Source of the DNA: Deltaproteobacteria bacterium
GTDB taxonomy: Bacteria > Desulfobacterota > Desulfobacteria > Desulfobacterales > C00003060
DNA: 64,000 nt
Reading direction: 5' to 3'
Assembly: GCA_016930875.1 (NCBI GenBank)
Contig: JAFGFW010000047.1
Coordinates: 1-64,000 of the forward strand
In this document: positions 1-64,000 of the stretch, one piece after another
Numbering within the stretch: position 1 is the first letter of the stretch
Layout: every line of letters starts with the position of its first letter
Translations under genes and position numbers: made by a program
Notes under the pieces: generated by a model
Database searches by the model: none
Told to the model about the DNA's origin: nothing
The model's input: the letters and a program-made list of their open reading frames with translations, nothing else

Positions 1-675
1 CACTCGGGGCTCTCCGCCCGCCTGCGGGCCGGAGCCTATGGCGGAGAGCCCGGAGGCTGTGGCCCGCAGGCGGGCGAAGTCGGCAAGCTCAAAGCAAAAG
101 ACAGGACGACTACCGACGAACTTCCAGCTCGATCGGAACATGTTCCGATCATCGCTATGACTGCCCACGCCATGCATGGATACAGGGAAGAGTGCATTGA
201 AGCTGGAATGGATGATTATGTTTCCAAACCGATTGAACCCAAGGCCCTGGCTGATGCCATTGAAAGACAGCTTTCTGGTTGGGCACAACAGGCTACCGAG
301 CCGGCCTCAAGCGAAGAAACCACATTCATTGATGAGGAAGTCTTTGACAGGTCCGTGTTGCTGGGGCGATTGGGTGGTGACGAGGAGCTTTTTAACGAAG
401 TCATCAGTGTGTTTATGAAGGATGCTCCCGTGCAGTTGGAACAGTTGAGGCAAGCCCTGAACGACAATGACGCTGAGCGGGTTCGACGGCAAGCTCACAG
501 GATCAAGGGGGCGTTTGCAAACATCGGGGCTCAAGCGCTGAGTGATCTTGCCTTTGAGATAGAAACGGCAGGGAAAGATGCCAAACTGGATGTTGCCCTT
601 CCCGTTGTCGGGAAACTGGAAGAGGATTTCGAGAAGCTTGGGTCGGTTTTGTCGGACTTTGATGAAGGTGTATGA
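1..675 (+). CDS. Hybrid sensor kinase/response regulator, C-terminal part (receiver + HPt), 5' truncated by window edge
   Basis: The frame is open to base 1, so this is the tail of a longer phosphorelay protein. The segment VPIIAMTAHAM followed by GMDDYVSKPI is the last part of a CheY-like receiver domain (the Thr/Ser and Lys switch residues are visible; the phospho-acceptor Asp lies outside the window). A histidine phosphotransfer (HPt) domain follows, with the phosphorylatable His in AHRIKGAFANIG. The combination is typical of BarA/ArcB-like hybrid kinases, in which phosphate moves from His to Asp to His. The receiver linker upstream of VPIIAMTA is expanded by a GC-rich palindrome (bases 8-75). 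The ligand and the output are unknown. Confidence 0.9.
   Translation, partial: HSGLSARLRAGAYGGEPGGCGPQAGEVGKLKAKDRTTTDELPARSEHVPIIAMTAHAMHGYREECIEAGMDDYVSKPIEPKALADAIERQLSGWAQQATEPASSEETTFIDEEVFDRSVLLGRLGGDEELFNEVISVFMKDAPVQLEQLRQALNDNDAERVRRQAHRIKGAFANIGAQALSDLAFEIETAGKDAKLDVALPVVGKLEEDFEKLGSVLSDFDEGV
8..75. repeat. REP-like GC-rich palindrome inside a coding sequence
   Basis: A perfect 15-bp inverted repeat (GCCCGCCTGCGGGCC at 16-30, GGCCCGCAGGCGGGC at 61-75) encloses a second one (GGGCTCTCCGCC near 7-18, GGCGGAGAGCCC at 40-51). The sequence is translated in frame as a Gly/Ala/Arg-rich stretch in the receiver-domain linker. A short AAGCTCAAAGC motif follows at about 86-96 and recurs at the 3' end of the cysteine-cluster gene ending at 27165. 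Confidence 0.6.
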
Positions 676-882
676 AAGATCAGTTTTTTCAGCATTGGAA
701 ACTGACGCTAGTGCCCAGTGTCTTAAGACCCTTTTATGGATGGGCACTAGCTATTTGATCCGGATATTCTGGAGGTATTTGTCAAGCTACGAACCTCCTG
801 AAGCAGGCATGAATTTTGCTTGCACTTAAGGGCAATTTTGTTGAAAAGCAATTTAACTGAAAAAAGAGAGGAGGAAGTTGTT

Positions 883-1368
883 ATGTCAAGAACCACTGGT
901 AGAGGAAAGGCAGCGTGGGCGCTTGCTTTTGCCACAATCCTCATGTGGGGATGGCCCGTGAGCCAGGCCGGATCTGAAACGGACAAAACCTATGTCGGCT
1001 CCGAGGCCTGTGGGGAGTGCCATGAAACCGAATATGAGAGCTTTAAGACCTATAGCAAGAAGGCCCACTCTTATGAGAGCATCAAGGTCATGAAAGAGGG
1101 TCTCACAGAGGCGGAGTTTGTGAAGTGCTTCGAATGTCACACCACGGGGCACAGAAAAGCGGGCGGGTTTCGCTCCGAACATGAGACGCCGGAACTCAAG
1201 GATGCAGGTTGTGAGGTATGCCATGGGCCGGGGAGTCTTCATGTAGAAAGCCAAGAACCGGATGATATCAACGGGAGCCTCACGGCAAAGGACTGTGAGA
1301 CCTGCCACAATTCAGATCGGGTAGCGGCCTTTGACTACAAGCCCCTGATCTACGGCGGAGCACATTAG
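883..1368 (+). CDS. Periplasmic tetrahaem c-type cytochrome (cytochrome c554-like)
   Basis: A 161-residue protein with an N-terminal signal peptide (hydrophobic residues about 10-28, likely cut near QAGS). It has four CxxCH haem-binding motifs: CGECH 43-47, CFECH 82-86, CEVCH 110-114 and CETCH 138-142. The spacing and the CHGPGSLH motif resemble the cytochrome c554 type of multihaem family. It should carry electrons in the periplasm; the partner is not evident. The ATG at 883 follows GAGAGGAGG with good spacing; the reading frame extends upstream but has no better start. It lies just upstream of a haem-binding chemoreceptor gene. Confidence 0.88.
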   Translation: MSRTTGRGKAAWALAFATILMWGWPVSQAGSETDKTYVGSEACGECHETEYESFKTYSKKAHSYESIKVMKEGLTEAEFVKCFECHTTGHRKAGGFRSEHETPELKDAGCEVCHGPGSLHVESQEPDDINGSLTAKDCETCHNSDRVAAFDYKPLIYGGAH

Positions 1369-1528
1369 TCTGTTAATCACGACCTTGGCGTTTTTTCTGG
1401 TACAAAATTGTTAATACAACAACGAAAACACGAAAGTAAGAAAACACGAAATGATTTTTTGTTTTTCGTGTCTTCGTGGTAATTTTCTTTTTTCTGATTC
1501 CTGTATATATGGATTAGGAGGTAAGACG

Positions 1529-3205
1529 ATGAAGCTGTATTCGTATTTCAAGGAACATCTGTGGGTCCAAATCCTGACTGCCTTATCAGCGGTGTTTATC
1601 CTCGTTATGGGCACAATAATCGTTCTGAATGTCAGAGGTGAGAATGGCATGATGAAGGCCCAACTGAAACAACAGGGCGAGATGCTGGCTGCGTCTGTGG
1701 AAGGGAGCACGAATGATGCCCTGGCCGTAGGAAACAATGAGGCGGTTCGACAACAGTTTAATAAACTCAAACAGAAAATACCTGATCTGGATATTTTCGT
1801 TTTTGATTTCAAACAGGCGGTTGCCTTTGCCACCAACCCGGATGCTGCGGGAAAAAGCGTGGGAAATTTCATAAAAGATGAGTATGCCGTACAGGCTGTT
1901 TCCAGGATGCTCGAAAACGGAGAGCCCCCGGCCGAGCCGTTTGAAGAATGGATCAATGGCATCCCCTATATTACTCTTTTTCGTCCTGTGCTGAACGAAG
2001 CCCGGTGTTCTCACTGCCACGGCAGCTCACGCAAGGTGTTGGGGGGGTCCCTGATCCGTGCATCTGCCAAAAAGGGATTTGATGCCATCCATGCAGCCCG
2101 AAACAGAAATATTCTCGTAGGGGCAGTGGGCTTAGGCATTATCATGGTGCTGATTTATGCGCTGTTTCATCGACTGGTAAACTCACGGATTGAGGGTCTG
2201 CTGGAGGCAACCGGTAGACTAAGCGAGGGCGATCTCACGTATCGCCGCAAGATCAAGAGAAGAGACGAACTCGCCCATATCGGCGGACGGCTCAATCATG
2301 TGTCGGAAAATCTTGGCAACATGTTCAAAGACATTCTCTCAACTACGGAGACTCTAGCTTCTTCTTCAACGGAACTATCCGGGATTTCCCAGCAGATGTC
2401 TTCCGGGGCGGAACAGACTTCGGAAAAATCAAGGACCGTGGCAACCGCGGCCGAAGAGATGAGCTCCAATATGAATTCCGTGGCTTCTGCCACTGAAGAG
2501 GCCTCAACCAACACGAGCATGGTGGCCACTGCCGCCGAGGAGATGACAGCCACCATCAACGAGATCGCCCAGAATACTGAAAAGACCCGCGCCATCACGG
2601 GAAAAGCCGTGTCTGAAGCCAAGAGCGCTTCAGAAAAGGTGGATGAACTGGGCACGGCGGCCAACGAAATAGGCAATGTCACAGAAACCATTACGGAGAT
2701 ATCAGAGCAGATCAATCTTCTTGCCTTAAATGCCACTATTGAGGCGGCTAGAGCCGGTGATGCCGGCAAGGGTTTTGCCGTAGTGGCCAATGAGATCAAG
2801 GAACTTGCCAAGCAGACAGCAGAAGCTACGGTGGAGATAAGGAATAAGATCGGAGGCATTCAGAGTTCCACGCAGGATACTGTTACCCAGATCGAACAGA
2901 TCTCAAAAGTTGTAAACGACGTAAATGAGATGGTATCCACCATTGCCACGGCAGTTGAAGAGCAGTCCGTGACCACAAAGGAGATTGCCAACAACGTGAC
3001 GCAGGCATCCCAGGGGCTTCAGGAGGTTACGGAGAACGTGGCTCAGAGTTCCACTGTGGCAGGAGAGATCGCAAGAGATATTGCCGAGGTAAACCAGGCA
3101 TCCACAGAGATGTCCAACGGTAGTTCTCAGGTTAACTTGAGCGCAGAGGAATTGAGCAAGGTGACGGACCAGTTGAAGGAGATGGTGGGGAAGTTCAAAG
3201 TATAA
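1529..3205 (+). CDS. Methyl-accepting chemotaxis protein with c-type haem sensor domain
   Basis: A 558-residue transmembrane chemoreceptor. TM1 spans about 13-33. The periplasmic sensor covers about 35-186 and carries a CSHCH haem-attachment motif at 160-164. TM2 is about 187-210, then come a HAMP domain and a long cytoplasmic coiled coil with the conserved MCP signalling tip ([18 protein letters not shown]). The ATG at 1529 has AGGAGGT 6 nt upstream. The sensor resembles haem-containing chemoreceptor domains known in Geobacter and the Tll0287-like fold, so redox or gas sensing (O2, NO, CO) is the likely role; the ligand is inferred. The gene upstream encodes a multihaem cytochrome. Confidence 0.92.
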
Positions 3206-3246
3206 AATCGTTTCACGATTTTATGAAACGCGGCTTCGCCGCTTTG
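3205..3246. repeat. Hairpin repeat AAAATCG-n5-CGATTTT plus GCGGCTTCGCCGC
   Basis: Directly after the chemoreceptor stop codon, AAAATCGTTTCACGATTTT forms a stem-loop followed by a second palindrome (GCGGCTTCGCCGC). The same composite occurs inverted at 28319-28358, and a partial copy sits at 3803-3825. Copies next to gene ends suggest a REP-type intergenic repeat that may double as a transcription stop for the chemoreceptor gene. Confidence 0.6.
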
Positions 3247-3269
3247 AAACGGGTCAACCGGCAAACGGA

Positions 3270-3797
3270 CTAAAGCTTTCTCGTTTTTGCCCGGCTTTTT
3301 CGCTCGCGCTTTGAGCGACGCCGGGGTGGTCCCTTCTTTCTTGTTGTAGGTGTCCAGCCGGTCTGTTTTTCCTCGGTGAAATCGGCCGAGGCCGGATCTA
3401 GCCGTGCAGCCATTTCTAATCTGTTTTCAAAATCGATAGAGCCTATGGTGGCTGCCCCGTGTTCGGCCGCAAAATCGGCGACCTCTTTGTCGGAAGTCGC
3501 CACCACGGCCCGTTCGCCTTCCCGGATGACCAGTCGCTTGATTACGCTATCAGCCAATTCGCCCGCTCGGGAAAAGATGATGTCGATCCCTTTGCGGCGG
3601 TTTCTCTTTTCCATCAGGTTATGGGCTTCGGCCCCATCAAAAACGACTGTGATGGGATGATGTTTGAGTTTTTTGTAGGACACAAGACGTTCTACAAGGG
3701 CGTCACGGCCGTCCTGGAGACTCTGTTGTTCAATGATGCTCAGGGTCGGAGACTGCCGGATCAGGTTGTAGCCGTCTATGACGATGTGAATGGACAT
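3270..3797 (-). CDS. YacP-like NYN domain protein (predicted RNase)
   Basis: A 175-residue protein beginning with MSIHIVIDGYNLIR, the signature of the YacP/DUF901 branch of the NYN (PIN-like) nuclease fold. Further acidic positions are VVFDGAEA and VVATSDKEVADFA. The tail (about 145-175) is very Lys/Arg-rich, consistent with RNA binding. In Bacillus the related Rae1/YacP acts in ribosome-associated mRNA cleavage; that role is not shown here. It lies downstream of parB on the same strand with a hairpin repeat between them and may be read from the parAB transcript. Confidence 0.8.
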   Translation of the reverse strand: MSIHIVIDGYNLIRQSPTLSIIEQQSLQDGRDALVERLVSYKKLKHHPITVVFDGAEAHNLMEKRNRRKGIDIIFSRAGELADSVIKRLVIREGERAVVATSDKEVADFAAEHGAATIGSIDFENRLEMAARLDPASADFTEEKQTGWTPTTRKKGPPRRRSKRERKSRAKTRKL

Positions 3798-3802
3798 GGT
3801 AA

Positions 3803-3825
3803 TAAAATCGTTTTGCGATTTTATG
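3803..3825. repeat. Partial hairpin repeat at the parB 3' end
   Basis: ATAAAATCGTTTTGCGATTTTAT is a perfect stem-loop that overlaps the last codons of parB. It matches the first half of the repeat at 3205-3246. Confidence 0.55.
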
Positions 3826-4681
3826 ATGCCTTAAGGCGGGTGACCAGACGGTCCAGGTCATCATTGCCGTAAAACTCGATTTCGAGTCTTCCCCTTTTTC
3901 CGCCACGCACAATGCGCACCTTGGTCCCAAGATGGCGGGTCAGGTCGTCTGCCATGCTCTCAAAATAAATATTTTCCGAAGCGTTAGGCCTTGACTTCGA
4001 TAATTTGCCCTTGCCTGCCTTGAGTTTTTTTACCAGGGCCTCGGCAGCGCGAACGGAAAGGTTTTCCGAGACCATGCGTCGCCACGCCGTTTTCTGTTGA
4101 GCAGGAGTTTGAGCTCCCAAGAGTGCCCTTGCATGGCCCATGGACAGGGTATTATTGATAATATCGGCCTGGATCGGTTTGGGAAGACTTCGAAGCCTCA
4201 AGAAATTGGCAACCGTGGAGCGATCCTGCCCTACACGTTTTGCCACTTTTCCCTGAGTCAAGCCAAATTCCTTCATAAGGCGGTGGTATGCATCGGCCTT
4301 TTCCAACGGGTTGAGGTCTTCTCGCTGGATATTTTCCACCAGGGCCATCTCAAGCATTTCCGTTGAAGAGACGTCCTTGACAACCACCGGTACTTGCTTA
4401 AGGCCGGCCATGCGAGAAGACCGCCACCGGCGTTCCCCCACAATCAATTCATAACCAGAGGAGGCCGACCGGACAACCAGAGGCTGGATCACACCTTTTG
4501 CTTTTATGGACTCGGCCAGACTTCTCAACTCTTCCTTGGTGAAGCTTCGTCTGGGTTGATACGGATTGGGCCGTATGGCGTCAATGTCGCAGTAGAAAAA
4601 GGCTGTGGGTTCAAAATCCGAGTCTCCTACGTCAGGTATAAGGGCGTCGAGTCCGCGCCCCAGCGCATGTTTCTTAGGCAT
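3821..4681 (-). CDS. parB: Chromosome-partitioning protein ParB (Spo0J/Noc family)
   Basis: A 286-residue ParB. It has the N-terminal ParA-interaction peptide ([13 protein letters not shown]), then the ParB/Srx CTPase domain with NPYQPRR and the GERRWRS box, then a helix-turn-helix ([20 protein letters not shown]) that would bind parS, and a C-terminal dimerisation region. It acts with ParA in origin segregation. I chose the ATG at 4681, which overlaps the end of parA by 8 bases and starts at the conserved [10 protein letters not shown]; a start at 4699 would add six residues. No parS site was recognised in the window. Confidence 0.93.
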
Positions 4682-5450
4682 TCCGTGTCCCCTTACCATT
4701 CATTATTTCCTGCGCAAGCTCGAGATAGCTCTTAGCGCCCTGGGATGTAATATCATAAAGGAGAATAGGCTTGCCAAAACTGGGGGCCTCTCCCAACCTA
4801 ACATTTCTCGGGATTCGCGTCTTAAAGACCAGGTTCTTAAGATGCTTTTCGGCTTCTTCGGCGACCTGATGGGAAAGGTTGTTGCGCTTGTCAAACATGG
4901 TCAGAAGCACCCCTTCCACGCGGAGTCCGGGATTCAAGCGCCTCTTGATACGCTTGAATGTTCGTAAAAGCTGGCTAAGGCCTTCTAAGGCATAGAACTC
5001 GCACTGAAGCGGGATCAACAGGGTATGCGCTGCAGTCAGAGCGTTTACCGTAAGCAGGTTCAGTGAAGGGGGACAATCAATCAATACGTAAGCATAGTCG
5101 TCCACAAGGGTCCCGAGAAGCTTCTTGAGGATTGTCTCGCGATTCTGCCTTGCAACCAACTCCACCTCAGCGCCAATCAGGTCAGAGCTGGCCGGAATGA
5201 TCCTGAGAAAGGCAAGTTCCGTGTCCAGGATAATGTCATTTGCGGGCGCTCTTTGGATCAGGCCGTGATAGAGGGTCCTGGAGAGCCCGGCCTTGTCTAT
5301 ACCAATGCCTGTTGTGGCATTTCCCTGGGGATCGCAGTCCACAAGCAGGGTCTTGCGCTCGGCAACGGCCAGGGAGGCAGCAAGGTTTACGGCCGTGGTG
5401 GTTTTGCCCACCCCTCCCTTTTGATTGGCAATGCAAATAATGCGGCTCAC
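4674..5450 (-). CDS. parA: Chromosome-partitioning ATPase ParA (Soj)
   Basis: A 258-residue ParA/MinD-type ATPase. The deviant Walker A motif KGGVGKTTT is near residues 11-19, Walker A' ([12 protein letters not shown]) near 37-48, and Walker B ([10 protein letters not shown]) in the middle. Its length fits chromosomal Soj rather than longer plasmid ParAs that carry an HTH. It is the first gene of a parA-parB pair with overlapping ends, so translational coupling is likely. In many bacteria the pair sits close to the replication origin; nothing else here confirms an origin. Confidence 0.93.
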
Positions 5451-5473
5451 AGCAGTGTAGTAGTCTCTTTTTT

Positions 5474-5556
5474 TGACAGGATGAACAGGATAATTTTTTC
5501 TGTCAATTCGTTATATTGCATATCTTTATCCTGTCTATTCTGTTAATTCTGTCAAA
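5474..5556. repeat. Inverted repeat of GACAGGATNAACAGGATA type
   Basis: GACAGGATGAACAGGATAA at about 5475-5493 faces TATCCTGTCTATTCTGTTAATTCTGTC at about 5527-5553, giving an imperfect hairpin upstream of parA. It lies in the non-coding stretch 5451-5958, which otherwise holds only the next repeat. Confidence 0.55.
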
Positions 5557-5745
5557 CATTTCATGGTAGGCTTATACCCACCTTCCGGGACGTGCTCGGA
5601 TTTTTTACCACAAAAGCCCCTTTTTGGAAACCCATAACGCCTTCGGGATTCAAAAAATGGACGTGAGATGGCGAAGCGTTTTAATTACTTGATTGATTGG
5701 TGGTTCATTATTATCGTAAACTGATAAAAGGTTTTGCTAATAGAC

Positions 5746-5881
5746 TCTCATTTCGATCCCGTTATTAGCGGGGAGAAATCTTTCTGATGTAACGTGCCGA
5801 AAGCATAAGATTTCTCCCGGAGCCTGCTCTGAGCGTAATACCAATCCGCCGGAGGCGGACTCGCTTCGCTCGGAATGACAC
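5746..5881. repeat. MITE-like palindromic repeat, divergent copy (GTCATTTCGA/AGATTTCTCCC family)
   Basis: CTCATTTCGA...GGGGAGAAATCTT faces AAGATTTCTCCC and ends in GGAATGAC, the same parts as the clearer copies at 12751-12879 and 39004-39081. The right arm is interrupted by a small palindrome (CCGCCGGAGGCGG). It occupies the gap upstream of the M48 protease gene. Confidence 0.55.
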
Positions 5882-5958
5882 AAGCGAAGGGGTCAAAATG
5901 ACAGATTTGCTTAATCCGACTTTTTGCAAATGTGTCAGAATTGGTTAACGAATCAAAA

Positions 5959-7422
5959 ATGAGACGAAGTATGGGCGCCATAAAGACAATTTTTTTTGCA
6001 GTCCTGATCACGGGCTTTGTTGTACACCCTGTGCAGCGGGCTCACTCGGGTCTGTTTTCTCGGGCATCCATGACGACCGAAGAAGAGCGCGACCTGGGCA
6101 AGGAATTCATGTTCTATGTCAAGAGGCGCTTTCCCCTCATTAAGGATCCGTCTATCGTCAATTATATAGAGAAGCTAGGTCAACATATTGTGGCCCAGCA
6201 TTCCTCTCCGCCATTTGAGTTTGATTTCTACGTGATCGACGAGGACGTTTACAATGCCTTTGCCGCTCCCGCAGGCCATGTATTCATTAACCGGGGCCTT
6301 ATTGCCGCCATGGAAAGCGAAGAAGAACTGGCCGGTATTTTGGCCCACGAGATTGCCCATGTCTTGTGCCGGCACATCTCAAAACGGATAGAACAGTCCA
6401 AAAAGATCGGGTTCGTGACACTGGCAGGGGTCCTGGCGGGGATTTTCCTGGGTGGAAGCGGTGCAGCCACGGGCGCCATTACGAGCGGTTCGATTGCGGC
6501 AGGCCAGTCACTTGCACTCCAATACAGCCGGGAAGACGAGAGACAGGCCGATCAGGTCGGGCTCAAATACCTGACAAGGGCCGGATACGGTGGCGAAGGA
6601 CTATTGAGGGTCTTGGAAAAAATCAGGGGGAAACAGTGGTTCGGATCCAAACAGATCCCTTCGTATTTGAACACCCATCCTGCCGTTGAGGAAAGGATGG
6701 CCTATCTTGACACCTGGATACAGACTCATCCTGAATGGAGGAAGTCGGCCAAGTGGCGGGATTCAAGGGATTTCCAAAAAGTGCGTGCTAAGTTGATCGG
6801 CCTTTATGGTGATACGGACACAGCCCGGAATATCTTTGACGCTGCTCTGAGGAATGACCGGAAGGATGCCATTGCATATTACGGCAAGGGGTTGCTCCTT
6901 GATCGGGAAGGAAAAAAGGAAGACGCAAAGCAGAGCCTCAAACGAGCTGTCCGGTTGCTTCCTCTTGATGCAGATATTCTTCGGGACCTTGGCAGGATCT
7001 ATTTCCACATGGGAGACTATGGCAGCGCCCTGAAGACCCTAAGAGGGGCGCTTGCGTTTAACTCCAAGGACCCTGAGGGGCGCTTTCTCTTAGGCCGGGC
7101 ACAGATGAACACGGGCGATCTTCAAGGAGCTATCGAGACCTTTCAAGCGCTGCATATGGAGACACCTGACTACCTGCCAGGGATGTATTATCTTGGGGAG
7201 GCTTATGGAAAACTGGGCAACCTGCCGGAGGCACACTACTACCTGGGCATGTATTATAAGGAAAAAGGGCTGTCAAAGAATGCGAGCTTCCATCTCAAGC
7301 GTGCCCTGAAGATGTTTGCCAAAGATCCTCAACGGCAACGGGTGATTGAAGAAGCGCTGAAGGATTTGCCCAAGCCCAAGAAATCAGAAGACAAGAGTAA
7401 GGGGACGCAAAGGGGATTTTAG
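5959..7422 (+). CDS. M48-family periplasmic metalloprotease with TPR repeats (BepA/YfgC-like)
   Basis: A 487-residue protein with an N-terminal export signal. The peptidase domain has the zinc site HEIAH (in [12 protein letters not shown]) and the third-ligand region EDERQADQ. The C-terminal half is a series of TPR-type helices (for example [20 protein letters not shown]). BepA-type proteases degrade stalled outer-membrane proteins and help LptD assembly; lptD is about 6 kb away. The frame extends to a GTG at 5932, but the ATGs at 5959 or 5971 give a cleaner signal peptide; no strong RBS settles this. Its end overlaps the convergent EF-G gene by 4 bases. Confidence 0.87.
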
Positions 7423-9467
7423 ACCGGAGGGTTAAGCGCCCGGTCGTAGTGGGAGAAGTGCATGGTAAAGGTACCCCGGCCTTGGGTGGCGGACCGCAGA
7501 GCCGTTGAATAGCCAAACATCCTGGACAATGGCACGGTGGCTCCTATGAGCTGCAACTCTCCCCTGGGCTTCAGGTCCTCGATTTTTCCTCCTCGGGCAT
7601 TGATATCTCCTATCACCTCTCCCATGAACGCCTCTGGCACCAGGATCTCCACGGCCATTACGGGTTCTAGCAGATAGGAATTCCCCTTTTGGAGGCCTTC
7701 CTTGGAGGCCATGGATGCGGCAACCCTGTAGGCCAACTCGCTGCTGGCAGATTCTTTGTACACGGCGCCTACCAGGGCCATTTCCACATCAACAACCGGA
7801 TATCCCAGGACAACCCCGCTTTCCATGGATTCTATCAAGCCTTGTTCTATTGGCGGAATGAATTCTGCCGGCAACGTTTCATCAGATATGCTGTTTACAA
7901 AGCGATTTCCCTTTCCGCGCTCGCGGGGAGAGAGCAAAATCGCCACCTGGCCGAAGTGATGGGCGCCTCCCACCTCTTTTTCAAAGGTGGCGCTCGCCTC
8001 GGCAGTCCGTTCGATGGTCTCTTTGTAGACAACCTGAGGTTTTCCCACGTTCACTTGAGTGTGGAACTCGCGCTTCAGGCGGTTCACCAGGATTTCAAGG
8101 TGAAGCTCACCCATACCCGAGATAATGGTTTGGCCTGTGTCATCATCGTACTTGACCCGGAAAGTGGGGTCTTCGGCTTCGAGCTTGGCAAGGGATTGTT
8201 CGATCTTTTCCTGGTCCCCATGGGTCTTCGGCTCCACGGCCACGGAAATCACGGGCTCGTAGGCCTCAATCGGCTCGAGGATAATCGGATTTGACGGATC
8301 GCAAAGCGTGTCGCCGGTTCCGGATGCCTTGAGCCCGATGATCCCCACAATATTTCCGGCCCGTACCTCATTGATACGCTGCCGTTTGTTTGCATGCATG
8401 GCAAGGATTCGTGCAATCTTTTCCTTTTTGTTCTTCGCAGGATTTACGACCTCGTCCCCTGCAAGGAGTCGCCCTGAATAGATACGCACGTAGCTCAGTT
8501 TGCGTCCCTCCTCCATCATTACCTTGAACACCAGAGCGACCAGGGGGGCGCGGTCAGTGGGAGGAGACTGCTTCATCTGGCCCGTGTGGGGGTCCACGCC
8601 TTCAACCGGAGGGGCGTCCAGGGGGCTTGGCAGAAAGTCAACAATCCCGTCAAGAAGGGGTTGAATACCTCTGTTCCTGAGGGCTGCGCCACAAAACACA
8701 GGGACCAGCTTCAAGCCAATGGTCGCCTTGCGAATACTTGACGCGAGTGTCTCGGTCGCCAGACGGGCATCGGCAAGATAAGCCTCCATGATCTCGTCAT
8801 CAAACTCTGCCACGGTTTCCACCAGTTTCTCACGGTATTCGTCGGCAGTCTCTCTCAGGTCTTCGGGGATGTCAGAGACAGTGAAGACAGCCCCCAGGGT
8901 TTCCTTTTCCCAGATGACCTGCTTCATATTCAGAAGATCGATAACCCCTTGAAAGGAGTTTTCGCTTCCGACCGGTATTTCCATGAGGAGCGGGTTTGCG
9001 CCCAAACGGTCACGCATCATCTGAACCGTTCCAAGGAAATCAGCCCCTACCCGGTCAAGCTTGTTCACAAAAGCGATTTTTGGCACATGGTACTTGTCCG
9101 CCTGATGCCACACAGTCTCTGATTGAGGTTCCACACCGCCGACTGCGCAGAATATCCCGATTGCGCCATCCAGAACCCTGAGAGACCGCTCCACCTCAAT
9201 GGTGAAATCCACGTGGCCCGGGGTGTCGATAATATGGATCTCGGCGTCTTTCCAGTGGCAGGTCGTCACCGCCGAGGTAATGGTTATTCCCCGTTCTTGC
9301 TCGTCCGGCATCCAGTCCATGACCGCCTCACCATCGTGGACCTCCCCCATCTTATATGAGCGGCCTGTGTAGTATAAAACACGCTCTGTGACGGTGGTCT
9401 TGCCTGCGTCAATATGGGCAATGATGCCGATATTGCGTATTTTTGTGATGGGAAACGGTTTTTCCAT
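7419..9467 (-). CDS. fusA: Translation elongation factor G
   Basis: A 682-residue translational GTPase. G1 is [10 protein letters not shown]2 the RGITIT switch I, G3 DTPGHVDF, G4 NKLD; domains II-V follow in the usual order, ending with EF-G C-terminal signatures ([28 protein letters not shown]). It drives ribosomal translocation and, with RRF, ribosome recycling. It is not beside rpsL/rpsG/tuf, so it may be a second EF-G copy rather than the str-operon one; this cannot be told from the window. The start codon directly follows the stop of the GerMN gene, so the two are probably cotranscribed. Confidence 0.92.
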
Positions 9468-10037
9468 CTATTTTACCATTAGTAAGTTGGGCCGAAAAGG
9501 GAACCGGATATCTATATGACCGGCCAATGTTTTAGCCTCTCGGCCCTCTATGAGGATCTTTACGGCCTTTATCTCAGGTATATTGAGTGAGAGCGTATTT
9601 ACAACAGAAAAAATTGTCAGCAATTCGGACAAGCTCCCCCCGGGATGCTTTTCACTGATCACTCTGCTAAAATCGACATAAGTAGTGCCATCATCAGTAA
9701 CATGAAGGGCCAAGAGCTTTGTTTCCGCCGGAAGTGTCGGAGTCAAGGCGGCCTTTGGACCGTCAATGAGGGCGCTGACCATCACCCTGGCACGCTCAAC
9801 CACGTTATCAGGCAACGCAAGGATGCGATCTTCAGCCGCAAGAGAGCTATTATCAACATCAGAAAAGTAGAGGTGAGCCTTTACCCTGGTTGGTTCCAGC
9901 CTAAACCTGCGGTGGCCTGCTTCGGAGTCTTCCTCCACTCCCGGCGCTTGTGGGGCCAGGTATCGATAGGCAACGAATCCGGCCGCGCCGATGAAAAGAG
10001 CGAGGGCCGCTATTATGGTCAATCGTCGGGTCGTCAT
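9468..10037 (-). CDS. GerMN domain protein, membrane-anchored
   Basis: A 189-residue protein with an N-terminal signal anchor (hydrophobic about 7-28), then a single GerMN-type domain: VKAHLYFSDVDN, the DGPK step after LIDGP, DDGTTYVDFSR, and a C-terminal strand-helix region. GerMN domains are found in envelope proteins and spore-germination proteins; the biochemical role here is unknown. The stop codon abuts the EF-G start. Confidence 0.8.
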   Translation of the reverse strand: MTTRRLTIIAALALFIGAAGFVAYRYLAPQAPGVEEDSEAGHRRFRLEPTRVKAHLYFSDVDNSSLAAEDRILALPDNVVERARVMVSALIDGPKAALTPTLPAETKLLALHVTDDGTTYVDFSRVISEKHPGGSLSELLTIFSVVNTLSLNIPEIKAVKILIEGREAKTLAGHIDIRFPFRPNLLMVK

Positions 10038-10107
10038 GTCAGTGGGTGACGGAAAAGGTCAAGGGTATTTACGCATTTATCGCGTCTATGTCAAGGAGAA
10101 GGCGTTC

Positions 10108-11502
10108 CTACCCTCCCATCCGCTCCAGTCTTGCCACACATTCAATGTGATAGGTGTGCGGAAACATGTCGACGGGCCGGACCTCCATCACGTGATAATC
10201 TGCTTTTAGCATGGCAAGGTCTCTGGCAAGGGTGGCCGGATTGCAGGAAACATAAATGACCCTGCCTGGCGCCAGGGCGCAAACAGCCTTGACCACATCC
10301 GGGTGCATGCCTGCCCTTGGTGGGTCCACGATCATCACATCAGGCTTGTCTTCAATGTGCCTAAGTCCCGCCTTGATGTCTCCACAGATGAACCTGCAAT
10401 TGTCGACCTGGTTTTTCTTGCAGTTTTTTTTGGCATCATTTACGGCGGTTTCTGAGATCTCAATGCCAATGACCTCTGAGGCTATGTCAGCAAGAAATAT
10501 GGGGATGGTCCCTGTTCCACTGTAAAGATCCACTACTGTTTCCCTTCCGGTAAGGCCTGTATAATCCTTTACTATTCCATAAAGAGACTCGGCGCCGGCA
10601 GTGTTTGTTTGAAAGAAAGAATTGGCTGAAATCTCAAATTCGAACCTTCCAATTCGATCCTTTATGAAAGGCTCTCCTGCAAGGAGTATTTCGTGCTCCC
10701 CCACTGCAATTGAGGCTCGCCTTGTATTGACGTTGTGAACGATCGAAGTGATGTTCTCATGCTTTTCATAAAGGAGGTTGGCCATGGGCTGTACCCATGG
10801 GGTTTGCTCTTGCGAAGTGACGACATTAACCATCCAGGTGTCATAACTTAAGGAATGGCGGAGCATCAAGAAACGCCAAAATCCTTCATGGGATTTTAAA
10901 CCGTATGGGGGTATGCCACTTTCTTTCACATAGCGTTTCACCTCTCCGAGTATCTCATTGCCCGGGCTTGGCTGGAGTAGACAGGCATCTACGTCGAAGA
11001 CCTTCTGGAAGGTCCCCGGCACGTGCAGTCCAAGGGCAAAGTCCTTGGAGATCTCGGCCTTGGAGAGTTCTTCGGGCAAGAGCCACCTTCTGTCAGAAAA
11101 GGAGAACTCCATCTTATTGCGATATTCGAATTTCTTTTCAGAGGCTATGGCAGGAAGAACCCGGACCCCCCTGAGTTGACCAATGTGCTCCAGGGATTCG
11201 ACCACATGTTCTTCCTTGAATAAGAGCTGCTTTTCATACTCAAGAAATTGCCAGGGACAGCCGCCACAGAAGCCGCTGTAACGACAGCTTGGCTCCACCC
11301 TGAAAGGGGACGGTGTGATCAAGTCCACAACTCGCGCCTCAGCGTGATTCTTTTTCTTCCGAAAGACCCTGGCTCGCACCACATCTCCCGGCGCTGTCCT
11401 TTCCACAAAGACGGTAAAGCCATTCACACGGGCAAGTCCACGACCCCCGTAGGTCAGTTTCTCAATCCTTAACTCCAGAATCTGTCCTCTTCTTACGGTC
11501 AT
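10108..11502 (-). CDS. rlmD: 23S rRNA (uracil-5-)-methyltransferase, RlmD/RumA type
   Basis: A 464-residue SAM-dependent RNA methyltransferase. An N-terminal TRAM domain (about 1-60) is followed by an iron-sulfur cysteine cluster (CRYSGFCGGCPW plus a later Cys), the SAM-binding motif VVDLYSGTGTI, the DPPRAG motif and the nucleophile region YVSCNPATLARDL. This set matches the RumA family (m5U1939 of 23S rRNA in E. coli), but the target could be m5U747 or tRNA m5U54 as in other RumA-like enzymes. Monocistronic by appearance. Confidence 0.9.
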   Translation of the reverse strand: MTVRRGQILELRIEKLTYGGRGLARVNGFTVFVERTAPGDVVRARVFRKKKNHAEARVVDLITPSPFRVEPSCRYSGFCGGCPWQFLEYEKQLLFKEEHVVESLEHIGQLRGVRVLPAIASEKKFEYRNKMEFSFSDRRWLLPEELSKAEISKDFALGLHVPGTFQKVFDVDACLLQPSPGNEILGEVKRYVKESGIPPYGLKSHEGFWRFLMLRHSLSYDTWMVNVVTSQEQTPWVQPMANLLYEKHENITSIVHNVNTRRASIAVGEHEILLAGEPFIKDRIGRFEFEISANSFFQTNTAGAESLYGIVKDYTGLTGRETVVDLYSGTGTIPIFLADIASEVIGIEISETAVNDAKKNCKKNQVDNCRFICGDIKAGLRHIEDKPDVMIVDPPRAGMHPDVVKAVCALAPGRVIYVSCNPATLARDLAMLKADYHVMEVRPVDMFPHTYHIECVARLERMGG

Positions 11503-11627
11503 TATGCGAGTGAGATAATGCCTAAAGGCATTTTTCTATTGGTTGACATTCACACGCCTATACATTATCAAAAAAAGGCCGATGTTCAAGCACAAGGATT
11601 CAGGTGCCGGAAAAAGGGATAGGAAAG

Positions 11628-12197
11628 ATGAAACTGCATACGGTATCAACAGAAAACTCCGTTATCTTGATCATTGACCCGCAGGAAAAGCTTTTGCCCA
11701 AGGTCTTTGAGCCGGAGCGTGTCACGAACAATTGCAAGCTTTTGATTAAGTTCGCCCGCATAATGGGACTCCCATTGATACTGACCACTCAGTATGAAAA
11801 AGGGATTGGCCCCATTGTGCAAGAGATAGGAAAGGAGATCCCCGGAACATCCACGATAGACAAGGTGGAATTCGGTTGTTTCAACAACCCGGAATTCGTA
11901 AGGCACGTTGAGCAGATGGAGAAATCAAGAAACACCCTTATTGTGTCTGGAATAGAAAGCCATATCTGTGTGACCCAAACGGCCCTCGGGGCCATGGAGC
12001 GGGGTTACAACGTACATGTCGCTTCAGATGCCGTCTCGTCCAGGACTGAATGGAACTGGAAGGCAGGGCTGGACAGAATGAGGGAGGCGGGAGCCACAAT
12101 CAGCTCAACGGAAATGATTATTTTTGAGATACTGAAAAGGAGTGATTCTGCCGAATTCCAGGAGATGCTGCCGGACTTGAGGCATTCGGTTACTTGA
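11628..12197 (+). CDS. Isochorismatase-family cysteine hydrolase
   Basis: A 189-residue protein of the isochorismatase-like hydrolase fold. The Asp of the catalytic triad is in VILIIDPQEKLLP, the Cys in SGIESHICVTQTAL, and a Lys (EKGIGP or KVEFG) lies between. It is closest in form to the YcaC/nicotinamidase-like branch; the substrate is unknown. I chose the ATG at 11628, preceded by AGGAAAG, over a GTG at 11604. Confidence 0.87.
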   Translation: MKLHTVSTENSVILIIDPQEKLLPKVFEPERVTNNCKLLIKFARIMGLPLILTTQYEKGIGPIVQEIGKEIPGTSTIDKVEFGCFNNPEFVRHVEQMEKSRNTLIVSGIESHICVTQTALGAMERGYNVHVASDAVSSRTEWNWKAGLDRMREAGATISSTEMIIFEILKRSDSAEFQEMLPDLRHSVT

Positions 12198-12228
12198 TTT
12201 CTGGTGGGAGCTCGTGTAATATTTATTT

Positions 12229-12492
12229 ATGAGACTGCACCAAAACCCTTCGTTTCGAAAAGTTGTCATTCCCTGGTACGATTCTGATGTCTTCTGCATT
12301 GTGATCTCCGTCTTCATGGCCCTTATCTTTCTTTTCAGCAAAATTGGCCTTCGCTTTGCTTTGGAACACGAAGAGTACCAGAGGCACGGTTGGGTGCCTC
12401 TGGTACTCATGGTCTTAAGCGGCATCGTCCTCGCCACAAATCTAATTCGGATATTGACTCGCATGGTGAGACGACGGGCCGAAGAAAAATGA
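12229..12492 (+). CDS. Small membrane protein, function unknown
   Basis: An 87-residue protein with two predicted membrane helices (about 20-38 and 56-75), a short basic N-terminus and a very basic C-terminus (RMVRRRAEEK). A short palindrome (CAGAGGCAC...GTGCCTCTG) lies within the gene. It follows the hydrolase by about 30 bases on the same strand and converges on the dodecin gene. I do not recognise the family. Confidence 0.65.
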   Translation: MRLHQNPSFRKVVIPWYDSDVFCIVISVFMALIFLFSKIGLRFALEHEEYQRHGWVPLVLMVLSGIVLATNLIRILTRMVRRRAEEK

Positions 12493-12495
12493 TAG

Positions 12496-12702
12496 TTAAT
12501 TTTCCAGCACAAAGATAATCTCAAGTCTTACGCGATATTCCACCATCTTGTTGTCTTCCACCTTAATGCGCTGTTCAAGGATGCGAACGCCTGTGATCCC
12601 TCTAAGCGTTTTGCAAGCTCGCTCAAAGCCTACCTTGATAGCATCATCAAAACCGACCGGTGACCCGGCAATGACCTCAGTGACTCGTGCAACCCTTGGC
12701 AT
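12496..12702 (-). CDS. Dodecin-like protein
   Basis: A 68-residue protein spanning the whole dodecin fold: VTEVIAGSPVGFDDAIKVGF, then ERACKTLRGITGV, then EQRIKVEDNKMVEYRVRLEI. Dodecins are small dodecameric flavin-storage proteins. The Trp that stacks on flavin in characterised dodecins (in the NxxWFEV segment) is absent here, where the sequence reads GITGVRILEQ, so flavin binding is doubtful. An AGGAGGTGAGGA box upstream supports the start. Confidence 0.85.
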   Translation of the reverse strand: MPRVARVTEVIAGSPVGFDDAIKVGFERACKTLRGITGVRILEQRIKVEDNKMVEYRVRLEIIFVLEN

Positions 12703-12750
12703 GACTCCTCACCTCCTTCCATTACTCTCTCTATCGTCAAAGACCTTCGT

Positions 12751-12879
12751 AATAGTTCACCCCCTTTGTCATTTCGAACGAATGCGAAAAATCTTTTCCA
12801 GCATAGCGTATAGTCAGGGCGTCATAAGATTTCTCCCTACGGTCGAAATGACAGAAAAAGGGGTAGAGGGTGAACTATT
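12751..12879. repeat. MITE-like palindromic element (GTCATTTCGA/AGATTTCTCCC family), best copy
   Basis: A 129-bp element with long terminal inverted repeats: AATAGTTCACCCCCTTTGTC continuing to ATTTCGA on the left faces TCGAAATGACAGAAAAAGGG continuing to GGGTGAACTATT on the right. The inner arms are AAAAATCTTTTCC and AAGATTTCTCCC. No coding capacity. It sits between the dodecin and NusG-paralogue genes. Related copies are at 5746-5881 and 39004-39081. Confidence 0.75.
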
Positions 12880-12901
12880 GCTATGGAACAAGTCAACACC
12901 G

Positions 12902-13429
12902 TCAAGCGCCTTCCGGAATCCTCTCTACATATTCTTCCGGGACATTGACTGCAGCGTACTGGCCCAGTGCCTCGATAGCCACAACCACGCGTCCGCCGCC
13001 CTTGTACCTGACAAAGGCACCTGTGACACCGGCAAAGGGCCCCTCCACGACTATGACACGATCTCCCTTTTTGAATCGAGTCCCGGTCAGGATTTCGTTG
13101 TCCCCGGCAACTATGATCTTAAGAGAATCGATAGACTGGTCAGGAACGGAGATCGGGCCGTCCTTGTTTCCTACGATGCGGACAACGCCTATGGTTTTTA
13201 CTATCTCGAGGCGTTCATAGACGTTTAGATCACTTTTAACAAATACATAACCGGAAAAGATCGGAACCCGGATCGTCTTGCGCCGGTCACGGCGCTTACT
13301 CACAACAGTCATCTTGGGGAGAAAAGCTTCCAGTAATTTTCCTTCGAGACCGTCAAAGACAACCTGTTCAAAGCGGCTTCTGGTGTGAAGCACATACCAC
13401 GCAGAAGCCATATCAGATGGTGCTGTCAT
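12902..13429 (-). CDS. NusG paralogue (RfaH/LoaP/UpxY-like transcription antiterminator)
   Basis: A 175-residue protein with an N-terminal NGN domain (AWYVLHTRSRFEQVV; PIFSGYVFVKSDL) and a C-terminal KOW domain (KKGDRVIVVEGPFAGVTGAF). General NusG is normally encoded with secE and rplK; this gene instead stands alone downstream of lptD, which points to a specialised NusG paralogue that modifies RNA polymerase at selected operons, often polysaccharide clusters. The target operon is not visible. It lies 43 bases from lptD on the same strand and may share its transcript. Confidence 0.85.
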   Translation of the reverse strand: MTAPSDMASAWYVLHTRSRFEQVVFDGLEGKLLEAFLPKMTVVSKRRDRRKTIRVPIFSGYVFVKSDLNVYERLEIVKTIGVVRIVGNKDGPISVPDQSIDSLKIIVAGDNEILTGTRFKKGDRVIVVEGPFAGVTGAFVRYKGGGRVVVAIEALGQYAAVNVPEEYVERIPEGA

Positions 13430-13472
13430 CAGTGTTTTCTCCGAACCCTCAATCCTATTTCAGGCCTATAAC

Positions 13473-15845
13473 CTATCCTTTTTTCATCCATGTGTCTTTT
13501 CCCTTGCCAGGTCTGTACTTACCCAGCTCGTACTTACCCAGTCCGTAGAGGCTTATCTCAAAGGAGTACTCTCGTGTGTTCATTGTGCAGTCATGGGTGT
13601 ACTTGACATATAAAGACCAACACTGGGGCTCATACCTGAATCCCAGCACCGATTCTATTTCCTTGCTGTTTTTGAGATCGCGTTCGTGTTCCCAGTAGAC
13701 AGAAACCGGGTCAAAGAGATTGACGAAGACCTTGGTCAGAATGCTTTTGCTGCTGTCCTGGGTATATCGGTAGTCCAGTGATGCTTCGTCCCCACGTGAA
13801 TTACTGAAGGCCGCTGCTGCATCATAGCTCTTGTACTCCCCATCATAGGGTGACCAGGTGATGTTTCCCACAAAATCGAGATCCACGGATTGGAAGAGGT
13901 TTAATTCAAGCCTCCCCGAGATGTCCGAGAAGGGTCGTCTTTCGCCATCTGCTGGTGGAGGACGCCGGGCCGTCAGTATGTCATAAGTCTGGGAAAGACT
14001 GATCCTACAGAAATCATGGTAAGTGTATTTGGGTGGCAGTGATTCCTGCTCGTCGTCAGCCTCGCTTGTTTCTTCTTGGGTGTCCGCAGCCCATGCTCCC
14101 CAGGCTTTGGCTTCAAGCTCTGCCTCTCTTTCGGAGTCGGCCTTTTGGATCGTTCTTGAGGTAAAGGTGTTTGTCACCGAATAAGACAAGGAATTTGTTT
14201 CGCTTGTTGAGCTCACAAAATCCGGAAGGTCCCCCTGTTCCACATCAGGGACATAAGTATATACGACTTGAGGCCTGATGGCATGTCTTATCTTGTCGAT
14301 AGTTGATCCTCTGATGTCAAACACCCTCGAGATCTCTGTGGATAGGTCCGCTTTCAAGTCGCATATCTCACGTGATCGTAACTGGTCCTCTTTTTTTGCG
14401 CTTGGAGGGTCGTATATTTCTGCCTGCCACAGCGTCTCGCGCAGACTCAAGGAGGGTTCAAAGTCAAAATACTTGAAAACACTTATTGGATAGTAGACTT
14501 TTGGGGAAACATCTACGGTGTATCCCCTGGTTCCCGTCTCACGCCAGTAATGGTTAAGGGAACTTGACAGATCAAAATAAAACGGGGAATCTAAGATTTT
14601 TTGCTTGGAACCGGAAAAACTCACCGATGGCAAGCTCTGAAGGGTGGTGTCATCGCGGTGATCTATTCGGGCGAGCACGTCGTCATACCAGAGAAGATCG
14701 GTGTTCAGGCTGAACTGGTCCCAAGTCCTGTTCAGGTTCAACTGGTTCAAGCGAACCGTGTCTGTCTCATCGTCAAGTCCCCTGCCAAATTCTTTCTCGA
14801 AATATCTGTTAGAGATCTCATAGCCTGAATAGCCCGTGTCAAACTCACGAAGATAATCCTGATCGCTCACGACGTCCACATCGAGTTTCGCCTTGAATTG
14901 AGCCGGCAGTTCCCAGTCACTTTTGGTCCTGAACCACCACCTTTTTCTGTTCAAGCGGTCCTCGCTGTCGCCCTTGAATCCCTCATAGTAATACCCCTGC
15001 GGATCTACCGGGGTCGTACCATCATCGATTTGCTCATCGTAAAGAAAATCATACATTGCCGTGCCTTTGGCGCCTGGCGACAACACGTAACGATATTCGA
15101 CCCCGTGTTTTAATCCACGATGGGCCATGTAGTGCTCATAAAACGTGGCGTCACTGCTTTCACTGATGGTCCAGAAAAAGGGCTGGATGTACTCAAAGCC
15201 GTTTGTATTCGAATAGAGGACCAAGGGGACCAACAATCCGGTCTGCCGCTTTATCTTTGCGGGAAAAAGAATAAATGGCGCATACAGGACAGGGACAGAT
15301 TTTGCCCACAGGGCCGCGTGTTTTACCGTGCCGTAACCTTCTATGGTGACCTTAAAGTCCCTGCCCGTGATTTGCCAGTCCGGCGAGTCGCCATCGCAAG
15401 TCGTGAGGCTGGCATGATCCTTTATGTAATAGGAATCCTTGCCCGTTTTTTGGATCTCGTCTCCCCGGACATAAAAATGGCTCTCTTCGATGAAAATGGT
15501 TCCGTCGTAAACCGTGCCCGTGCCGTTGTCCAGGTTTATCTCCATGCGGCTGCCTGTTAACCAGTCTTTGCCAGAGAAAAAGCGAACATCCCCCCAAGCC
15601 TTGGCATCTCCGGTTTGCTCATTGAAGTCCGCGGCATCTGCATGCAAGAACTGATCTCCTCTTGCAATCGTTACGAACCCCCTGGCCCTGTATGTCATGG
15701 TGATTTCATCGTAATCCAAAGAGTCAGCCTTGATATGGTACGGAAGATCAGACTCCTTGCTAATGGTGTCCATGCCTGCACGGGCCGGTGATGACAAAAG
15801 CACAGCAGCAACAAGAATACCGAAGAAAACTACCCTTTTAGACAT
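13473..15845 (-). CDS. lptD: LPS-assembly protein LptD
   Basis: A 790-residue outer-membrane protein. A signal peptide (1-23) precedes an N-terminal OstA/LptA-like jellyroll (about 35-170, YHIKADSLDYDEITMTYRA) and a large C-terminal beta barrel rich in aromatic alternating strands, ending in an aromatic strand. LptD with LptE inserts lipopolysaccharide into the outer leaflet, so this gene shows a diderm envelope. A Glu/Asp-rich loop (around residues 580-610) looks extracellular. I see few cysteines, so the disulfide pattern of the E. coli protein may not be conserved. Confidence 0.9.
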   Translation of the reverse strand: MSKRVVFFGILVAAVLLSSPARAGMDTISKESDLPYHIKADSLDYDEITMTYRARGFVTIARGDQFLHADAADFNEQTGDAKAWGDVRFFSGKDWLTGSRMEINLDNGTGTVYDGTIFIEESHFYVRGDEIQKTGKDSYYIKDHASLTTCDGDSPDWQITGRDFKVTIEGYGTVKHAALWAKSVPVLYAPFILFPAKIKRQTGLLVPLVLYSNTNGFEYIQPFFWTISESSDATFYEHYMAHRGLKHGVEYRYVLSPGAKGTAMYDFLYDEQIDDGTTPVDPQGYYYEGFKGDSEDRLNRKRWWFRTKSDWELPAQFKAKLDVDVVSDQDYLREFDTGYSGYEISNRYFEKEFGRGLDDETDTVRLNQLNLNRTWDQFSLNTDLLWYDDVLARIDHRDDTTLQSLPSVSFSGSKQKILDSPFYFDLSSSLNHYWRETGTRGYTVDVSPKVYYPISVFKYFDFEPSLSLRETLWQAEIYDPPSAKKEDQLRSREICDLKADLSTEISRVFDIRGSTIDKIRHAIRPQVVYTYVPDVEQGDLPDFVSSTSETNSLSYSVTNTFTSRTIQKADSEREAELEAKAWGAWAADTQEETSEADDEQESLPPKYTYHDFCRISLSQTYDILTARRPPPADGERRPFSDISGRLELNLFQSVDLDFVGNITWSPYDGEYKSYDAAAAFSNSRGDEASLDYRYTQDSSKSILTKVFVNLFDPVSVYWEHERDLKNSKEIESVLGFRYEPQCWSLYVKYTHDCTMNTREYSFEISLYGLGKYELGKYRPGKGKDTWMKKG

Positions 15846-15892
15846 GGGTTGTTCCTATAACACAAAACGCCATGGGGTCGTAGAGGAAAAAT

Positions 15893-15946
15893 GGTTGAGT
15901 AGTTGAGTGCTTGAAAGTGCCGATCGACAACTCAACGACTCGACGA
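15893..15946. repeat. Inverted repeat GTTGAGTAGTTGAGT / ACTCAACGACTCGAC
   Basis: GTTGAGTAGTTGAGTGCTTG faces CAACTCAACGACTCGACGAG in the gap upstream of lptD. A second copy of the same style is at 29643-29712. Likely a small intergenic repeat family. Confidence 0.5.
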
Positions 15947-15964
15947 GTAATCATTCGTGGGGAC

Positions 15965-15994
15965 AAAAAAAAGCCCGGCACGAGGGCCGGGCTT
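15965..15994 (-). terminator. Rho-independent terminator of rpsU
   Basis: Read on the minus strand, AAGCCCGGC-n6-GCCGGGCTT is followed by a run of T (AAAAAAAA on the plus strand at 15965-15972). It lies 20 bases beyond the rpsU stop codon. Confidence 0.9.
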
Positions 15995-16014
15995 AGAGAA
16001 TTACACGAACGGGA

Positions 16015-16227
16015 CTAGTACCTGGAGCTTTTCAAGTGGGCTATTTTTTGCCTCCTTGCACTCTCCCGACGTTTCCGACGGCGGTATTCGCTAGGTTTCT
16101 CATAGCTTTTCTTGAGCTTAAGTCGTCGAAAAAGGCCATCATTCTGAATCTTTTTTTTCAGCACTCTCATGGCCCTCTCAAGGTCATTGTTGACGACCCT
16201 GACTTCTAAGCTGCTAAATTCCCTCAA
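16015..16227 (-). CDS. rpsU: 30S ribosomal protein S21
   Basis: Small basic protein with the S21 core LEVRVVNNDLERAMRVLKKK and the Arg/Lys tail YEKPSEYRRRKRRESARR. S21 binds near the 3' end of 16S rRNA and helps initiation. I chose a TTG start at 16227, which has AGGGGAG six bases upstream and gives 70 residues, the normal S21 length; a longer TTG start at 16272 would add 15 residues not typical of the family. A terminator follows directly. Confidence 0.92.
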   Translation of the reverse strand: MREFSSLEVRVVNNDLERAMRVLKKKIQNDGLFRRLKLKKSYEKPSEYRRRKRRESARRQKIAHLKSSRY

Positions 16228-16357
16228 ATCTATCTCCCCTTTCTTTTCATCGCCGGGTTTGAAAACCGCCAATGTTAGTTAGTCTATTCTCCAATTGTTT
16301 GCGGTTGCCAAGGAGAAAATTTTTATATATCATAAAAATTTATATAATGAAATGAAA

Positions 16358-17212
16358 ATGTCAAACTTAAGTCAACAGAAAAACGAGATTGTTGAGCAAG
16401 GCTTTCGACTTGCTGTTGCCGGCAAGGGTGGGGTTGGGAAAACCACCTTGGTGGCCTTGCTGGCAGAGCTTTTTGCCGGCCGTGGCTGTCGAGCCCTGGC
16501 GGCAGACGAAGACCCGCAGATGAACCTGGCTTTGAGCTTAGGGGTCTCCCTTGAAGAGGCGGAAAAAATCGTCCCCTTAAGCGCCAATAAGATCTATATC
16601 GAGGAAAAGACAGGGGCCAAGCCCGGCTCGGGATGGGGCGGTTTGCTGCGTCTAAACCCCGACGTAAGCGATGTGGTCCGACGTTTTGGGCTGCAAATAA
16701 AACCTAATCTCTCGCTCCTTGCCATGGGAACGGTCGAGCAGGCGGCAAGCGGTTGTCTGTGTTCTGAAAACATGCTGCTAAAAGCAGTCATGCGGTTCAT
16801 TGTCCTGAAGCACGGTGACATTATCCTCGTGGACACACAAGCCGGCCCCGAACATTTTGGCCGTGGCTTGCTCAAAGACTTCTCCCTCCTGCTCGTGGTC
16901 GCAGAACCCACGACGGCTGCCCTTCATGTTGCCCGGAAGTCTATGACCCTTGGCCAGCAACTCTCCATTCCCGACCTAAAGCTGGTGATCAACAAGGTGC
17001 GTGGAAAAGAAGATGAAAACAAGGTGGAAACCTTTATGAAGCGCTTTGGACTGAAGCCGGTCACGTACTTTCTGCCCTACAGCGAGGATTTTCTTGCCCT
17101 GGAACCAGGCGTGGCCTCTGTGCTCAACAGGGAGGGGGAGTTCAGTAAGGCCATTCAAGGGCTTTTTGGGGACATCGAGAGGCTGTATCAGGGAAATACC
17201 AGGACTTATTGA
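16358..17212 (+). CDS. CooC-like nickel-insertion ATPase (CODH maturation family)
   Basis: A 284-residue MinD/ParA-superfamily ATPase with the deviant Walker [11 protein letters not shown] (Lys28), Walker A' (LAADEDPQMNLA) and a CLC motif in ASGCLCSENMLL, which corresponds to the metal-binding CxC of CooC. CooC proteins load nickel into carbon monoxide dehydrogenase. No CODH gene is in the window, so it is an orphan here. The start is uncertain (ATG at 16352 or 16358; no clear RBS; an AT-rich stretch lies just upstream). It is the last gene before the genomic island. Confidence 0.82.
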   Translation: MSNLSQQKNEIVEQGFRLAVAGKGGVGKTTLVALLAELFAGRGCRALAADEDPQMNLALSLGVSLEEAEKIVPLSANKIYIEEKTGAKPGSGWGGLLRLNPDVSDVVRRFGLQIKPNLSLLAMGTVEQAASGCLCSENMLLKAVMRFIVLKHGDIILVDTQAGPEHFGRGLLKDFSLLLVVAEPTTAALHVARKSMTLGQQLSIPDLKLVINKVRGKEDENKVETFMKRFGLKPVTYFLPYSEDFLALEPGVASVLNREGEFSKAIQGLFGDIERLYQGNTRTY

Positions 17213-17258
17213 GAAGTTACTTAAAAACGACTTAACTAGTTGAAATATCCTATAATAA

Positions 17259-17276
17259 ATGGTGGCGGTGCAGGGA
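17259..17276. repeat. Left attachment repeat of the genomic island (attL candidate)
   Basis: ATGGTGGCGGTGCAGGGA is identical to 24210-24227, the 3' end of the tRNA-Met gene, and similarity continues for eight more bases (GAACC shared). This is a duplicated tRNA 3' end without the rest of the tRNA, the usual scar of integration by a tyrosine recombinase. Confidence 0.85.
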
Positions 17277-17322
17277 TTTGAACCTTGCCAGAACATCTGT
17301 TTTGCTTTTTATTTCAATAGGT

Positions 17323-18519
17323 TTATTTTTTAATTTTCTCTTTTGGTTGTAATTTGGTTGTAGTGCCTTTTGGTTTTCGTCCCGCCATCCTTTCCAGATT
17401 GTCCATAAAGATCTGTCCATAATGGCGCGTTGTGCTCTCGTTCTTGTGGCCCACAAAGGCCCCCGCTTCGGCGTAGGAATACCCCAGCTCCAAGAGTTCA
17501 CAGACAGCATGCCCCCTTGTAGCATTTTTCAATTGCAGATGAGGGAGACCCGCTTTCTTTTGAGCTGTCCTCCATCAGTAGTCAATCTCCCGGCGCGTGT
17601 ACGGCTTGCCTGTTTTTTTATTCCAGAACACAAAGGAATGGTCTAGGCGAGGAGGAACGGACTTGATCACATCCTCCAGGTACGGCGTGAGGAATGTCGG
17701 GTGATCGCTGTCGCTTTTGGCTCGGTCAATGAGGACCTCGCCATTTTCACCATCAACGAACGTGCGACGTATCTCAATGATAGGGCTTTTCCAGTCAATG
17801 TCATGGCGTTGCAAGGCCCGTGCTTCCGACTGCCTGCATCCTGTGGCCCGCAAGAACTCAAATACGGGCCTGTCGTGGGGACTCATCTGTTCAAGCGTTT
17901 TGGAAAAGTCGTCTCCGCCCATCATGTGCGTTGATCTTCTCGGCTTCGGCCTTTCCTTTTGGGCCTTTTTGCGGAGATCCTTCATTCCCGTAAAGTGAGG
18001 AACGGCGCCCTTGAGGATTTCCTCCTCTTTGCACCATCTGAGGACCCCCTCCACATCGCTCACGATGTTGAGCCGTGTCTTTGCTTTCAATGTGGAAGGG
18101 AGTTGATCATGAAACTGTCTAAAATGAATGTTCTGGATCTGTTTCACGTCCATGCCGGAAAAGAAGGGCAGGAAATACAGTTTCCAATATCGGCGTTTGG
18201 TTTTTATGGTGGAGGGAGACATCTCGTCTCTTTTGACAATTGACAGGCACGCCTTGAAATACGTTTCCTGGAGGTTTTCAAAACTATGAGGTTTCTCCTC
18301 GATCCAGTCAAAAGGACTGAATGCCTTATCATCGATGAGCGCCCTCAGATATTCAAGATGCCTGTGTGCATGGGCCTCACTTTCAAACCTGTCTCCGTTC
18401 CTGTCGAATTTGAACTGCCAGTTTTTCTTTCGCCCCGAGCCGTCCAGGCGATCCCAGGGAATCACGACATAAAAAATTGATCTCTTTTTCCCTTGGTTGA
18501 TACGAATCCACCCAAGCAT
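17323..18519 (-). pseudogene. Tyrosine recombinase/integrase interrupted by one in-frame TGA
   Basis: The reading frame encodes an N-terminal SAM-like core-binding domain and a catalytic domain with the first Arg in ATGCRQSEARAL, then meets TGA at 17577-17575. After the stop the same frame continues for about 84 codons through the rest of the active site: ATRGHAV (second Arg region), VGHKNES and the nucleophile Tyr in TRHYGQ. A single base substitution therefore explains the break. The ATG at 18519 has GGGAGGTG upstream. The gene ends about 45 bases inside the left att repeat, as expected for an island integrase. Readthrough or selenocysteine decoding cannot be excluded but no Sec element was recognised. 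Confidence 0.85.
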
Positions 18520-20600
18520 GCATACCACCTCCCTTCCAGGAGGCCCTGTACCATTTTGAGTAGGACTGGTCAACGTCATGGGCGGTCCGTCACCCGTGCC
18601 GGTTTGCTATTTTCTTTAAAAATTGTCTGTAAGTGCCCATAATCAGGATCGGAAATGCTTCCCAACCGACTATCGAAAACATTTTGAAGGTATCCTGTAA
18701 TGGCGTTTGATTTGCTTAGGTTTTCTTGCGATTTTAGCGAGTTACCATGGATTTTTTGGGTGTCCGAAAACGGAACAAGTTCCTTTTTCGGGCATTCCTA
18801 CTTGCTCCTGCTTGTCGGCTGGTCGTTAACGGAACGAGTTCCGTTTCCGACCGCCCTAAGTACTCTCTTTTCTTAATTTAGGTGGCCCAAATCGACACAG
18901 TGCCGTTTTGGGCCACCCATGGGATTATATTTTCAACCAGACTATCGTTGGGATACCCCATTTTTTGGTGGGGCTGCTATCCGAGATCTGCCCATATGTT
19001 GGCTGAACACATCCATGCTGTCCCTGTCATAGCCCAATTCAACCTTGAGAACTCCTTTGGCTTCCCGAGTCCCGTTTGTTCTGCTCTTGACCTGCTATCC
19101 GCTCTGGGTTTCTTCTAAAAGCCTGTCCGCAAAGGAACTCTACGAAAGGCTTGAACCCCGCGGTTTGAGCGTAAGCATGCCTTACAACCTTGGAGTGTGC
19201 GATGAGGCCGCCCCTGCACTTTTGGTGAGATCATGTCTGTTTTTGCCCTTGTGATGAATGAATCTGTTCTTGTCATGGAAAACACCTCTCTGCTCATGCG
19301 AATTGAGGTGCCAAGCCCCCGATCTTAAAAGGTCAATGCGATTGATCCACTCGCTATCTGAAATAGCGTCCCGGCACTGCCTGAAGACAACGCAAACAGG
19401 ATGATGCAGATCCATAATTCGCTATATGAGAACACGCCGAAACGTGAAAAAAGGAGGTCAGGACAAGCATTGCTGCTTGTCTATTTGAGTGTTGGAATTC
19501 TCTGGTTTCTGGCTACTTTGGTTGGATTTTCAATGGGTTGTCTTGTGATTGATATCTTTCTTTGTTTCGGACCTGCCTTACGAATGATTGATTCTATAAA
19601 TCCAGCATGTTGCGATTTCTAAACCCGCCTGAAAGCCGTAGCCGTCAGTTTTGTGCTTCGCCGTCAAACTGACGGCCACTACATCCTGCCTGGCATCACG
19701 CATCAATACAAAAACCTCGATCGCAATTCGCATCCTGCCTCCACTTCAATCAAAACATACTTGTAGTCCATGGTTTCCCTTGGCTGCTTTCTTACACCGC
19801 GTGCGCTGGTTGGCCTCCGCAATCAGAGCAAGTTGCCGCATGAGCCGCCACCATTTCCGAAAGCTCGAAAAGTGGCCCGTTGCCACGCTGGTCGTTCTTG
19901 GGGCGGTTGCGAGGGCGATCCCGCAAGCTCCGTTGTTCCGCGCCTATTCCGGTTATGGGGCGGACCACTGCCATTCGTGTTTGTAAATGCCGGAAAACAA
20001 CGATGGCATTCTCTATCTAAATAATAGGGAAATGGTGAAATCGGCGGGGCTCAGCTGTTTAGGAAAAGGCCGGAGATGCGACGGATTTGCAGAAAGGTGA
20101 CCAGGATATGCAAGCGAGGTGTCCTCAAGGTAACCATGTGGTGTCCTTAACGTAACCATATAGTCACCTTTGTATGCGGATTGCCGCTCCTTGCAGTTGT
20201 TGTCGTCTTACCGCTTCGTTGCGAGCCGCTGAGCCTGGACTTTGCCCAACACCTATGTGATCCACTCTGTCTCGGTTGTGATGTGCGGGTGAAATCTATA
20301 ACTTGTTAATTACGGACAGTCGCACGCGATCACGACTCATCTCTCTCTGGCGAAATTTTCCATCTCCATTTAAGATCTTGAAAATATGCCGGTTCTAGTG
20401 GCGGAGGTATAATCGGCCCATAATCAGTTTGAGCTTCGTTGTTGCCAGTCATCTCTGATGGGCTTGACAGCCCCGCCACCGGTGATACAAATAAGACAAA
20501 ACCTGAAGCTGGTGATTATCCGCCAGGAACACACTGAAACGGAGGTTCCTCCTGAAATATAGAGATAAATTGTGTTCCGCAAAAGACATCCAATATCAAG
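18520..20600. other. Gene-poor 2-kb segment of the island
   Basis: No reading frame here looks like a real protein; the longest are short, overlapping and low in recognisable motifs. It does hold several palindromes: CCGAAAACGGAACAAGTTCC and a sister GGAACGAGTTCC palindrome near 18767-18860, a perfect 11-bp stem GGTGGCCCAAA/TTTGGGCCACC at 18881-18917, and GCCGTCAGTTT/AAACTGACGGC near 19640-19675. It is probably decayed mobile DNA. Confidence 0.5.
20093..20171. repeat. Tandem plus inverted repeats resembling an IS end
   Basis: AAAGGTGAC (20093-20101) faces GTCACCTTT (20163-20171). Between them are two 22-bp tandem copies starting GGTGTCCT at 20118 and 20140 and sharing TAACCAT. Multiple terminal repeats of this kind occur at the ends of some insertion sequences, such as IS21-type elements, but no transposase gene is present. 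Confidence 0.4.
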
Positions 20601-21200
20601 ATGATGCGGAATCAGGTGTTCCGTCCGATTATAGATCGAGCCTACAAGAAGAATGACACCATGCATGACGATGGGTTGAAAGATGGCCCGTGGTTTACCA
20701 AAGGGACCTACATGAACCAAATGCTTCACTGCGGTGGACGTTACAACGGATGGGTTCAACATGCTATAGAGTGCCTCCCACCGGCCGTGCTGGACCAATA
20801 CAAAGACTCCCTCGTTTTCATAAGCACCGGTGAGTCCGATGGCTGTCGCGTCGCGCGGGCACTCTGTGAGAGCAGGGAGATCATCATTCTTTCAGAGCGG
20901 ATCCTCCCTCGAAAAGGGATGAACGAAGCCGATCCGGCGGTCCGGTACTCCATATTCGCGGTCTTTCACGAGGTCGCCCATGCATACCTGAAGCATCGGT
21001 CACCGATGTTCGACGGGATCACTCCTGAAAAAAACGCAGCCCAAGAAACAGAAGCCGATGCTTTGGCTCTCCGGTGGTATAATGATTACGTAACTGAAAA
21101 GGGGAATCCAGACCTGCCGCAGCTCACGATAAATGAGATAGAGGGAGCAAGGGAGAAGAATCAGGCAGAAATGGAGGCACATTATGAATGCTCGAACTAA
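20601..21200 (+). CDS. Putative zinc metallopeptidase (HEVAH), island gene
   Basis: A 199-residue protein with a clear zinc-peptidase signature: HEVAH at 123-127 in VFHEVAHAYLKHRS, and downstream ETEADALALRWY (149-160), which would supply the third ligand, as in gluzincins and ImmA/IrrE-like proteases. There is no signal peptide or membrane segment, so it should be cytoplasmic. The N-terminal 110 residues match nothing I recognise. The start is uncertain (ATG 20601 or 20661). It is the first of three same-strand island genes, each with an attC-like site near its end. Its substrate is unknown. Confidence 0.7.
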   Translation: MMRNQVFRPIIDRAYKKNDTMHDDGLKDGPWFTKGTYMNQMLHCGGRYNGWVQHAIECLPPAVLDQYKDSLVFISTGESDGCRVARALCESREIIILSERILPRKGMNEADPAVRYSIFAVFHEVAHAYLKHRSPMFDGITPEKNAAQETEADALALRWYNDYVTEKGNPDLPQLTINEIEGAREKNQAEMEAHYECSN

Positions 21201-21274
21201 CCGCTCCACCGGACGAACTCCAGTGCTGGTGAGCCTCCGGCCACGCGGTGAGTAGCGCCGGTGGGCGTTGGAGG
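21195..21274. repeat. attC-like imperfect palindrome A
   Basis: CTAACCGCTCCACCGG (about 21197-21212) faces CCGGTGGGCGTTGG (about 21258-21271), overlapping the stop codon of the metallopeptidase gene and ending just before the PIN-like gene. The ends resemble the inverse-core (RYYYAAC) and core (GTTRRRY) sites of integron attC sites, with mismatches. The 80-bp length is normal for attC. Confidence 0.45.
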
Positions 21275-21302
21275 ATCCGTGACAATTCACATGGAGCGTC
21301 GA

Positions 21303-21836
21303 ATGCTTTACATTCCTGTACTTCATATCGACACCAATCTTATCAACGCGCGGCAGAAGCTAGAGGCGGTAAACCAACTTGAACGTTGGTACGCGAATGG
21401 AGTCATACTGATCAATATGTCGGCCACAGCCCATGCAGAAGCACAAGCAGATGGCAATGAGTTCCGGACGGGAAAGGCCAATCAACAAATTTTTACCGCT
21501 ACCCCGGCCATCGATGATAGCGATCCAACATTCAAGCGAGTCGAAGCTGCCTTGTTCCCTCAAGGTGCTGTGGGCGAGAATCAACGAAACGATATAAAAA
21601 TTGTCTGTGAGGCGGCTAAGTACAGGGCTATCCTTGTTACTGGCGACGGTGCATCAAAGTCTCAGCCGGGAGGCATTCTTGGTAATCGCCATAAGTTGCG
21701 GGACCTTGTTCAGATCATGTCACCCGATCAAGCGGTCATCTTCGTACGTTCTAAGATTCGCGAGCGCGATGAGTTCAACGAACAGGTAGCTAGGGAGATT
21801 GGTGGTAAACTTCCGTCTTGGACGGGCAAAGATTGA
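21303..21836 (+). CDS. PIN-like domain protein, island gene
   Basis: A 177-residue protein whose start, YIPVLHIDTNLIN, matches the first strand and acidic residue (Asp10) of PIN ribonuclease domains. Further candidate acidic sites are NDIKIVCEAAK and ILVTGDGAS. PIN proteins cleave RNA with a cluster of three or four acidic residues; this pattern is present but unusual in spacing. The ATG at 21303 has GGAG six bases upstream; ATG 21291 or GTG 21279 are alternatives. No antitoxin-like gene is adjacent, so it is not an obvious VapC. Its stop is seven bases from a GCCTAAC motif. Confidence 0.65.
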   Translation: MLYIPVLHIDTNLINARQKLEAVNQLERWYANGVILINMSATAHAEAQADGNEFRTGKANQQIFTATPAIDDSDPTFKRVEAALFPQGAVGENQRNDIKIVCEAAKYRAILVTGDGASKSQPGGILGNRHKLRDLVQIMSPDQAVIFVRSKIRERDEFNEQVAREIGGKLPSWTGKD

Positions 21837-21842
21837 AACGAC

Positions 21843-21879
21843 GCCTAACAGGCCCATGGGCTTACAACCACGTTCGGAG
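21843..21879. repeat. attC-like site B (short, degenerate)
   Basis: GCCTAAC, a perfect RYYYAAC inverse-core sequence, starts seven bases after the PIN-like gene stop. A poor match to the core (GTTCGGA) lies 22 bases further. Between them is the palindrome AGGCCCATGGGCT. It is shorter than a functional attC, so it would be degenerate. Confidence 0.35.
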
Positions 21880-21882
21880 CCG

Positions 21883-22482
21883 ATGATGGAACCCGACGAA
21901 GAGAGAGTTAAGATTTACCTCGAAGGTAAGGGGCTTACGGCGGAACGCTTTTCCAAGGCGGAAACGCGCACTGGAAAGACCCCAGATTTTCGAGTATCAC
22001 GAAATGGCGAATTTTTATTCTTTTGCGAGGTCAAATCAAGCCCCGAAGATCGGTGGCTTGATGAACAATTGCGTGAAGCTTCTCCTGGTGAGCTGGCCGG
22101 TGGCGCAAGGAATGATCCAATATTTAACCGGCTTACAACGGATGTTCATGAGGCTGTGAAACAGTTTGACGCAGTAAACAAAGACCAAAAATATCCAAAC
22201 GTTCTTGCGCTCGTAAATCACGACGATATGTGCGGATTCAACGATCTATTGGGTATATTTACTGGAAACTTCTACGCCAATGATGGAACGGCTCACCCGA
22301 TTTACAGGCAGTTCTCGCATGGCCGTATTAGAGACGAAAAGGGAAGGGTCCATCTGTTTCTTTGGCTGGATGACCACAAACCTGATCGTTTATTATTCAG
22401 TCAGACAAATGAAACCCATCATAAAAAATTGTGCACCGTGTTTGGTATTAACCAGAATGAGATCAAACAAATCGGCACCTAA
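21883..22482 (+). CDS. PD-(D/E)XK-like nuclease, island gene
   Basis: A 199-residue protein with a probable nuclease core near the N-terminus: Asp35 in TPDFRV and the E-x-K of FFCEVKSS (Glu49, Lys51), with a helix before (VKIYLEGKGLTAERF). This is the classic layout of PD-(D/E)XK restriction-type nucleases. The C-terminal 140 residues are unassigned. The ATG at 21883 (or 21886) has GGAG upstream; the longer frame would overlap the PIN-like gene. It is one of three same-strand genes in the island; a DNA-targeting defence or mobile-element role is an inference. Confidence 0.65.
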   Translation: MMEPDEERVKIYLEGKGLTAERFSKAETRTGKTPDFRVSRNGEFLFFCEVKSSPEDRWLDEQLREASPGELAGGARNDPIFNRLTTDVHEAVKQFDAVNKDQKYPNVLALVNHDDMCGFNDLLGIFTGNFYANDGTAHPIYRQFSHGRIRDEKGRVHLFLWLDDHKPDRLLFSQTNETHHKKLCTVFGINQNEIKQIGT

Positions 22483-22535
22483 TAATGCCATCAACACACA
22501 CAGCAAAAGGTGGCGCGACAAAGAAGGATGATGTG

Positions 22536-22688
22536 ATGACACAGACAACAAGAACGCTCGCATTACTGTATGCGACATTGCTCCTTCTCATCGTAGCGAG
22601 TTCGGCGCATGCTCAGACTGCGCAGGAAATCGCCAAGGAGGCATTCGGCTCAACCGTTCTCCTCGTCATGGAAGATACCAGATGTTGA
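22536..22688 (+). pseudogene. N-terminal fragment of a secreted trypsin-like serine protease
   Basis: A 50-codon frame starts with a signal peptide (about residues 1-25, ending SSAHAQ) and continues EIAKEAFGSTVLLVMED, which resembles the beginning of mature HtrA/S1C-type proteases, then stops. Sequence downstream (22680-22857) encodes an unrelated-looking 50-residue tail in another frame. A deletion junction is the simplest explanation. Confidence 0.45.
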
Positions 22689-22862
22689 TTTTGTTCGCTA
22701 CTCCGGCACTATTCCATCGGGGCTTGCGAGGCGGGTTGCCAGTGAGGTAGACGGGAGCGTCCAAAAGTTGACCACGCCGGACCTGCCCGTCCTATCTCAG
22801 AAACCTAGCACAAAGGTGGAAATACGGATTCTTGACTTCAGTATAGTCCATTAGGTGGAAAC

Positions 22863-22922
22863 GCCTAACAATGCGCTACTCGTGCCTGGGTAGGCCCGGG
22901 CGGCCCGACCGGGACGTTGGCG
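22863..22922. repeat. attC-like site C
   Basis: GCCTAAC (22863-22869) is again a perfect RYYYAAC box, and GTTGGCG lies at 22916-22922, giving a 60-bp imperfect palindrome with a GC-rich centre. It follows the end of a short frame by five bases. From 22925 to 23249 there is no recognisable gene; a strong palindrome (CGTATGCCGCGGCATGCG) lies near 22937. Confidence 0.45.
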
Positions 22923-23249
22923 CAAAATGTGAAAAACGTATGCCGCGGCATGCGTCCCCTCACATTGGGCGTCTTTCTCCGAGTGAATGGATTTGTTTCA
23001 AAAGGAAGCCTGCCATTATTGGATTCGCTCGCTACGCCGCAGTCCGCTTTTTCTGATCCGATGGCCTGTAGTCCCGGGATTTACACGACAACCGTTGGAA
23101 AATAGAGTCGGTTTGGAAAAGCTTGAACAGGAGGCTCTGGGGGCAGGGAGCAGAACAGGTACGCCTTGGCTGAGACAAAAACCGTTGTTTGCATAAGTTT
23201 TCTGTGTTACCCTAAATACTTAGATTTATTGTTAGGAGGTTGAAGGGAC

Positions 23250-23513
23250 ATGGAACAATTAGTGGTGGAAGTTCCGGAAGGCCTTGTAAAAGAATTGGAG
23301 GCCTACAAAGGGAATCTCGGTGAAGTCCTTGCTCTGGGCCTGCGACAGATAAAAATGCAGCAGGCCCTTGTACTGTTCAGAGAGGCAGGCGTTTCCCTTT
23401 GGAAGGCAGCTCGTATAGCTGGGGTTTCCTTACGAGAGATGACCCAATACGCCGTGTCTCAGGGCCTGCGGGCCACTTGTGATGATAAAACGCTGGAAGA
23501 GGAGCTGGCGTGA
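23250..23513 (+). CDS. UPF0175-type antitoxin
   Basis: An 87-residue protein with an N-terminal strand (EQLVVEVPEGL) and a helix-turn-helix-like section (LFREAGVSLWKAARIAGVSLREM), typical of UPF0175 antitoxins that pair with DUF3368 PIN toxins. Upstream is TTAGGAGGTTGAAGGGACATG, a strong RBS. It overlaps the toxin gene by four bases (stop TGA within GTGA), so translation is coupled. The antitoxin is expected to bind DNA, repress the pair and block the toxin. Confidence 0.85.
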   Translation: MEQLVVEVPEGLVKELEAYKGNLGEVLALGLRQIKMQQALVLFREAGVSLWKAARIAGVSLREMTQYAVSQGLRATCDDKTLEEELA

Positions 23514-24028
23514 TCATCGTTAGCAATGCAGGTCCCCTAATAGCCATGGGCAAGCTGGGACAGCTTGGGCTTTTGTTGAAGCTGTATAAACAAATCCTTA
23601 TTCCCCGTGAAGTCTACAATGAAGTGGTTGTAAATGGCATCAGGATAGGAGCCTCCGACGCCTCTGCCATTAAACGTATCGTGGATAAAGGGCGCATATT
23701 GGTGGAAGACGTCATCCTTTCGGAAGAGGAGCGCCAATCCATGAATAATATTGATGCCGGGGAGGTAGAGGTTATTGCCTTAGCAAAAGAGAAAAAAGCG
23801 AACTGGGTGCTGATTGACAATGAGCACGCCCGCAAGATAGCCCGGCTGCAAGGTTTGCCCCTCAAAGGAACAATCGGAATTCTGGTTGAAGGTTTCAGAA
23901 AGGGTTTTCTCAGCCAGGAGGAGTTCGAACTCCTTATTGCCGAGATTCAGGCCCGACCGGAGCTATGGATCAGCGACCGACTTTGCGACTACGCATTGCG
24001 AAAAGTCAAAAATGAAGCCGGAATATAA
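23510..24028 (+). CDS. DUF3368 PIN-domain toxin
   Basis: A 172-residue PIN protein: VSNAGPLIAMGKL at the start (DUF3368 proteins often read SD/SN-xxPLI), conserved Glu in EVYNEVV, NIDAGEVEVIALA, and the acidic pair in WVLIDNEHARKIA. This is the toxin half of a UPF0175/DUF3368 toxin-antitoxin module, presumed RNase. It has a GTG start inside the antitoxin stop. The first conserved Asp is Asn here (SNAG), which is common in this subfamily. It sits about 180 bases from the right att site and would help keep the island in place. Confidence 0.85.
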   Translation: MIIVSNAGPLIAMGKLGQLGLLLKLYKQILIPREVYNEVVVNGIRIGASDASAIKRIVDKGRILVEDVILSEEERQSMNNIDAGEVEVIALAKEKKANWVLIDNEHARKIARLQGLPLKGTIGILVEGFRKGFLSQEEFELLIAEIQARPELWISDRLCDYALRKVKNEAGI

Positions 24029-24209
24029 CCCGCACTTCATACGTCATTCCTAAAAATGCCATCGGCAACCGCCTCGCCACTGTCTCCAATTTGGTTGTAA
24101 TTTGGATCTAGTTGAAATCACGCACGAAAAAAGGGACAACCCTTGTCTCATCCGTATGGATAAAGGATTCTCCCTTAAAAGAGTTAACTTATTGTCTTTA
24201 TAAGAAAAG

Positions 24210-24227
24210 ATGGTGGCGGTGCAGGGA
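24210..24227. repeat. Right attachment repeat of the island (attR candidate)
   Basis: ATGGTGGCGGTGCAGGGA matches 17259-17276 exactly and forms the 3' end (acceptor, CCA) of the intact tRNA-Met gene. A short sequence TTTGGTTGTAATTTGG at about 24091-24106 also recurs beside the left end (17342-17358). Confidence 0.85.
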
Positions 24228-24287
24228 CTCGAACCCCGGACACTGCGGATATGAGCCGCATGCTCTAACCGACTGAGCTACACCGCC
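24211..24287 (-). tRNA. tRNA-Met (CAU anticodon)
   Basis: A full cloverleaf of 77 nt including encoded CCA. The acceptor stem is GGCGGTG/CACCGCC, the D stem GCTC/GAGC, the anticodon stem TGCGG/CCGCA with loop CTCATAT (anticodon CAU), and the T stem CGGGG/CCCTG with loop TTCGAGT. Elongator Met is most likely; Ile2 with lysidine-modified CAU is the alternative. The 3' end is the integration site of the island to its left. Confidence 0.95.
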
Positions 24288-24297
24288 AATGAGAGTA

Positions 24298-24675
24298 TCA
24301 CTGGTTCTCCTGCGCCTCTGGGATTGTCAGATCGTAGCTTATGATAGCGCTTTTTGGCTTGACTACGAGAGATGCCCCCCTGCTCATGACCACTGCGGCC
24401 ACTATTTCTTCCTCGCCGTCGTTATCAAAATCCGCAATGGCAAAGTCGCTAACATAGCCATGGATCTTGCGAGCCTTCCAGTTCAAGGCCAGCCCCAACC
24501 CGTCCCATGACAAGGAGACAATCTCAGCGCTTGAGTAATTTCGAAATCGTTTAAACAGCCTCGATCCCGTACGGACATAATGAATAACACCTTGTATTTT
24601 CTTAGTCAAGGGCAACTCCACAGCAATGGTACTTGACCACTGGGGCATAGGTCTGATAGCTTTATTCTGTAACAT
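24298..24675 (-). pseudogene. C-terminal fragment of an FG-GAP/VCBS-repeat protein
   Basis: The frame encodes 125 residues ending a beta-propeller type protein: one complete FG-GAP unit (FAIADFDNDGEEEIVAAVV) and a strand-rich region before it. Such proteins are normally several hundred residues long with a signal peptide; here the frame runs upstream only into a stop near 24707, exactly where a 200-bp inverted-repeat element begins. A truncated remnant is likely. Confidence 0.6.
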
Positions 24676-24707
24676 CGGGTTCTTCCCACACAGTCCGGTG
24701 CGTTTTC

Positions 24708-24907
24708 AATCACTGGGGAAGAAGGCTTTTTTCCCCAGGCGATATTAATTATGCCGAGGCAGCGTGGCCAGCTATTTGTGATTAGACAAAGTTTTTGTCA
24801 AGAACAGAAAGATCCGGCCAACAATCACAAATATCTGGCCGCTACGAGAGCCTGTGCCAACAAAAACAGATATCGCCTTCCAGAAAAAGCCTTCTTCCCC
24901 AGTGATT
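24708..24907. mobile_element. MITE-like element with 24-bp terminal inverted repeats, copy 1
   Basis: The left end AATCACTGGGGAAGAAGGCT (then TTTT) is matched by its reverse complement at 24882-24907. Inside, GGCCAGCTATTTGTGATT (24767-24784) is matched in reverse at about 24825-24842, so the whole 200 bp can fold into a long hairpin. There is no reading frame. Copy 2 is at 55165-55289. Non-autonomous transposable element is the best reading. Confidence 0.7.
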
Positions 24908-24968
24908 ACGGTAACCATACAGCCCGCGCTTTCTTGGGAGTCGCACAGTGTGCGGTTTTGGAGGGGAC

Positions 24969-25592
24969 ATGAGATATCCTTGCTCAGGGGTCATATTGTC
25001 TGGTGGCTTGAATAGCCGAATGGGAGGCCAGAACAAGGCCTTTCTTTCCGTGGGGCATCAGCGGATCCTGGATCGCCTTTTCAATACGTTTGACGGCCTT
25101 TTTGAAGAGGTGTTGCTGGTTACCAATGATCCGCTTCAATATCTGTCATGGGACGCGTTGATCGTGAGCGATCTTTTCCCTGTCCGCAGTTCCCTCACCG
25201 GCATCCATGCAGGTCTGTTTCATGCCTCGGCGCCTCATATTTTTGTCACGGCCTGTGATACGCCCTTTTTGTCAAGGCCGCTGATCAAGCGCCTGCTTGA
25301 AGAGATCGAGCCTAAGTGGGATGTGATCATACCGGTCACCGCGGAGGGCCGCCAACCGCTTTGCGCTATCTATTCGAAGCGCTGCATGAAGCCGATTGAT
25401 GATCAACTTGAGAATCAAGACCCGAAAATCATCAGATTCTTCCCAAAGGTTAAAGTCAAGGCGGTGTCTGATGCACAGATCAGAGCCGCAGATCCAGACC
25501 TGCTTTCATTTTTTAACATCAACACTCCGGACGAGTTGGCGATAGCTGAGAAAATTTTTGCAGAAAGCATTTCAGGAGGTGATAAGCCATGA
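24969..25592 (+). CDS. mobA: Molybdenum cofactor guanylyltransferase MobA
   Basis: A 207-residue nucleotidyltransferase with the MobA signature SGVILSGGLNSRMGGQNKAF (glycine-rich GTP loop with Arg and Lys), the conserved TACDTPF metal-binding Asp and the C-terminal FFNINTPDEL. MobA attaches GMP to molybdopterin to make the bis-MGD cofactor of DMSO-reductase-family enzymes such as formate dehydrogenase. The ATG at 24969 has GGAGGGGA upstream. It overlaps the next gene by four bases (ATGA), so the three genes mobA-cupin-manC form one operon. Confidence 0.9.
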   Translation: MRYPCSGVILSGGLNSRMGGQNKAFLSVGHQRILDRLFNTFDGLFEEVLLVTNDPLQYLSWDALIVSDLFPVRSSLTGIHAGLFHASAPHIFVTACDTPFLSRPLIKRLLEEIEPKWDVIIPVTAEGRQPLCAIYSKRCMKPIDDQLENQDPKIIRFFPKVKVKAVSDAQIRAADPDLLSFFNINTPDELAIAEKIFAESISGGDKP

Positions 25593-25942
25593 GCGGAGTC
25601 TTGGAAGAAGACCATCGTCCGTGGGGCTACTACCAGGTTCTTTCGGACGAGCCAGACCACAAGGTCAAGCGGATCGTTGTCTATCCCGGCAAACGTTTGA
25701 GCCTGCAGCGACATCAACGCCGGGCTGAACATTGGTACCTCTTGAAGGGGGAAGCCATTGTGAGACGGAACGATGAAGAAGTATATCTCGTAGCTGAGCA
25801 GTCAATTGATATTCCACGGGGCGCTGTTCACCGTGTTGGGAACCCCGGAACTGAGGATATGGCCTTTATTGAGGTCCAGACTGGTGACTATTTTGGGGAA
25901 GACGATATTGAACGGCTGGAGGATGATTTCGGAAGGGAATGA
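25589..25942 (+). CDS. Cupin protein, mannose-6-phosphate isomerase type II-like
   Basis: A 117-residue single-domain cupin with the PMI-type pattern: HRPWGYYQVL, then KRIVVYPGKRLSLQRHQRRAEHW (metal-binding His), and IDIPRGAVHRVGNPG. In many bacteria this domain is fused to the C-terminus of ManC; here it is a separate gene just upstream of manC. It probably isomerises fructose-6-P to mannose-6-P for GDP-mannose synthesis. Confidence 0.85.
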   Translation: MSGVLEEDHRPWGYYQVLSDEPDHKVKRIVVYPGKRLSLQRHQRRAEHWYLLKGEAIVRRNDEEVYLVAEQSIDIPRGAVHRVGNPGTEDMAFIEVQTGDYFGEDDIERLEDDFGRE

Positions 25943-25996
25943 AAGCTGGTGATAGACGAGAAGAGCCGTGTGACCGCAGAGTCAGGGAGATTGCAT

Positions 25997-27067
25997 ATGG
26001 AAGAAGATGAGTTGGATCTAGTCGTCGTCATTATGGCCGGAGGGGCGGGGACAAGATTCTGGCCCTTGAGCACGGACCAACGACCGAAACAGTTTCTGAA
26101 TCTTTTCGGTGGCCGCACGTTGCTGCAAAAGAGCTTTGATCGCATTTCGAATCTCGTCCCTGCTGAGCGTGTGCTGGTGTTAACGAACGCGGCCTTTGTT
26201 TCTATGATAAAGGACCAGCTTCCCGAGATTCCGGCCGAAAATATTATCGGGGAACCCATGAGGCGGGATACGGCTGCTGCTGTCGGGCTAGCTGCGGTGC
26301 TGTGTCGAAAGCGTTTTGGCAACCCGGTCATCGTCACACTGACGGCGGATCATCTGATCGAACCTGTTTCTCTATTCCAGAAGACCCTGCTTTCAGCGGC
26401 CCGCAGAGCAGCTAACGATAATGTCCTCTACACATTCGGCATTGAGCCGACCTTCCCGGCTACCGGGTACGGGTATTTGGAACGGGGCAGTCGTGTTCTT
26501 GATGATGACGGGATCGAACACTTCCAACTCCTGCGCTTTAAGGAAAAACCTGAACTGGAAACCGCCCGCGAGTATTTGAAGTCCGGCAGGTTCTATTGGA
26601 ATTCCGGTATGTTTGTATGGACGGCGGATACGATCCTAAAAGAGATGGAGACGCACTTGCCAGACCATGCCAAGGCCCTGTCCCGTGTTGCCGCCTTTGA
26701 TAAGACGCCTGAATGGAATGATGCCCTCAGGGCATCATTCCATTCGATTCCTCGTGTTTCCATTGATTTTGGCGTCATGGAGAAGGCGCAAAAGGTGTGT
26801 TGTGTGGCATCCGGGTTTTCGTGGGACGATGTTGGAGGCTGGTTGGCGCTGAAAAGCTATCTGCCAAAGGATGAAGCAGGAAACTGCTTTAGAGGGAAAG
26901 CTATAACGCTCGATGCAACCGATAACGTGCTCTTTTGCGAAGACCCCGAAGAAACCGTTATGCTCATCGGGGTCAAAGACCTTGTGGTCGTTAGGGCCGG
27001 AGCTGGGCTCCTCATTGTCCATAAGAACAGAACAGAGGATATTAAGAAATTGGTGGAGGCAATGTAA
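25997..27067 (+). CDS. manC: Mannose-1-phosphate guanylyltransferase
   Basis: A 356-residue sugar nucleotidyltransferase with the GTP-binding loop IMAGGAGTRFWPLS, the RPKQFL motif, a TLTADHLI metal site and the conserved FIWNSGMF-like motif (here FYWNSGMFVW). It makes GDP-mannose, used in LPS, capsule and glycan synthesis. The ATG at 25997 has AGGGAG upstream; the longer GTG start at 25949 would add 16 residues. It lacks the C-terminal cupin of bifunctional ManC proteins, which is supplied by the preceding gene. An internal palindrome (GAATGATGCCCTCAGGGCATCATTC) lies near 26713. Confidence 0.9.
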   Translation: MEEDELDLVVVIMAGGAGTRFWPLSTDQRPKQFLNLFGGRTLLQKSFDRISNLVPAERVLVLTNAAFVSMIKDQLPEIPAENIIGEPMRRDTAAAVGLAAVLCRKRFGNPVIVTLTADHLIEPVSLFQKTLLSAARRAANDNVLYTFGIEPTFPATGYGYLERGSRVLDDDGIEHFQLLRFKEKPELETAREYLKSGRFYWNSGMFVWTADTILKEMETHLPDHAKALSRVAAFDKTPEWNDALRASFHSIPRVSIDFGVMEKAQKVCCVASGFSWDDVGGWLALKSYLPKDEAGNCFRGKAITLDATDNVLFCEDPEETVMLIGVKDLVVVRAGAGLLIVHKNRTEDIKKLVEAM

Positions 27068-27164
27068 GGCAATGACAAATAAAAAAGCTCAAATGCTTGG
27101 CATCACGCGAATATTGAAGCTGAAAGACCAAACCTGAAAACCGCACGTCCGCATTCTCCATCGC

Positions 27165-28064
27165 TCATCTTTTTGTCTTTTTCGTCTTACCTTTTGCCTT
27201 TGAGCTTTGGGTTTTGAGCTTTGAGCTTGCCTCCATCGCCTTTTTCGCCTCCTTTTCAGCCTTTTCTTTATAGGCTTTGAGCACATCATCCTTCATCTTG
27301 ACCTTGTCTGCCCCAAAGATGGCACTTTGGAGCCAGTCAAAACCAAACTTGAGCAAGGCGGCCTCATCGGTTTTAATCTTTTCCAGGACATCCTTTTCAA
27401 CATCGTATTTGTCCAGGAAAGTGCTCTCAAATATGAGACGTTTGAGCTTGTCTACATTGGAGCTCATCATGAAGAAGATGCTCCGGCTTTGTTCGCTGAG
27501 TTCCATCTGAAACGCGAAGGATTTTTTTCTCAACATGAACTCCATCCAGCCCTTGTTGATCTCGTCGTATAGTTCTACGCCCTGGTCTTTGCGCCATTCG
27601 CTTACGGTCCACTCCTTATCCGCTTGATGGCCAAGACAATGGGATTCCCTGACCATGAAATAGAAATCTTCCCCGGTGGGCTGGATTTCTTGTTCCCTGA
27701 ACGCAGCCATGCCCAGAGGATAGTAGCGGCACGTTACAGGGCGGTCTTCATATATGGTGCACCCCTGTGGCGTGAGAAAGGGGCAGCTTTTTTTGTCGTC
27801 GTCGAGCATTTTCAGTGTGACCACTGGAAGCTGAGTTCTCGATAGCATCTCCGGCTTTGTGTATATGGCCAGGAACTGATCACAGGTGAGTCCAAGTCTG
27901 TTTTTCATCCGCACGATGTCGTACGGTGTCAGGATCAAATTGAGGTCACTGCAACAATGGGTATAACATTCCTTACCCTTGTGGCAGGCGAAATTGAATT
28001 TGGTGTCTGGTTTGTATTTCCGTGGCTCAATCCCGTCTTGATATGTTTCACCAGGGTTTTTCAT
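27165..28064 (-). CDS. YkgJ-type cysteine-cluster protein 1 (CxxxCxxCC)
   Basis: A 299-residue protein of the zinc/iron-chelating YkgJ family. Cysteine cluster FACHKGKECYTHCCSDLN, then CPFLTPQGCTIYEDRPVTCR. The family probably binds iron-sulfur or zinc; its reaction is unknown. The C-terminal tail is made of AAGCTCAAAG-type repeats and is read as SSKLKTQSSKAKGKTKKTK, so a repetitive sequence appears to have been added to the gene end. Paralogues are at 30785-31567 and 34970-35773. Confidence 0.8.
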   Translation of the reverse strand: MKNPGETYQDGIEPRKYKPDTKFNFACHKGKECYTHCCSDLNLILTPYDIVRMKNRLGLTCDQFLAIYTKPEMLSRTQLPVVTLKMLDDDKKSCPFLTPQGCTIYEDRPVTCRYYPLGMAAFREQEIQPTGEDFYFMVRESHCLGHQADKEWTVSEWRKDQGVELYDEINKGWMEFMLRKKSFAFQMELSEQSRSIFFMMSSNVDKLKRLIFESTFLDKYDVEKDVLEKIKTDEAALLKFGFDWLQSAIFGADKVKMKDDVLKAYKEKAEKEAKKAMEASSKLKTQSSKAKGKTKKTKR

Positions 28065-28318
28065 ATAGCATCCTTTCTTGCCTGCAAAAGGCTGGGCACA
28101 AGATGAGTTTTCAGGGCTATATCATCTGCCCACAACTATTACCACGTGAAGTCGTGGTGTCAATCCTTACCCTGCACCTTTTCGCTTGAGGCAAGATGCG
28201 AGTATTCCTGAAATTCCTGCAATACTCAATAGATACAGGAACCCCGGTGTTTTTTGGAAACAAGTTGACTTTTGAAAGCAGAGTATTATGTTAAACATAC
28301 AAGAATTTGTTTTTTCAA

Positions 28319-28358
28319 GTGGCGAAGCCGCGTTCTATGAAATCGCGCAAGCGATTTT
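28319..28358. repeat. Inverted copy of the GCGGCTTCGCC / AAAATCG hairpin repeat
   Basis: GTGGCGAAGCCGCGTTCTAT followed by GAAATCGCGCAAGCGATTTT is the reverse complement of the repeat at 3205-3246 with few changes. It ends about six bases before the RBS of the zinc-ribbon gene and would fold in that gene's 5' leader. The rest of 28065-28375 holds no gene. Confidence 0.55.
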
Positions 28359-28375
28359 TTGATAGGAGGTCAAAC

Positions 28376-29062
28376 ATGGCAATTCTTACACGAGAAGACG
28401 TGTACAACAAGATGGTCAGTCAAAAGAAACCCGTGTGCCCGCATTGCGGCCAGGAGATGGTCATATGGGAATGCCCGCCAGTGAACTTTTCAGACGGCTT
28501 GGGTTGGGGCACGCCCTATCTTTACGTGTGTTTCAATGATAATTGCCCCCCCTTTGTTCAAGGCTGGAAGGATATCATGGACAACTATGCAACGGCGGCT
28601 TCTTACCGATGTATATGCGATCCCATGTCAGGAGTAATAAATTCCATGGTGGTTTACAGCCGCGAAGGAGCCTCAGGAGGTATTATTGATGAAGAGGTCA
28701 GGGCGAGAGAAGAGGCGCTGAAAGTTGCGAAGAAAAAGGGGCTGGAGGATCTTGACGCCTTGTTTGAGGCTCGGGATGCCAATTCCATACTCAAGGTACT
28801 CCTAGCTGATGACACCCTGCCACCGGTCGGGTTTAAGGCGGCTGAAATGATAGGGGAAATTGGGGAACTGGATGTCATTGAGCCTGTCCGGAACCATGTC
28901 TTTAAGAATCAACCAGTAAAAGAAAAGGTTGAGGCCAGCATTGAGATGATCCACCAACGAAACTACACCAAGGAATGTCCCTTCTGTGCCGAGATCATCA
29001 AGGCACGAGCCATTGTGTGCAAACACTGTGGCAAGGATTTGCCTGAAGTCAAAACCGCATAG
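28376..29062 (+). CDS. Two-zinc-ribbon protein with HEAT-like middle, function unknown
   Basis: A 228-residue protein. The N-terminal zinc ribbon is CPHCGQEM with a second pair near CFNDNCPP; the middle (about 115-195) looks like short HEAT-type helices (VKEKVEASIEMIHQ); the C-terminal ribbon is CPFCAEIIKARAIVCKHCGKDL. The ATG at 28376 has AGGAGGT upstream. No catalytic motif is seen; a binding or scaffold role is possible. The 3' end overlaps the convergent gene by 14 bases. Confidence 0.75.
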   Translation: MAILTREDVYNKMVSQKKPVCPHCGQEMVIWECPPVNFSDGLGWGTPYLYVCFNDNCPPFVQGWKDIMDNYATAASYRCICDPMSGVINSMVVYSREGASGGIIDEEVRAREEALKVAKKKGLEDLDALFEARDANSILKVLLADDTLPPVGFKAAEMIGEIGELDVIEPVRNHVFKNQPVKEKVEASIEMIHQRNYTKECPFCAEIIKARAIVCKHCGKDLPEVKTA

Positions 29063-29627
29063 CGCAGGGAGTGTTATGCGCTATGCGCTTCAGTTTCCTT
29101 TGGACATTGATGTTCATCTCATCGTAGGAGCGGAAGATGATCTTTTCTCGCTCCAGCCTTTTTTCAGGAAAAGGCTGGAGATCTATCTCCTTCATCCGTT
29201 GCATGCTTTGATCTTTGGAAGGAATGGCCTCCAGGCCATGCGCTAGTAGCTCTCCGGTGACTGTGTCGAGCAATTCCGCCTCCTTTCCGTCCGTGACCAC
29301 GGAAAATGGGATCTGATACACATCCAGCAACCTGGCCGCGGCCAGCGTTTCTCTTTGCCTTGATCCCAAGGAACCCGGCACGCATTTGATGACCATGAAC
29401 CTTTTCTCCTGAAGACGGACAACAAGATCCACGCTGGAACGGACCTCCTCATCGCCAATAGTGAACCTCAGCTCAGCGTCCACCTCAATGTGATCTTTAC
29501 CGTACCCTTTTGTCTCTACCAGGAAACGCTCCACCTGCTGTCGTATTTCTTCTGCCCCGATATTCGGGACTTCCTTTCCTGTGACAAAATCAATAAGCAC
29601 ATCGTAAGGTTTGGACTTTTGCAGCAT
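29049..29627 (-). CDS. HsdR N-terminal-like protein (type I restriction R subunit N-domain fold)
   Basis: A 192-residue protein resembling stand-alone HSDR_N_2 domains, a PD-(D/E)XK fold: VPNIGAEEIRQQVERFL at the start, then VDLVVRL and FMVIKCVPGS where active nucleases have an IExK sequence. The Glu expected before the Lys is not seen, so catalysis is doubtful. No helicase or methylase genes are nearby. The ATG at 29627 has AAGGAG upstream; a longer frame to 29687 starts in a repeat. Confidence 0.7.
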   Translation of the reverse strand: MLQKSKPYDVLIDFVTGKEVPNIGAEEIRQQVERFLVETKGYGKDHIEVDAELRFTIGDEEVRSSVDLVVRLQEKRFMVIKCVPGSLGSRQRETLAAARLLDVYQIPFSVVTDGKEAELLDTVTGELLAHGLEAIPSKDQSMQRMKEIDLQPFPEKRLEREKIIFRSYDEMNINVQRKLKRIAHNTPCAMRF

Positions 29628-29642
29628 TGTGAACTCCTTGTT

Positions 29643-29712
29643 GGTTGAATAGGCGAGTAGTCGAATGGTTGAGTAGTACTGAACCATTTGACCACTTAAC
29701 CACTCAACGACT
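29643..29712. repeat. Inverted repeat of GTTGAGTAGT / CCACTCAACGACT type
   Basis: GGTTGAATAGGCGAGTAGTCGAATGGTTGAGTAGT-style sequence faces GACCACTTAACCACTCAACGACTT, between two minus-strand genes and overlapping the end of the radical SAM gene. It matches the style of 15893-15946. Confidence 0.45.
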
Positions 29713-30729
29713 TGTGGCAGCTACTGGTTTGATCTCTTCCTTCAACAGACAGCAGGCAATCTTATACCTAGGCTTCCCCTGTTTGTCATAGTTCAGGTTG
29801 CCGGGCTGAATGAGCCTGTTCATGACGCAACCTTCCGGAATAGACAGCTGAAACAGATTTGTTTCATTTATGGGAGGCCTTGGAGAGAGCTTGTTTTTTT
29901 CAAAGACATAGGAATGGAGCGGGAAATCTTCGCACAGGGGACACTGATATACCCTGCCGTTGGGAAATATGAAAAAGTTTTCGGCTACCAGCGCCGCGCA
30001 TTCAAAGCATTCTGACTTTTCCAGAAATACCTTGGGATAGGTGACGTGTATGCCGAGACGAGCAGCATCTGCCGCCACCGCGGGTACGACATCGACCCAT
30101 TGTTCTCGTGTGAGTTGAAGGCTATGTTCTTTGTCCTGTGCTGATTTTCCTCGAATCCCAACGACCTGTATGAAGAATCTGTCAATGCCGAGCGTTCTTA
30201 GCAGGCTTGGCATGTTTTTTACATCACGGATGTTCAATTGGTTTACCGTATAGATAACGCTAACCTTGAAATTTTTTGTAAGAGCCTCTCTCATGCCGGC
30301 AAGACACTTGTCGTAACTCCCTTTGCCGCGAATGAGGGCGTTGACCTCCTCACACGAACCGTCCAGCCCTACGCTGAAATAGTCGAGTTCTTCCGGGGTC
30401 ACCTTGTCCAAGATTCGGTTAAAAAAGAACCCGTTCGTGTCCACGGTGATTGAGGCATATCCCATCTTTCTCGCCGCCTTGATACAAAGGTCAAGGTCAG
30501 GGTGCAGGGTCGGTTCGCCGCCTATCAAAATGAGGTTGGAGGCCTTTTCCTCACGCAGCAAGGCCTTTAGCCACTTTTCTATGGTTTCGACAGGCAGTGT
30601 TTGTCTGCCATGCTGCTCAGGGTTAATGTAGCAGTGCCTGCACCTGAGGTTACAGCGGGTTAGTATATGGAAGAATATGTTTCTTGCGTTTTTCTGAAAG
30701 GAGACGGTTTTTTCCACGGAAACTCCCAA
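29704..30729 (-). CDS. Radical SAM protein with cysteine-rich C-terminal region
   Basis: A 341-residue radical SAM enzyme: the cluster motif CNLRCRHC near residues 27-34, GGEPTLHPDL, and DTNGFFF. C-terminal cysteines (ECFECAAL, YQCPLCED, GCVMN, ACCL) suggest an auxiliary SPASM-type iron-sulfur site. The substrate is unknown; relatives modify peptides or act in cofactor synthesis. It is divergent from the second YkgJ-type gene, with only about 55 bases between starts. Confidence 0.85.
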   Translation of the reverse strand: MGVSVEKTVSFQKNARNIFFHILTRCNLRCRHCYINPEQHGRQTLPVETIEKWLKALLREEKASNLILIGGEPTLHPDLDLCIKAARKMGYASITVDTNGFFFNRILDKVTPEELDYFSVGLDGSCEEVNALIRGKGSYDKCLAGMREALTKNFKVSVIYTVNQLNIRDVKNMPSLLRTLGIDRFFIQVVGIRGKSAQDKEHSLQLTREQWVDVVPAVAADAARLGIHVTYPKVFLEKSECFECAALVAENFFIFPNGRVYQCPLCEDFPLHSYVFEKNKLSPRPPINETNLFQLSIPEGCVMNRLIQPGNLNYDKQGKPRYKIACCLLKEEIKPVAATSR

Positions 30730-30784
30730 AGCCCTTGTGTGCCGGATTCTTGTGGGTTATTATCACCAAGGGATAAAACAAGCA

Positions 30785-31567
30785 ATGAAATACATAGAAA
30801 GTATACACAAGGATGACTTGCTTGCAAAAAGGCTTCGTGATGGGGAAACATTCTCATTTCGCTGTCACGAAGGCCTGGCATGTTTTACGCAATGCTGCCG
30901 GAACTTAAATTTGTTCTTGTATCCTTATGATGTGTTGCGCCTTAAGAACCGACTCAACATGTCTTCTGATCAGTTTCTGGATAAATATGTAGATGTAGTG
31001 TTGCGAGAATCAAATTACTTTCCGGACGTATTGCTCCGCATGGCCGAAAATGATCAGAAGACATGCCCTTTTTTGGCGGAAGCCGGGTGCATGGTTTATC
31101 CGGATCGACCTGACACGTGTCGCACTTTTCCTCTTGAACAGGGCATTATGTTTCAAGGGCCAAAAGGCAAGGCCAGTGATGTGTACTTTTTCAAACCACC
31201 GGATTTTTGTCTTGGACAGTATGAACCACAAGAGTGGACAGTAGAAAGCTGGGCAGAAGACCAGGGGGCGGGCATTTATCATAAAATGACAGCCAGATGG
31301 GCAGGAGTGAAAGGGCTGTTTCAGTCTGATCCCTGGGGGGCGGAAGGTGCCTATGGCCCAAAAGCAAAGATGGCCTTCATGGCCACGTACAACCTTGATA
31401 GATTTCGCGACTTCCTTTTTCACAGCACCTTTTTGAAGAGGTACAAGGTGAAGTCCGAAGTGACAAAAAAGATTAGAACAGACGACGTGGAATTGATGAA
31501 ATTCGGTTTTGGTTGGGTAGAATATTTTGTATGGAGGATTAAAACGCCATATCTAAGGCCCAGGTGA
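30785..31567 (+). CDS. YkgJ-type cysteine-cluster protein 2
   Basis: A 260-residue paralogue of the genes at 27165 and 34970: FRCHEGLACFTQCCRNLN, then CPFLAEAGCMVYPDRPDTCR. I chose the ATG at 30785 (frame open to GTG 30737). It is divergent from the radical SAM gene and probably shares its promoter region. Function unknown; metal chelation is inferred from the cysteines. Confidence 0.8.
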   Translation: MKYIESIHKDDLLAKRLRDGETFSFRCHEGLACFTQCCRNLNLFLYPYDVLRLKNRLNMSSDQFLDKYVDVVLRESNYFPDVLLRMAENDQKTCPFLAEAGCMVYPDRPDTCRTFPLEQGIMFQGPKGKASDVYFFKPPDFCLGQYEPQEWTVESWAEDQGAGIYHKMTARWAGVKGLFQSDPWGAEGAYGPKAKMAFMATYNLDRFRDFLFHSTFLKRYKVKSEVTKKIRTDDVELMKFGFGWVEYFVWRIKTPYLRPR

Positions 31568-31755
31568 TCAGGCCGGAGGATTGGCCCCTTGGGCCTTGAG
31601 GTTGGAGGGGAGATAAGACGTTGGAGGTTGGAGGCAAGAAAAGGTGTTTCTGTTTTTGCCTCCAACCTTAAGTGCCGGTAACGGGACGAGCCTCACACCT
31701 CAAACGGAACGAAGTGAGATGCCTCAACGTCAAAAGCCAAGCGCTCTTCCAACCT

Positions 31756-32274
31756 CTAACATGACACCGATAGCTCTTCGTTTGTGGCATGTTCAGCAAG
31801 GAGAGTCCCTCTGAGGTAATTATTGTTAGGATCGGAGAAGAAGTCTTTGAACAGCCTGAGGCTTTCGTGCCTCAGAACACCTTGTACAATGGCAACCTTC
31901 ATCTCCCTGTAAAAAGGGTTAAGTCTCGTCAGGTCCAGCTTGGCGCCCCCTCCCAGAACATCTTCATAGGCATACACAATAGTTCTAATGCCGTTTACGA
32001 TGAGGGCGGAATAACACATAAGGCAAGGTTCTAAAGTCGAAAACAGAGCGACCTTTGATCTGTCGACTTGTTGTTCCAGGTCAATTAATCTGCGCAGGGC
32101 CAACATTTCAGCATGGTCCAGTTCGTTATGTTTGTCCGGGGCGCTGTGACGCCGTGTGCCTGTGACAAGGACCCTATCGTCATATACCATCACACACCCC
32201 ACGGGGAATTCCCCAATGCTGAGCGCCTGCCGTGCCTCTTCAATAGCTTTTCCCATGAAGAATTCGTAGTCCAT
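31756..32274 (-). CDS. Cytidine/deoxycytidylate deaminase-fold protein
   Basis: A 172-residue zinc deaminase: the zinc ligand HAEMLAL (His plus catalytic Glu) and PCLMCYSALI (two Cys) are intact, in a frame beginning MDYEFFMGKAIEEARQAL. The overall layout resembles TadA/guanine-deaminase-like enzymes; the substrate is not determined. I chose the ATG at 32274; the longer frame upstream (to 32388) looks non-coding. Confidence 0.8.
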   Translation of the reverse strand: MDYEFFMGKAIEEARQALSIGEFPVGCVMVYDDRVLVTGTRRHSAPDKHNELDHAEMLALRRLIDLEQQVDRSKVALFSTLEPCLMCYSALIVNGIRTIVYAYEDVLGGGAKLDLTRLNPFYREMKVAIVQGVLRHESLRLFKDFFSDPNNNYLRGTLLAEHATNEELSVSC

Positions 32275-32570
32275 AGTGAGCGGCTTCCTCGCTTTGACCC
32301 AAATAGCTGTCCAATGTCGTTGACTAGTACCGTCAATACTGACCGACACTTTATTGCTGCAGCATCGGACCCGGAGTAATGGACACATGACTTGACGATA
32401 ACAAATCCAATTATCTTGGATGCTACCGCTCTAATAACTCATAACTCCGGATAAAGCAAAGCGACAAAAGCCCGCATTATACCTTTACAAATCCTTGTTC
32501 ATGTGCAATAAGGAAATCATTCCTTTCCGCTTGCAGTTCCATGCGAATTATTTGAGAGGAGTCTCAATCA

Positions 32571-33668
32571 ATGGTCGTGTCGAGGGCCTTGAAGAGGCCA
32601 CGACTCTATAAGGTTGCATCCATACGGGAAGAGATCGAGGCGCGTGAGAGGGAGTACCTTTCTTCATGTGCCTGTTTGAGCAGCGAGTCCAGGGGAAGGG
32701 CAACCTATGAAAAACCCTGTCCCATCCGTACGGAATTTCAACGGGACCGCGATCGCATTGTCTATTGCAATGCCTTCAGGCGTCTCAAACACAAGACCCA
32801 GGTTTTTTTGTCACCGCTGGGAGACCACTACCGCACAAGGCTGACACACACCTTGGAGGTCTCTGAGATTGCACGTACCATTTCCAGGGCCTTGAAGCTG
32901 AACGAGGATTTGACCGAAGCCATAGCCCTTGGCCACGACTTAGGACACACGCCCTTCGGACACGGCGGCGAGGTTGTCCTAAAGGAGATCAGCGCAGAGG
33001 GTTTCTCTCACCCGGAACAGAGCGTAAGGGTCGTTGATGTGCTGGAAAGAGGCGGGCGAGGTCTCAACTTGACCTTTGAGGTTCGTGACGGGATCCTGAA
33101 GCATTCAAAGGGATACGGAGCGGTCCTGCCGGAGGAGCCCAATGACATACCTGTGACCGTTGAGGGCATGGTAGTGCGCTTTGCCGATATAATGGCCTAT
33201 CTCAATCATGACTTGGATGATGCCATCCGAAGCGGAGTTATCCACACTGAGGACATTCCGGGACTGTGTGTGGAAGTGCTGGGCAGTTCCCATCCTGAGC
33301 GTGTAAGGATCATGATAAACGACCTTGTGACATCAAGCCGGATTGAGGATGGGAAGATGCACCTTGTCCTGAGTCAATCGGTTTCAGAGGCCATGGCTTC
33401 TCTCAGGCAGTTTCTCTATGACAATGTCTACCGTTCTGATCAGGTACACAGAGAGTTTGTAAAGGCCAAGAAAATCTTGTCCGAGCTTTTCTATTATCTG
33501 CTGGAAAACCAGGAGGTCTTTGAAAAAGAAATCAAGAAAATGGAGATGGGAGGCTTTCCGCCTGGCACGACCCAGGAGCGGAAGGTCTGTGATTTTGTTG
33601 CCAGCATAACCGACCGCTATGCCTTGAATCTTTACGAAGAGATCTTTTTCCCATCCCCACTTGTTTAA
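32571..33668 (+). CDS. dgt: dGTP triphosphohydrolase-like HD protein
   Basis: A 365-residue HD-domain nucleotide hydrolase. The conserved DRDRIVYCNAFRRLKHKTQV entry, RLTHTLEV, and the HD motif in LGHDLGHTPFGHGGE are all present. The family converts dGTP (or other dNTPs) to nucleoside and triphosphate. It is shorter than E. coli Dgt and matches the short bacterial group. A small gene follows 13 bases later. Confidence 0.88.
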   Translation: MVVSRALKRPRLYKVASIREEIEAREREYLSSCACLSSESRGRATYEKPCPIRTEFQRDRDRIVYCNAFRRLKHKTQVFLSPLGDHYRTRLTHTLEVSEIARTISRALKLNEDLTEAIALGHDLGHTPFGHGGEVVLKEISAEGFSHPEQSVRVVDVLERGGRGLNLTFEVRDGILKHSKGYGAVLPEEPNDIPVTVEGMVVRFADIMAYLNHDLDDAIRSGVIHTEDIPGLCVEVLGSSHPERVRIMINDLVTSSRIEDGKMHLVLSQSVSEAMASLRQFLYDNVYRSDQVHREFVKAKKILSELFYYLLENQEVFEKEIKKMEMGGFPPGTTQERKVCDFVASITDRYALNLYEEIFFPSPLV

Positions 33669-33681
33669 TAAGGAAGCACTT

Positions 33682-33912
33682 ATGGAAGAACCACGATACA
33701 TATCGTATGAAGAGGCAAAGAAAATTGTGGCAGAAGTCGTAGAGATGGAGCACCCCACCGCGGACGGGAAGCGAATTTTCAATGTGTACGATCACCGAGG
33801 GGCGTCAATCTGTTGGTTTGATGCTGACGAAGTGGAGGCTGAGGTGGAGGCCCAGGAGTTTGAAGAGATCAAAGAACATATATTGAAGTTTATTCCAGAG
33901 TGGGTAGTGTAG
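33682..33912 (+). CDS. Small acidic protein, function unknown
   Basis: A 76-residue, Glu-rich protein (IFNVYDHRGASICWFDADEV, EVEAEVEAQEFEE). The ATG at 33682 has AAGGAAG upstream and the gene follows dgt closely, so it is probably cotranscribed. No motif is recognised. The stretch 33913-34161 holds no gene that I can see. Confidence 0.65.
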   Translation: MEEPRYISYEEAKKIVAEVVEMEHPTADGKRIFNVYDHRGASICWFDADEVEAEVEAQEFEEIKEHILKFIPEWVV

Positions 33913-34161
33913 GAGGCTGTGTTTCGGCTCTGGGGTGTAATACTTGCAGCACAAGCGTGCCTATATTTCTGGAGGACATAATGGCGGGCCCCCAGAGCCG
34001 AAAACAGTTAGCCTGTTCCGTAAATTGCTGACGGGAAATAGAATCGTAACTTCATATAAGATGTTTAGCACGTCCAAAAGCCATTGTCAAGCATATATTG
34101 TGGTCCATCCAAAAAAAAACGCAATATATAGTATCTTCGTGGCATCCTCTGTTATCTTCTG

Positions 34162-34980
34162 CTACTCAATCACTCCTTTTGGCATTGGCTCAGAATATTC
34201 TCCGCCCAGCATATAGCCTCCGTCAACCCTGAGCACGCTGCCGGTCATGAAAGATGCATCCCGAATGATAAAAAGCGCCGCTTTTACAACATCTTCGATA
34301 CGACCCAGTCGCCGCAGGAGAGTGTGATCAATGATCTCTTGGCGTTGGCTTTGGGTGAGCAGGCCCCACCCTCGGGTTTCAGGGCCATGGCGCGTTTCAA
34401 CCAGGCCGATCATGAGCTCATTGACCCTCACTTCAGGCGCAGCTTCTCGCGCCCAGGTCTCGGTAAAAGACGATACGGCCCTGTTAGCGGCTGCGTAACC
34501 GTCGTTGAAGACCCTGCCCGCTGGCCCGCTTCTGCCAACGAGCCCGGCAATGGATGAGATGTTGACCACGACACCGTCGCCGGAGGCCTTCAAGTGGGGG
34601 AGAGCCGAGCTGTAGACCCACCATTTTGCCCGAAGCGTGGTGGCCAGCTCCAGGTCCCATTGTTCCCGGACATAAGGACCGTGGACGACGGGCCACCCGC
34701 CACGCTCAATGTTGTTTATAAGGATATCAAGGCGGCCGAGTCTGTCGATGACCTTATCAGTCATGGAGGGAATTTCGTCTGTGTCGAGGAGGTTTATCCT
34801 GATTGCGAGATGCTCGGCCCCGGCCTGTTCAAAATCATGGTTCATCTGCTTCAAATGTTCTTCCCAATCATAATAGGTCAGGGCCACCTTCACGCCTTCT
34901 CTGGCCAAGGCAAGCCCGATCCCTTTGCCAATTCCCTTGATGGCGCCCAGTACCAGGGCTACTTTTCCCTTAAGTTCCAT
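34162..34980 (-). CDS. SDR-family oxidoreductase with altered active site
   Basis: A 272-residue Rossmann protein. The cofactor loop GAIKGIGKG (12-20), NNIERGG (NNAG position), the catalytic Ser in NISSIAG and Tyr162 are present, but the Lys of YxxxK is Asn166 (YAAAN). That Lys is needed for proton relay in typical SDRs, so the enzyme may be inactive or use another mechanism. The ATG at 34980 overlaps the upstream YkgJ-type gene end, so the pair is coupled. Confidence 0.82.
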   Translation of the reverse strand: MELKGKVALVLGAIKGIGKGIGLALAREGVKVALTYYDWEEHLKQMNHDFEQAGAEHLAIRINLLDTDEIPSMTDKVIDRLGRLDILINNIERGGWPVVHGPYVREQWDLELATTLRAKWWVYSSALPHLKASGDGVVVNISSIAGLVGRSGPAGRVFNDGYAAANRAVSSFTETWAREAAPEVRVNELMIGLVETRHGPETRGWGLLTQSQRQEIIDHTLLRRLGRIEDVVKAALFIIRDASFMTGSVLRVDGGYMLGGEYSEPMPKGVIE

Positions 34981-35773
34981 TTGGCTCTCCAAAGAGGGTA
35001 CGCTTTGTCCATTCAATACCAAATCGCATCAATGCCACATCGTCTTCTTGGATGTTTTGACCTACAGTCTTCTCAACTGATGAGGTATCCCAAAGCCTCT
35101 TTTCAAATGCAAAGTCCTTGAATCTGTCCAGGTCGTAGCAGGCCATGTAAAAGAGATCATTCTCTTCCCTGGTTAATTCCTTTTTCCCACTCCGGTTTTT
35201 CAGTGACAAGATGTCCATCATCAGGTCACTCATATCGTTATGGGTTTCCAGTTGCTGGTTTTTCTTCCACTCTCTCATTGTCCATTGCTTTGACTCATTA
35301 AAGCCAAGACAGTGGGCCTCTCTGATAAGGAAATAGCGCTCCTTGCAGGGTTGGTCCCCACGTTTTCTGTAAGCAAGGCGGCCGAGGGGATACGTGCGGC
35401 AAGAACCGGGGCGATCTTCATAGACTGTGCAGCCGGCTGGACTTACAAAAGGGCAATTCAGGTCTTCATCCGCCAACATTTTGAGCGATACCACCGGCAG
35501 CCCGCTTCTTGGCCCAATATGACACACGGTGTATTGACTCAAGAACTGGTGAGAAGAAAGTTTAAGCCTGTTCTTGAGACGCAGGATGTCATAGGGTGTC
35601 AGGAACTGATTCAGATCACGACAGCAATGATTAAAGCAGGCAATGCCGGGGTGGCAAGAAAACCGGAACGTGTCATCCATGGTGAGTTCTTGAAAGTTCT
35701 CCATAGGCATCTGCTGTTGCCCCACAACGTCGATTTTTTTCCATTGTACGAGAATTCGGTTTTCGTTTACCAT
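34970..35773 (-). CDS. YkgJ-type cysteine-cluster protein 3
   Basis: A 267-residue paralogue: FSCHPGIACFNHCCRDLN, then CPFVSPAGCTVYEDRPGSCR, and a shared middle (HCLGFNESKQWTMREW). It overlaps the SDR start by 11 bases on the same strand. Function unknown. Third copy of the family within 9 kb. Confidence 0.8.
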   Translation of the reverse strand: MVNENRILVQWKKIDVVGQQQMPMENFQELTMDDTFRFSCHPGIACFNHCCRDLNQFLTPYDILRLKNRLKLSSHQFLSQYTVCHIGPRSGLPVVSLKMLADEDLNCPFVSPAGCTVYEDRPGSCRTYPLGRLAYRKRGDQPCKERYFLIREAHCLGFNESKQWTMREWKKNQQLETHNDMSDLMMDILSLKNRSGKKELTREENDLFYMACYDLDRFKDFAFEKRLWDTSSVEKTVGQNIQEDDVALMRFGIEWTKRTLFGEPNGT

Positions 35774-35928
35774 TTTGATTGGTCCAAAGTCAATAAGATG
35801 GACGTCAGATCAATAGTCCGAGGTGATCGGTTTCCGGTATCTACGGGTTTTGGGTATCTGGCCGAGATGGGCCAGGATTTTTTTTGTGCTTCCTGTCTGT
35901 TTTTCCACAAGAATACCCTAAAAAGGCC

Positions 35929-35957
35929 TTGACAAGATGGCCCTATAGTGATACTCA
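35929..35957 (+). promoter_or_regulatory. Possible sigma-70 promoter upstream of aprBA
   Basis: A perfect TTGACA at 35929-35934 is followed after 17 bases by TACTCA, a poor -10. It lies about 470 bases before aprB in the gene-free stretch 35774-36426. Only the -35 is convincing. Confidence 0.3.
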
Positions 35958-36426
35958 GGAGAGACTTTCTGGGGGACAGTACAATCTATTGAATTTCTTT
36001 ACAAAATTCCCCAACCTTCTTCGTGCCGAAGCGGTATTCTAGGAACGAGTAGAAACGAATATGACAGGTGTCAAACCGTGGCGAATCAGATGAATCCGGG
36101 GTTGCAACGTGAGTTCAACGCTGTGGGTTTGAGTTGTCAATACTTCGTCTTTTCTTCCTTTATTGGGAAAATTAGTGGATACGTTTACCAGCCGGATTGT
36201 GAAAGCGCGCGATTAGTTATGGCTGCGCATTTTGGCGCCGGCAAAGTGTCTCTCAAACCGTGAGAGCCATCTTTACAGTGATGGGGTATGTTTGAAGAAA
36301 AATTAGTTGAAAGGGGGGATGTGAGGACAGGTGCGTATTAGACGCGAGATACTGAACCACATGAGAGCATGTGGAAGGATCTCTCATCAGGAGTAATCAA
36401 AAAAATCAATTTTAGGAGGTAGATCA

Positions 36427-36858
36427 ATGCCAAGTTTTGTAATTCAAGAAAAATGTGATGGCTGCAAGGGCGGGGATAAGACTGCTTGCATGTACATCTG
36501 CCCCAATGACCTCATGGTCCTGGACCCAGTGGCCATGAAAGCCTATAACCAGGAGCCCGACCAGTGCTGGGAGTGCTTTTCATGTGTCAAGATCTGCCCC
36601 ACCCAGGCTATAGAGGTGAGAGGCTATTCTGACTTCGTTCCCCTCGGCTCCAGCATTATGCCGATGAGAGGCAGCGAGGATGTCATGTGGACCTGCAAGT
36701 TCAGAAATGGCATGATCAAGCGTTTTAAGTTCCCCATCCGGACCACACCGGAAGGTGCGGCTAATGCGTATGAAGACCTGAAGGGTAAGGATCTTGACTC
36801 CGGCTTGCTTTCTACCGAAGAAGCCGCCGGCATGACGCTGCCCACTCCTAAGCTCTAG
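36427..36858 (+). CDS. aprB: Adenylylsulfate (APS) reductase beta subunit
   Basis: A 143-residue iron-sulfur protein. Cys10, 13, 21 and 25 and Cys47, 50, 53 and 57 (CWECFSCVKICP) form two [4Fe-4S] binding sites, as in AprB. A C-terminal tail follows (residues 100-143) that wraps the alpha subunit in known structures. It passes electrons to the FAD of AprA. AGGAGGT lies 5 bases before the start. Cotranscribed with aprA 70 bases downstream. Confidence 0.97.
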   Translation: MPSFVIQEKCDGCKGGDKTACMYICPNDLMVLDPVAMKAYNQEPDQCWECFSCVKICPTQAIEVRGYSDFVPLGSSIMPMRGSEDVMWTCKFRNGMIKRFKFPIRTTPEGAANAYEDLKGKDLDSGLLSTEEAAGMTLPTPKL

Positions 36859-36928
36859 AAGTTCGAGCCTGTCAGGGGACGTTTGATCAAACAAAGAACT
36901 TATCATTAACATTAAGGAGGATACGGAT

Positions 36929-38884
36929 ATGGCAATACCTAGTAAACCGACGGGAGAGCTTCTCGCGGTAAGAGATCCGGAAGTTGAGGAAAGAGAAGTC
37001 GATCTGTTGATTATCGGCGGCGGTATGGCTGCCAGCGGTGCGGCCTTTGAGGTCAAGAAATGGTCGGGCGACATGAAAGTCCTTCTGGTTGACAAGGCGG
37101 CCATGGAGCGTAGCGGCGCGGTTGCCCAGGGGCTTTCAGCGATCAACACCTATATCGGCAAAAATGCGATTGAGGACTACGTCGAAATGGTTAGAAATGA
37201 CCTCATGGGTATTACCCGCGATGACCTTGTCTATGATGTAGGCCGTCACGTGGATGACTCTGTCCATCTCTTTGAAGAGTGGGGTCTCCCGTGTTGGAAA
37301 CTGAGCCCGGAGGGCAAGAACATCGACGGTCAGAAGGGCCTCGAGTTGGGTCTGCTAAAAGACGGGGCCGAGCCCGTGCGCACCGGGAAATGGCAGATTA
37401 TGATCAATGGGGAATCTTACAAGTGCATCGTGGCAGAAGCTGCCAAGAAGGCACTCGGCGAAGAGAACATCCTGGAGAGAGTCTACATCACAAAACTGCT
37501 GCTCGATGCCAATAAGGAGAACACCGTTGCAGGCGCTTGCGGCTTTAGTGTGCGCGAGAACAAGGTCTTCATTATCAAGGCCAAGGCCACACTGGTTGCC
37601 TGCGGCGGCGCCGTAAACATTTACATGCCCCGGTCCCAGGGTGAAGGCAAGGGACGTGCCTGGTTTCCTGTATGGAACTCCGGGTCCGGCTATACCCTTT
37701 GCATGCAGGCCGGCGCTGAAATGACCATGATGGAAAACCGTTTCACCCCGACTCGCTTCAAGGACGGTTACGGTCCGGTGGGCGCCTGGTTCCTCCTCTT
37801 CAAGGCAAAGGTCCAAAACGGGATGGGTGAAAACTATCTGTTGAGCGACTTTACCAAGGCCGAGCTTGAGAAATATGCACCTTACGGGCTGGCTGCGGTG
37901 ACCCCCACGTGTCTGAGGAACCACGTGATGCTGGCGGAGATGAAAGAGGGCCGTGGCCCGGTCTTTCTTGATACCCCGACCGCCCTGGCCGCGCTTGCAG
38001 AGAAGCTAGACAAGAAAGAGCTCAAACACCTCGAATCCGAGGCATGGGAAGACTTCCTTGACATGACCTGCGGCCAGGCCAACCTGTGGTGCGCAAACAA
38101 CGTTGAGCCTGAAAAGACCATGTCAGAGATCATGCCCACGGAGCCGTATCTGCTCGGTTCTCATTCCGGCTGCTGCGGTGTATGGTGCGGCGGGCCGATG
38201 GAAGACTGGAACGTGGATGCCTACAAGACGGGTTATAACCGCATGACGACCGTAAATGGCCTCTTTATCGCCGGTGACGTTGTAGGCGCCTCCGGGCATA
38301 AGTTCTCCTCAGGCTCCCACGCAGAGGGTCGTATTGCTATTAAGGCGATGTGCAAGTATGGGGTCGACAATGCCGACTATGTGCCCGCGCCCAAGGAGTC
38401 CGCACAGGAGATCGTAGATTACCTGTGGCAACCGGTGAGACTCTTCCTCGACAACTATGAGTACACCACGGCAACTGACATCAACCCGAATTACATCAAG
38501 CCCTCGGGTTTTTCCATGCGGTTGATGAAGGCTACTAATGAGTATGGCGGCGGCTGGGCCACGTACTATCAGACGAACGGCACCAACCTCAAGATTCTCA
38601 TGGATATGTTCAAGGTAATGCATGAGGATTCTTTTAAACTGGGCGCTGGCGACCTGCATGAACTCTTGCGGGCCCATGAGATGAGACACAGACTCTGGAC
38701 TGTTGAGCTCCATAACCGGCATATCCTCTTCAGGGAGGAGTCCCGCTATCCGGGCTTCTACTACAGGGCAGACTTTCCGGCCACCGATGATGAAAATTGG
38801 TTCTGTTTTGGGAATTCCAAGTATGATCCGGCGAGCGGAGAGTGGACTATGATTAAGAAAGACTATATCAAGGTCATTCCCTAG
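36929..38884 (+). CDS. aprA: APS reductase alpha subunit (FAD)
   Basis: A 651-residue flavoprotein of the fumarate-reductase/succinate-dehydrogenase flavoprotein family in its AprA form: LLIIGGGMAASGAAFEV (FAD dinucleotide loop), ERSGAVAQGLSAIN, and the C-terminal AprA region. It reduces APS to sulfite and AMP in the cytoplasm, the second step of dissimilatory sulfate reduction (or the reverse reaction). An RBS AGGAGG precedes the ATG. A strong terminator follows, so aprBA can be a separate transcript from qmoABC. Confidence 0.97.
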   Translation: MAIPSKPTGELLAVRDPEVEEREVDLLIIGGGMAASGAAFEVKKWSGDMKVLLVDKAAMERSGAVAQGLSAINTYIGKNAIEDYVEMVRNDLMGITRDDLVYDVGRHVDDSVHLFEEWGLPCWKLSPEGKNIDGQKGLELGLLKDGAEPVRTGKWQIMINGESYKCIVAEAAKKALGEENILERVYITKLLLDANKENTVAGACGFSVRENKVFIIKAKATLVACGGAVNIYMPRSQGEGKGRAWFPVWNSGSGYTLCMQAGAEMTMMENRFTPTRFKDGYGPVGAWFLLFKAKVQNGMGENYLLSDFTKAELEKYAPYGLAAVTPTCLRNHVMLAEMKEGRGPVFLDTPTALAALAEKLDKKELKHLESEAWEDFLDMTCGQANLWCANNVEPEKTMSEIMPTEPYLLGSHSGCCGVWCGGPMEDWNVDAYKTGYNRMTTVNGLFIAGDVVGASGHKFSSGSHAEGRIAIKAMCKYGVDNADYVPAPKESAQEIVDYLWQPVRLFLDNYEYTTATDINPNYIKPSGFSMRLMKATNEYGGGWATYYQTNGTNLKILMDMFKVMHEDSFKLGAGDLHELLRAHEMRHRLWTVELHNRHILFREESRYPGFYYRADFPATDDENWFCFGNSKYDPASGEWTMIKKDYIKVIP

Positions 38885-38920
38885 GGGTTACGATTCCTGT
38901 GAGGGGATAATATCCTAACA

Positions 38921-38958
38921 CTCCAGGTGCCGCTCTTGCGGCACCTGGAGATTTTTTT
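38921..38958 (+). terminator. Rho-independent terminator after aprA
   Basis: CTCCAGGTGCCGC-TCTT-GCGGCACCTGGAG is a perfect 13-bp stem followed by TTTTTTT, 37 bases beyond the aprA stop. Confidence 0.92.
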
Positions 38959-39003
38959 AACTTGAACCTTGATGGAATCGTAAAAAGTGGAATCCGTTGG
39001 ATA

Positions 39004-39081
39004 TGTCATTTCGACCGCAGGGAGAAATGTTGTATTTTTGCTGTTAGGCGGGAAAGATTTCTCGCTGCGTTTGAAATGACA
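39004..39081. repeat. MITE-like palindromic element (GTCATTTCGA family), third copy
   Basis: TGTCATTTCGACCGCAGGGA followed by GAAATGTT faces AAGATTTCTCGCTGCGTTTG and AAATGACA. It lies in the gap between the aprA terminator and qmoA, the only other content of which is a small GCCGCGAAGCGGC palindrome. Confidence 0.7.
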
Positions 39082-39223
39082 GGTTGTTGAGACTTCCAAC
39101 GAACCTAATTCAAGTTTGTTGTCGACAGGACGCCGCGAAGCGGCATAAACCAGCTTTTCACGAGTTTGTCAACCTTGGAACGCGGGGGTTCTCCGCAAGA
39201 ACGTACACCTACGGAGGAATAGC

Positions 39224-40507
39224 ATGACAGAAGAACAAAGAGCCGAAGATCCGATTAAGACGGGCAGCATCCTGGTTGTGGGAGGAGGTATTAGCGGGCT
39301 CACTGCAGTCCTTGAAGCGGCTGAAGTAGGCCATGAGGTCTTCCTTGTGGAAAAGGAGCCTTCTTTGGGGGGCAGGGTGGCCCAATTGAGGCACTACTTC
39401 CCCAAGCTATGTCCTCCGACATGCGGCCTTGAGATCAATTATAGGAGGATTAAAGAAAACCCCAGGATTCACTACTTCACCTTGGCAGATGTACAGAGCG
39501 TTTCAGGGTCTCCGGGAAGCTATGATGTGACAGTCAAACTCAATCCCCGCTATGTGAATGAAAAGTGTACTTGTTGTGGCGAGTGCGAAAAGGTTTGCAT
39601 GACAAAACTACCTGATGAATTCAATTTCGATATGTGTACGATGAAAGGCGCCTATCTGCCGCACCAGGTGGCCCTTCCCATGCGCTACGTCATTTCTCCC
39701 AAGATTATCGGCACAGAGGACGCAAAAAAGTGTGTTGAGGCCTGTAAGTACGATGCTATCGATCTTGATATGCAACCCAGGACCATAAATTTGAAGGTGG
39801 GCGCCATCATCTGGGCAACCGGATGGAGGCCGTATGATGCTGCCAAGATAGATAATCTTGGCTTCCAATATCCCAACGTCATCACCAACATGATGATGGA
39901 ACGCCTTGCCGCCCCTAACGGCCCGAGCAACGGGAAAATCCTGCGCCCTTCGGATAATAAGAAGATTTCAAAGATCGCTTTCGTTCAATGCGCGGGCTCA
40001 AGAGACGAAAATCACTTGCCCTATTGTTCCTATATCTGCTGCATGGCATCACTAAAACAGGCAACCTATGTGAGGGAGCAGTATCCTGAAGCACAGGTTT
40101 ATATATTCTATATTGACATACGGGCACCTGGACAGCGTTACGAAAAGTTCTACAAGAAGATCAAAGAGGACGAGAATGTCTTCCTGATCAAGGGCAAAGT
40201 CGCAGAAGTTCAGGAAGATGCGAGCACCAAGGATATTACGGTTGTGGCAGAAAACGCAGTGACCGGCGAAAAAATCCAGGAAACGGTTGACATGGCTGTA
40301 CTGGCTACTGGAATGGTTCCGAACACGGCGGACACCAAGTTACCCGGTAATGTCAAGTACGACCCGGATGGCTTTGTGGTCTCGGATCTGGCCCAGGGCG
40401 GCATGTTTGCCACGGGTTGCGCGGCAAAGCCCCTAGATGTAGTTTCATCCAATCAACATGCCACTGGTATGGCCCTTAAGGCCATTCAGACTTTGGTGAG
40501 CAGGTAG
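39224..40507 (+). CDS. qmoA: Quinone-interacting oxidoreductase subunit QmoA
   Basis: A 427-residue HdrA-like flavoprotein: VVGGGISGLTAVLEAAEVGH (FAD loop), CTCCGECEKVC, and a second NAD/FAD-type segment near the C-terminus (VLATGMVPNT). QmoABC carries electrons from the menaquinol pool to AprBA. ACGGAGGAATAGC before the ATG supports this start. Begins a three-gene operon. Confidence 0.95.
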   Translation: MTEEQRAEDPIKTGSILVVGGGISGLTAVLEAAEVGHEVFLVEKEPSLGGRVAQLRHYFPKLCPPTCGLEINYRRIKENPRIHYFTLADVQSVSGSPGSYDVTVKLNPRYVNEKCTCCGECEKVCMTKLPDEFNFDMCTMKGAYLPHQVALPMRYVISPKIIGTEDAKKCVEACKYDAIDLDMQPRTINLKVGAIIWATGWRPYDAAKIDNLGFQYPNVITNMMMERLAAPNGPSNGKILRPSDNKKISKIAFVQCAGSRDENHLPYCSYICCMASLKQATYVREQYPEAQVYIFYIDIRAPGQRYEKFYKKIKEDENVFLIKGKVAEVQEDASTKDITVVAENAVTGEKIQETVDMAVLATGMVPNTADTKLPGNVKYDPDGFVVSDLAQGGMFATGCAAKPLDVVSSNQHATGMALKAIQTLVSR

Positions 40508-40517
40508 GAGGTAATCC

Positions 40518-42899
40518 ATGGAAAAGAAGTTTGGCGTATACATCTGTAAAGGTTGTGGGCTGGGAGAGGCCCTGGATATAGAAAAACTGGAAAAAAAGGT
40601 CCCGCCAAAGATAAAGATCTGCAAGACCCATCCCGCCCTATGCTCCCCGGAAGGCGTTGATCTCATCAAAAATGACATAGAAACCGAAGGGGTCAATACG
40701 GTTGTTATTGCTGCCTGTTCACGACGCGTGCTTTGGGATGTCTTTGATTTTCGTCCGGCGGTTGTAGAAAGGGTTAATCTAAGAGAAGGCGTGGTATGGA
40801 GCCATAAGCCTCGAGAAGATGCCATGCCCGAAGAGGGCCCCCAGGTAGACGAGTGGCTTCAAGATATGGCTCAGGATTATCTCCGCATGGGCATTGCCGA
40901 GGCCGAGAAGATCGAGCGTCCCGAGCCATATCATCCAGAGGAAGAGATTAACAAACGGATCATGGTGCTGGGAGGCGGTGTCACCGGCCTGAGCGCGGCC
41001 CTTGATGCAGCAAAGGCCGGCTACGAGGCCACGGTCATTGAAAAGGAGCCTCAAGTCGGCGGATTTGCGGCTAAGCTCAGGAAACAGACACCCTGGTCCT
41101 TTCCGTACGAGAACTTGCAGACGCCCATAATTGAAGAGATCATAAAAGAGGCGGAGGCCAATCCAAAGATCACCATCCGTACAGAGACCGAGGTGGCCCG
41201 TGTCTTTGGCGCCCCTGGGCTATATGACGTGAGCTTTAAGCCGCCCGGGACCAAGAGCAAGTGGGACATACCGGCACCCGTTGAAGCGGCCGAGGGAGCT
41301 GAAGCCCCACCGCAACCGCCCGGTGCGGACAAAGCTACTCCTGAGAACCCTGCCAACATCCTGGCAAGGGATCCTGAGGCAGAGCGCTTTGGGGCAATCA
41401 TATTAGCCACGGGCTGGAAACCGTATGAGCTAAAAAAAGAAGCCGAAGCTGAAGCACCCGCAGAGACAGAGGGTGGGGCGCCCAAAGAGGGTAAGGAAGC
41501 TGAAGCAGTGGAAGAGCCTAGTTACGATCATCTTGGTTTCGGCAAGCTTCCGGGCGTTGTGACTAACGTGGCCTTTGAAGAGATGGCGGCCCAGGGCAAG
41601 ATCTTGCGACCGTCTGATGGGAAACCTGCCCAGAGCGTTGCCTTTGTCCAGTGTCCCGGACAGGGGGCTGACGAGGACTTTCCGTATGCCGCAGCAGTTA
41701 CCAGCATGGTTGCCTTGAAGCAGGCCAAATATGTCCGGGACGACAACCCCGATGCCAAGGCATATATCTTCTACCAGCACATGCGTACCCTTGGGCAGAA
41801 CGAGTATTTTTATAAGAGTATCCAACAGGACGAAGGGATCTTTTTAACCAAGGGGGACGTGGTGAGCGTGTCTCAAAATGGCGACGGCACCCTTGTGTTA
41901 GAAGCCAATGACACGCTTCTTGGCGAGAACATCAAGGTGGGCGTGGACATGGTGGTCCTGGGCACGGGCATGGTGCCGGTGACAAGGGATGATCCGATCC
42001 TAAATCTCGCCTATCGACAAGGGCCTGGGTTTAAGGATCTGGACCTTTTTGACGGGTATGCAGATTCGAATTTCATCTGTTTCCCCTATGAGACCCGAAG
42101 GACGGGTATCTATGTGGCAGGCTGCGTACGCAAGGCGTTAGGAATACAGGAATGCAGGGAGGATGCAACTGGTGCTGCTTTAAAGGCGATCCAATGTCTC
42201 GAGTCGGCCAACCGGGGCATGGCGGTGCACCCCAGGTCATGGGATATGACATTTCCTGATTTTTTCTTTCAGCGGTGCACACAGTGCAAGCGATGTACTG
42301 AAGAGTGTCCCTTTGGGGCCTTGGATGACGACGAGAAAGGTACACCGCTACCCAACCCGACCCGATGTCGAAGGTGCGGTATCTGCATGGGGGCGTGTCC
42401 GGAGCGCATCATCGGTTTTTCCGATTACAATATTGATTCGATCGGCTCCATGGTCAAGGCGATTGACGTTCCCGAAGACGATGAGGAGAAACTGAGGGTC
42501 CTGATACTTGCATGTGAGAACGATGCCTATCCTGCCCTTGATATCTGCGGTTTGAATCGTCTCAACTATAATGCACACGTAAGGGTTATTCCGGTCAGGT
42601 GCCTTGGCTCGGTGAACGTGGTCTGGATCAAGGATGCCCTGTCCAAAGGGATGGACGGTGTTCTTATGATCGGCTGCAAGTTTGGCGACGACTACCAATG
42701 CCACTTTATCAAGGGAAGCGAACTGGCCGACATCCGCATGGATAAAATAGGCGACGCTTTGCAGAGCCTGGCCCTTGAAAAAGAGCGAGTGCAGCAGGTC
42801 CAGATCGCCATTGACGAGTACGAGAAGCTTCCAGGCATAATCGCAGAGTTCATGGAAGTAATAGAAGGGGTTGGCCCTAACCCGTTTAAGGGGTTTTAG
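40518..42899 (+). CDS. qmoB: Quinone-interacting oxidoreductase subunit QmoB
   Basis: A 793-residue protein with the HdrA-like FAD module, two [4Fe-4S] ferredoxin motifs (CTQCKRCTEECPFG and CRRCGICMGACP) and a C-terminal MvhD-type iron-sulfur domain (LILACENDAY, MIGCKFGDDYQCH). An Ala/Glu/Pro-rich insertion (about residues 250-340) lies inside the FAD module. It starts 10 bases after qmoA. Confidence 0.95.
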   Translation: MEKKFGVYICKGCGLGEALDIEKLEKKVPPKIKICKTHPALCSPEGVDLIKNDIETEGVNTVVIAACSRRVLWDVFDFRPAVVERVNLREGVVWSHKPREDAMPEEGPQVDEWLQDMAQDYLRMGIAEAEKIERPEPYHPEEEINKRIMVLGGGVTGLSAALDAAKAGYEATVIEKEPQVGGFAAKLRKQTPWSFPYENLQTPIIEEIIKEAEANPKITIRTETEVARVFGAPGLYDVSFKPPGTKSKWDIPAPVEAAEGAEAPPQPPGADKATPENPANILARDPEAERFGAIILATGWKPYELKKEAEAEAPAETEGGAPKEGKEAEAVEEPSYDHLGFGKLPGVVTNVAFEEMAAQGKILRPSDGKPAQSVAFVQCPGQGADEDFPYAAAVTSMVALKQAKYVRDDNPDAKAYIFYQHMRTLGQNEYFYKSIQQDEGIFLTKGDVVSVSQNGDGTLVLEANDTLLGENIKVGVDMVVLGTGMVPVTRDDPILNLAYRQGPGFKDLDLFDGYADSNFICFPYETRRTGIYVAGCVRKALGIQECREDATGAALKAIQCLESANRGMAVHPRSWDMTFPDFFFQRCTQCKRCTEECPFGALDDDEKGTPLPNPTRCRRCGICMGACPERIIGFSDYNIDSIGSMVKAIDVPEDDEEKLRVLILACENDAYPALDICGLNRLNYNAHVRVIPVRCLGSVNVVWIKDALSKGMDGVLMIGCKFGDDYQCHFIKGSELADIRMDKIGDALQSLALEKERVQQVQIAIDEYEKLPGIIAEFMEVIEGVGPNPFKGF

Positions 42900-42954
42900 T
42901 GTTCCTCGGTAAACCCAATAAACCTTGGTCTTAACGGCAGGAGGAGGTAGGAAA

Positions 42955-44100
42955 ATGGCAGACAGCAAGTGGGTGGAACCTGATCTTAACTTTGTCAGAC
43001 AGCTCAAGGCATTGGGGGGAGATACTCTCAAGAAGTGTTACCAGTGCGCGACGTGCTCGGTAGTGTGTCCCATCTCGCCGGACGAAAAACCGTTTCCCAG
43101 AAAAGAGATGATTGCTGCCCAGTGGGGGTTGAAGGACAAGCTTGTTGGCAACATGGATGTCTGGCTTTGCCATCAGTGTAATGATTGTTCTACATACTGC
43201 CCAAGGGGGGCACGACCTGGGGATGTGCTAAATGCTGTGAGAGCGTACAGCATTCAGGAATATGCCTGGCCGAGTTGGCTGGGCAAGCTTGTGGCCGATT
43301 CGAGGTTGTGGTGGCTGTTGTTAGGGATCCCCGTGGCCCTTTATTTTTTACTACTTGGTGCAATCGGTCATTTGCACGTACCAGAGGGTGAGATCGAATT
43401 TGCCAAATTCTTTCCCACCTTGCTAGTGGACGCTATCTTTATTCCTCTAACCGGATGGGTTTTTTTGACCTTTGGAATCGGCATCTCAAGATTTATGACT
43501 GACATCCGCCAGCATGCCATTGCAGATGGAAAGGCCAAACGGAAGGATTTAAATGTCCCGGATTTTCTAAGAACTATAGTCTGCACCCTGCCTACTATTT
43601 TAAGGCACAGCAAGTTCAGCGAGTGTAGCACGAACAAAGACAGGTACCTTGCCCATATCCTCGTCATGTACTCCTTTATCGGGCTTTTTGTGGTCACGAA
43701 CATCTTTTTTGTTGCCTTGTACATACTTCAGGTGCCTGGGCCGTATTCCCAGACCAACCCTGTAAAGATCCTGGCCAATGTCAGTGGCATTGCACTCATT
43801 GTGGGAGCCATACTCATGATGGCTAATCGCGCCAAAGACAGGGGCACTAATGTTGGAAAGGGAAGTTATTTTGACTGGTCCTTGCTTATACTGGTTCTGG
43901 GATTAGGGGTTACCGGCGAGCTGTCGCAATTAACCCGGTTGGCCCACATGCCTGTTGTGGCCTATCCCATGTATTTTGCTCATCTGGTCTTTGTGTTCTG
44001 TCTGTTTACCTATCTGCCATTTTCAAAGCTTGCGCACCTTGTTTATCGAACACTGGCCATGTCCTACTCGCGGTATTCTGGGAGGGAGCCGTTGGAATAA
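42955..44100 (+). CDS. qmoC: Quinone-interacting oxidoreductase subunit QmoC (membrane)
   Basis: A 381-residue fusion of an HdrC-like N-terminus with two [4Fe-4S] motifs (CYQCATCSVVCP, CHQCNDCSTYCP) and a C-terminal cytochrome b-like (NarI/HdrE type) membrane region of about six helices, expected to bind haem b and menaquinone. The ATG at 42955 follows GGAGGAGGT; the frame is open further upstream. Two terminators follow. Confidence 0.95.
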   Translation: MADSKWVEPDLNFVRQLKALGGDTLKKCYQCATCSVVCPISPDEKPFPRKEMIAAQWGLKDKLVGNMDVWLCHQCNDCSTYCPRGARPGDVLNAVRAYSIQEYAWPSWLGKLVADSRLWWLLLGIPVALYFLLLGAIGHLHVPEGEIEFAKFFPTLLVDAIFIPLTGWVFLTFGIGISRFMTDIRQHAIADGKAKRKDLNVPDFLRTIVCTLPTILRHSKFSECSTNKDRYLAHILVMYSFIGLFVVTNIFFVALYILQVPGPYSQTNPVKILANVSGIALIVGAILMMANRAKDRGTNVGKGSYFDWSLLILVLGLGVTGELSQLTRLAHMPVVAYPMYFAHLVFVFCLFTYLPFSKLAHLVYRTLAMSYSRYSGREPLE

Positions 44101-44126
44101 ATAGGATTTTAGATCGCGGATTTTGG

Positions 44127-44177
44127 AAAAAAAAGCCCCTTGGACCGTTGCAGCAAAGGGTCCAAGGGGCTTTTTTT
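44127..44177 (+). terminator. Terminator after qmoC (bidirectional form)
   Basis: AAAGCCCCTTGGACC (about 44132-44146) pairs with GGTCCAAGGGGCTTT (about 44159-44173), with runs of A before and T after. It ends the qmoABC transcript and could also act leftward. Confidence 0.9.
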
Positions 44178-44228
44178 GTACAGCTTACATTTATGCCTTA
44201 CGGAATTGTTTTGAACGGTTACCAACAA

Positions 44229-44265
44229 AAAAGGGAGAGACTTAAAACCGTCTCTCCCTTTTTTC
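44229..44265 (-). terminator. Terminator of the sat operon (bidirectional form)
   Basis: AAGGGAGAGAC (44231-44241) pairs with GTCTCTCCCTT (44250-44260), flanked by A-rich and T-rich runs. It lies 75 bases beyond the stop of the small gene that follows sat. Confidence 0.85.
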
Positions 44266-44338
44266 TTCCCTAAAAACTGTGGGCGGTAGGCCCTAAAAAC
44301 TCTTGTAGCCCAACGCGCCTGCGCAAACCCATCACATT

Positions 44339-44689
44339 CTAAAACTCCGGAACAGGCAAGTATTCTCCCTCCTTGGCAGCCATCTCCTTTATCTCATCCA
44401 TTCGCTTTAAAACACCATCTACCGCCTCTGCACCAACAGACTTTGATTTGGCTATCTCCTCAAAAAGCGTCCTGTTAAATGCTATAGGTGTATCTGTTAT
44501 ACAATCCCTTGTATCTATCCTTGCGGTGTCAAAGGCATGTGTGATATCTTTGACCTTATCTTCAGGAACTTCTACATTCAAGGCCTGTACGCCGCCTCCA
44601 AATAGGTCCACTACTTTATCCTCAAGCCCACTTCCCTTGATTGCCCCTAATCTTTTGTCGTCTAAAAGTACAACTATGGTCTTAGCCAT
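44339..44689 (-). CDS. Small conserved protein cotranscribed with sat, function unknown
   Basis: A 116-residue protein beginning MAKTIVVLLDDKRLGAIKGS. No catalytic motif, no signal. It starts 13 bases after the sat stop with a good RBS (TAGGAGGTGCGAG), so the two genes form an operon. The link to sulfate activation comes only from position. The last residues (GEYLPVPEF) are unusually extended. Confidence 0.75.
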   Translation of the reverse strand: MAKTIVVLLDDKRLGAIKGSGLEDKVVDLFGGGVQALNVEVPEDKVKDITHAFDTARIDTRDCITDTPIAFNRTLFEEIAKSKSVGAEAVDGVLKRMDEIKEMAAKEGEYLPVPEF

Positions 44690-44702
44690 CTCGCACCTCC
44701 TA

Positions 44703-46067
44703 TTAGATATCCATATCAGGCAAATCTACCTCTAGTCTCATTTCCTTTTCCTTCACATACTTCGGATTGCAGAAGGGATAATCAAATTTCTTCCACCACT
44801 TAACAATAACCTTGTATACCTCGGGCCTGAAGATAACCTTAGGTGGAAAGACACCCTCTGCGACCATGCCCCTGACAAAACTCCCGCTGAATTTCTCTTT
44901 TTCTTTGTCATGACCACAGCAATCACTGTATGCGATCTCGTTACACACAGGACAATACCAGAATTCTTTCATATTCTGAGGCCGCATCTTCAAACCATAC
45001 GGAACCTCATTAATCGCAGCAGGAAAACCAAAACTGGGTATTCCCACACTCCAGAGTGTCTGTGTGGCATACATATCATAATATTTACCGACAGCCGCAT
45101 GATCTCTTCCGAACATGTGGTGCGTGCACCCCATGTTCTGCCTGATGATCCCGTGCAGCATAGACTCAAGAGGATTTCCATACCTCATGTCCCACAGAGT
45201 AAACGTTACCAGGTGCCGAGACGGCTTGATATAGCCTCCAAGATTAACCGCCTCATGACCTTCAATGATTGCCTCATCCGGATAATCCCCGGGTCTCTTA
45301 ACACCAATGATCGCGTTTACCTGTATGCCGTGACAGGGCTCTATATCCCCCATATAAGCGGCATTCTTCATGAGGAACTCGTGGCCGATATGTGGGACAT
45401 TTCTCGTTTGATGGTTTATGACAGTCCTCCAGCCCCTCCTGGCATATTCCTCCCTGGACTTCTTGGGAGGATACCAGAACCGATCAAAGGGCGGCAAGAA
45501 CGTGGGCTCATTGATGATCCTGAACTTTCCGGCCAAAACCACCGGATTCAAATTTTTGTAAATAACCCAGCCCGGCATCTTCTTGTCAAATGGCTCATTT
45601 ACGACCTCAGGGTTGCCTTCAGGCGTGCCAAAGGTCTTAGTAGCCAGCTCTTCCGGATTGTCAATTCTCCATATTTCATCGATATCAAGGATTGCAAAGG
45701 GCTTTCCCTTAAGCCTCAAGACCAGCCTGTCTCCTACAGTGACACCCAAATTCTTAAAGTCTTCTTCACTGATATCAAAAACCAACGGATAGGGAAAAAC
45801 CCAATCATTTAACAGTCTTCTTTCCTTTAATATCCTTTCGACCTCTGCCTTCTTCATGGACCCTTCAACAGGAGAAAAGAAACCGTAGCAGATGGACATG
45901 ATCTCCCTGTAGACATTCCTTATAGGCACACCATTTTCGTCCAGGGTCGGCTTGATGTCAAAAACAGGACAGCCTTTTGCCAACTTTCTTCCTAACTCAG
46001 GATCTCTCACGACCCTTTCTTCCAGTCTCCCTCCATGAGGCGGGGGCGTTTCTATCAGTAATGACAT
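44703..46067 (-). CDS. sat: Dissimilatory ATP sulfurylase
   Basis: A 454-residue ATP sulfurylase. It has the family's conserved NHQTRNVPHIGHEF (the QTRNP-x-H-x-x-HE site), GRDHAAVGKYYD, and a zinc-binding section (YCPVCNEIAYSDCCGHD) typical of the sulfate-reducer form. It makes APS and pyrophosphate from ATP and sulfate, feeding AprBA. The ATG at 46067 has AAGGAGGT upstream; a frame to 46085 has no better start. A long leader (about 270 bases) precedes it. Confidence 0.96.
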   Translation of the reverse strand: MSLLIETPPPHGGRLEERVVRDPELGRKLAKGCPVFDIKPTLDENGVPIRNVYREIMSICYGFFSPVEGSMKKAEVERILKERRLLNDWVFPYPLVFDISEEDFKNLGVTVGDRLVLRLKGKPFAILDIDEIWRIDNPEELATKTFGTPEGNPEVVNEPFDKKMPGWVIYKNLNPVVLAGKFRIINEPTFLPPFDRFWYPPKKSREEYARRGWRTVINHQTRNVPHIGHEFLMKNAAYMGDIEPCHGIQVNAIIGVKRPGDYPDEAIIEGHEAVNLGGYIKPSRHLVTFTLWDMRYGNPLESMLHGIIRQNMGCTHHMFGRDHAAVGKYYDMYATQTLWSVGIPSFGFPAAINEVPYGLKMRPQNMKEFWYCPVCNEIAYSDCCGHDKEKEKFSGSFVRGMVAEGVFPPKVIFRPEVYKVIVKWWKKFDYPFCNPKYVKEKEMRLEVDLPDMDI

Positions 46068-46338
46068 CGCATACCTCCTTATCAATAAACCTGAAAACCA
46101 AAAAACTTCAAAATATCCTTCATCCTAAAGTCACATGCTGGGGATAAGAACCAGGCTCCCCGACCTGTGTGCTCTCCGTTTCCAGGGCCTCCCCTCCTTT
46201 CCTGTCGTAGTCTCGTATTCATGAAATTTCCTTTCATACAGGGTAAATGAGTTTGCTTTTGTCCGGGGTCAATCACACCTCTTGACGCCAAGAGGACTGG
46301 CAAGCAAACGCCACATGATCCGAAAAAATAGTGCATTT

Positions 46339-46367
46339 CTATTAGTACAAATACCCTCTGTTGTCAA
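46339..46367 (-). promoter_or_regulatory. Probable sigma-70 promoter of sat
   Basis: On the minus strand TTGACA (46367-46362) is followed after exactly 17 bases by TAATAG (46344-46339). Transcription would start near 46330, leaving a leader of about 260 bases before sat that holds no convincing gene. Confidence 0.55.
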
Positions 46368-46417
46368 GGGAGAAAACTCCTGTCAAATCCTTGACATCCT
46401 GCGCGATAAAGGCTTGC

Positions 46418-47398
46418 TTACATCTTCCGCGTGAGCACATAATCGGCCAGGTCTTCAAGGAGGGCTCGGGTCTTTGAGGCCTCAAATATGCCAAGACATC
46501 TTTTTGCTCTGTCAACGTGCTCCCCGGCTTGCTTCCTGGCATAGGCGATACCGCCGTACTTACTGACAAGGTCCAGGATGGTGTCAAAGTCCTCGCTCTT
46601 GAATTCCTCATCTAGGATAATAGTCTCCATTGTGTGGCGGTCCTCCTTGGCGGCACGATTTAAGGCGTGAATGAGAGGCAGGGTCAATTTTCCCTCCCTC
46701 AGATCTGCCCCTGTTGCCTTTCCGAGGACGTTGCTGTCTGCCGTGTAGTCGAGCAGGTCATCAACCAGTTGAAATGCGCTTCCAAGGCAATGCCCGTATT
46801 GGGCCAGGGCATCTACCTTATCCGCAGGGGCGCCTGCCAGCAAGGCCCCTGACTGACACGCAGCCTGAATTAGACAGGCAGTCTTGCGCTTGATCACTTC
46901 CATGTATTGCCCTTCGTCCAGGGCTACATCTCGCCGGTGCAAGAGCTGGTGAATTTCGCCTTCCGACATTTCGGCCGTGGCATGGGCAAGGATGTTAATT
47001 ATGGCGATCTGATCCGTCTTGGCTGCAATGGCAATGGAACGGGCGAGCAAGAAGTCTCCCACAAGGACTGTAGCTGGGTTTCCCCAGATTGAGTGGGCTA
47101 CCGGATTACCCCGGCGAACCTCAGCCCCATCCACCAGATCATCGTGAAGCAAGGTGGCAGCGTGCAGGTATTCAAACACGACGGACAGGGTTTTGTCATA
47201 ATTTCCTTTGTATCCGCAGAGTCGTGCTGAGAGTACCATGAGGACTGGACGGAGCCTTTTGCCGCCGCTAAACATTATGTACTTGGCCACGTGAGAAACA
47301 AGGGGAAGATAAGGCTGGAGGTTTTCCGCAAGGGCCTTCTCGATTCCCACCAGGTCCTGTGAAATGGCCTCCAGTATCCGTTCTTTCAGCCCGGTCAT
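46418..47398 (-). CDS. Trans-polyprenyl diphosphate synthase (octaprenyl type)
   Basis: A 326-residue prenyl synthase with both Asp-rich motifs (LLHDDLVDGAEVRRG and QLVDDLLDYTAD) and the conserved GGKRLRP near residue 45. It makes the long isoprenoid side chain of menaquinone, the quinone that QmoABC uses; IspB-like is the best fit. Its start overlaps the rimO stop by four bases. Confidence 0.9.
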   Translation of the reverse strand: MTGLKERILEAISQDLVGIEKALAENLQPYLPLVSHVAKYIMFSGGKRLRPVLMVLSARLCGYKGNYDKTLSVVFEYLHAATLLHDDLVDGAEVRRGNPVAHSIWGNPATVLVGDFLLARSIAIAAKTDQIAIINILAHATAEMSEGEIHQLLHRRDVALDEGQYMEVIKRKTACLIQAACQSGALLAGAPADKVDALAQYGHCLGSAFQLVDDLLDYTADSNVLGKATGADLREGKLTLPLIHALNRAAKEDRHTMETIILDEEFKSEDFDTILDLVSKYGGIAYARKQAGEHVDRAKRCLGIFEASKTRALLEDLADYVLTRKM

Positions 47399-48720
47399 AC
47401 CGTGTCTCCTGTCAGGTCATAGTTGTGGGCTTCGGTGATCCGCACTTTCACAAAGCTACCCGGCTCTGCCCCGCCCTGATTGATGCGGATGACGCCATCT
47501 ACATCAGGCGCCTGAAAGGCGGCCCTTGCGATCATTTGACCTTGGCTGGTTTCGGCAGCCCGCTCCACGACCACCTGGAGGGTTTTGCCTACATATTTCT
47601 GGTTGTTTTCCCTGGAAAGAGCAGCCTGGAGCGTCATGAGACGGTCAAGACGTTCTTGCTTCACTTGCTCCGCCACATGATTTCTTAAGTTGTACGACGG
47701 GATGTCTTCTTCATTGGAATACATGAACGTTCCCAGGTGGTCAAACCTGACCTTTTCAATGAAGTCCAACATGCATTCAAAATCATGCTCTGTTTCACCC
47801 GGAAATCCTACGATGAGCGTGGTGCGCAGCACAGCGCCAGGCGCCTTGTCACGTATGCGCTCAAAGAGCTTGAGGATTTCCGCACTGTTGTGGCGACGCC
47901 CCATGTTTTTGAGAATCGGCTCGCTTATGTGCTGGACCGGGATATCAAAATATGAACAGAGATTATTGTGCGTGCCGATTGTCTCTATGAGTGAATCAGT
48001 TATGAAATCCGGGTGGCCATAAAGGACCCGCACCCATGCTAACCCGGAGATTTCCGCCAACTTCGTCAGGAGGTGTTCCAGGCCGTAACCGCGGTCCAGG
48101 TCTTGGCCGTAAGCCGTGGTGTTTTGAGCCACCAATATCAATTCCTCAACCCCGGTCTTGGCAAGGATTGTCGCCTCAGATAGCACTTTTTCCATGGGAC
48201 GACTTCTGAGTGGTCCTCTGAGCTTTGGAATAATGCAGTAGGTGCAACGGCCAGAGCATCCCTCTGCAATCTTCAGATAAGCGGTATGGGGCGACGTGGT
48301 GCGTAACCTGGGGACATTTTCGTTAAGGTCCGAACCATTACACGGATGGGGCAACAGGACGCACGTCCCATCTAATGAACCCCGGACAGCGTCAATGATC
48401 AGGTGAAAGGCCCCTGTTCCAAGAAAGGCATCTACTTCCGGAAGCGCCTTGGCCAAGTTTGCGCCATAACGTTCCGGGAGGCAACCCACAACAACGAGTT
48501 TCCTGCCCACAGCCTGCTTTTTCCATTGCGCCATCTCAAGAATAGTGTCGATCGATTCATCCACGGCAGGGCGTATAAAGCTGCAGGTATTTACCACGAC
48601 GCAGTCAGACTCTGACTCCTCGGAGGTAATGGTGCAGCCTGCCTGAAGTAGGCGGCCCAGCATGATTTCCGTGTCCACCAAATTCCTCGGACAGCCAAGA
48701 CTGATGAAATGTATTTTCAT
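47395..48720 (-). CDS. rimO: Ribosomal protein S12 methylthiotransferase RimO
   Basis: A 441-residue radical SAM methylthiotransferase: an N-terminal MTTase domain ([25 protein letters not shown]) with three cluster cysteines, the radical SAM motif [11 protein letters not shown], and a C-terminal TRAM domain. The RimO type is shown by the SLGCxKN/RNLVDTE form. It modifies Asp of S12. It is upstream of, and overlaps, the polyprenyl synthase. Confidence 0.92.
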
Positions 48721-48771
48721 TCAATGCAGGACGTGTTGAATTCAAATCCCTTCTCACATATCACCTGGCTG

Positions 48772-48809
48772 AAAAACAAAGAGCAAGGCACTTATTCGCC
48801 CTGCTCTTA
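48772..48809 (-). terminator. Probable terminator of etfBA
   Basis: On the minus strand AGAGCAGGG/CCTTGCTCT forms a stem with a 10-base loop, followed by TTGTTTTT. It lies about 70 bases after the etfA stop. Confidence 0.6.
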
Positions 48810-48878
48810 TTGCCATTGTACTGAACTTAAGGATATGCCAAATGGTAACTGGCATCAGACATCCGCTATCAGGTCATT

Positions 48879-49847
48879 TTATCCCTTAAGCTTTTCTACC
48901 TCGGCTGTTATGGCAGGCACGACCTTGAAGAGATCATCCACAATGCCAAAATCAGCCTTCTTGAAGATGGGCGCCTCAGCGTCCTTGTTGATGGCTACAA
49001 CATACTTTGATGATCCCATGCCGGCAAGGTGTTGTATAGCACCTGAGATGCCACAAGCAATGTAGAGGTTTGGCGACACGACCTTCCCGGTCTGTCCTAC
49101 CTGATCGGAATGAGGTCGCCAGCCTTCATCTACCGCAGATCTTGACGCCCCGACAGCCCCGCCTAGAAGCCGGGCCAGTTTTTCCAAAACACTGAAGTCG
49201 GGCCCTGCCATTCCGCGTCCGCCTGAGACAACGATATCGGCCTCGGTTAGATCGACCTGGGCGGCAGCCTCCACCTTTTTTTCCAGAACTCTTGTCTTGC
49301 CCACGCCGGGATTGACCGGAATGCTCTCCACATCTGCGGTCTTTTTCGCATCAATGATTTCCATCACGTTCGGGCGTATGGACGCCATCTGTGGTGTCCC
49401 CTCAATGGCAACCTCGGCCAAAACCTTGCCCCCAAAGATCGGACGTGTGGCGATGAGTGTTTCTCCGTCAACTTTTAGGGCAATGCAATCCATGGCAAGA
49501 CCGGCATCGAGCCGCGCAGCCAGCCGTGCGGAGAGATCTTTGCCCTGGGTTGAGGCCCCCAGTAACAAGATCTTCGGATCTTTGTCCTTCACAATATCGC
49601 AAAGTACGTTCGTATAGATATCTGTAGTGTAGTCAGCCAGTGCCGGATCATCTCCTGCCAGGATCTTCTCTGCCCCGTGCTTGGCCAGCTCCGCTGCAAT
49701 TCCCTCCACGCCGGAACCCAGAACTACTGCTGTGAGCGGTTCTCCAAGGACGTCAGCCAGCCGGCTGCCTTCACTGACGACCTCATAGGCAATCTTTCTC
49801 AAGCCACCATCAACCTGTTCTGCCAGTACCAAAACACCCTCTGCCAT
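48879..49847 (-). CDS. etfA: Electron transfer flavoprotein alpha subunit
   Basis: A 322-residue EtfA/FixB. The C-terminal FAD domain is clear: [60 protein letters not shown]. Etf moves electrons between acyl-CoA dehydrogenases and quinone or other acceptors; no dehydrogenase lies nearby. Second gene of etfBA. Confidence 0.92.
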
Positions 49848-49897
49848 ATCAGTCTCTCCTCTTTTTGTTTTGCGATCCCACGACCGTTGTGGGGGCT

Positions 49898-50689
49898 CTA
49901 AATGACTTTCGCCTCTTCTCGTAGCAATCTCACGAGTTCACCGGCCACTTCCTCAACAGTCTCTCCCTCAATAATCCTGCCTGGGGCCCTCTCCGGCGGG
50001 AACGAGAGCGTCCTAACTCTACATCTGGCCGCAGCCGGGCCCACCTCACTCGAGTCTAAACCGATGTCAGCCAGTGTCTTTTTTCCCAGGGGCTTTTTCT
50101 TTGCCTTCATGATCCCCGGAAGGGAGGCATATCTTGGCTCATTGAGACCTCTTTGAGTGGTAAAAAGCGCCGGCAATTCAGCCTCAATAACCACTGTCCC
50201 TCCCTCAACGGTTCGTTCGCACCTGATATTTCCGTCACTGATCTCTTGCTTGAACACCATGGACACCTGAGGGATGTCAAGAAACTCCGCTACGGCTGCC
50301 GGCACCAGGTAACCATCATCATCCACTGCGCGCTGGCCTGCTATGATGATGTCATAAGGGATGTCTTTTAAAGCTGTGGCAAGGACCTTAGCTGTTCCTA
50401 GGCCGTCGGCTCCCTCAAGCGCCGGATCATTGATAAGCACTCCTTCATCGGCGCCCATGGCAAGGGCGGTTCGGATAGCCTCGACTGCTCTCTCTGGTCC
50501 TGCAGTAAGGATTGTGACTCTGCCCCCCCCTTGGTTCTCTCTGATTCTCAGGGCTTCTTCAACGGCAAATTCATCGTAAGGGTTAATGACCCATTTCACA
50601 TCCTCTGTCTTAACGGTAGTTTTGTCTTCCCCAATCTGGATCGCAGTCTCAGTATCAGGAACTTGTTTCAATAAAACAACGACTTCCAC
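49898..50689 (-). CDS. etfB: Electron transfer flavoprotein beta subunit
   Basis: A 263-residue EtfB/FixA: VVLLKQVPDTETAIQI at the start, NPYDEFAVEEALR, and the AMP-site region DGYLVPAAVAEFLDIPQ. I chose a GTG start at 50689 that has AGGAG seven bases upstream and begins at the conserved first strand; a frame to 50752 adds a non-homologous 21 residues. Followed by etfA after 50 bases. Confidence 0.92.
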   Translation of the reverse strand: MEVVVLLKQVPDTETAIQIGEDKTTVKTEDVKWVINPYDEFAVEEALRIRENQGGGRVTILTAGPERAVEAIRTALAMGADEGVLINDPALEGADGLGTAKVLATALKDIPYDIIIAGQRAVDDDGYLVPAAVAEFLDIPQVSMVFKQEISDGNIRCERTVEGGTVVIEAELPALFTTQRGLNEPRYASLPGIMKAKKKPLGKKTLADIGLDSSEVGPAAARCRVRTLSFPPERAPGRIIEGETVEEVAGELVRLLREEAKVI

Positions 50690-50965
50690 TCTCCAACTCC
50701 TTTCTAGAACGTCAACAAGCAAAATCCAGCCCTCATGAGCCGTGTTGCACATTCATGGCGCAACCAATCTCCGAGGACAAAGTCTGCCGCACCATATGGC
50801 AAAAAACCAAAGAAATGTCAAGATCTTCAACGCCTGGGCTTGTGAGGGCTAATCTCCCATACTCATGTTATTCCCTTGACAATATCAAGACCTCAATTAT
50901 ATTTAAAACATAGGGTTTTTACAATTTCCGACTTCTTTTTTTGCAAAGAGCAACATCATAATATT

Positions 50966-51895
50966 ATGGCAGAAACCGATTATTATAAAATCCTGGGTGT
51001 GGACAGGAAGGCAAGCGAGGGTGAGGTCAAGAAGGCCTATCGCAAACTGGCCATGAAGTATCATCCTGACCGCACTAAAGGGGATAAGTTGGCTGAGGAA
51101 ACGTTCAAGAAGGTCAGTGAGGCGTATGCAGTACTGAGTGACAAGGAAAAACGCAAGCAATATGACGCCGTTGGCGTTTCCGGCTTTCGCCAGCGATATT
51201 CCCAGGAAGACATTTTCAGTAGCTTCAATTTTGGAGACATTTTCAGGGAATTCGGCTTTGACGATAGCGCTTTTGGGAATGTATTCACGGGTGGGAGGCG
51301 ATGTCGGAAGGCCAGCTTTGACTTTGGCGGAGATCCGTTTACGGCCTACACATCACCGCAGAGGGCCCCGGCAAAAGGGGCCGATCTGGTATACGAACTG
51401 CCTTTGACCCTCCAAGAAGTACTCAATGGCGCTACCAAAACTGTAGCTCAGGGGCAAGTTGGAGCACATAAAAAAATCATCGTAAAGATCCCCAAGGGGA
51501 TGGTGACGGGGAAGAAACTGCGTTTGGCCGGCAAGGGGCAGCCTGGGGCCTTTGGTGGACCGCCGGGAGATTTCTACATCCAGGCCAAGGTGGTGGATGA
51601 CCCAGTCTTCAAACATGTGGGCCACGACCTTTATATCGATCAAGAGATAAGGCTGACCGATGCATTGTTGGGGACAAGAGTTGAGATTCCAACTCTTGAC
51701 GGAAAGCACCTTAATCTAAAAATACCTCCACGTACTCAACACAACACCAAGATGCGTCTGAAGGGATTCGGCCTCCCTATAATGAAAAAGGGGCTAAAGG
51801 GGGATCTTTATGCCCGGGTCTTGGTCAAGATTCCCAAACGTTTGAGCAAGAAACAGAAGGCTTTGATCGAGGAGTTGGCAGAGACCGGGCTTTGA
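50966..51895 (+). CDS. DnaJ-like co-chaperone without zinc finger (CbpA-type)
   Basis: A 309-residue J-protein: J domain (about 1-70) with HPD in [10 protein letters not shown], a Gly/Phe-rich linker with one odd GGRRCRK stretch, then two CTD domains with no CxxCxGxG zinc repeats. That is the class B/CbpA layout. It stimulates DnaK. Starts at the ATG before [11 protein letters not shown]. Ten bases separate it from hpt. Confidence 0.88.
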
Positions 51896-51904
51896 GGTTA
51901 GCTT

Positions 51905-52426
51905 ATGCCGCCAGAATTGATTCCAGTCCTGTCCAAGGCTGAAATCGAGAAAAAGACCAAAATCCTCGCAAATCGCATTTCCGAAGATTATGATGGAAAG
52001 GAAGTTGTACTCATCGGCATCCTTAAAGGCGCTTTCATCTTCCTGGCCGATTTGGTCCGTGAGCTTACCATCCCTGTTCAGATAGACTTTGCCCGTTTGG
52101 CCAGTTACGGCTCCGACACATCATCTTCCGGGCAAATCCGAATAACAAAGGAAATTGAAACGGACATAAGGGGTCGACATGTCATCGTGGTTGAGGACAT
52201 AGTGGATTCTGGCCTGACTATTGCATACATTTTGGACTATCTCAAGCAATTCCATCCCGAGTCTGTCAAGGTTTGTGCCCTTATTGATAAGGTTGAACGT
52301 CGGGAGGTGCAAATTCCGATTGACTATGCAGGGTATGTGGTGGATGCTGGATTTTTGGTGGGATACGGGCTGGATTTTGATGAGAAATATCGCAATCTGC
52401 CGGAAATCTACCATTTGATACTGTGA
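51905..52426 (+). CDS. hpt: Hypoxanthine phosphoribosyltransferase
   Basis: A 173-residue type I PRTase: the PRPP loop VIVVEDIVDSGLT (EDIVDTG form), the GILKGAFIFLADL first loop, and VVDAGFLVGYGLDFDEKYRNLPEI at the C-terminus. It salvages hypoxanthine and guanine. Part of a close-packed row with the J-protein and the following zinc-ribbon gene. Confidence 0.92.
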   Translation: MPPELIPVLSKAEIEKKTKILANRISEDYDGKEVVLIGILKGAFIFLADLVRELTIPVQIDFARLASYGSDTSSSGQIRITKEIETDIRGRHVIVVEDIVDSGLTIAYILDYLKQFHPESVKVCALIDKVERREVQIPIDYAGYVVDAGFLVGYGLDFDEKYRNLPEIYHLIL

Positions 52427-52442
52427 GGGAAAGGAGCCCACA

Positions 52443-53819
52443 ATGGTCATAACCTGTGAAAATTGTGAGTCCAAGTTTAGGCTGGACGAAAGCCTTGTCA
52501 AGGAATCAGGTTCCAAAGTCAGATGCTCCAACTGTCAGCACATATTCACGGCCTACAAGACTTCCGCGGCCGAGGAGATCAGCCCAACTCTTGACCTCCA
52601 AGAGGAAGATCCAGCGCAACCCGATGAATCCTCTGAAGAGCCCCTTGATTTTGATCTGTTTGGGTCAGAAGAGGGACAGGATGAAGAGGGGTTCTCGCTC
52701 GAGGATTTCGGGTTCGAAGAAGAGTCCGCAGAACAAAAGGCTTCTGAAGAAATATCTGTAAGTGAGGAGGAGATCACTGCGGGAGATCTTGGTTTTGAGG
52801 AAGCGCCTGAACCAACGCCAGAGCCGGTTTCTGAGGAAAAAGGGGAGCAGGAGATCGATCTTGATGGCCTTAGCCTGGAAGAAGGAACTCCATCTGAAGG
52901 CGTTCCTCCGGTAGCAGAACAGGCTGAAGAAGAAAAGATCAAAGCCGGAGAGGAGATCTCTTTTGAAGATTTCAGTCTGGAGGAAGAACCTGTTGCCGAA
53001 GGAGTACCGGAACCGACCGAAGAATTGACTCTGGAGGATGAGCCTGAAGAAGAAATTTCCTTTGAAGACCTGAGTGTGGAGGAAGTCGAGGTCGAAGAGG
53101 AGCTTACTGAAGAGGGGCCTGCCGAGGAAGAGACAGCAGAGATACCGAAAGATGCCGGCGTGCCGTTGCCTGAAGGTTTGCCTATTGCTTCCGTGGAGGA
53201 AGGCGAAGAGACGGAAGAAGGTATTCAAGATGAAATTCCGCCTCCACCAATAGTTGAACAGCTCCCGGAGAAAAGACGTATCAGCATGCCCTTTATGGTG
53301 ATGTTGATCATTGTCCTCGTAGGAGGGGGGGCTTATGCTGCATACACGATTTTAAAGAGCCAGAATATAGAAATACCTTTTCTGGAATCTTTGGCAGGCG
53401 CCGGCAAATCCGAGACGATTGATCTTGGAAACATGCATATAAGCTTGCTTGAGAATCTGATTGCCGGTGAATTCGTTGAGAGCAAATCGGCTGGACGCCT
53501 TTTCGTGGTCAAGGGTAAGATTAGAAGTAATTATCCTGAAACACGCAACTTCATAAGGTTGAAAGGTGTCATCTACTTGAAGGACGGCAAGATAGCGCAA
53601 GATCGTATTGTTTATTGCGGCAACGTCTTATCGGATACTGACTTGCAAAGCCTGGACAGACAGACCATCAACAAGAGATTGGGTAACAGATTCGGTCAGA
53701 ACAAGTTGAACTTCAGGGTGCCTAATGGCAAAGTCCTTCCCTTCATGGTTGTATTTTTTGATTTGCCTGAAGAGTTAGGTGAGTTCAGCGTGGAGGTAGT
53801 AGGTTCTATTCCGGCATAA
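52443..53819 (+). CDS. MJ0042 zinc-finger/DUF3426 membrane protein with acidic repeats
   Basis: A 458-residue protein. N-terminal zinc ribbon (CENCESKFRL, RCSNCQHIF; MJ0042 type), a long Glu-rich low-complexity centre (about 45-275) with recurring ISFEDFSLEE-like units, one membrane helix (about 285-305), and a C-terminal DUF3426 domain outside (FVVKGKIRSNYPETRNFIRL). The function is unknown; the fold is common in deltaproteobacteria. Follows hpt by 16 bases. Confidence 0.8.
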   Translation: MVITCENCESKFRLDESLVKESGSKVRCSNCQHIFTAYKTSAAEEISPTLDLQEEDPAQPDESSEEPLDFDLFGSEEGQDEEGFSLEDFGFEEESAEQKASEEISVSEEEITAGDLGFEEAPEPTPEPVSEEKGEQEIDLDGLSLEEGTPSEGVPPVAEQAEEEKIKAGEEISFEDFSLEEEPVAEGVPEPTEELTLEDEPEEEISFEDLSVEEVEVEEELTEEGPAEEETAEIPKDAGVPLPEGLPIASVEEGEETEEGIQDEIPPPPIVEQLPEKRRISMPFMVMLIIVLVGGGAYAAYTILKSQNIEIPFLESLAGAGKSETIDLGNMHISLLENLIAGEFVESKSAGRLFVVKGKIRSNYPETRNFIRLKGVIYLKDGKIAQDRIVYCGNVLSDTDLQSLDRQTINKRLGNRFGQNKLNFRVPNGKVLPFMVVFFDLPEELGEFSVEVVGSIPA

Positions 53820-54128
53820 TGGACGTCTCGCAGCCCCTGCTGCTTTGGGAAAAGGAACCGCTTCTTGTTGTTGGTGTCCCACAGCATGGGCATCATGCCC
53901 TTGGGGCTCAGAGCAAATGGCTGGATGCCTCTGTTCGGCGTTTTTCCCTGTTCCAAGTCGTGAGCCGTCTCCCGTCTTATGGTTTAAGATTCCGATTATG
54001 CCGCGCTTGGCGGCAGATTCACACTCCCCGCAGTTTCCATATCTAGAGCAAGCGCAATATGCCAAAAGATTTGTTGAATTTTTTACAATACCTCTATATC
54101 TATATTATAGAATAAGCGGAGTCTTGCT
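53820..54128. other. Stretch between genes with a possible remnant frame
   Basis: No complete gene is visible. On the minus strand a frame near 53830-53950 reads GIQPFALSPKGMMPMLWDTN, which looks more protein-like than chance, but it has no start or end that fits. It might be a decayed gene. Confidence 0.3.
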
Positions 54129-55133
54129 TTGAACCGTACATCCCACCTTATGATTGGCATTTTGCTTTTAGTTCTGATGCTTTTGGGCGGCACCTTCGGA
54201 TACATGTTGATAGAAGGCTGGCCACTCATCGACTCCCTTTACATGACAGTAATCACCCTGGCCACCGTGGGATACGGCGAAGTTCAAGAGGTTTCTATAC
54301 CGGGACGGATCTTCACAATGGTCCTGATTTTTCTGGGAGTGGGTTTTGTCTTCTATTTTGCGGGCAGCATGATTCAGTTCATGATGGAGGGTCGTATCAG
54401 GGAGATTATGGGGAGGCGAAAATTGGGAAAAGATATTCGAGCACAAAAGGATCACTACATTGTTTGCGGCTACGGTCGTGTTGGAAGAAGTATCTGCGAT
54501 GAGCTTGTTACTTCAAAACATATTGGCGTCATTGTTATAGAGCGAGACCTTGCTAGAATTGCAAAACTCGAGGATCGTAAGATACTCCATGTGCCTGGTG
54601 AGGCGACTGATGAAGAGAATCTCATCAAGGCGGGAGTCGAAAGGGCACGGGGACTGGTGGCCGCACTGAAAACTGACAGCGACAATGTTTATGTTATCCT
54701 GGCTGCCAGACAGCTCAATCCGGATCTTTTCATCATAGCGCGGGCCGGGGAGAGAAAATCAGAAAAGACGTTGATCGCGGGCGGCGCCGACAAAGTGGTC
54801 TCCCCCTATGTCATGGGCGGCCACCGAATTGCCCAAATGATAGCCCGCCCAACAGTCACCGACTTCCTGGAACTCACCCTGATGGACAAGAGTCGCGACA
54901 TTCAGATGGAAGAGATACCGGTACACCCCTCGTCAAAATTGATCAACGTGGCTTTGCAAGACTCAGGGATCCGCACGGACTTCAATCTGATCATTGTGGC
55001 CATCGGGAAGCCTGGAGGGGAGATGTTATTTAACCCCTCCTCTGAGAGCAAACTCCAGGGCGGCGACACAGTAGTGGCAATTGGGGAGAAAAAGAATCTG
55101 GAAGGCCTTGAGCACGTATTGAATTCGAGGTAA
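54129..55133 (+). CDS. Potassium channel with RCK (TrkA-N/TrkA-C) domains
   Basis: A 334-residue protein. TM1 is about 8-28, a pore helix and the K+ filter TVGYGE follow near 44-50, and TM2 is about 60-82. The RCK domain begins at HYIVCGYGRVGRSICDEL (Rossmann NAD loop) and ends in a TrkA-C domain. This two-helix plus RCK layout is that of MthK/Kch-like channels gated by ions or nucleotides. The TTG at 54129 has GCGGAG upstream; an ATG at 54150 is possible. Confidence 0.88.
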   Translation: MNRTSHLMIGILLLVLMLLGGTFGYMLIEGWPLIDSLYMTVITLATVGYGEVQEVSIPGRIFTMVLIFLGVGFVFYFAGSMIQFMMEGRIREIMGRRKLGKDIRAQKDHYIVCGYGRVGRSICDELVTSKHIGVIVIERDLARIAKLEDRKILHVPGEATDEENLIKAGVERARGLVAALKTDSDNVYVILAARQLNPDLFIIARAGERKSEKTLIAGGADKVVSPYVMGGHRIAQMIARPTVTDFLELTLMDKSRDIQMEEIPVHPSSKLINVALQDSGIRTDFNLIIVAIGKPGGEMLFNPSSESKLQGGDTVVAIGEKKNLEGLEHVLNSR

Positions 55134-55164
55134 CTCAGGGCGGCGCGGTGGCCGTAAACGCGCG

Positions 55165-55289
55165 GGGCATGAAGGCTTTTGCTTCCAGGCGATATCAATC
55201 CGCCTGCGGCGGACCAATGATGCCTGGCCACTGCGAAGACTTGCACCAATAACAAAGATATCGCCTTGCAGAAAAAGTCTTCATGCCGC
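55165..55289. mobile_element. MITE-like element, copy 2
   Basis: GGGCATGAAGGCTTTTGC at the left is matched in reverse by GCAGAAAAAGTCTTCATGCC at the right, and both ends share AGGCGATATC with copy 1 at 24708-24907. This copy is shorter and contains a CCGCCTGCGGCGG palindrome. It lies between the channel gene and the convergent cyclo-ligase gene. Confidence 0.65.
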
Positions 55290-55318
55290 AGGTTATTAAG
55301 AACTTACAATCCGCCGGG

Positions 55319-55906
55319 TCAAATTTTGTAGATCATGCGCTTTTCGGTAATAATGATGTCGATATACCGGTCGTGTGGCTCCATGGGAATTTGGGGTACG
55401 ATCTGACATTCAAAGGCGAGTGCCACTTTTCGAGTCGTCACATCAAGGGTCGGAATGAATTTGTCGTAGAGCCCCGTACCGTGGCCAATGCGGCCTCCGC
55501 GTTCATCAAAGGCAATGCCCGGGATGATCGCAAGGTCGATATGCTCAACAGGGATCGGCTTGCACCGTTTCGGAACGGGTTCCCGGATTTTTCGATAACC
55601 GGGCCGAAGATCCAGATCAAGGTCGTCAATTCTGAACGGGACGATCTTTTTTTCTTTCTTGTCAACCCGAGGCAGGGCAACGAGCTTTTCGTACTCCCAT
55701 GCCTTGCGGATCATGGCCTCGGTGACCACTTCGCTAGTGGAGTTCATGAAGAAGAGAACGGTTTTAGCTTCAAGAAAATTGGCAAAATCAAAGAGATGTT
55801 CCATGATTGCCTTACTTTTTTCATGACGCTTTTCTTCTGATAGGGCATCGCGTTGTGCGAGGGTATTACGCCTAATTTCAGACTTCTTTTCCTTTAAATC
55901 CTGCAT
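55319..55906 (-). CDS. 5-formyltetrahydrofolate cyclo-ligase
   Basis: A 195-residue protein of the 5-FCL family: RRNTLAQRDALSEEKRHEKS at the start (KxxLRxxL region), LAIIPGIAFDERGGRIGHGT with the ATP-binding GGRxGxGxG-like motif, and a conserved EPHD near the end. It converts 5-formyl-THF to methenyl-THF. I chose the ATG at 55906; the frame upstream to 56026 is AT-rich non-coding. Confidence 0.88.
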   Translation of the reverse strand: MQDLKEKKSEIRRNTLAQRDALSEEKRHEKSKAIMEHLFDFANFLEAKTVLFFMNSTSEVVTEAMIRKAWEYEKLVALPRVDKKEKKIVPFRIDDLDLDLRPGYRKIREPVPKRCKPIPVEHIDLAIIPGIAFDERGGRIGHGTGLYDKFIPTLDVTTRKVALAFECQIVPQIPMEPHDRYIDIIITEKRMIYKI

Positions 55907-56095
55907 GAGATGACTCCGCAATTTGCTTACAAATTTAACAAACGTCTGCGGCAGGTATGCGTCTGCGCTGTGAATGTGATTTATTATATAAATTTTTAAA
56001 ATAGCAAAAAATGGCAAGAAAGTCAAGTAATGATAATTATTGACTAACTAATACCTGCATGTTAGAAGTTGCGATCCCCGAAAAGGTAATGGATC

Positions 56096-57370
56096 ATGCT
56101 CGAAATCAAATTTGTTCGACAGAACCTGGAGTTGGTTCAGGAATCGTTGCGCAAGCGGGGACAAGCTTACAGCCTTGGCGGTTTTCTTGATTGTGATTCA
56201 AAACGCAGGGCCATCCTGCTTGAGGTTGAGGAGCTTAAGCGTCAGCGCAACAGAGCCTCTGAACGTATTGGACGAATAAAAAGGGATGGCCAAGATCCCT
56301 CGGACCTGATGGTCGAAATGAAGGCCGTCTCACAGAAGATAAAGGGGCTGGACGAAGAACTTTCGCAACACGAACAGACCTTGCGCTCTGTCCTGATGGG
56401 TCTTCCCAACCTTGCCCATGCCTCCGTCCCCGTGGGCAAAGACAGCGAAGACAACCCAATCGTGAGGAAAGTAGGCGAGATCCCTTCATTTGGCTTTGAA
56501 CCACTCCCGCACTGGGAACTTGGAGAAAATCTCGGGATTCTCGATTTTGAGCGTGCAGCCAAGATCACGGGGGCACGTTTTGCGTTGTATATAGGTCAGG
56601 GGGCAAGGCTTGAGCGAGCCTTGATCAACTTCATGCTGGATATCCAGACCAAGGAACACGGGTATCTGGAAGTGCTTCCGCCCTTCATGACCAACAGCAT
56701 CAGCGCCACTGCCACAGGGCAGTTGCCTAAGTTTGAAGAGGATCTGTTCAAATTGGAGGGCTGGGATTATTACCTGGTGCCTACTGCAGAGGTTCCTGTC
56801 ACAAACATACATCAGGGCGAAATCCTTGATGAGAGAGAACTCCCCAAGCTATACACTGCCTATACACCCTGTTTTCGGTCCGAGGCCGGATCGTATGGCA
56901 AGGATACAAGGGGACTCATACGACAGCACCAGTTCAATAAGGTGGAGCTCGTAAAATTTACCACGCCGGAGACCTCCTATGAAGAACTGGAAAGGCTTCT
57001 GCAAGACGCTGAGACTATCCTTAAGCGACTTGAGATCCCTTATCAGGTAGTTGAGCTGTGCACAGGTGATCTGGGGTTTTCTGCTGCCAAAACCTATGAC
57101 ATTGAGGCATGGGTTCCCGGACAACAGAAATATCGTGAGATATCATCGTGCAGCAATTTCGAAGACTTCCAGGCCAGACGAGGCAAGATCCGCTTCAGGA
57201 GAAAAGGGAAGAAAGGCACAGAACTGGTCCATACTCTGAACGGATCAGGGCTTGCCGTTGGCCGCACGGTTGTCGCCATACTGGAGAACTGCCAGCAGGA
57301 AGACGGCTCTGTCATTATTCCCGAAGCCCTCAGGCCCTATATGGATGGAGTGGAGAGGATTAGTAATTAG
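56096..57370 (+). CDS. serS: Seryl-tRNA synthetase
   Basis: A 424-residue class II synthetase: an N-terminal coiled-coil tRNA-binding arm (about 30-105), motif 2 ([20 protein letters not shown]) and motif 3 ([16 protein letters not shown]), with TAEVP in the serine site. It charges tRNA-Ser. The ATG at 56096 starts at [10 protein letters not shown], typical for SerRS. Downstream 57371-57540 has only short direct repeats (TTATTGGTCATTG). Confidence 0.95.
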
Positions 57371-57540
57371 TTATTGGTCATTGTCATTGATTATTGGTCA
57401 TTGGGTGGGCGTTTACAGGTTCAGAGTTCACCGTTCAGAGTTACCTTCCTTTGGTTAACTAAGATTGGTCGAAGTATTGGCTTGAAGTTATCCAAGAAAA
57501 CGTATGGTGGCATTTTATCTCATTTCCATGGATCGCTATT

Positions 57541-59055
57541 ATGAAAATACAAAACTTTCCTGAACATATTCAGCAATACCTAATCCCTAAGTCAAGCGGC
57601 CGCGTTGTTTATCGATGTCTGGGGTGTGAAGGAGAATACGACATCACTCAACTCCTCTACACGTGCCCTGCGTGCGGCAGCGTGCTTCTCCTTGCAGACC
57701 TTAGCTTTGACCGGTTAAAGAAGATCCCAACGGACATGTGGCATCAGATTTTTGACTATCGGAGGATGCTAAATGTCCCGTCCGTGCAGGGGATCTATCG
57801 TTACCATGAGTTCATCGGTCCTGTAATCCCCCTTGACGCGGTCATCTACCTGGGTGAGGGGCATACGCCCATGGTTGAGGCCAATTCATATTTGCAGAAC
57901 CTGGTGGGTGTACGGTTTTGTTTTAAGAATGATGGCCAGAACCCCAGCGCCTCATTCAAGGATAGGGGCATGGCCAGCGCCTTGAGTTATATCAACTTTT
58001 TGGTACAGTCCGGAAGGCTTTCCGACATCCTGGCTATATGCGCCTCCACAGGGGACACGTCGGCCTCTGCGGCCCTTTACGGGGCCTATCTTCAGCCCGA
58101 AGTCAAATCCGCTGTCCTTCTTCCCCATAAGAAGGTGACGCCGCAGCAGCTGGCACAACCCCTTGGAAGTGGCGCCACGGTCTTTGAAATCCCAGGCGTT
58201 TTTGATGATTGTATGAAGGTGGTGGAAGCCCTTTCTGAACAATATAACGTGGCCCTGCTGAACTCGAAAAACGCATGGCGCATATGGGGTCAGGAATCGT
58301 TTTCCTATGAAATTTCACAGGGCTTTGACTATGATATGAACCACAAGGTAATTGTGCTCCCAATTGGAAATGCCGGGAACATAACCGCCGTCATGAGTGG
58401 TTTCTTGAAGTTTTTTGAAGTCGGGATCATTGACTCCCTGCCAAAGATCATTGGAGTACAATCGACCCATGCCAATCCCGTGTACAGGTATTATTTGGAG
58501 CCGGACCCGGAAAAGCGCGAGTTTGTTCCGGTCAAGGTTCGTCCCAGTGTTGCTCAGGCAGCCATGATCGGAAATCCCGTGTCCATGCCACGTGTGATCC
58601 AACTGGTCAAAACCTACAATGAAAGGGCGGGAAGCCAGGCCATATTCTTTGCGGAAGTGGAAGAACAGGCAATCATAGACTGGGAGCTAACGGCCAACCG
58701 CAACGGACATATTGCCTGCACTCAGGGTGGTGAATCGTTGGCCGGGCTTGTTGAAGCGAGACAGCGTGGAATTGTGAGCAAAGATGATACTGTGGTGCTC
58801 GATGCCACGGCCCATGCCCTGAAGTTTGCCGGTTTTCAAGAGATGTATTTTGAAAACCGATTTCCCCCGGAATTTGAGATTATTCCTAAGGCGTCCCTGC
58901 AAAACGCCCCTCGGTTGGTTCAACCCAAAGACCTTGAGAAGGTCCCCACTGCCGAAAAACCCCTTGAAGGTGAGGACTTTGAACGTTTTGTCCAACAAAC
59001 TGCCAAAGCCGTTGCGCAAGAGCTGGGATTAAGGCATCGGACCAAAATGCGGTGA
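57541..59055 (+). CDS. thrC: Threonine synthase
   Basis: A 504-residue PLP enzyme. An N-terminal zinc-ribbon-like segment (YRCLGCEGEYD, YTCPACGSVL) precedes the catalytic domain with the PLP Lys in NPSASFKDRGMA and the phosphate-binding loop LPIGNAGNITA. It makes threonine from O-phosphohomoserine. The C-terminal about 60 residues are extra relative to short ThrC. The next gene, a pilin, starts 23 bases later. Confidence 0.88.
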   Translation: MKIQNFPEHIQQYLIPKSSGRVVYRCLGCEGEYDITQLLYTCPACGSVLLLADLSFDRLKKIPTDMWHQIFDYRRMLNVPSVQGIYRYHEFIGPVIPLDAVIYLGEGHTPMVEANSYLQNLVGVRFCFKNDGQNPSASFKDRGMASALSYINFLVQSGRLSDILAICASTGDTSASAALYGAYLQPEVKSAVLLPHKKVTPQQLAQPLGSGATVFEIPGVFDDCMKVVEALSEQYNVALLNSKNAWRIWGQESFSYEISQGFDYDMNHKVIVLPIGNAGNITAVMSGFLKFFEVGIIDSLPKIIGVQSTHANPVYRYYLEPDPEKREFVPVKVRPSVAQAAMIGNPVSMPRVIQLVKTYNERAGSQAIFFAEVEEQAIIDWELTANRNGHIACTQGGESLAGLVEARQRGIVSKDDTVVLDATAHALKFAGFQEMYFENRFPPEFEIIPKASLQNAPRLVQPKDLEKVPTAEKPLEGEDFERFVQQTAKAVAQELGLRHRTKMR

Positions 59056-59077
59056 TCATCACAGTGAGGTTGTTCCC

Positions 59078-59542
59078 ATGACACAGGCTATCTCTTCGAA
59101 AAAACAGGCAAAGGGATTCACGACTATCGAGATCGTTGTCGTTGCCGCCGTGGTTGGCGTCGTGGCTGCCATTGCGATTCCCAACATGATTGGTCAGATG
59201 GCAAGATACCGCTTGAAAGGGGCAGCACGTCAGGTAATGGGCGATTTGATGTGGGCAAGGATGCAGGCTGTGAGCCAGAAAAACGAATTCAAGGTTTTCT
59301 TCATCAACGATCATGAATATAAGATATTAGACGATGATGACAATGACGGCAAGGCCGATGGCGGTGAGTGGACTGAGATAAAGGATATCCGGCGTGAATA
59401 TCACGATGTGAGTATCAGCTTTACGACTAATCCTATTTTTTTCCCGAGGGGCAGCGCATCCACAGGCACTATTACGCTGATAAATGACAGCGGTTCCAAG
59501 AAGGTGAAGATTCATCTTACTGGCCGAGTAAAGATGGCTTAA
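59078..59542 (+). CDS. Minor pilin/pseudopilin, GspH/FimT type
   Basis: A 154-residue protein with a type III (prepilin) signal: KQAKGFTTIEIVVVAAVVGV, cut between Gly and Phe, then a hydrophobic alpha1 helix, and a GspH-like soluble domain. It is likely a minor pilin that primes type IV pilus assembly. First of four pilin-like genes in a row. Confidence 0.88.
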   Translation: MTQAISSKKQAKGFTTIEIVVVAAVVGVVAAIAIPNMIGQMARYRLKGAARQVMGDLMWARMQAVSQKNEFKVFFINDHEYKILDDDDNDGKADGGEWTEIKDIRREYHDVSISFTTNPIFFPRGSASTGTITLINDSGSKKVKIHLTGRVKMA

Positions 59543-59599
59543 GCGAACACCAGAGCGGCGCAGCCGCGCTACATGAATGGAATTCCGGAGCGATTCCGT

Positions 59600-59995
59600 A
59601 TGAGTCTATCGATGAAAAACCTGCATAACAATAACGGCTTTACTTTCTTAGAGATCTTGATCGCCATGCTTGTTCTGTGCATTGGGTTCGCGGCTATGGC
59701 GGGTGTTACGGCAGGTGTAATGCGTGGCAATTCATTCAGCCAGAGGCTGACCACGGCGGCAACGCTGGCTCAGGAGCGGATGGAGGAGGTCAGGAGGGTA
59801 GGTTATTCCGGTACGTCCTCCGCTGATACAACCACCATGGAGGATTACAACTCAATTGCGCATTATCCATTGTTCAAAAGGGTTGTAACCACGGATACAA
59901 CGAATTCCGCCGACGGCATGAAAACGGTGACAGTCACGGTGTATTGGGGTTCTGACGCCCATTCAGTGTCTTTGAAAACGATTGTTGCGGAGTGA
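59600..59995 (+). CDS. Minor pilin PilV type
   Basis: A 131-residue protein with the prepilin signal NNNGFTFLEILIAMLVLCIG and the PilV-like FSQRLTTAATLAQERMEEVR. The ATG at 59600 has GGAG upstream; 59573 and 59612 are other options. It overlaps or abuts the next gene. Confidence 0.85.
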   Translation: MSLSMKNLHNNNGFTFLEILIAMLVLCIGFAAMAGVTAGVMRGNSFSQRLTTAATLAQERMEEVRRVGYSGTSSADTTTMEDYNSIAHYPLFKRVVTTDTTNSADGMKTVTVTVYWGSDAHSVSLKTIVAE

Positions 59996-59997
59996 AG

Positions 59998-60609
59998 ATG
60001 AAGGACTGTCATGTTGAAAATGGAGAGCGCGGCTTTACATTCACAGAATTACTGATTGCAATGGCAATAGGCTGCGTTCTTCTGGGCGCGGTAATCGGCA
60101 CTTTCATTCTGCAGGGCAAATCGTATGACGCCCAGGAACAAATAACTGAGATGGTGCAGACTACAAGGGCTGCAATGGACATGATAAGTCGTGAGGTCAG
60201 GATGGCAGGATATGATCCGACAGGCGCAGGTTTCGATGGTATTCCGCATGATGCCTCACGACTTCAGATAGTAGCTGACCTGAGGGGAGCAAAGACGAGC
60301 GACCCGGCCGATGGAGACACTGACGACCCAAATGAGAATATCATGTATTCATATGACTCCAAGAGCTTTCAGATCGACAGGAATACAGGGGGAGGGGGCC
60401 AACCATTTGCAGAGAATATTGAAACGTTTACATTTGATTATTTGGATGGAGATGGCAATTTAACCACCACAACGGCTAATATCCGGCAAATAAGGGTTAC
60501 AATCACAGCCAGGACTGCCAAGCCCGATCCTGGTTATTCTGCCAATGGTGGTTACAGGACATACACGTTGACTTCCTTGATAACCCCAATGAATCTTGTA
60601 TGTCGGTAG
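59998..60609 (+). CDS. Minor pilin PilW type
   Basis: A 203-residue protein: prepilin signal ERGFTFTELLIAMAIGCVLL, then the PilW-typical AAMDMISREVRMAGYDPTG. The start overlaps the previous gene end (GTG 59992) or is the ATG at 59998. Expected in the pilus tip complex with PilV and PilX types. Confidence 0.87.
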   Translation: MKDCHVENGERGFTFTELLIAMAIGCVLLGAVIGTFILQGKSYDAQEQITEMVQTTRAAMDMISREVRMAGYDPTGAGFDGIPHDASRLQIVADLRGAKTSDPADGDTDDPNENIMYSYDSKSFQIDRNTGGGGQPFAENIETFTFDYLDGDGNLTTTTANIRQIRVTITARTAKPDPGYSANGGYRTYTLTSLITPMNLVCR

Positions 60610-60726
60610 GAGGAGCAGCGCCTGAATTTTCGGAGCTGTGAGGTTAAGAGACTAATGAAAATCAATCACGAAAACACGGAAGTACGTGATGTCTTCAAGG
60701 CGCAGCCGCAAAGCACGAAATAAGAT

Positions 60727-61986
60727 ATGAGAATCAAAATGAAAACACCATTGTTTAGGGATATTGCAAAGCTTTTGGGATGTGAAAAAGGCATGGTCCT
60801 TCCCACGGCGCTTGTGTTTTTGGGTGTTTTGGCCATGTTGGGGACAACAGCCGTTGTTACAACCACAACCGAGATGAGAATCGGGGCCAACTACAAGGTC
60901 AGTGAACAGGCATTTTACAGCGCTCAGGCGGGATGCGAGGAGGCAAGGGCCAGATTAAGAGGGAACGCGGCAAACCCGGTCAGCGATGGCAACCCCACTC
61001 AAACACAGTGGGAGGCATATATCGGGAGCTCTTCAAAGGCCAAGGAGAAAGGCTATGATTCCACCACCAGCATGCATACCCGATATAACAGTCTCGCATC
61101 AGATGTAGGCTACACAGTACAGATAAGACACCAGACAAATAGCGCCGGCAATGTTTTGTACTGGGGTGATGCCGACGGTGACGGAATCGACGAACGAAAC
61201 ACAACTAGCGGTGAGAACATATATGTGGTTACGAGTTATGGTGCGGCCGGCGGCTCGAACAAGACCGTAGAGATAGAAGTGACCAAAATTCCGAGTATTA
61301 CTGTTCCGTCCGCCCTTTATGTGAAGGGTACAACCATCATTCAGGGCAGCAGTACCTATGTAATCGGGACTGACGGGTGCGGCGGCTCCTCTGACAAGGC
61401 CGGAATCGTTACCACGGAAAATCCGGGGTCTGTCACCTTCGTCGGCGGTCCTCATGTCACGGGTGTCGGAGGCGGTGCGCCCGACATCGTATACAACGGC
61501 ACGGATATGGATATTCAGTCCATTGTGAATTCCTTTAAAGGATCCGCGGACTTTTCTTATACCGTAAACAGCGCCACTCATATTGCAACGAGCCTCCCTG
61601 GTCCCGGGGATGGGTGGGGAAACCCCACACCCGGCGCAACATTACAGGACCCGTCTTCGTGCACTTGCAGCAATGTTGTCCATTACGATACCGGCGGGAC
61701 CTATGTGCAGCTTAGCGGCGGCGTTTCAGGCTGCGGCATTCTTCTCATTGAGGGGGATTTGGACATTAACGGCGATTTCTCGTGGTATGGTCCTGTTATT
61801 GTGACCGGGTCCGTAGTATTTTCCGGAGGCGGAAACAGGAATATCACAGGCGCCTTAATCGTTGGCGGGTCGGCCGTTGTGGATGTTTCGGGAGGCAGTG
61901 CCAACATTGTCTATTGCAGCAAAACGATAGATAATCATACCAGCAATCGACCCTTGCGTCTCTTAAGTTGGAAAGAGGATATGTAA
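60727..61986 (+). CDS. PilX-type minor pilin with long C-terminal extension
   Basis: A 419-residue protein. The N-terminus matches PilX (EKGMVLPTALVFLGVLAMLG, then EQAFYSAQAGCEEARARLRG). The C-terminal half (about 200-419) is Gly-rich and beta-repetitive (GDLDINGDFSWYGPVIVTGS), unlike short PilX proteins, and suggests a beta-helix or adhesin-like surface region. A repeat-rich gap (60610-60726) precedes it. No PilY1 gene is in the window. Confidence 0.82.
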   Translation: MRIKMKTPLFRDIAKLLGCEKGMVLPTALVFLGVLAMLGTTAVVTTTTEMRIGANYKVSEQAFYSAQAGCEEARARLRGNAANPVSDGNPTQTQWEAYIGSSSKAKEKGYDSTTSMHTRYNSLASDVGYTVQIRHQTNSAGNVLYWGDADGDGIDERNTTSGENIYVVTSYGAAGGSNKTVEIEVTKIPSITVPSALYVKGTTIIQGSSTYVIGTDGCGGSSDKAGIVTTENPGSVTFVGGPHVTGVGGGAPDIVYNGTDMDIQSIVNSFKGSADFSYTVNSATHIATSLPGPGDGWGNPTPGATLQDPSSCTCSNVVHYDTGGTYVQLSGGVSGCGILLIEGDLDINGDFSWYGPVIVTGSVVFSGGGNRNITGALIVGGSAVVDVSGGSANIVYCSKTIDNHTSNRPLRLLSWKEDM

Positions 61987-62116
61987 AATGTAAAAATTGT
62001 GGGATTCAGGAATTTAGTCCGTTAGTCGTGAACTTCGTGTTTTTTCTGGCAGAAGTTAAATTCGTGCTTCGTATTTCCGGTTTAGGATTTGCTGGATTCC
62101 TCAATCCCTTGATGAC

Positions 62117-62665
62117 TTAATCCATCCACCAGTCCGGTAGCACGCCTTTGTTCATTTCCTTCAATTGATTAATAAGATCAGATATTTTTTTCGACAGCCG
62201 TGCCATATCCCCCATTGCTTTCTTTTTCGCTTCTGAGTCCCTGTTCCCCGATGCCTGCCGAAATTCTTCTAAGGCTTTGTCCAGTTCGGCCACAAGCCGG
62301 AGTTTTTCCCCTTTGTAATATTTGCGGCTCGGTATTGCATTTACGCGCTTTTCCCCTGCACATGGTTCCTTTCCAGGCTCATCCTGTATGAGGGACATGT
62401 CCGGGGCTTTGGGGGACAAGAGAGCCCATCTGCTGTCTATTTGAGTTTCCAATATAATATCTGATTCTCTTATCTTTCTGACAGAATCCTTTGGAATTCC
62501 AACAGCGCCACCGTGAGAATAAAACCTTATCTGACCGCTCTCTTCTTGATACTGGTCAGTGACAAATTCATTCCCATTTGTCAACTGGATCAGATAAGAG
62601 GGGCTGCAAATAGAAGGATAGGCGAATAAGGCAATCACAAGCGCAGTCAAAGAAACCCTTTTCAT
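62117..62665 (-). CDS. Secreted protein of unknown function
   Basis: A 182-residue protein with a clear signal peptide (MKRVSLTALVIALFAYPSIC), a beta-rich domain (LIQLTNGNEFVTDQYQEES, IRFYSHGGAVGIPKDSVRKI) that resembles small SH3-like folds, and a coiled helical C-terminus (residues 120-175). The ATG at 62665 has GGAGG upstream. No relative recognised. Confidence 0.75.
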   Translation of the reverse strand: MKRVSLTALVIALFAYPSICSPSYLIQLTNGNEFVTDQYQEESGQIRFYSHGGAVGIPKDSVRKIRESDIILETQIDSRWALLSPKAPDMSLIQDEPGKEPCAGEKRVNAIPSRKYYKGEKLRLVAELDKALEEFRQASGNRDSEAKKKAMGDMARLSKKISDLINQLKEMNKGVLPDWWMD

Positions 62666-62939
62666 GAAGTCCTCCGTAGCGAAGTCAGGGTGCTTTTGCT
62701 TTTTGGCTTGTACTTCCAAATGGACGCAAAGTCAATATTGACGGTTTTGTAATACAGGTTACAGATTTTGCGGGCCACCTCTTATGCGCGCACCGATTGC
62801 ATGTGTTTTAACCTGCCGAAATTATAGTAGAAGGCCAGGGATGTTCGATATGGCTTGATTTTTGCCTGCTAAGAAGTTCGCCAATTCTATTTTGGGGGTG
62901 TTTGCATGTCCACGGCATCATTGAGAAAGGAGGATAAAA

Positions 62940-63680
62940 ATGAGAAAAGTATTGGTAGCGACAGCGATTGTTTTTGCATTCTCACTTGTTACGGCGGCTC
63001 ACAGTTGGGCCCAAAAAAACGTAGTTTGTGGATGCGTTAGCAAATTTTCCGGAAGGGCGCGTATTGTGAAGCATCCACGCAAATGCAGATGGTGGGAAAC
63101 CCGTTTCAGAGTTGATATGCAAGCGTTACAGGGTACGGCTGGAGAGCAAGGCCCTGCTGGACCTCCGGGACCGGTTGGACCGCAAGGCCCTCAGGGTGAA
63201 GTGGGTACGGCTGGAGAGCAAGGCCCCCAGGGACCTCCGGGTGAACCGGGCAACCTGTATCTTTCTGGTCAAATGTGTCCCGAGGGCGCTTTTGTGACGG
63301 GCTTTGATGCTGATGGCAGCATCGTCTGCTCCGAGGTCAGCGCCGGCGTCGGTGAGGACTGCCCAGACAACCTTGGCCCAGGAGCCGACCTGCATAACTG
63401 TGACTTGAGCGGTGCCGACTTGAGCGGCTTCGACCTCAGTGGCGCCGACTTGAGCGGCGCCAACCTGAGCGGCGCCAACCTGGGCGGCGCCAACCTGAGC
63501 GGCGCCAACCTGAGCGGCGCCGACTTGAGCGGTGCGGCCCTGTGGTGGGCCGACCTGAGCGGCGCTGACTTGTCCAATGCGAACCTGAGCGGCGTGGCTT
63601 GGCAATTGACCACGTGCCCGGACTTGACAAACAGCGACGAACACGGTGGCACCTGCGATGGAGCCTTAACAACGCCTTAG
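62940..63680 (+). CDS. Secreted collagen-like and pentapeptide-repeat protein
   Basis: A 246-residue protein: signal peptide (1-24), a Cys-containing linker, about 13 Gly-X-Y triplets ([19 protein letters not shown], repeated), another Cys-containing region, then about 16 pentapeptide repeats of A(D/N)LSG type (residues 155-220). Collagen triplets form trimers and pentapeptides form a square beta-helix; the pairing on one exported chain is unusual. An AGGAGG RBS precedes it. It sits next to pilin genes. Confidence 0.82.
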
Positions 63681-63891
63681 ACCGGCCCTGAGGGCGGCGC
63701 AGCTCCGAAGACGCTGCGCCCGTCCTCCTTCCTATGACCCTCCATGAACCCTGCTGTACCCTAAAAGAATTTAATAGCTATGAAGTTTGTTAATATGTGA
63801 GTCAGTGGTGTGGCTGACTTCCGGGGGTATGAATATTCCTAATGTTTTCATCAGATTCTCCCCTAACGGCGCTTATATTGGAAATTGTGGC

Positions 63892-64000
63892 ATGAAGATT
63901 GCTGAGTTGTCTGGCATCATGAGCTTGCATCTTACATCACGACTTATCAAGGCAAAGGGCGGTTTCACCCTTGTGGAACTGATGATCGTTATTGCCATCA
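63892..64000 (+). CDS. Type IV prepilin, N-terminal part (runs off the window)
   Basis: The frame from 63892 (or ATG 63919) reads through KGGFTLVELMIVIAI, the canonical prepilin-peptidase site with Glu5. Only 36 residues are visible. It is likely the major pilin or another pseudopilin. Confidence 0.85.
   Translation, partial: MKIAELSGIMSLHLTSRLIKAKGGFTLVELMIVIAI

Follow-up and report, generated by a model that had tools for sequence, protein, structure and literature searches.

The window, as the whole 64-kb stretch of DNA analysed here is called, carries an island of about 7 kb that is bounded by an 18-bp exact direct repeat, ATGGTGGCGGTGCAGGGA, and holds a trio of intact same-strand open reading frames within positions 20601-22482. 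All three frames, with their motif residues, were found where the sequence-only reading had placed them. The features of the island are the following:

17259-17276, no strand: left copy of the repeat (attR-like), with the same sequence as 24210-24227 (3' end of tRNA-Met)
17323-18579, minus strand: broken, phage-type tyrosine integrase of the island, from ORFs and Pfam
20601-21200, plus strand: gene 1, HExxH metallopeptidase-like protein of 199 aa, from the ORF list (likely start 20601)
21191-21273, plus strand: putative attC of cassette 1, partly decayed; hairpin, half-site rank 4, pattern score 29.5
21303-21836, plus strand: gene 2, PIN-domain RNase-like protein of 177 aa; homologues 68-74% identical, AF2 model
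21843-21878, plus strand: relic attC of cassette 2, with R'' GCCTAAC and R'-like GTTCGGA, middle lost
21883-22482, plus strand: gene 3, PD-(D/E)XK-like nuclease of 199 aa; homologues 44-47% identical, motif conserved
22477-22508, plus strand: left half (R'' and L'') of the cassette 3 attC, right half missing; half-site rank 1
22863-22922, plus strand: further decayed attC-like site, GCCTAACAATGCGCT ... GACGTTGGCG; 10.7 bits, half-site rank 21
24210-24227, no strand: right copy of the repeat, forming the 3' end of tRNA-Met (24211-24287, minus strand)

The earlier proposal of insertion at a tRNA was borne out, as one copy of the 18-bp repeat is the 3' end of tRNA-Met and a tyrosine integrase ORF adjoins the left copy. 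This ORF (17575-18579) is cut short, with the C-terminal portion that bears the tyrosine shifted to a different frame (17323-17532). The integrase matched Phage_int_SAM_3 (7.6e-06) and Phage_integrase (9e-05) of Pfam, and scored far under the curated cut-offs of the integron integrase models. A second direct repeat, TTTGGTTGTAATTTGG, is located just within both island ends (17342-17357 and 24090-24105) and perhaps represents arm-type sites of the integrase. A palindromic repeat of about 38 nt (GTGTCCGAAAACGGAAC...) was observed in three spaced, imperfect copies at 18753-18919, within the 2-kb stretch without clear genes that extends from the integrase to gene 1. The same island also contains a UPF0175 and DUF3368/PIN pair (Pfam; 23250-24028, plus strand), likely a toxin-antitoxin module. 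An Rfam scan around the island gave the tRNA as its sole credible match, and a promoter scan was uninformative (2 promoter-like sites vs. 3.2 expected). In a search for the empty site, 20 of 22 family genomes were found to have the gene to the right of the tRNA; the congener loci that were read lacked the left-flank gene next to it, and no empty site was demonstrated.

None of the three proteins was matched with confidence by Pfam, NCBIfam, PHROGs, or PADLOC; the last of these matched no system, giving weak single-domain matches for gene 1 and none for genes 2 and 3. In gene 1, HEVAH occupies residues 123-127 as previously described, and HExxH was kept in all three gene 1 sequences (the window and homologues L075 and L076), together with a downstream acidic EAD in both sequences reaching that far (the window and L075). 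The match of gene 1 to Peptidase_M78 of Pfam was weak (E 0.042, 14.1 bits vs. a cut-off of 22), and its Lit matches were 0.0022 (17.2 bits vs. a cut-off of 274) and 3.2e-4 (PADLOC), with 4.4e-6 for a homologue. The likeness to the phage-exclusion protease Lit and to M78-type metallopeptidases lies in the HExxH helix, with a local Lit match of 43 residues, but unlike in those families it covers the active-site helix only and falls below curated cut-offs, with no whole-protein match over them. Single-sequence structure prediction for gene 1 gave a mean pLDDT of 49.9 and no usable fold match. The ORF of gene 2 spans 21261-21836, with a likely start at 21303 or 21291, and the Asp10 that had been read in its HIDTN motif holds if the start is 21303. 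Residues D10, E46, D97, and D115 were invariant across all seven gene 2 sequences, one of them partial. A fold search with the AF2 model, built from six sequences (mean pLDDT 60.9), gave as top matches the PIN proteins 1v96 (E 4e-4, probability 1.00), HARP RNase P, Utp23, and VapC. The assignment of gene 2 to the PIN fold is thus supported by the structure search with a predicted model and by four invariant acidic residues, features expected of PIN RNases such as VapC, PH0500/1v96, and HARP-type RNase P, and the protein may accordingly be considered a putative RNase. It differs from those RNases in that the window protein has no match to Pfam PIN and no visible antitoxin partner, and it represents an unnamed family. 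The ORF of gene 3 spans 21799-22482 with a likely start at 21883, from which the Asp35 and Glu49-x-Lys51 of the earlier reading hold as TPD35 and E49-V-K51. E21, P34-D35, E49xK51, and Q94FDAVN, spaced as PD-(x)13-ExK, were invariant in all four gene 3 sequences, as in PD-(D/E)XK nucleases, but the likeness comes from the motif alone, as gene 3 lacks any family match in Pfam, NCBIfam, PHROGs, or PADLOC, and its sequence matched no solved structure.

Conservation among homologues indicates that the HExxH motif and the motifs of genes 2 and 3 are not due to chance. Of the enzyme classes suggested earlier, that of gene 2 gained backing from the fold search, and those of gene 1 (metallopeptidase) and gene 3 (PD-(D/E)XK nuclease) are probable, as judged from motif conservation. 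Compared with the window, non-synonymous divergence was 0.16-0.21 per site for gene 2 and 0.32-0.34 for gene 3, with synonymous divergence saturated (0.85-0.93 per site) in both, which places the two families under purifying selection; this estimate does not isolate the window's own branch.

The spaces between the genes hold probable remnants of integron recombination sites. A palindrome at 21195-21273, in the gap between genes 1 and 2, forms a hairpin whose ends (..CTAAC and GTTGG) suggest an integron attC site, with CTCGAAC or AACTAAC as R'', GTTGGAG as R', two extrahelical bases in the arms, and short spacers; the stop codon TAA of gene 1 falls inside the R''-like box. This was the one strong site (score 29.5) in an attC pattern scan of the whole window, and no site scoring at least 29 was obtained from a background of 640 kb of simulated sequence. 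Palindromes had been reported for the gaps in general, which proved right for this gap but not for that between genes 2 and 3, where no strong palindrome was found and R''- and R'-like boxes are present instead. The R'' of cassette 2 lies 7 nt beyond the stop codon of gene 2; its homologous counterpart in the homologue loci L023 and L025, CGACGCCCAACC, has the same offset. The attC covariance model (55 positions, built from 21 sites) had its sole match in the 64-kb window at this relic (12.2 bits, E 2.1), and the site at 22863-22922 was scored with filters off. No attC in the window passes the model unaided (best E 2.1 for 64 kb), and recognition of the sites depends on position, half sites, and homology. 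With a half-site matrix derived from 25 attC sites of other arrays, window excluded, 127,938 positions were ranked, and the positions at 22477 (gene 3 stop), 21191 (gene 1 stop), 22863, and 21843 ranked 1, 4, 21, and 61, respectively. The cassette 3 half site (17.2 bits) is inside the range of the training sites, and the TAA of gene 3 lies inside its R''. Each gene is a single ORF whose stop lies in R'' (genes 1 and 3) or 7 nt before it (gene 2), which demonstrates the anatomy of cassettes at the sequence level. Right half sites were poor at all window sites, and these poor halves, together with the weak model scores, give the sites a decayed look, with shortened spacers after gene 1, the middle lost after gene 2, and the right half lost after gene 3. 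The site at 22863-22922 may mark where a fourth cassette, since lost, once ended. Between two of the attC relics, a truncated gene start with a signal-peptide-like N-terminus was observed (22536-22688, plus strand), perhaps a remnant of a fourth cassette.

Relatives of the three genes were found as cassettes or beside attC-like sites in other genomes. Two homologues of gene 1 were detected in a sample of 395 genomes of the phylum, and that of L075 is a cassette within a complete integron, with an IntI of 437.6 bits (cut-off 265) oriented away from the array and three attC matches of weak E-values on the array strand. The stop codon TAA of this homologue forms positions 4-6 of the R'' box ACATAAC, in the same way as that of the window gene forms positions 4-6 of AACTAAC. 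Homologues of gene 2 (68-74% identity) occur in five MAGs (L023-L027), assigned to Gammaproteobacteria, Proteobacteria, Burkholderiales, Nitrosomonadales, and Desulfobacteraceae. There are attC-like sites near three or four of the five, placed after or flanking the gene in L023, L025, and L027, and four of the five genomes encode an IntI over the curated cut-off (429-477 bits), same-contig placement not being established. DNA homology of gene 2 begins at a GTTGG(GC) core site in the window, L025, and L027 (TTGGGC in L023), the sequence 5' of the core site is unrelated between loci, and the homology terminates just past the stop in a CGACGCCYAAC R'' box (window, L023, and L025). The border was not kept in L024, L026, or a copy on a Robbsia plasmid, and a clear attC was not seen at L026 or, by attC pattern scan, at the plasmid copy. 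The latter (L002, NZ_CP139169.1, 7968-8524), whose frame is disrupted near the 3' end, is flanked by IS6 copies and a Tae4 effector gene; it was the one plasmid relative of gene 2 in viral, phage, and plasmid searches, which returned no relatives of genes 1 or 3. A group II intron domain (Rfam RF02001) was observed in L025 (10683-10854), immediately following the attC that belongs to its gene 2 homologue. Neighbours of the gene 2 homologues include GmrSD (L026 and L027), Schlafen AlbA_2 (PADLOC PDC-S50), HSDR_N, and an NsnB/AAA ATPase. For instance, the Desulfobacteraceae MAG carries a cassette-like series (L027:5620-10528) in which attC-like sites separate genes for Schlafen AlbA_2, GmrSD, HSDR_N, and PIN proteins.

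Gene 3 has three homologues (L088, L089, and L090; 44-47% identity) among 390 genomes of its own class, and none was found among 395 genomes of the phylum or 369 of another class. An attC of 22.9 bits (E 0.0064) ends one base before the homologue ORF in L089, a site with arms in canonical register and the stop codon in R'' lies 3' of that in L088, and an attC-like site is located 5' of that in L090; the 3' sites in L089 and L090, read by eye, are weaker and fold poorly. Relatives of genes 2 and 1 were near attC sites or in genomes with IntI, and for those of gene 3 the evidence consists of attC-like sites. At the window trio no IntI lies beside the array, and none over the TIGR02249 cut-off was found in its own genome (97% complete assembly). 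Among 22 genomes of the family, an IntI over the curated cut-off was detected in four and matches to the attC model in 18 (E up to 0.1 per genome).

These observations bear on whether the three proteins function together. Their common strand, short gaps, and content of two nucleases and a protease within an accessory island would be consistent with a three-gene defence operon forming a single anti-phage system, as would the restriction-like cassette neighbours of the gene 2 homologues and the local Lit likeness of gene 1. However, when all three proteins were compared by tblastn with the homologue loci, only the gene defining each locus matched; the loci are few, and none of those examined unites a homologue of one gene with either of the other two. 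The five genomes carrying gene 2 homologues lack gene 1, and the genes of the window are separated by attC relics, which leaves a joint system scarcely credible. Capture by IntI via attC would also account for the shared orientation of the genes, their close spacing, and the position of their stop codons within or adjacent to R''. The suggestion that the proteins might act together was thus not supported, since homologues occur singly in different arrays with no second member of the trio, and the reading that had been favoured, of unrelated cassettes joined by recombination, was strongly supported, specifically as integron cassettes.

The degenerate state of the window attC sites and the presence of a non-integron integrase in the island could alternatively indicate that ordinary accessory genes were brought together through illegitimate recombination or the action of that integrase, with the likeness to attC arising by chance. 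This is very improbable, as half-site ranks 1 and 4 of 127,938 coincide with two of the three stop codons, the homology of gene 2 breaks at the core site, and each of the three genes has relatives at attC-like sites of other genomes. A variant of the cassette reading, in which gene 2 encodes the toxin part of a toxin-antitoxin cassette and the antitoxin has disappeared or is encoded by a small ORF that escaped notice, would agree with the PIN fold of VapC toxins and with toxin-antitoxin genes being among the commonly reported cassette functions (PMC8618304), but is unlikely, because the gene 2 cassettes of L023, L025, and L027 start at a core site directly 5' of the gene and have no conserved partner ORF ahead of it. 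With a probability of about 0.92, the trio is best read as three independent single-gene integron cassettes in a decayed, CALIN-like array without an integrase. An integron integrase would have captured each gene singly, acting on the attC of that gene, and the array would now stand alone in a small tRNA-Met island, in a genome in which no IntI was found. The lack of IntI, the decayed attC sites, and the frameshifted island integrase suggest that the cassettes can probably no longer be exchanged and have become fixed, having presumably lost their mobility.

The array resembles a CALIN in its tandem one-gene cassettes, which share a strand, end in attC-like sites, and have no IntI near them in the window. 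A CALIN is defined by at least two attC sites found by the covariance model with no IntI near, compared with which the window sites, at 12.2 and 10.7 bits, are too decayed for the model alone, and the array sits in a tRNA-Met island with a broken integrase. CALINs have been proposed to be degraded integrons (PMC9024848). Cassettes of unknown function, and relatives of gene 2 near GmrSD, Schlafen AlbA_2, and HSDR_N-type genes, recall the sedentary chromosomal integrons, such as those of Vibrio, that have been reported as anti-phage biobanks; unlike these, the window array is a three-gene relic without an integrase.

Integron cassettes have been reported as a source of anti-phage genes (PMC12409362, PMC12444791), which made up about 10% of the Vibrio cholerae cassettes in one screen (reviewed in PMC12409362). 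Together with the defence-like neighbours of the gene 2 homologues, these reports make a conflict or defence role of the three proteins plausible from context. The proteins would each work alone. One would be an RNase of the PIN type, another a nuclease of the PD-(D/E)XK type, and the third a small zinc metalloprotease, and all three are probably stand-alone factors in conflict or defence. The array is ordinary in kind, consisting of orphan, decayed cassettes, and informative in content, with three small unnamed cassette families that keep nuclease or protease motifs and were traced by sequence to the cassette arrays or attC sites of other bacteria. In addition, homology breakpoints combined with half-site models can recognise decayed cassettes that the attC model alone misses. 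More tentatively, the relic array could preserve undescribed, minimal stand-alone defence or toxin cassettes, with families of PIN RNases, PD-(D/E)XK nucleases, and Lit-like proteases carried singly by the integrons of several bacterial groups, a possibility that is rather doubtful at present. The three families are candidates for single-gene phage-challenge or toxicity assays.
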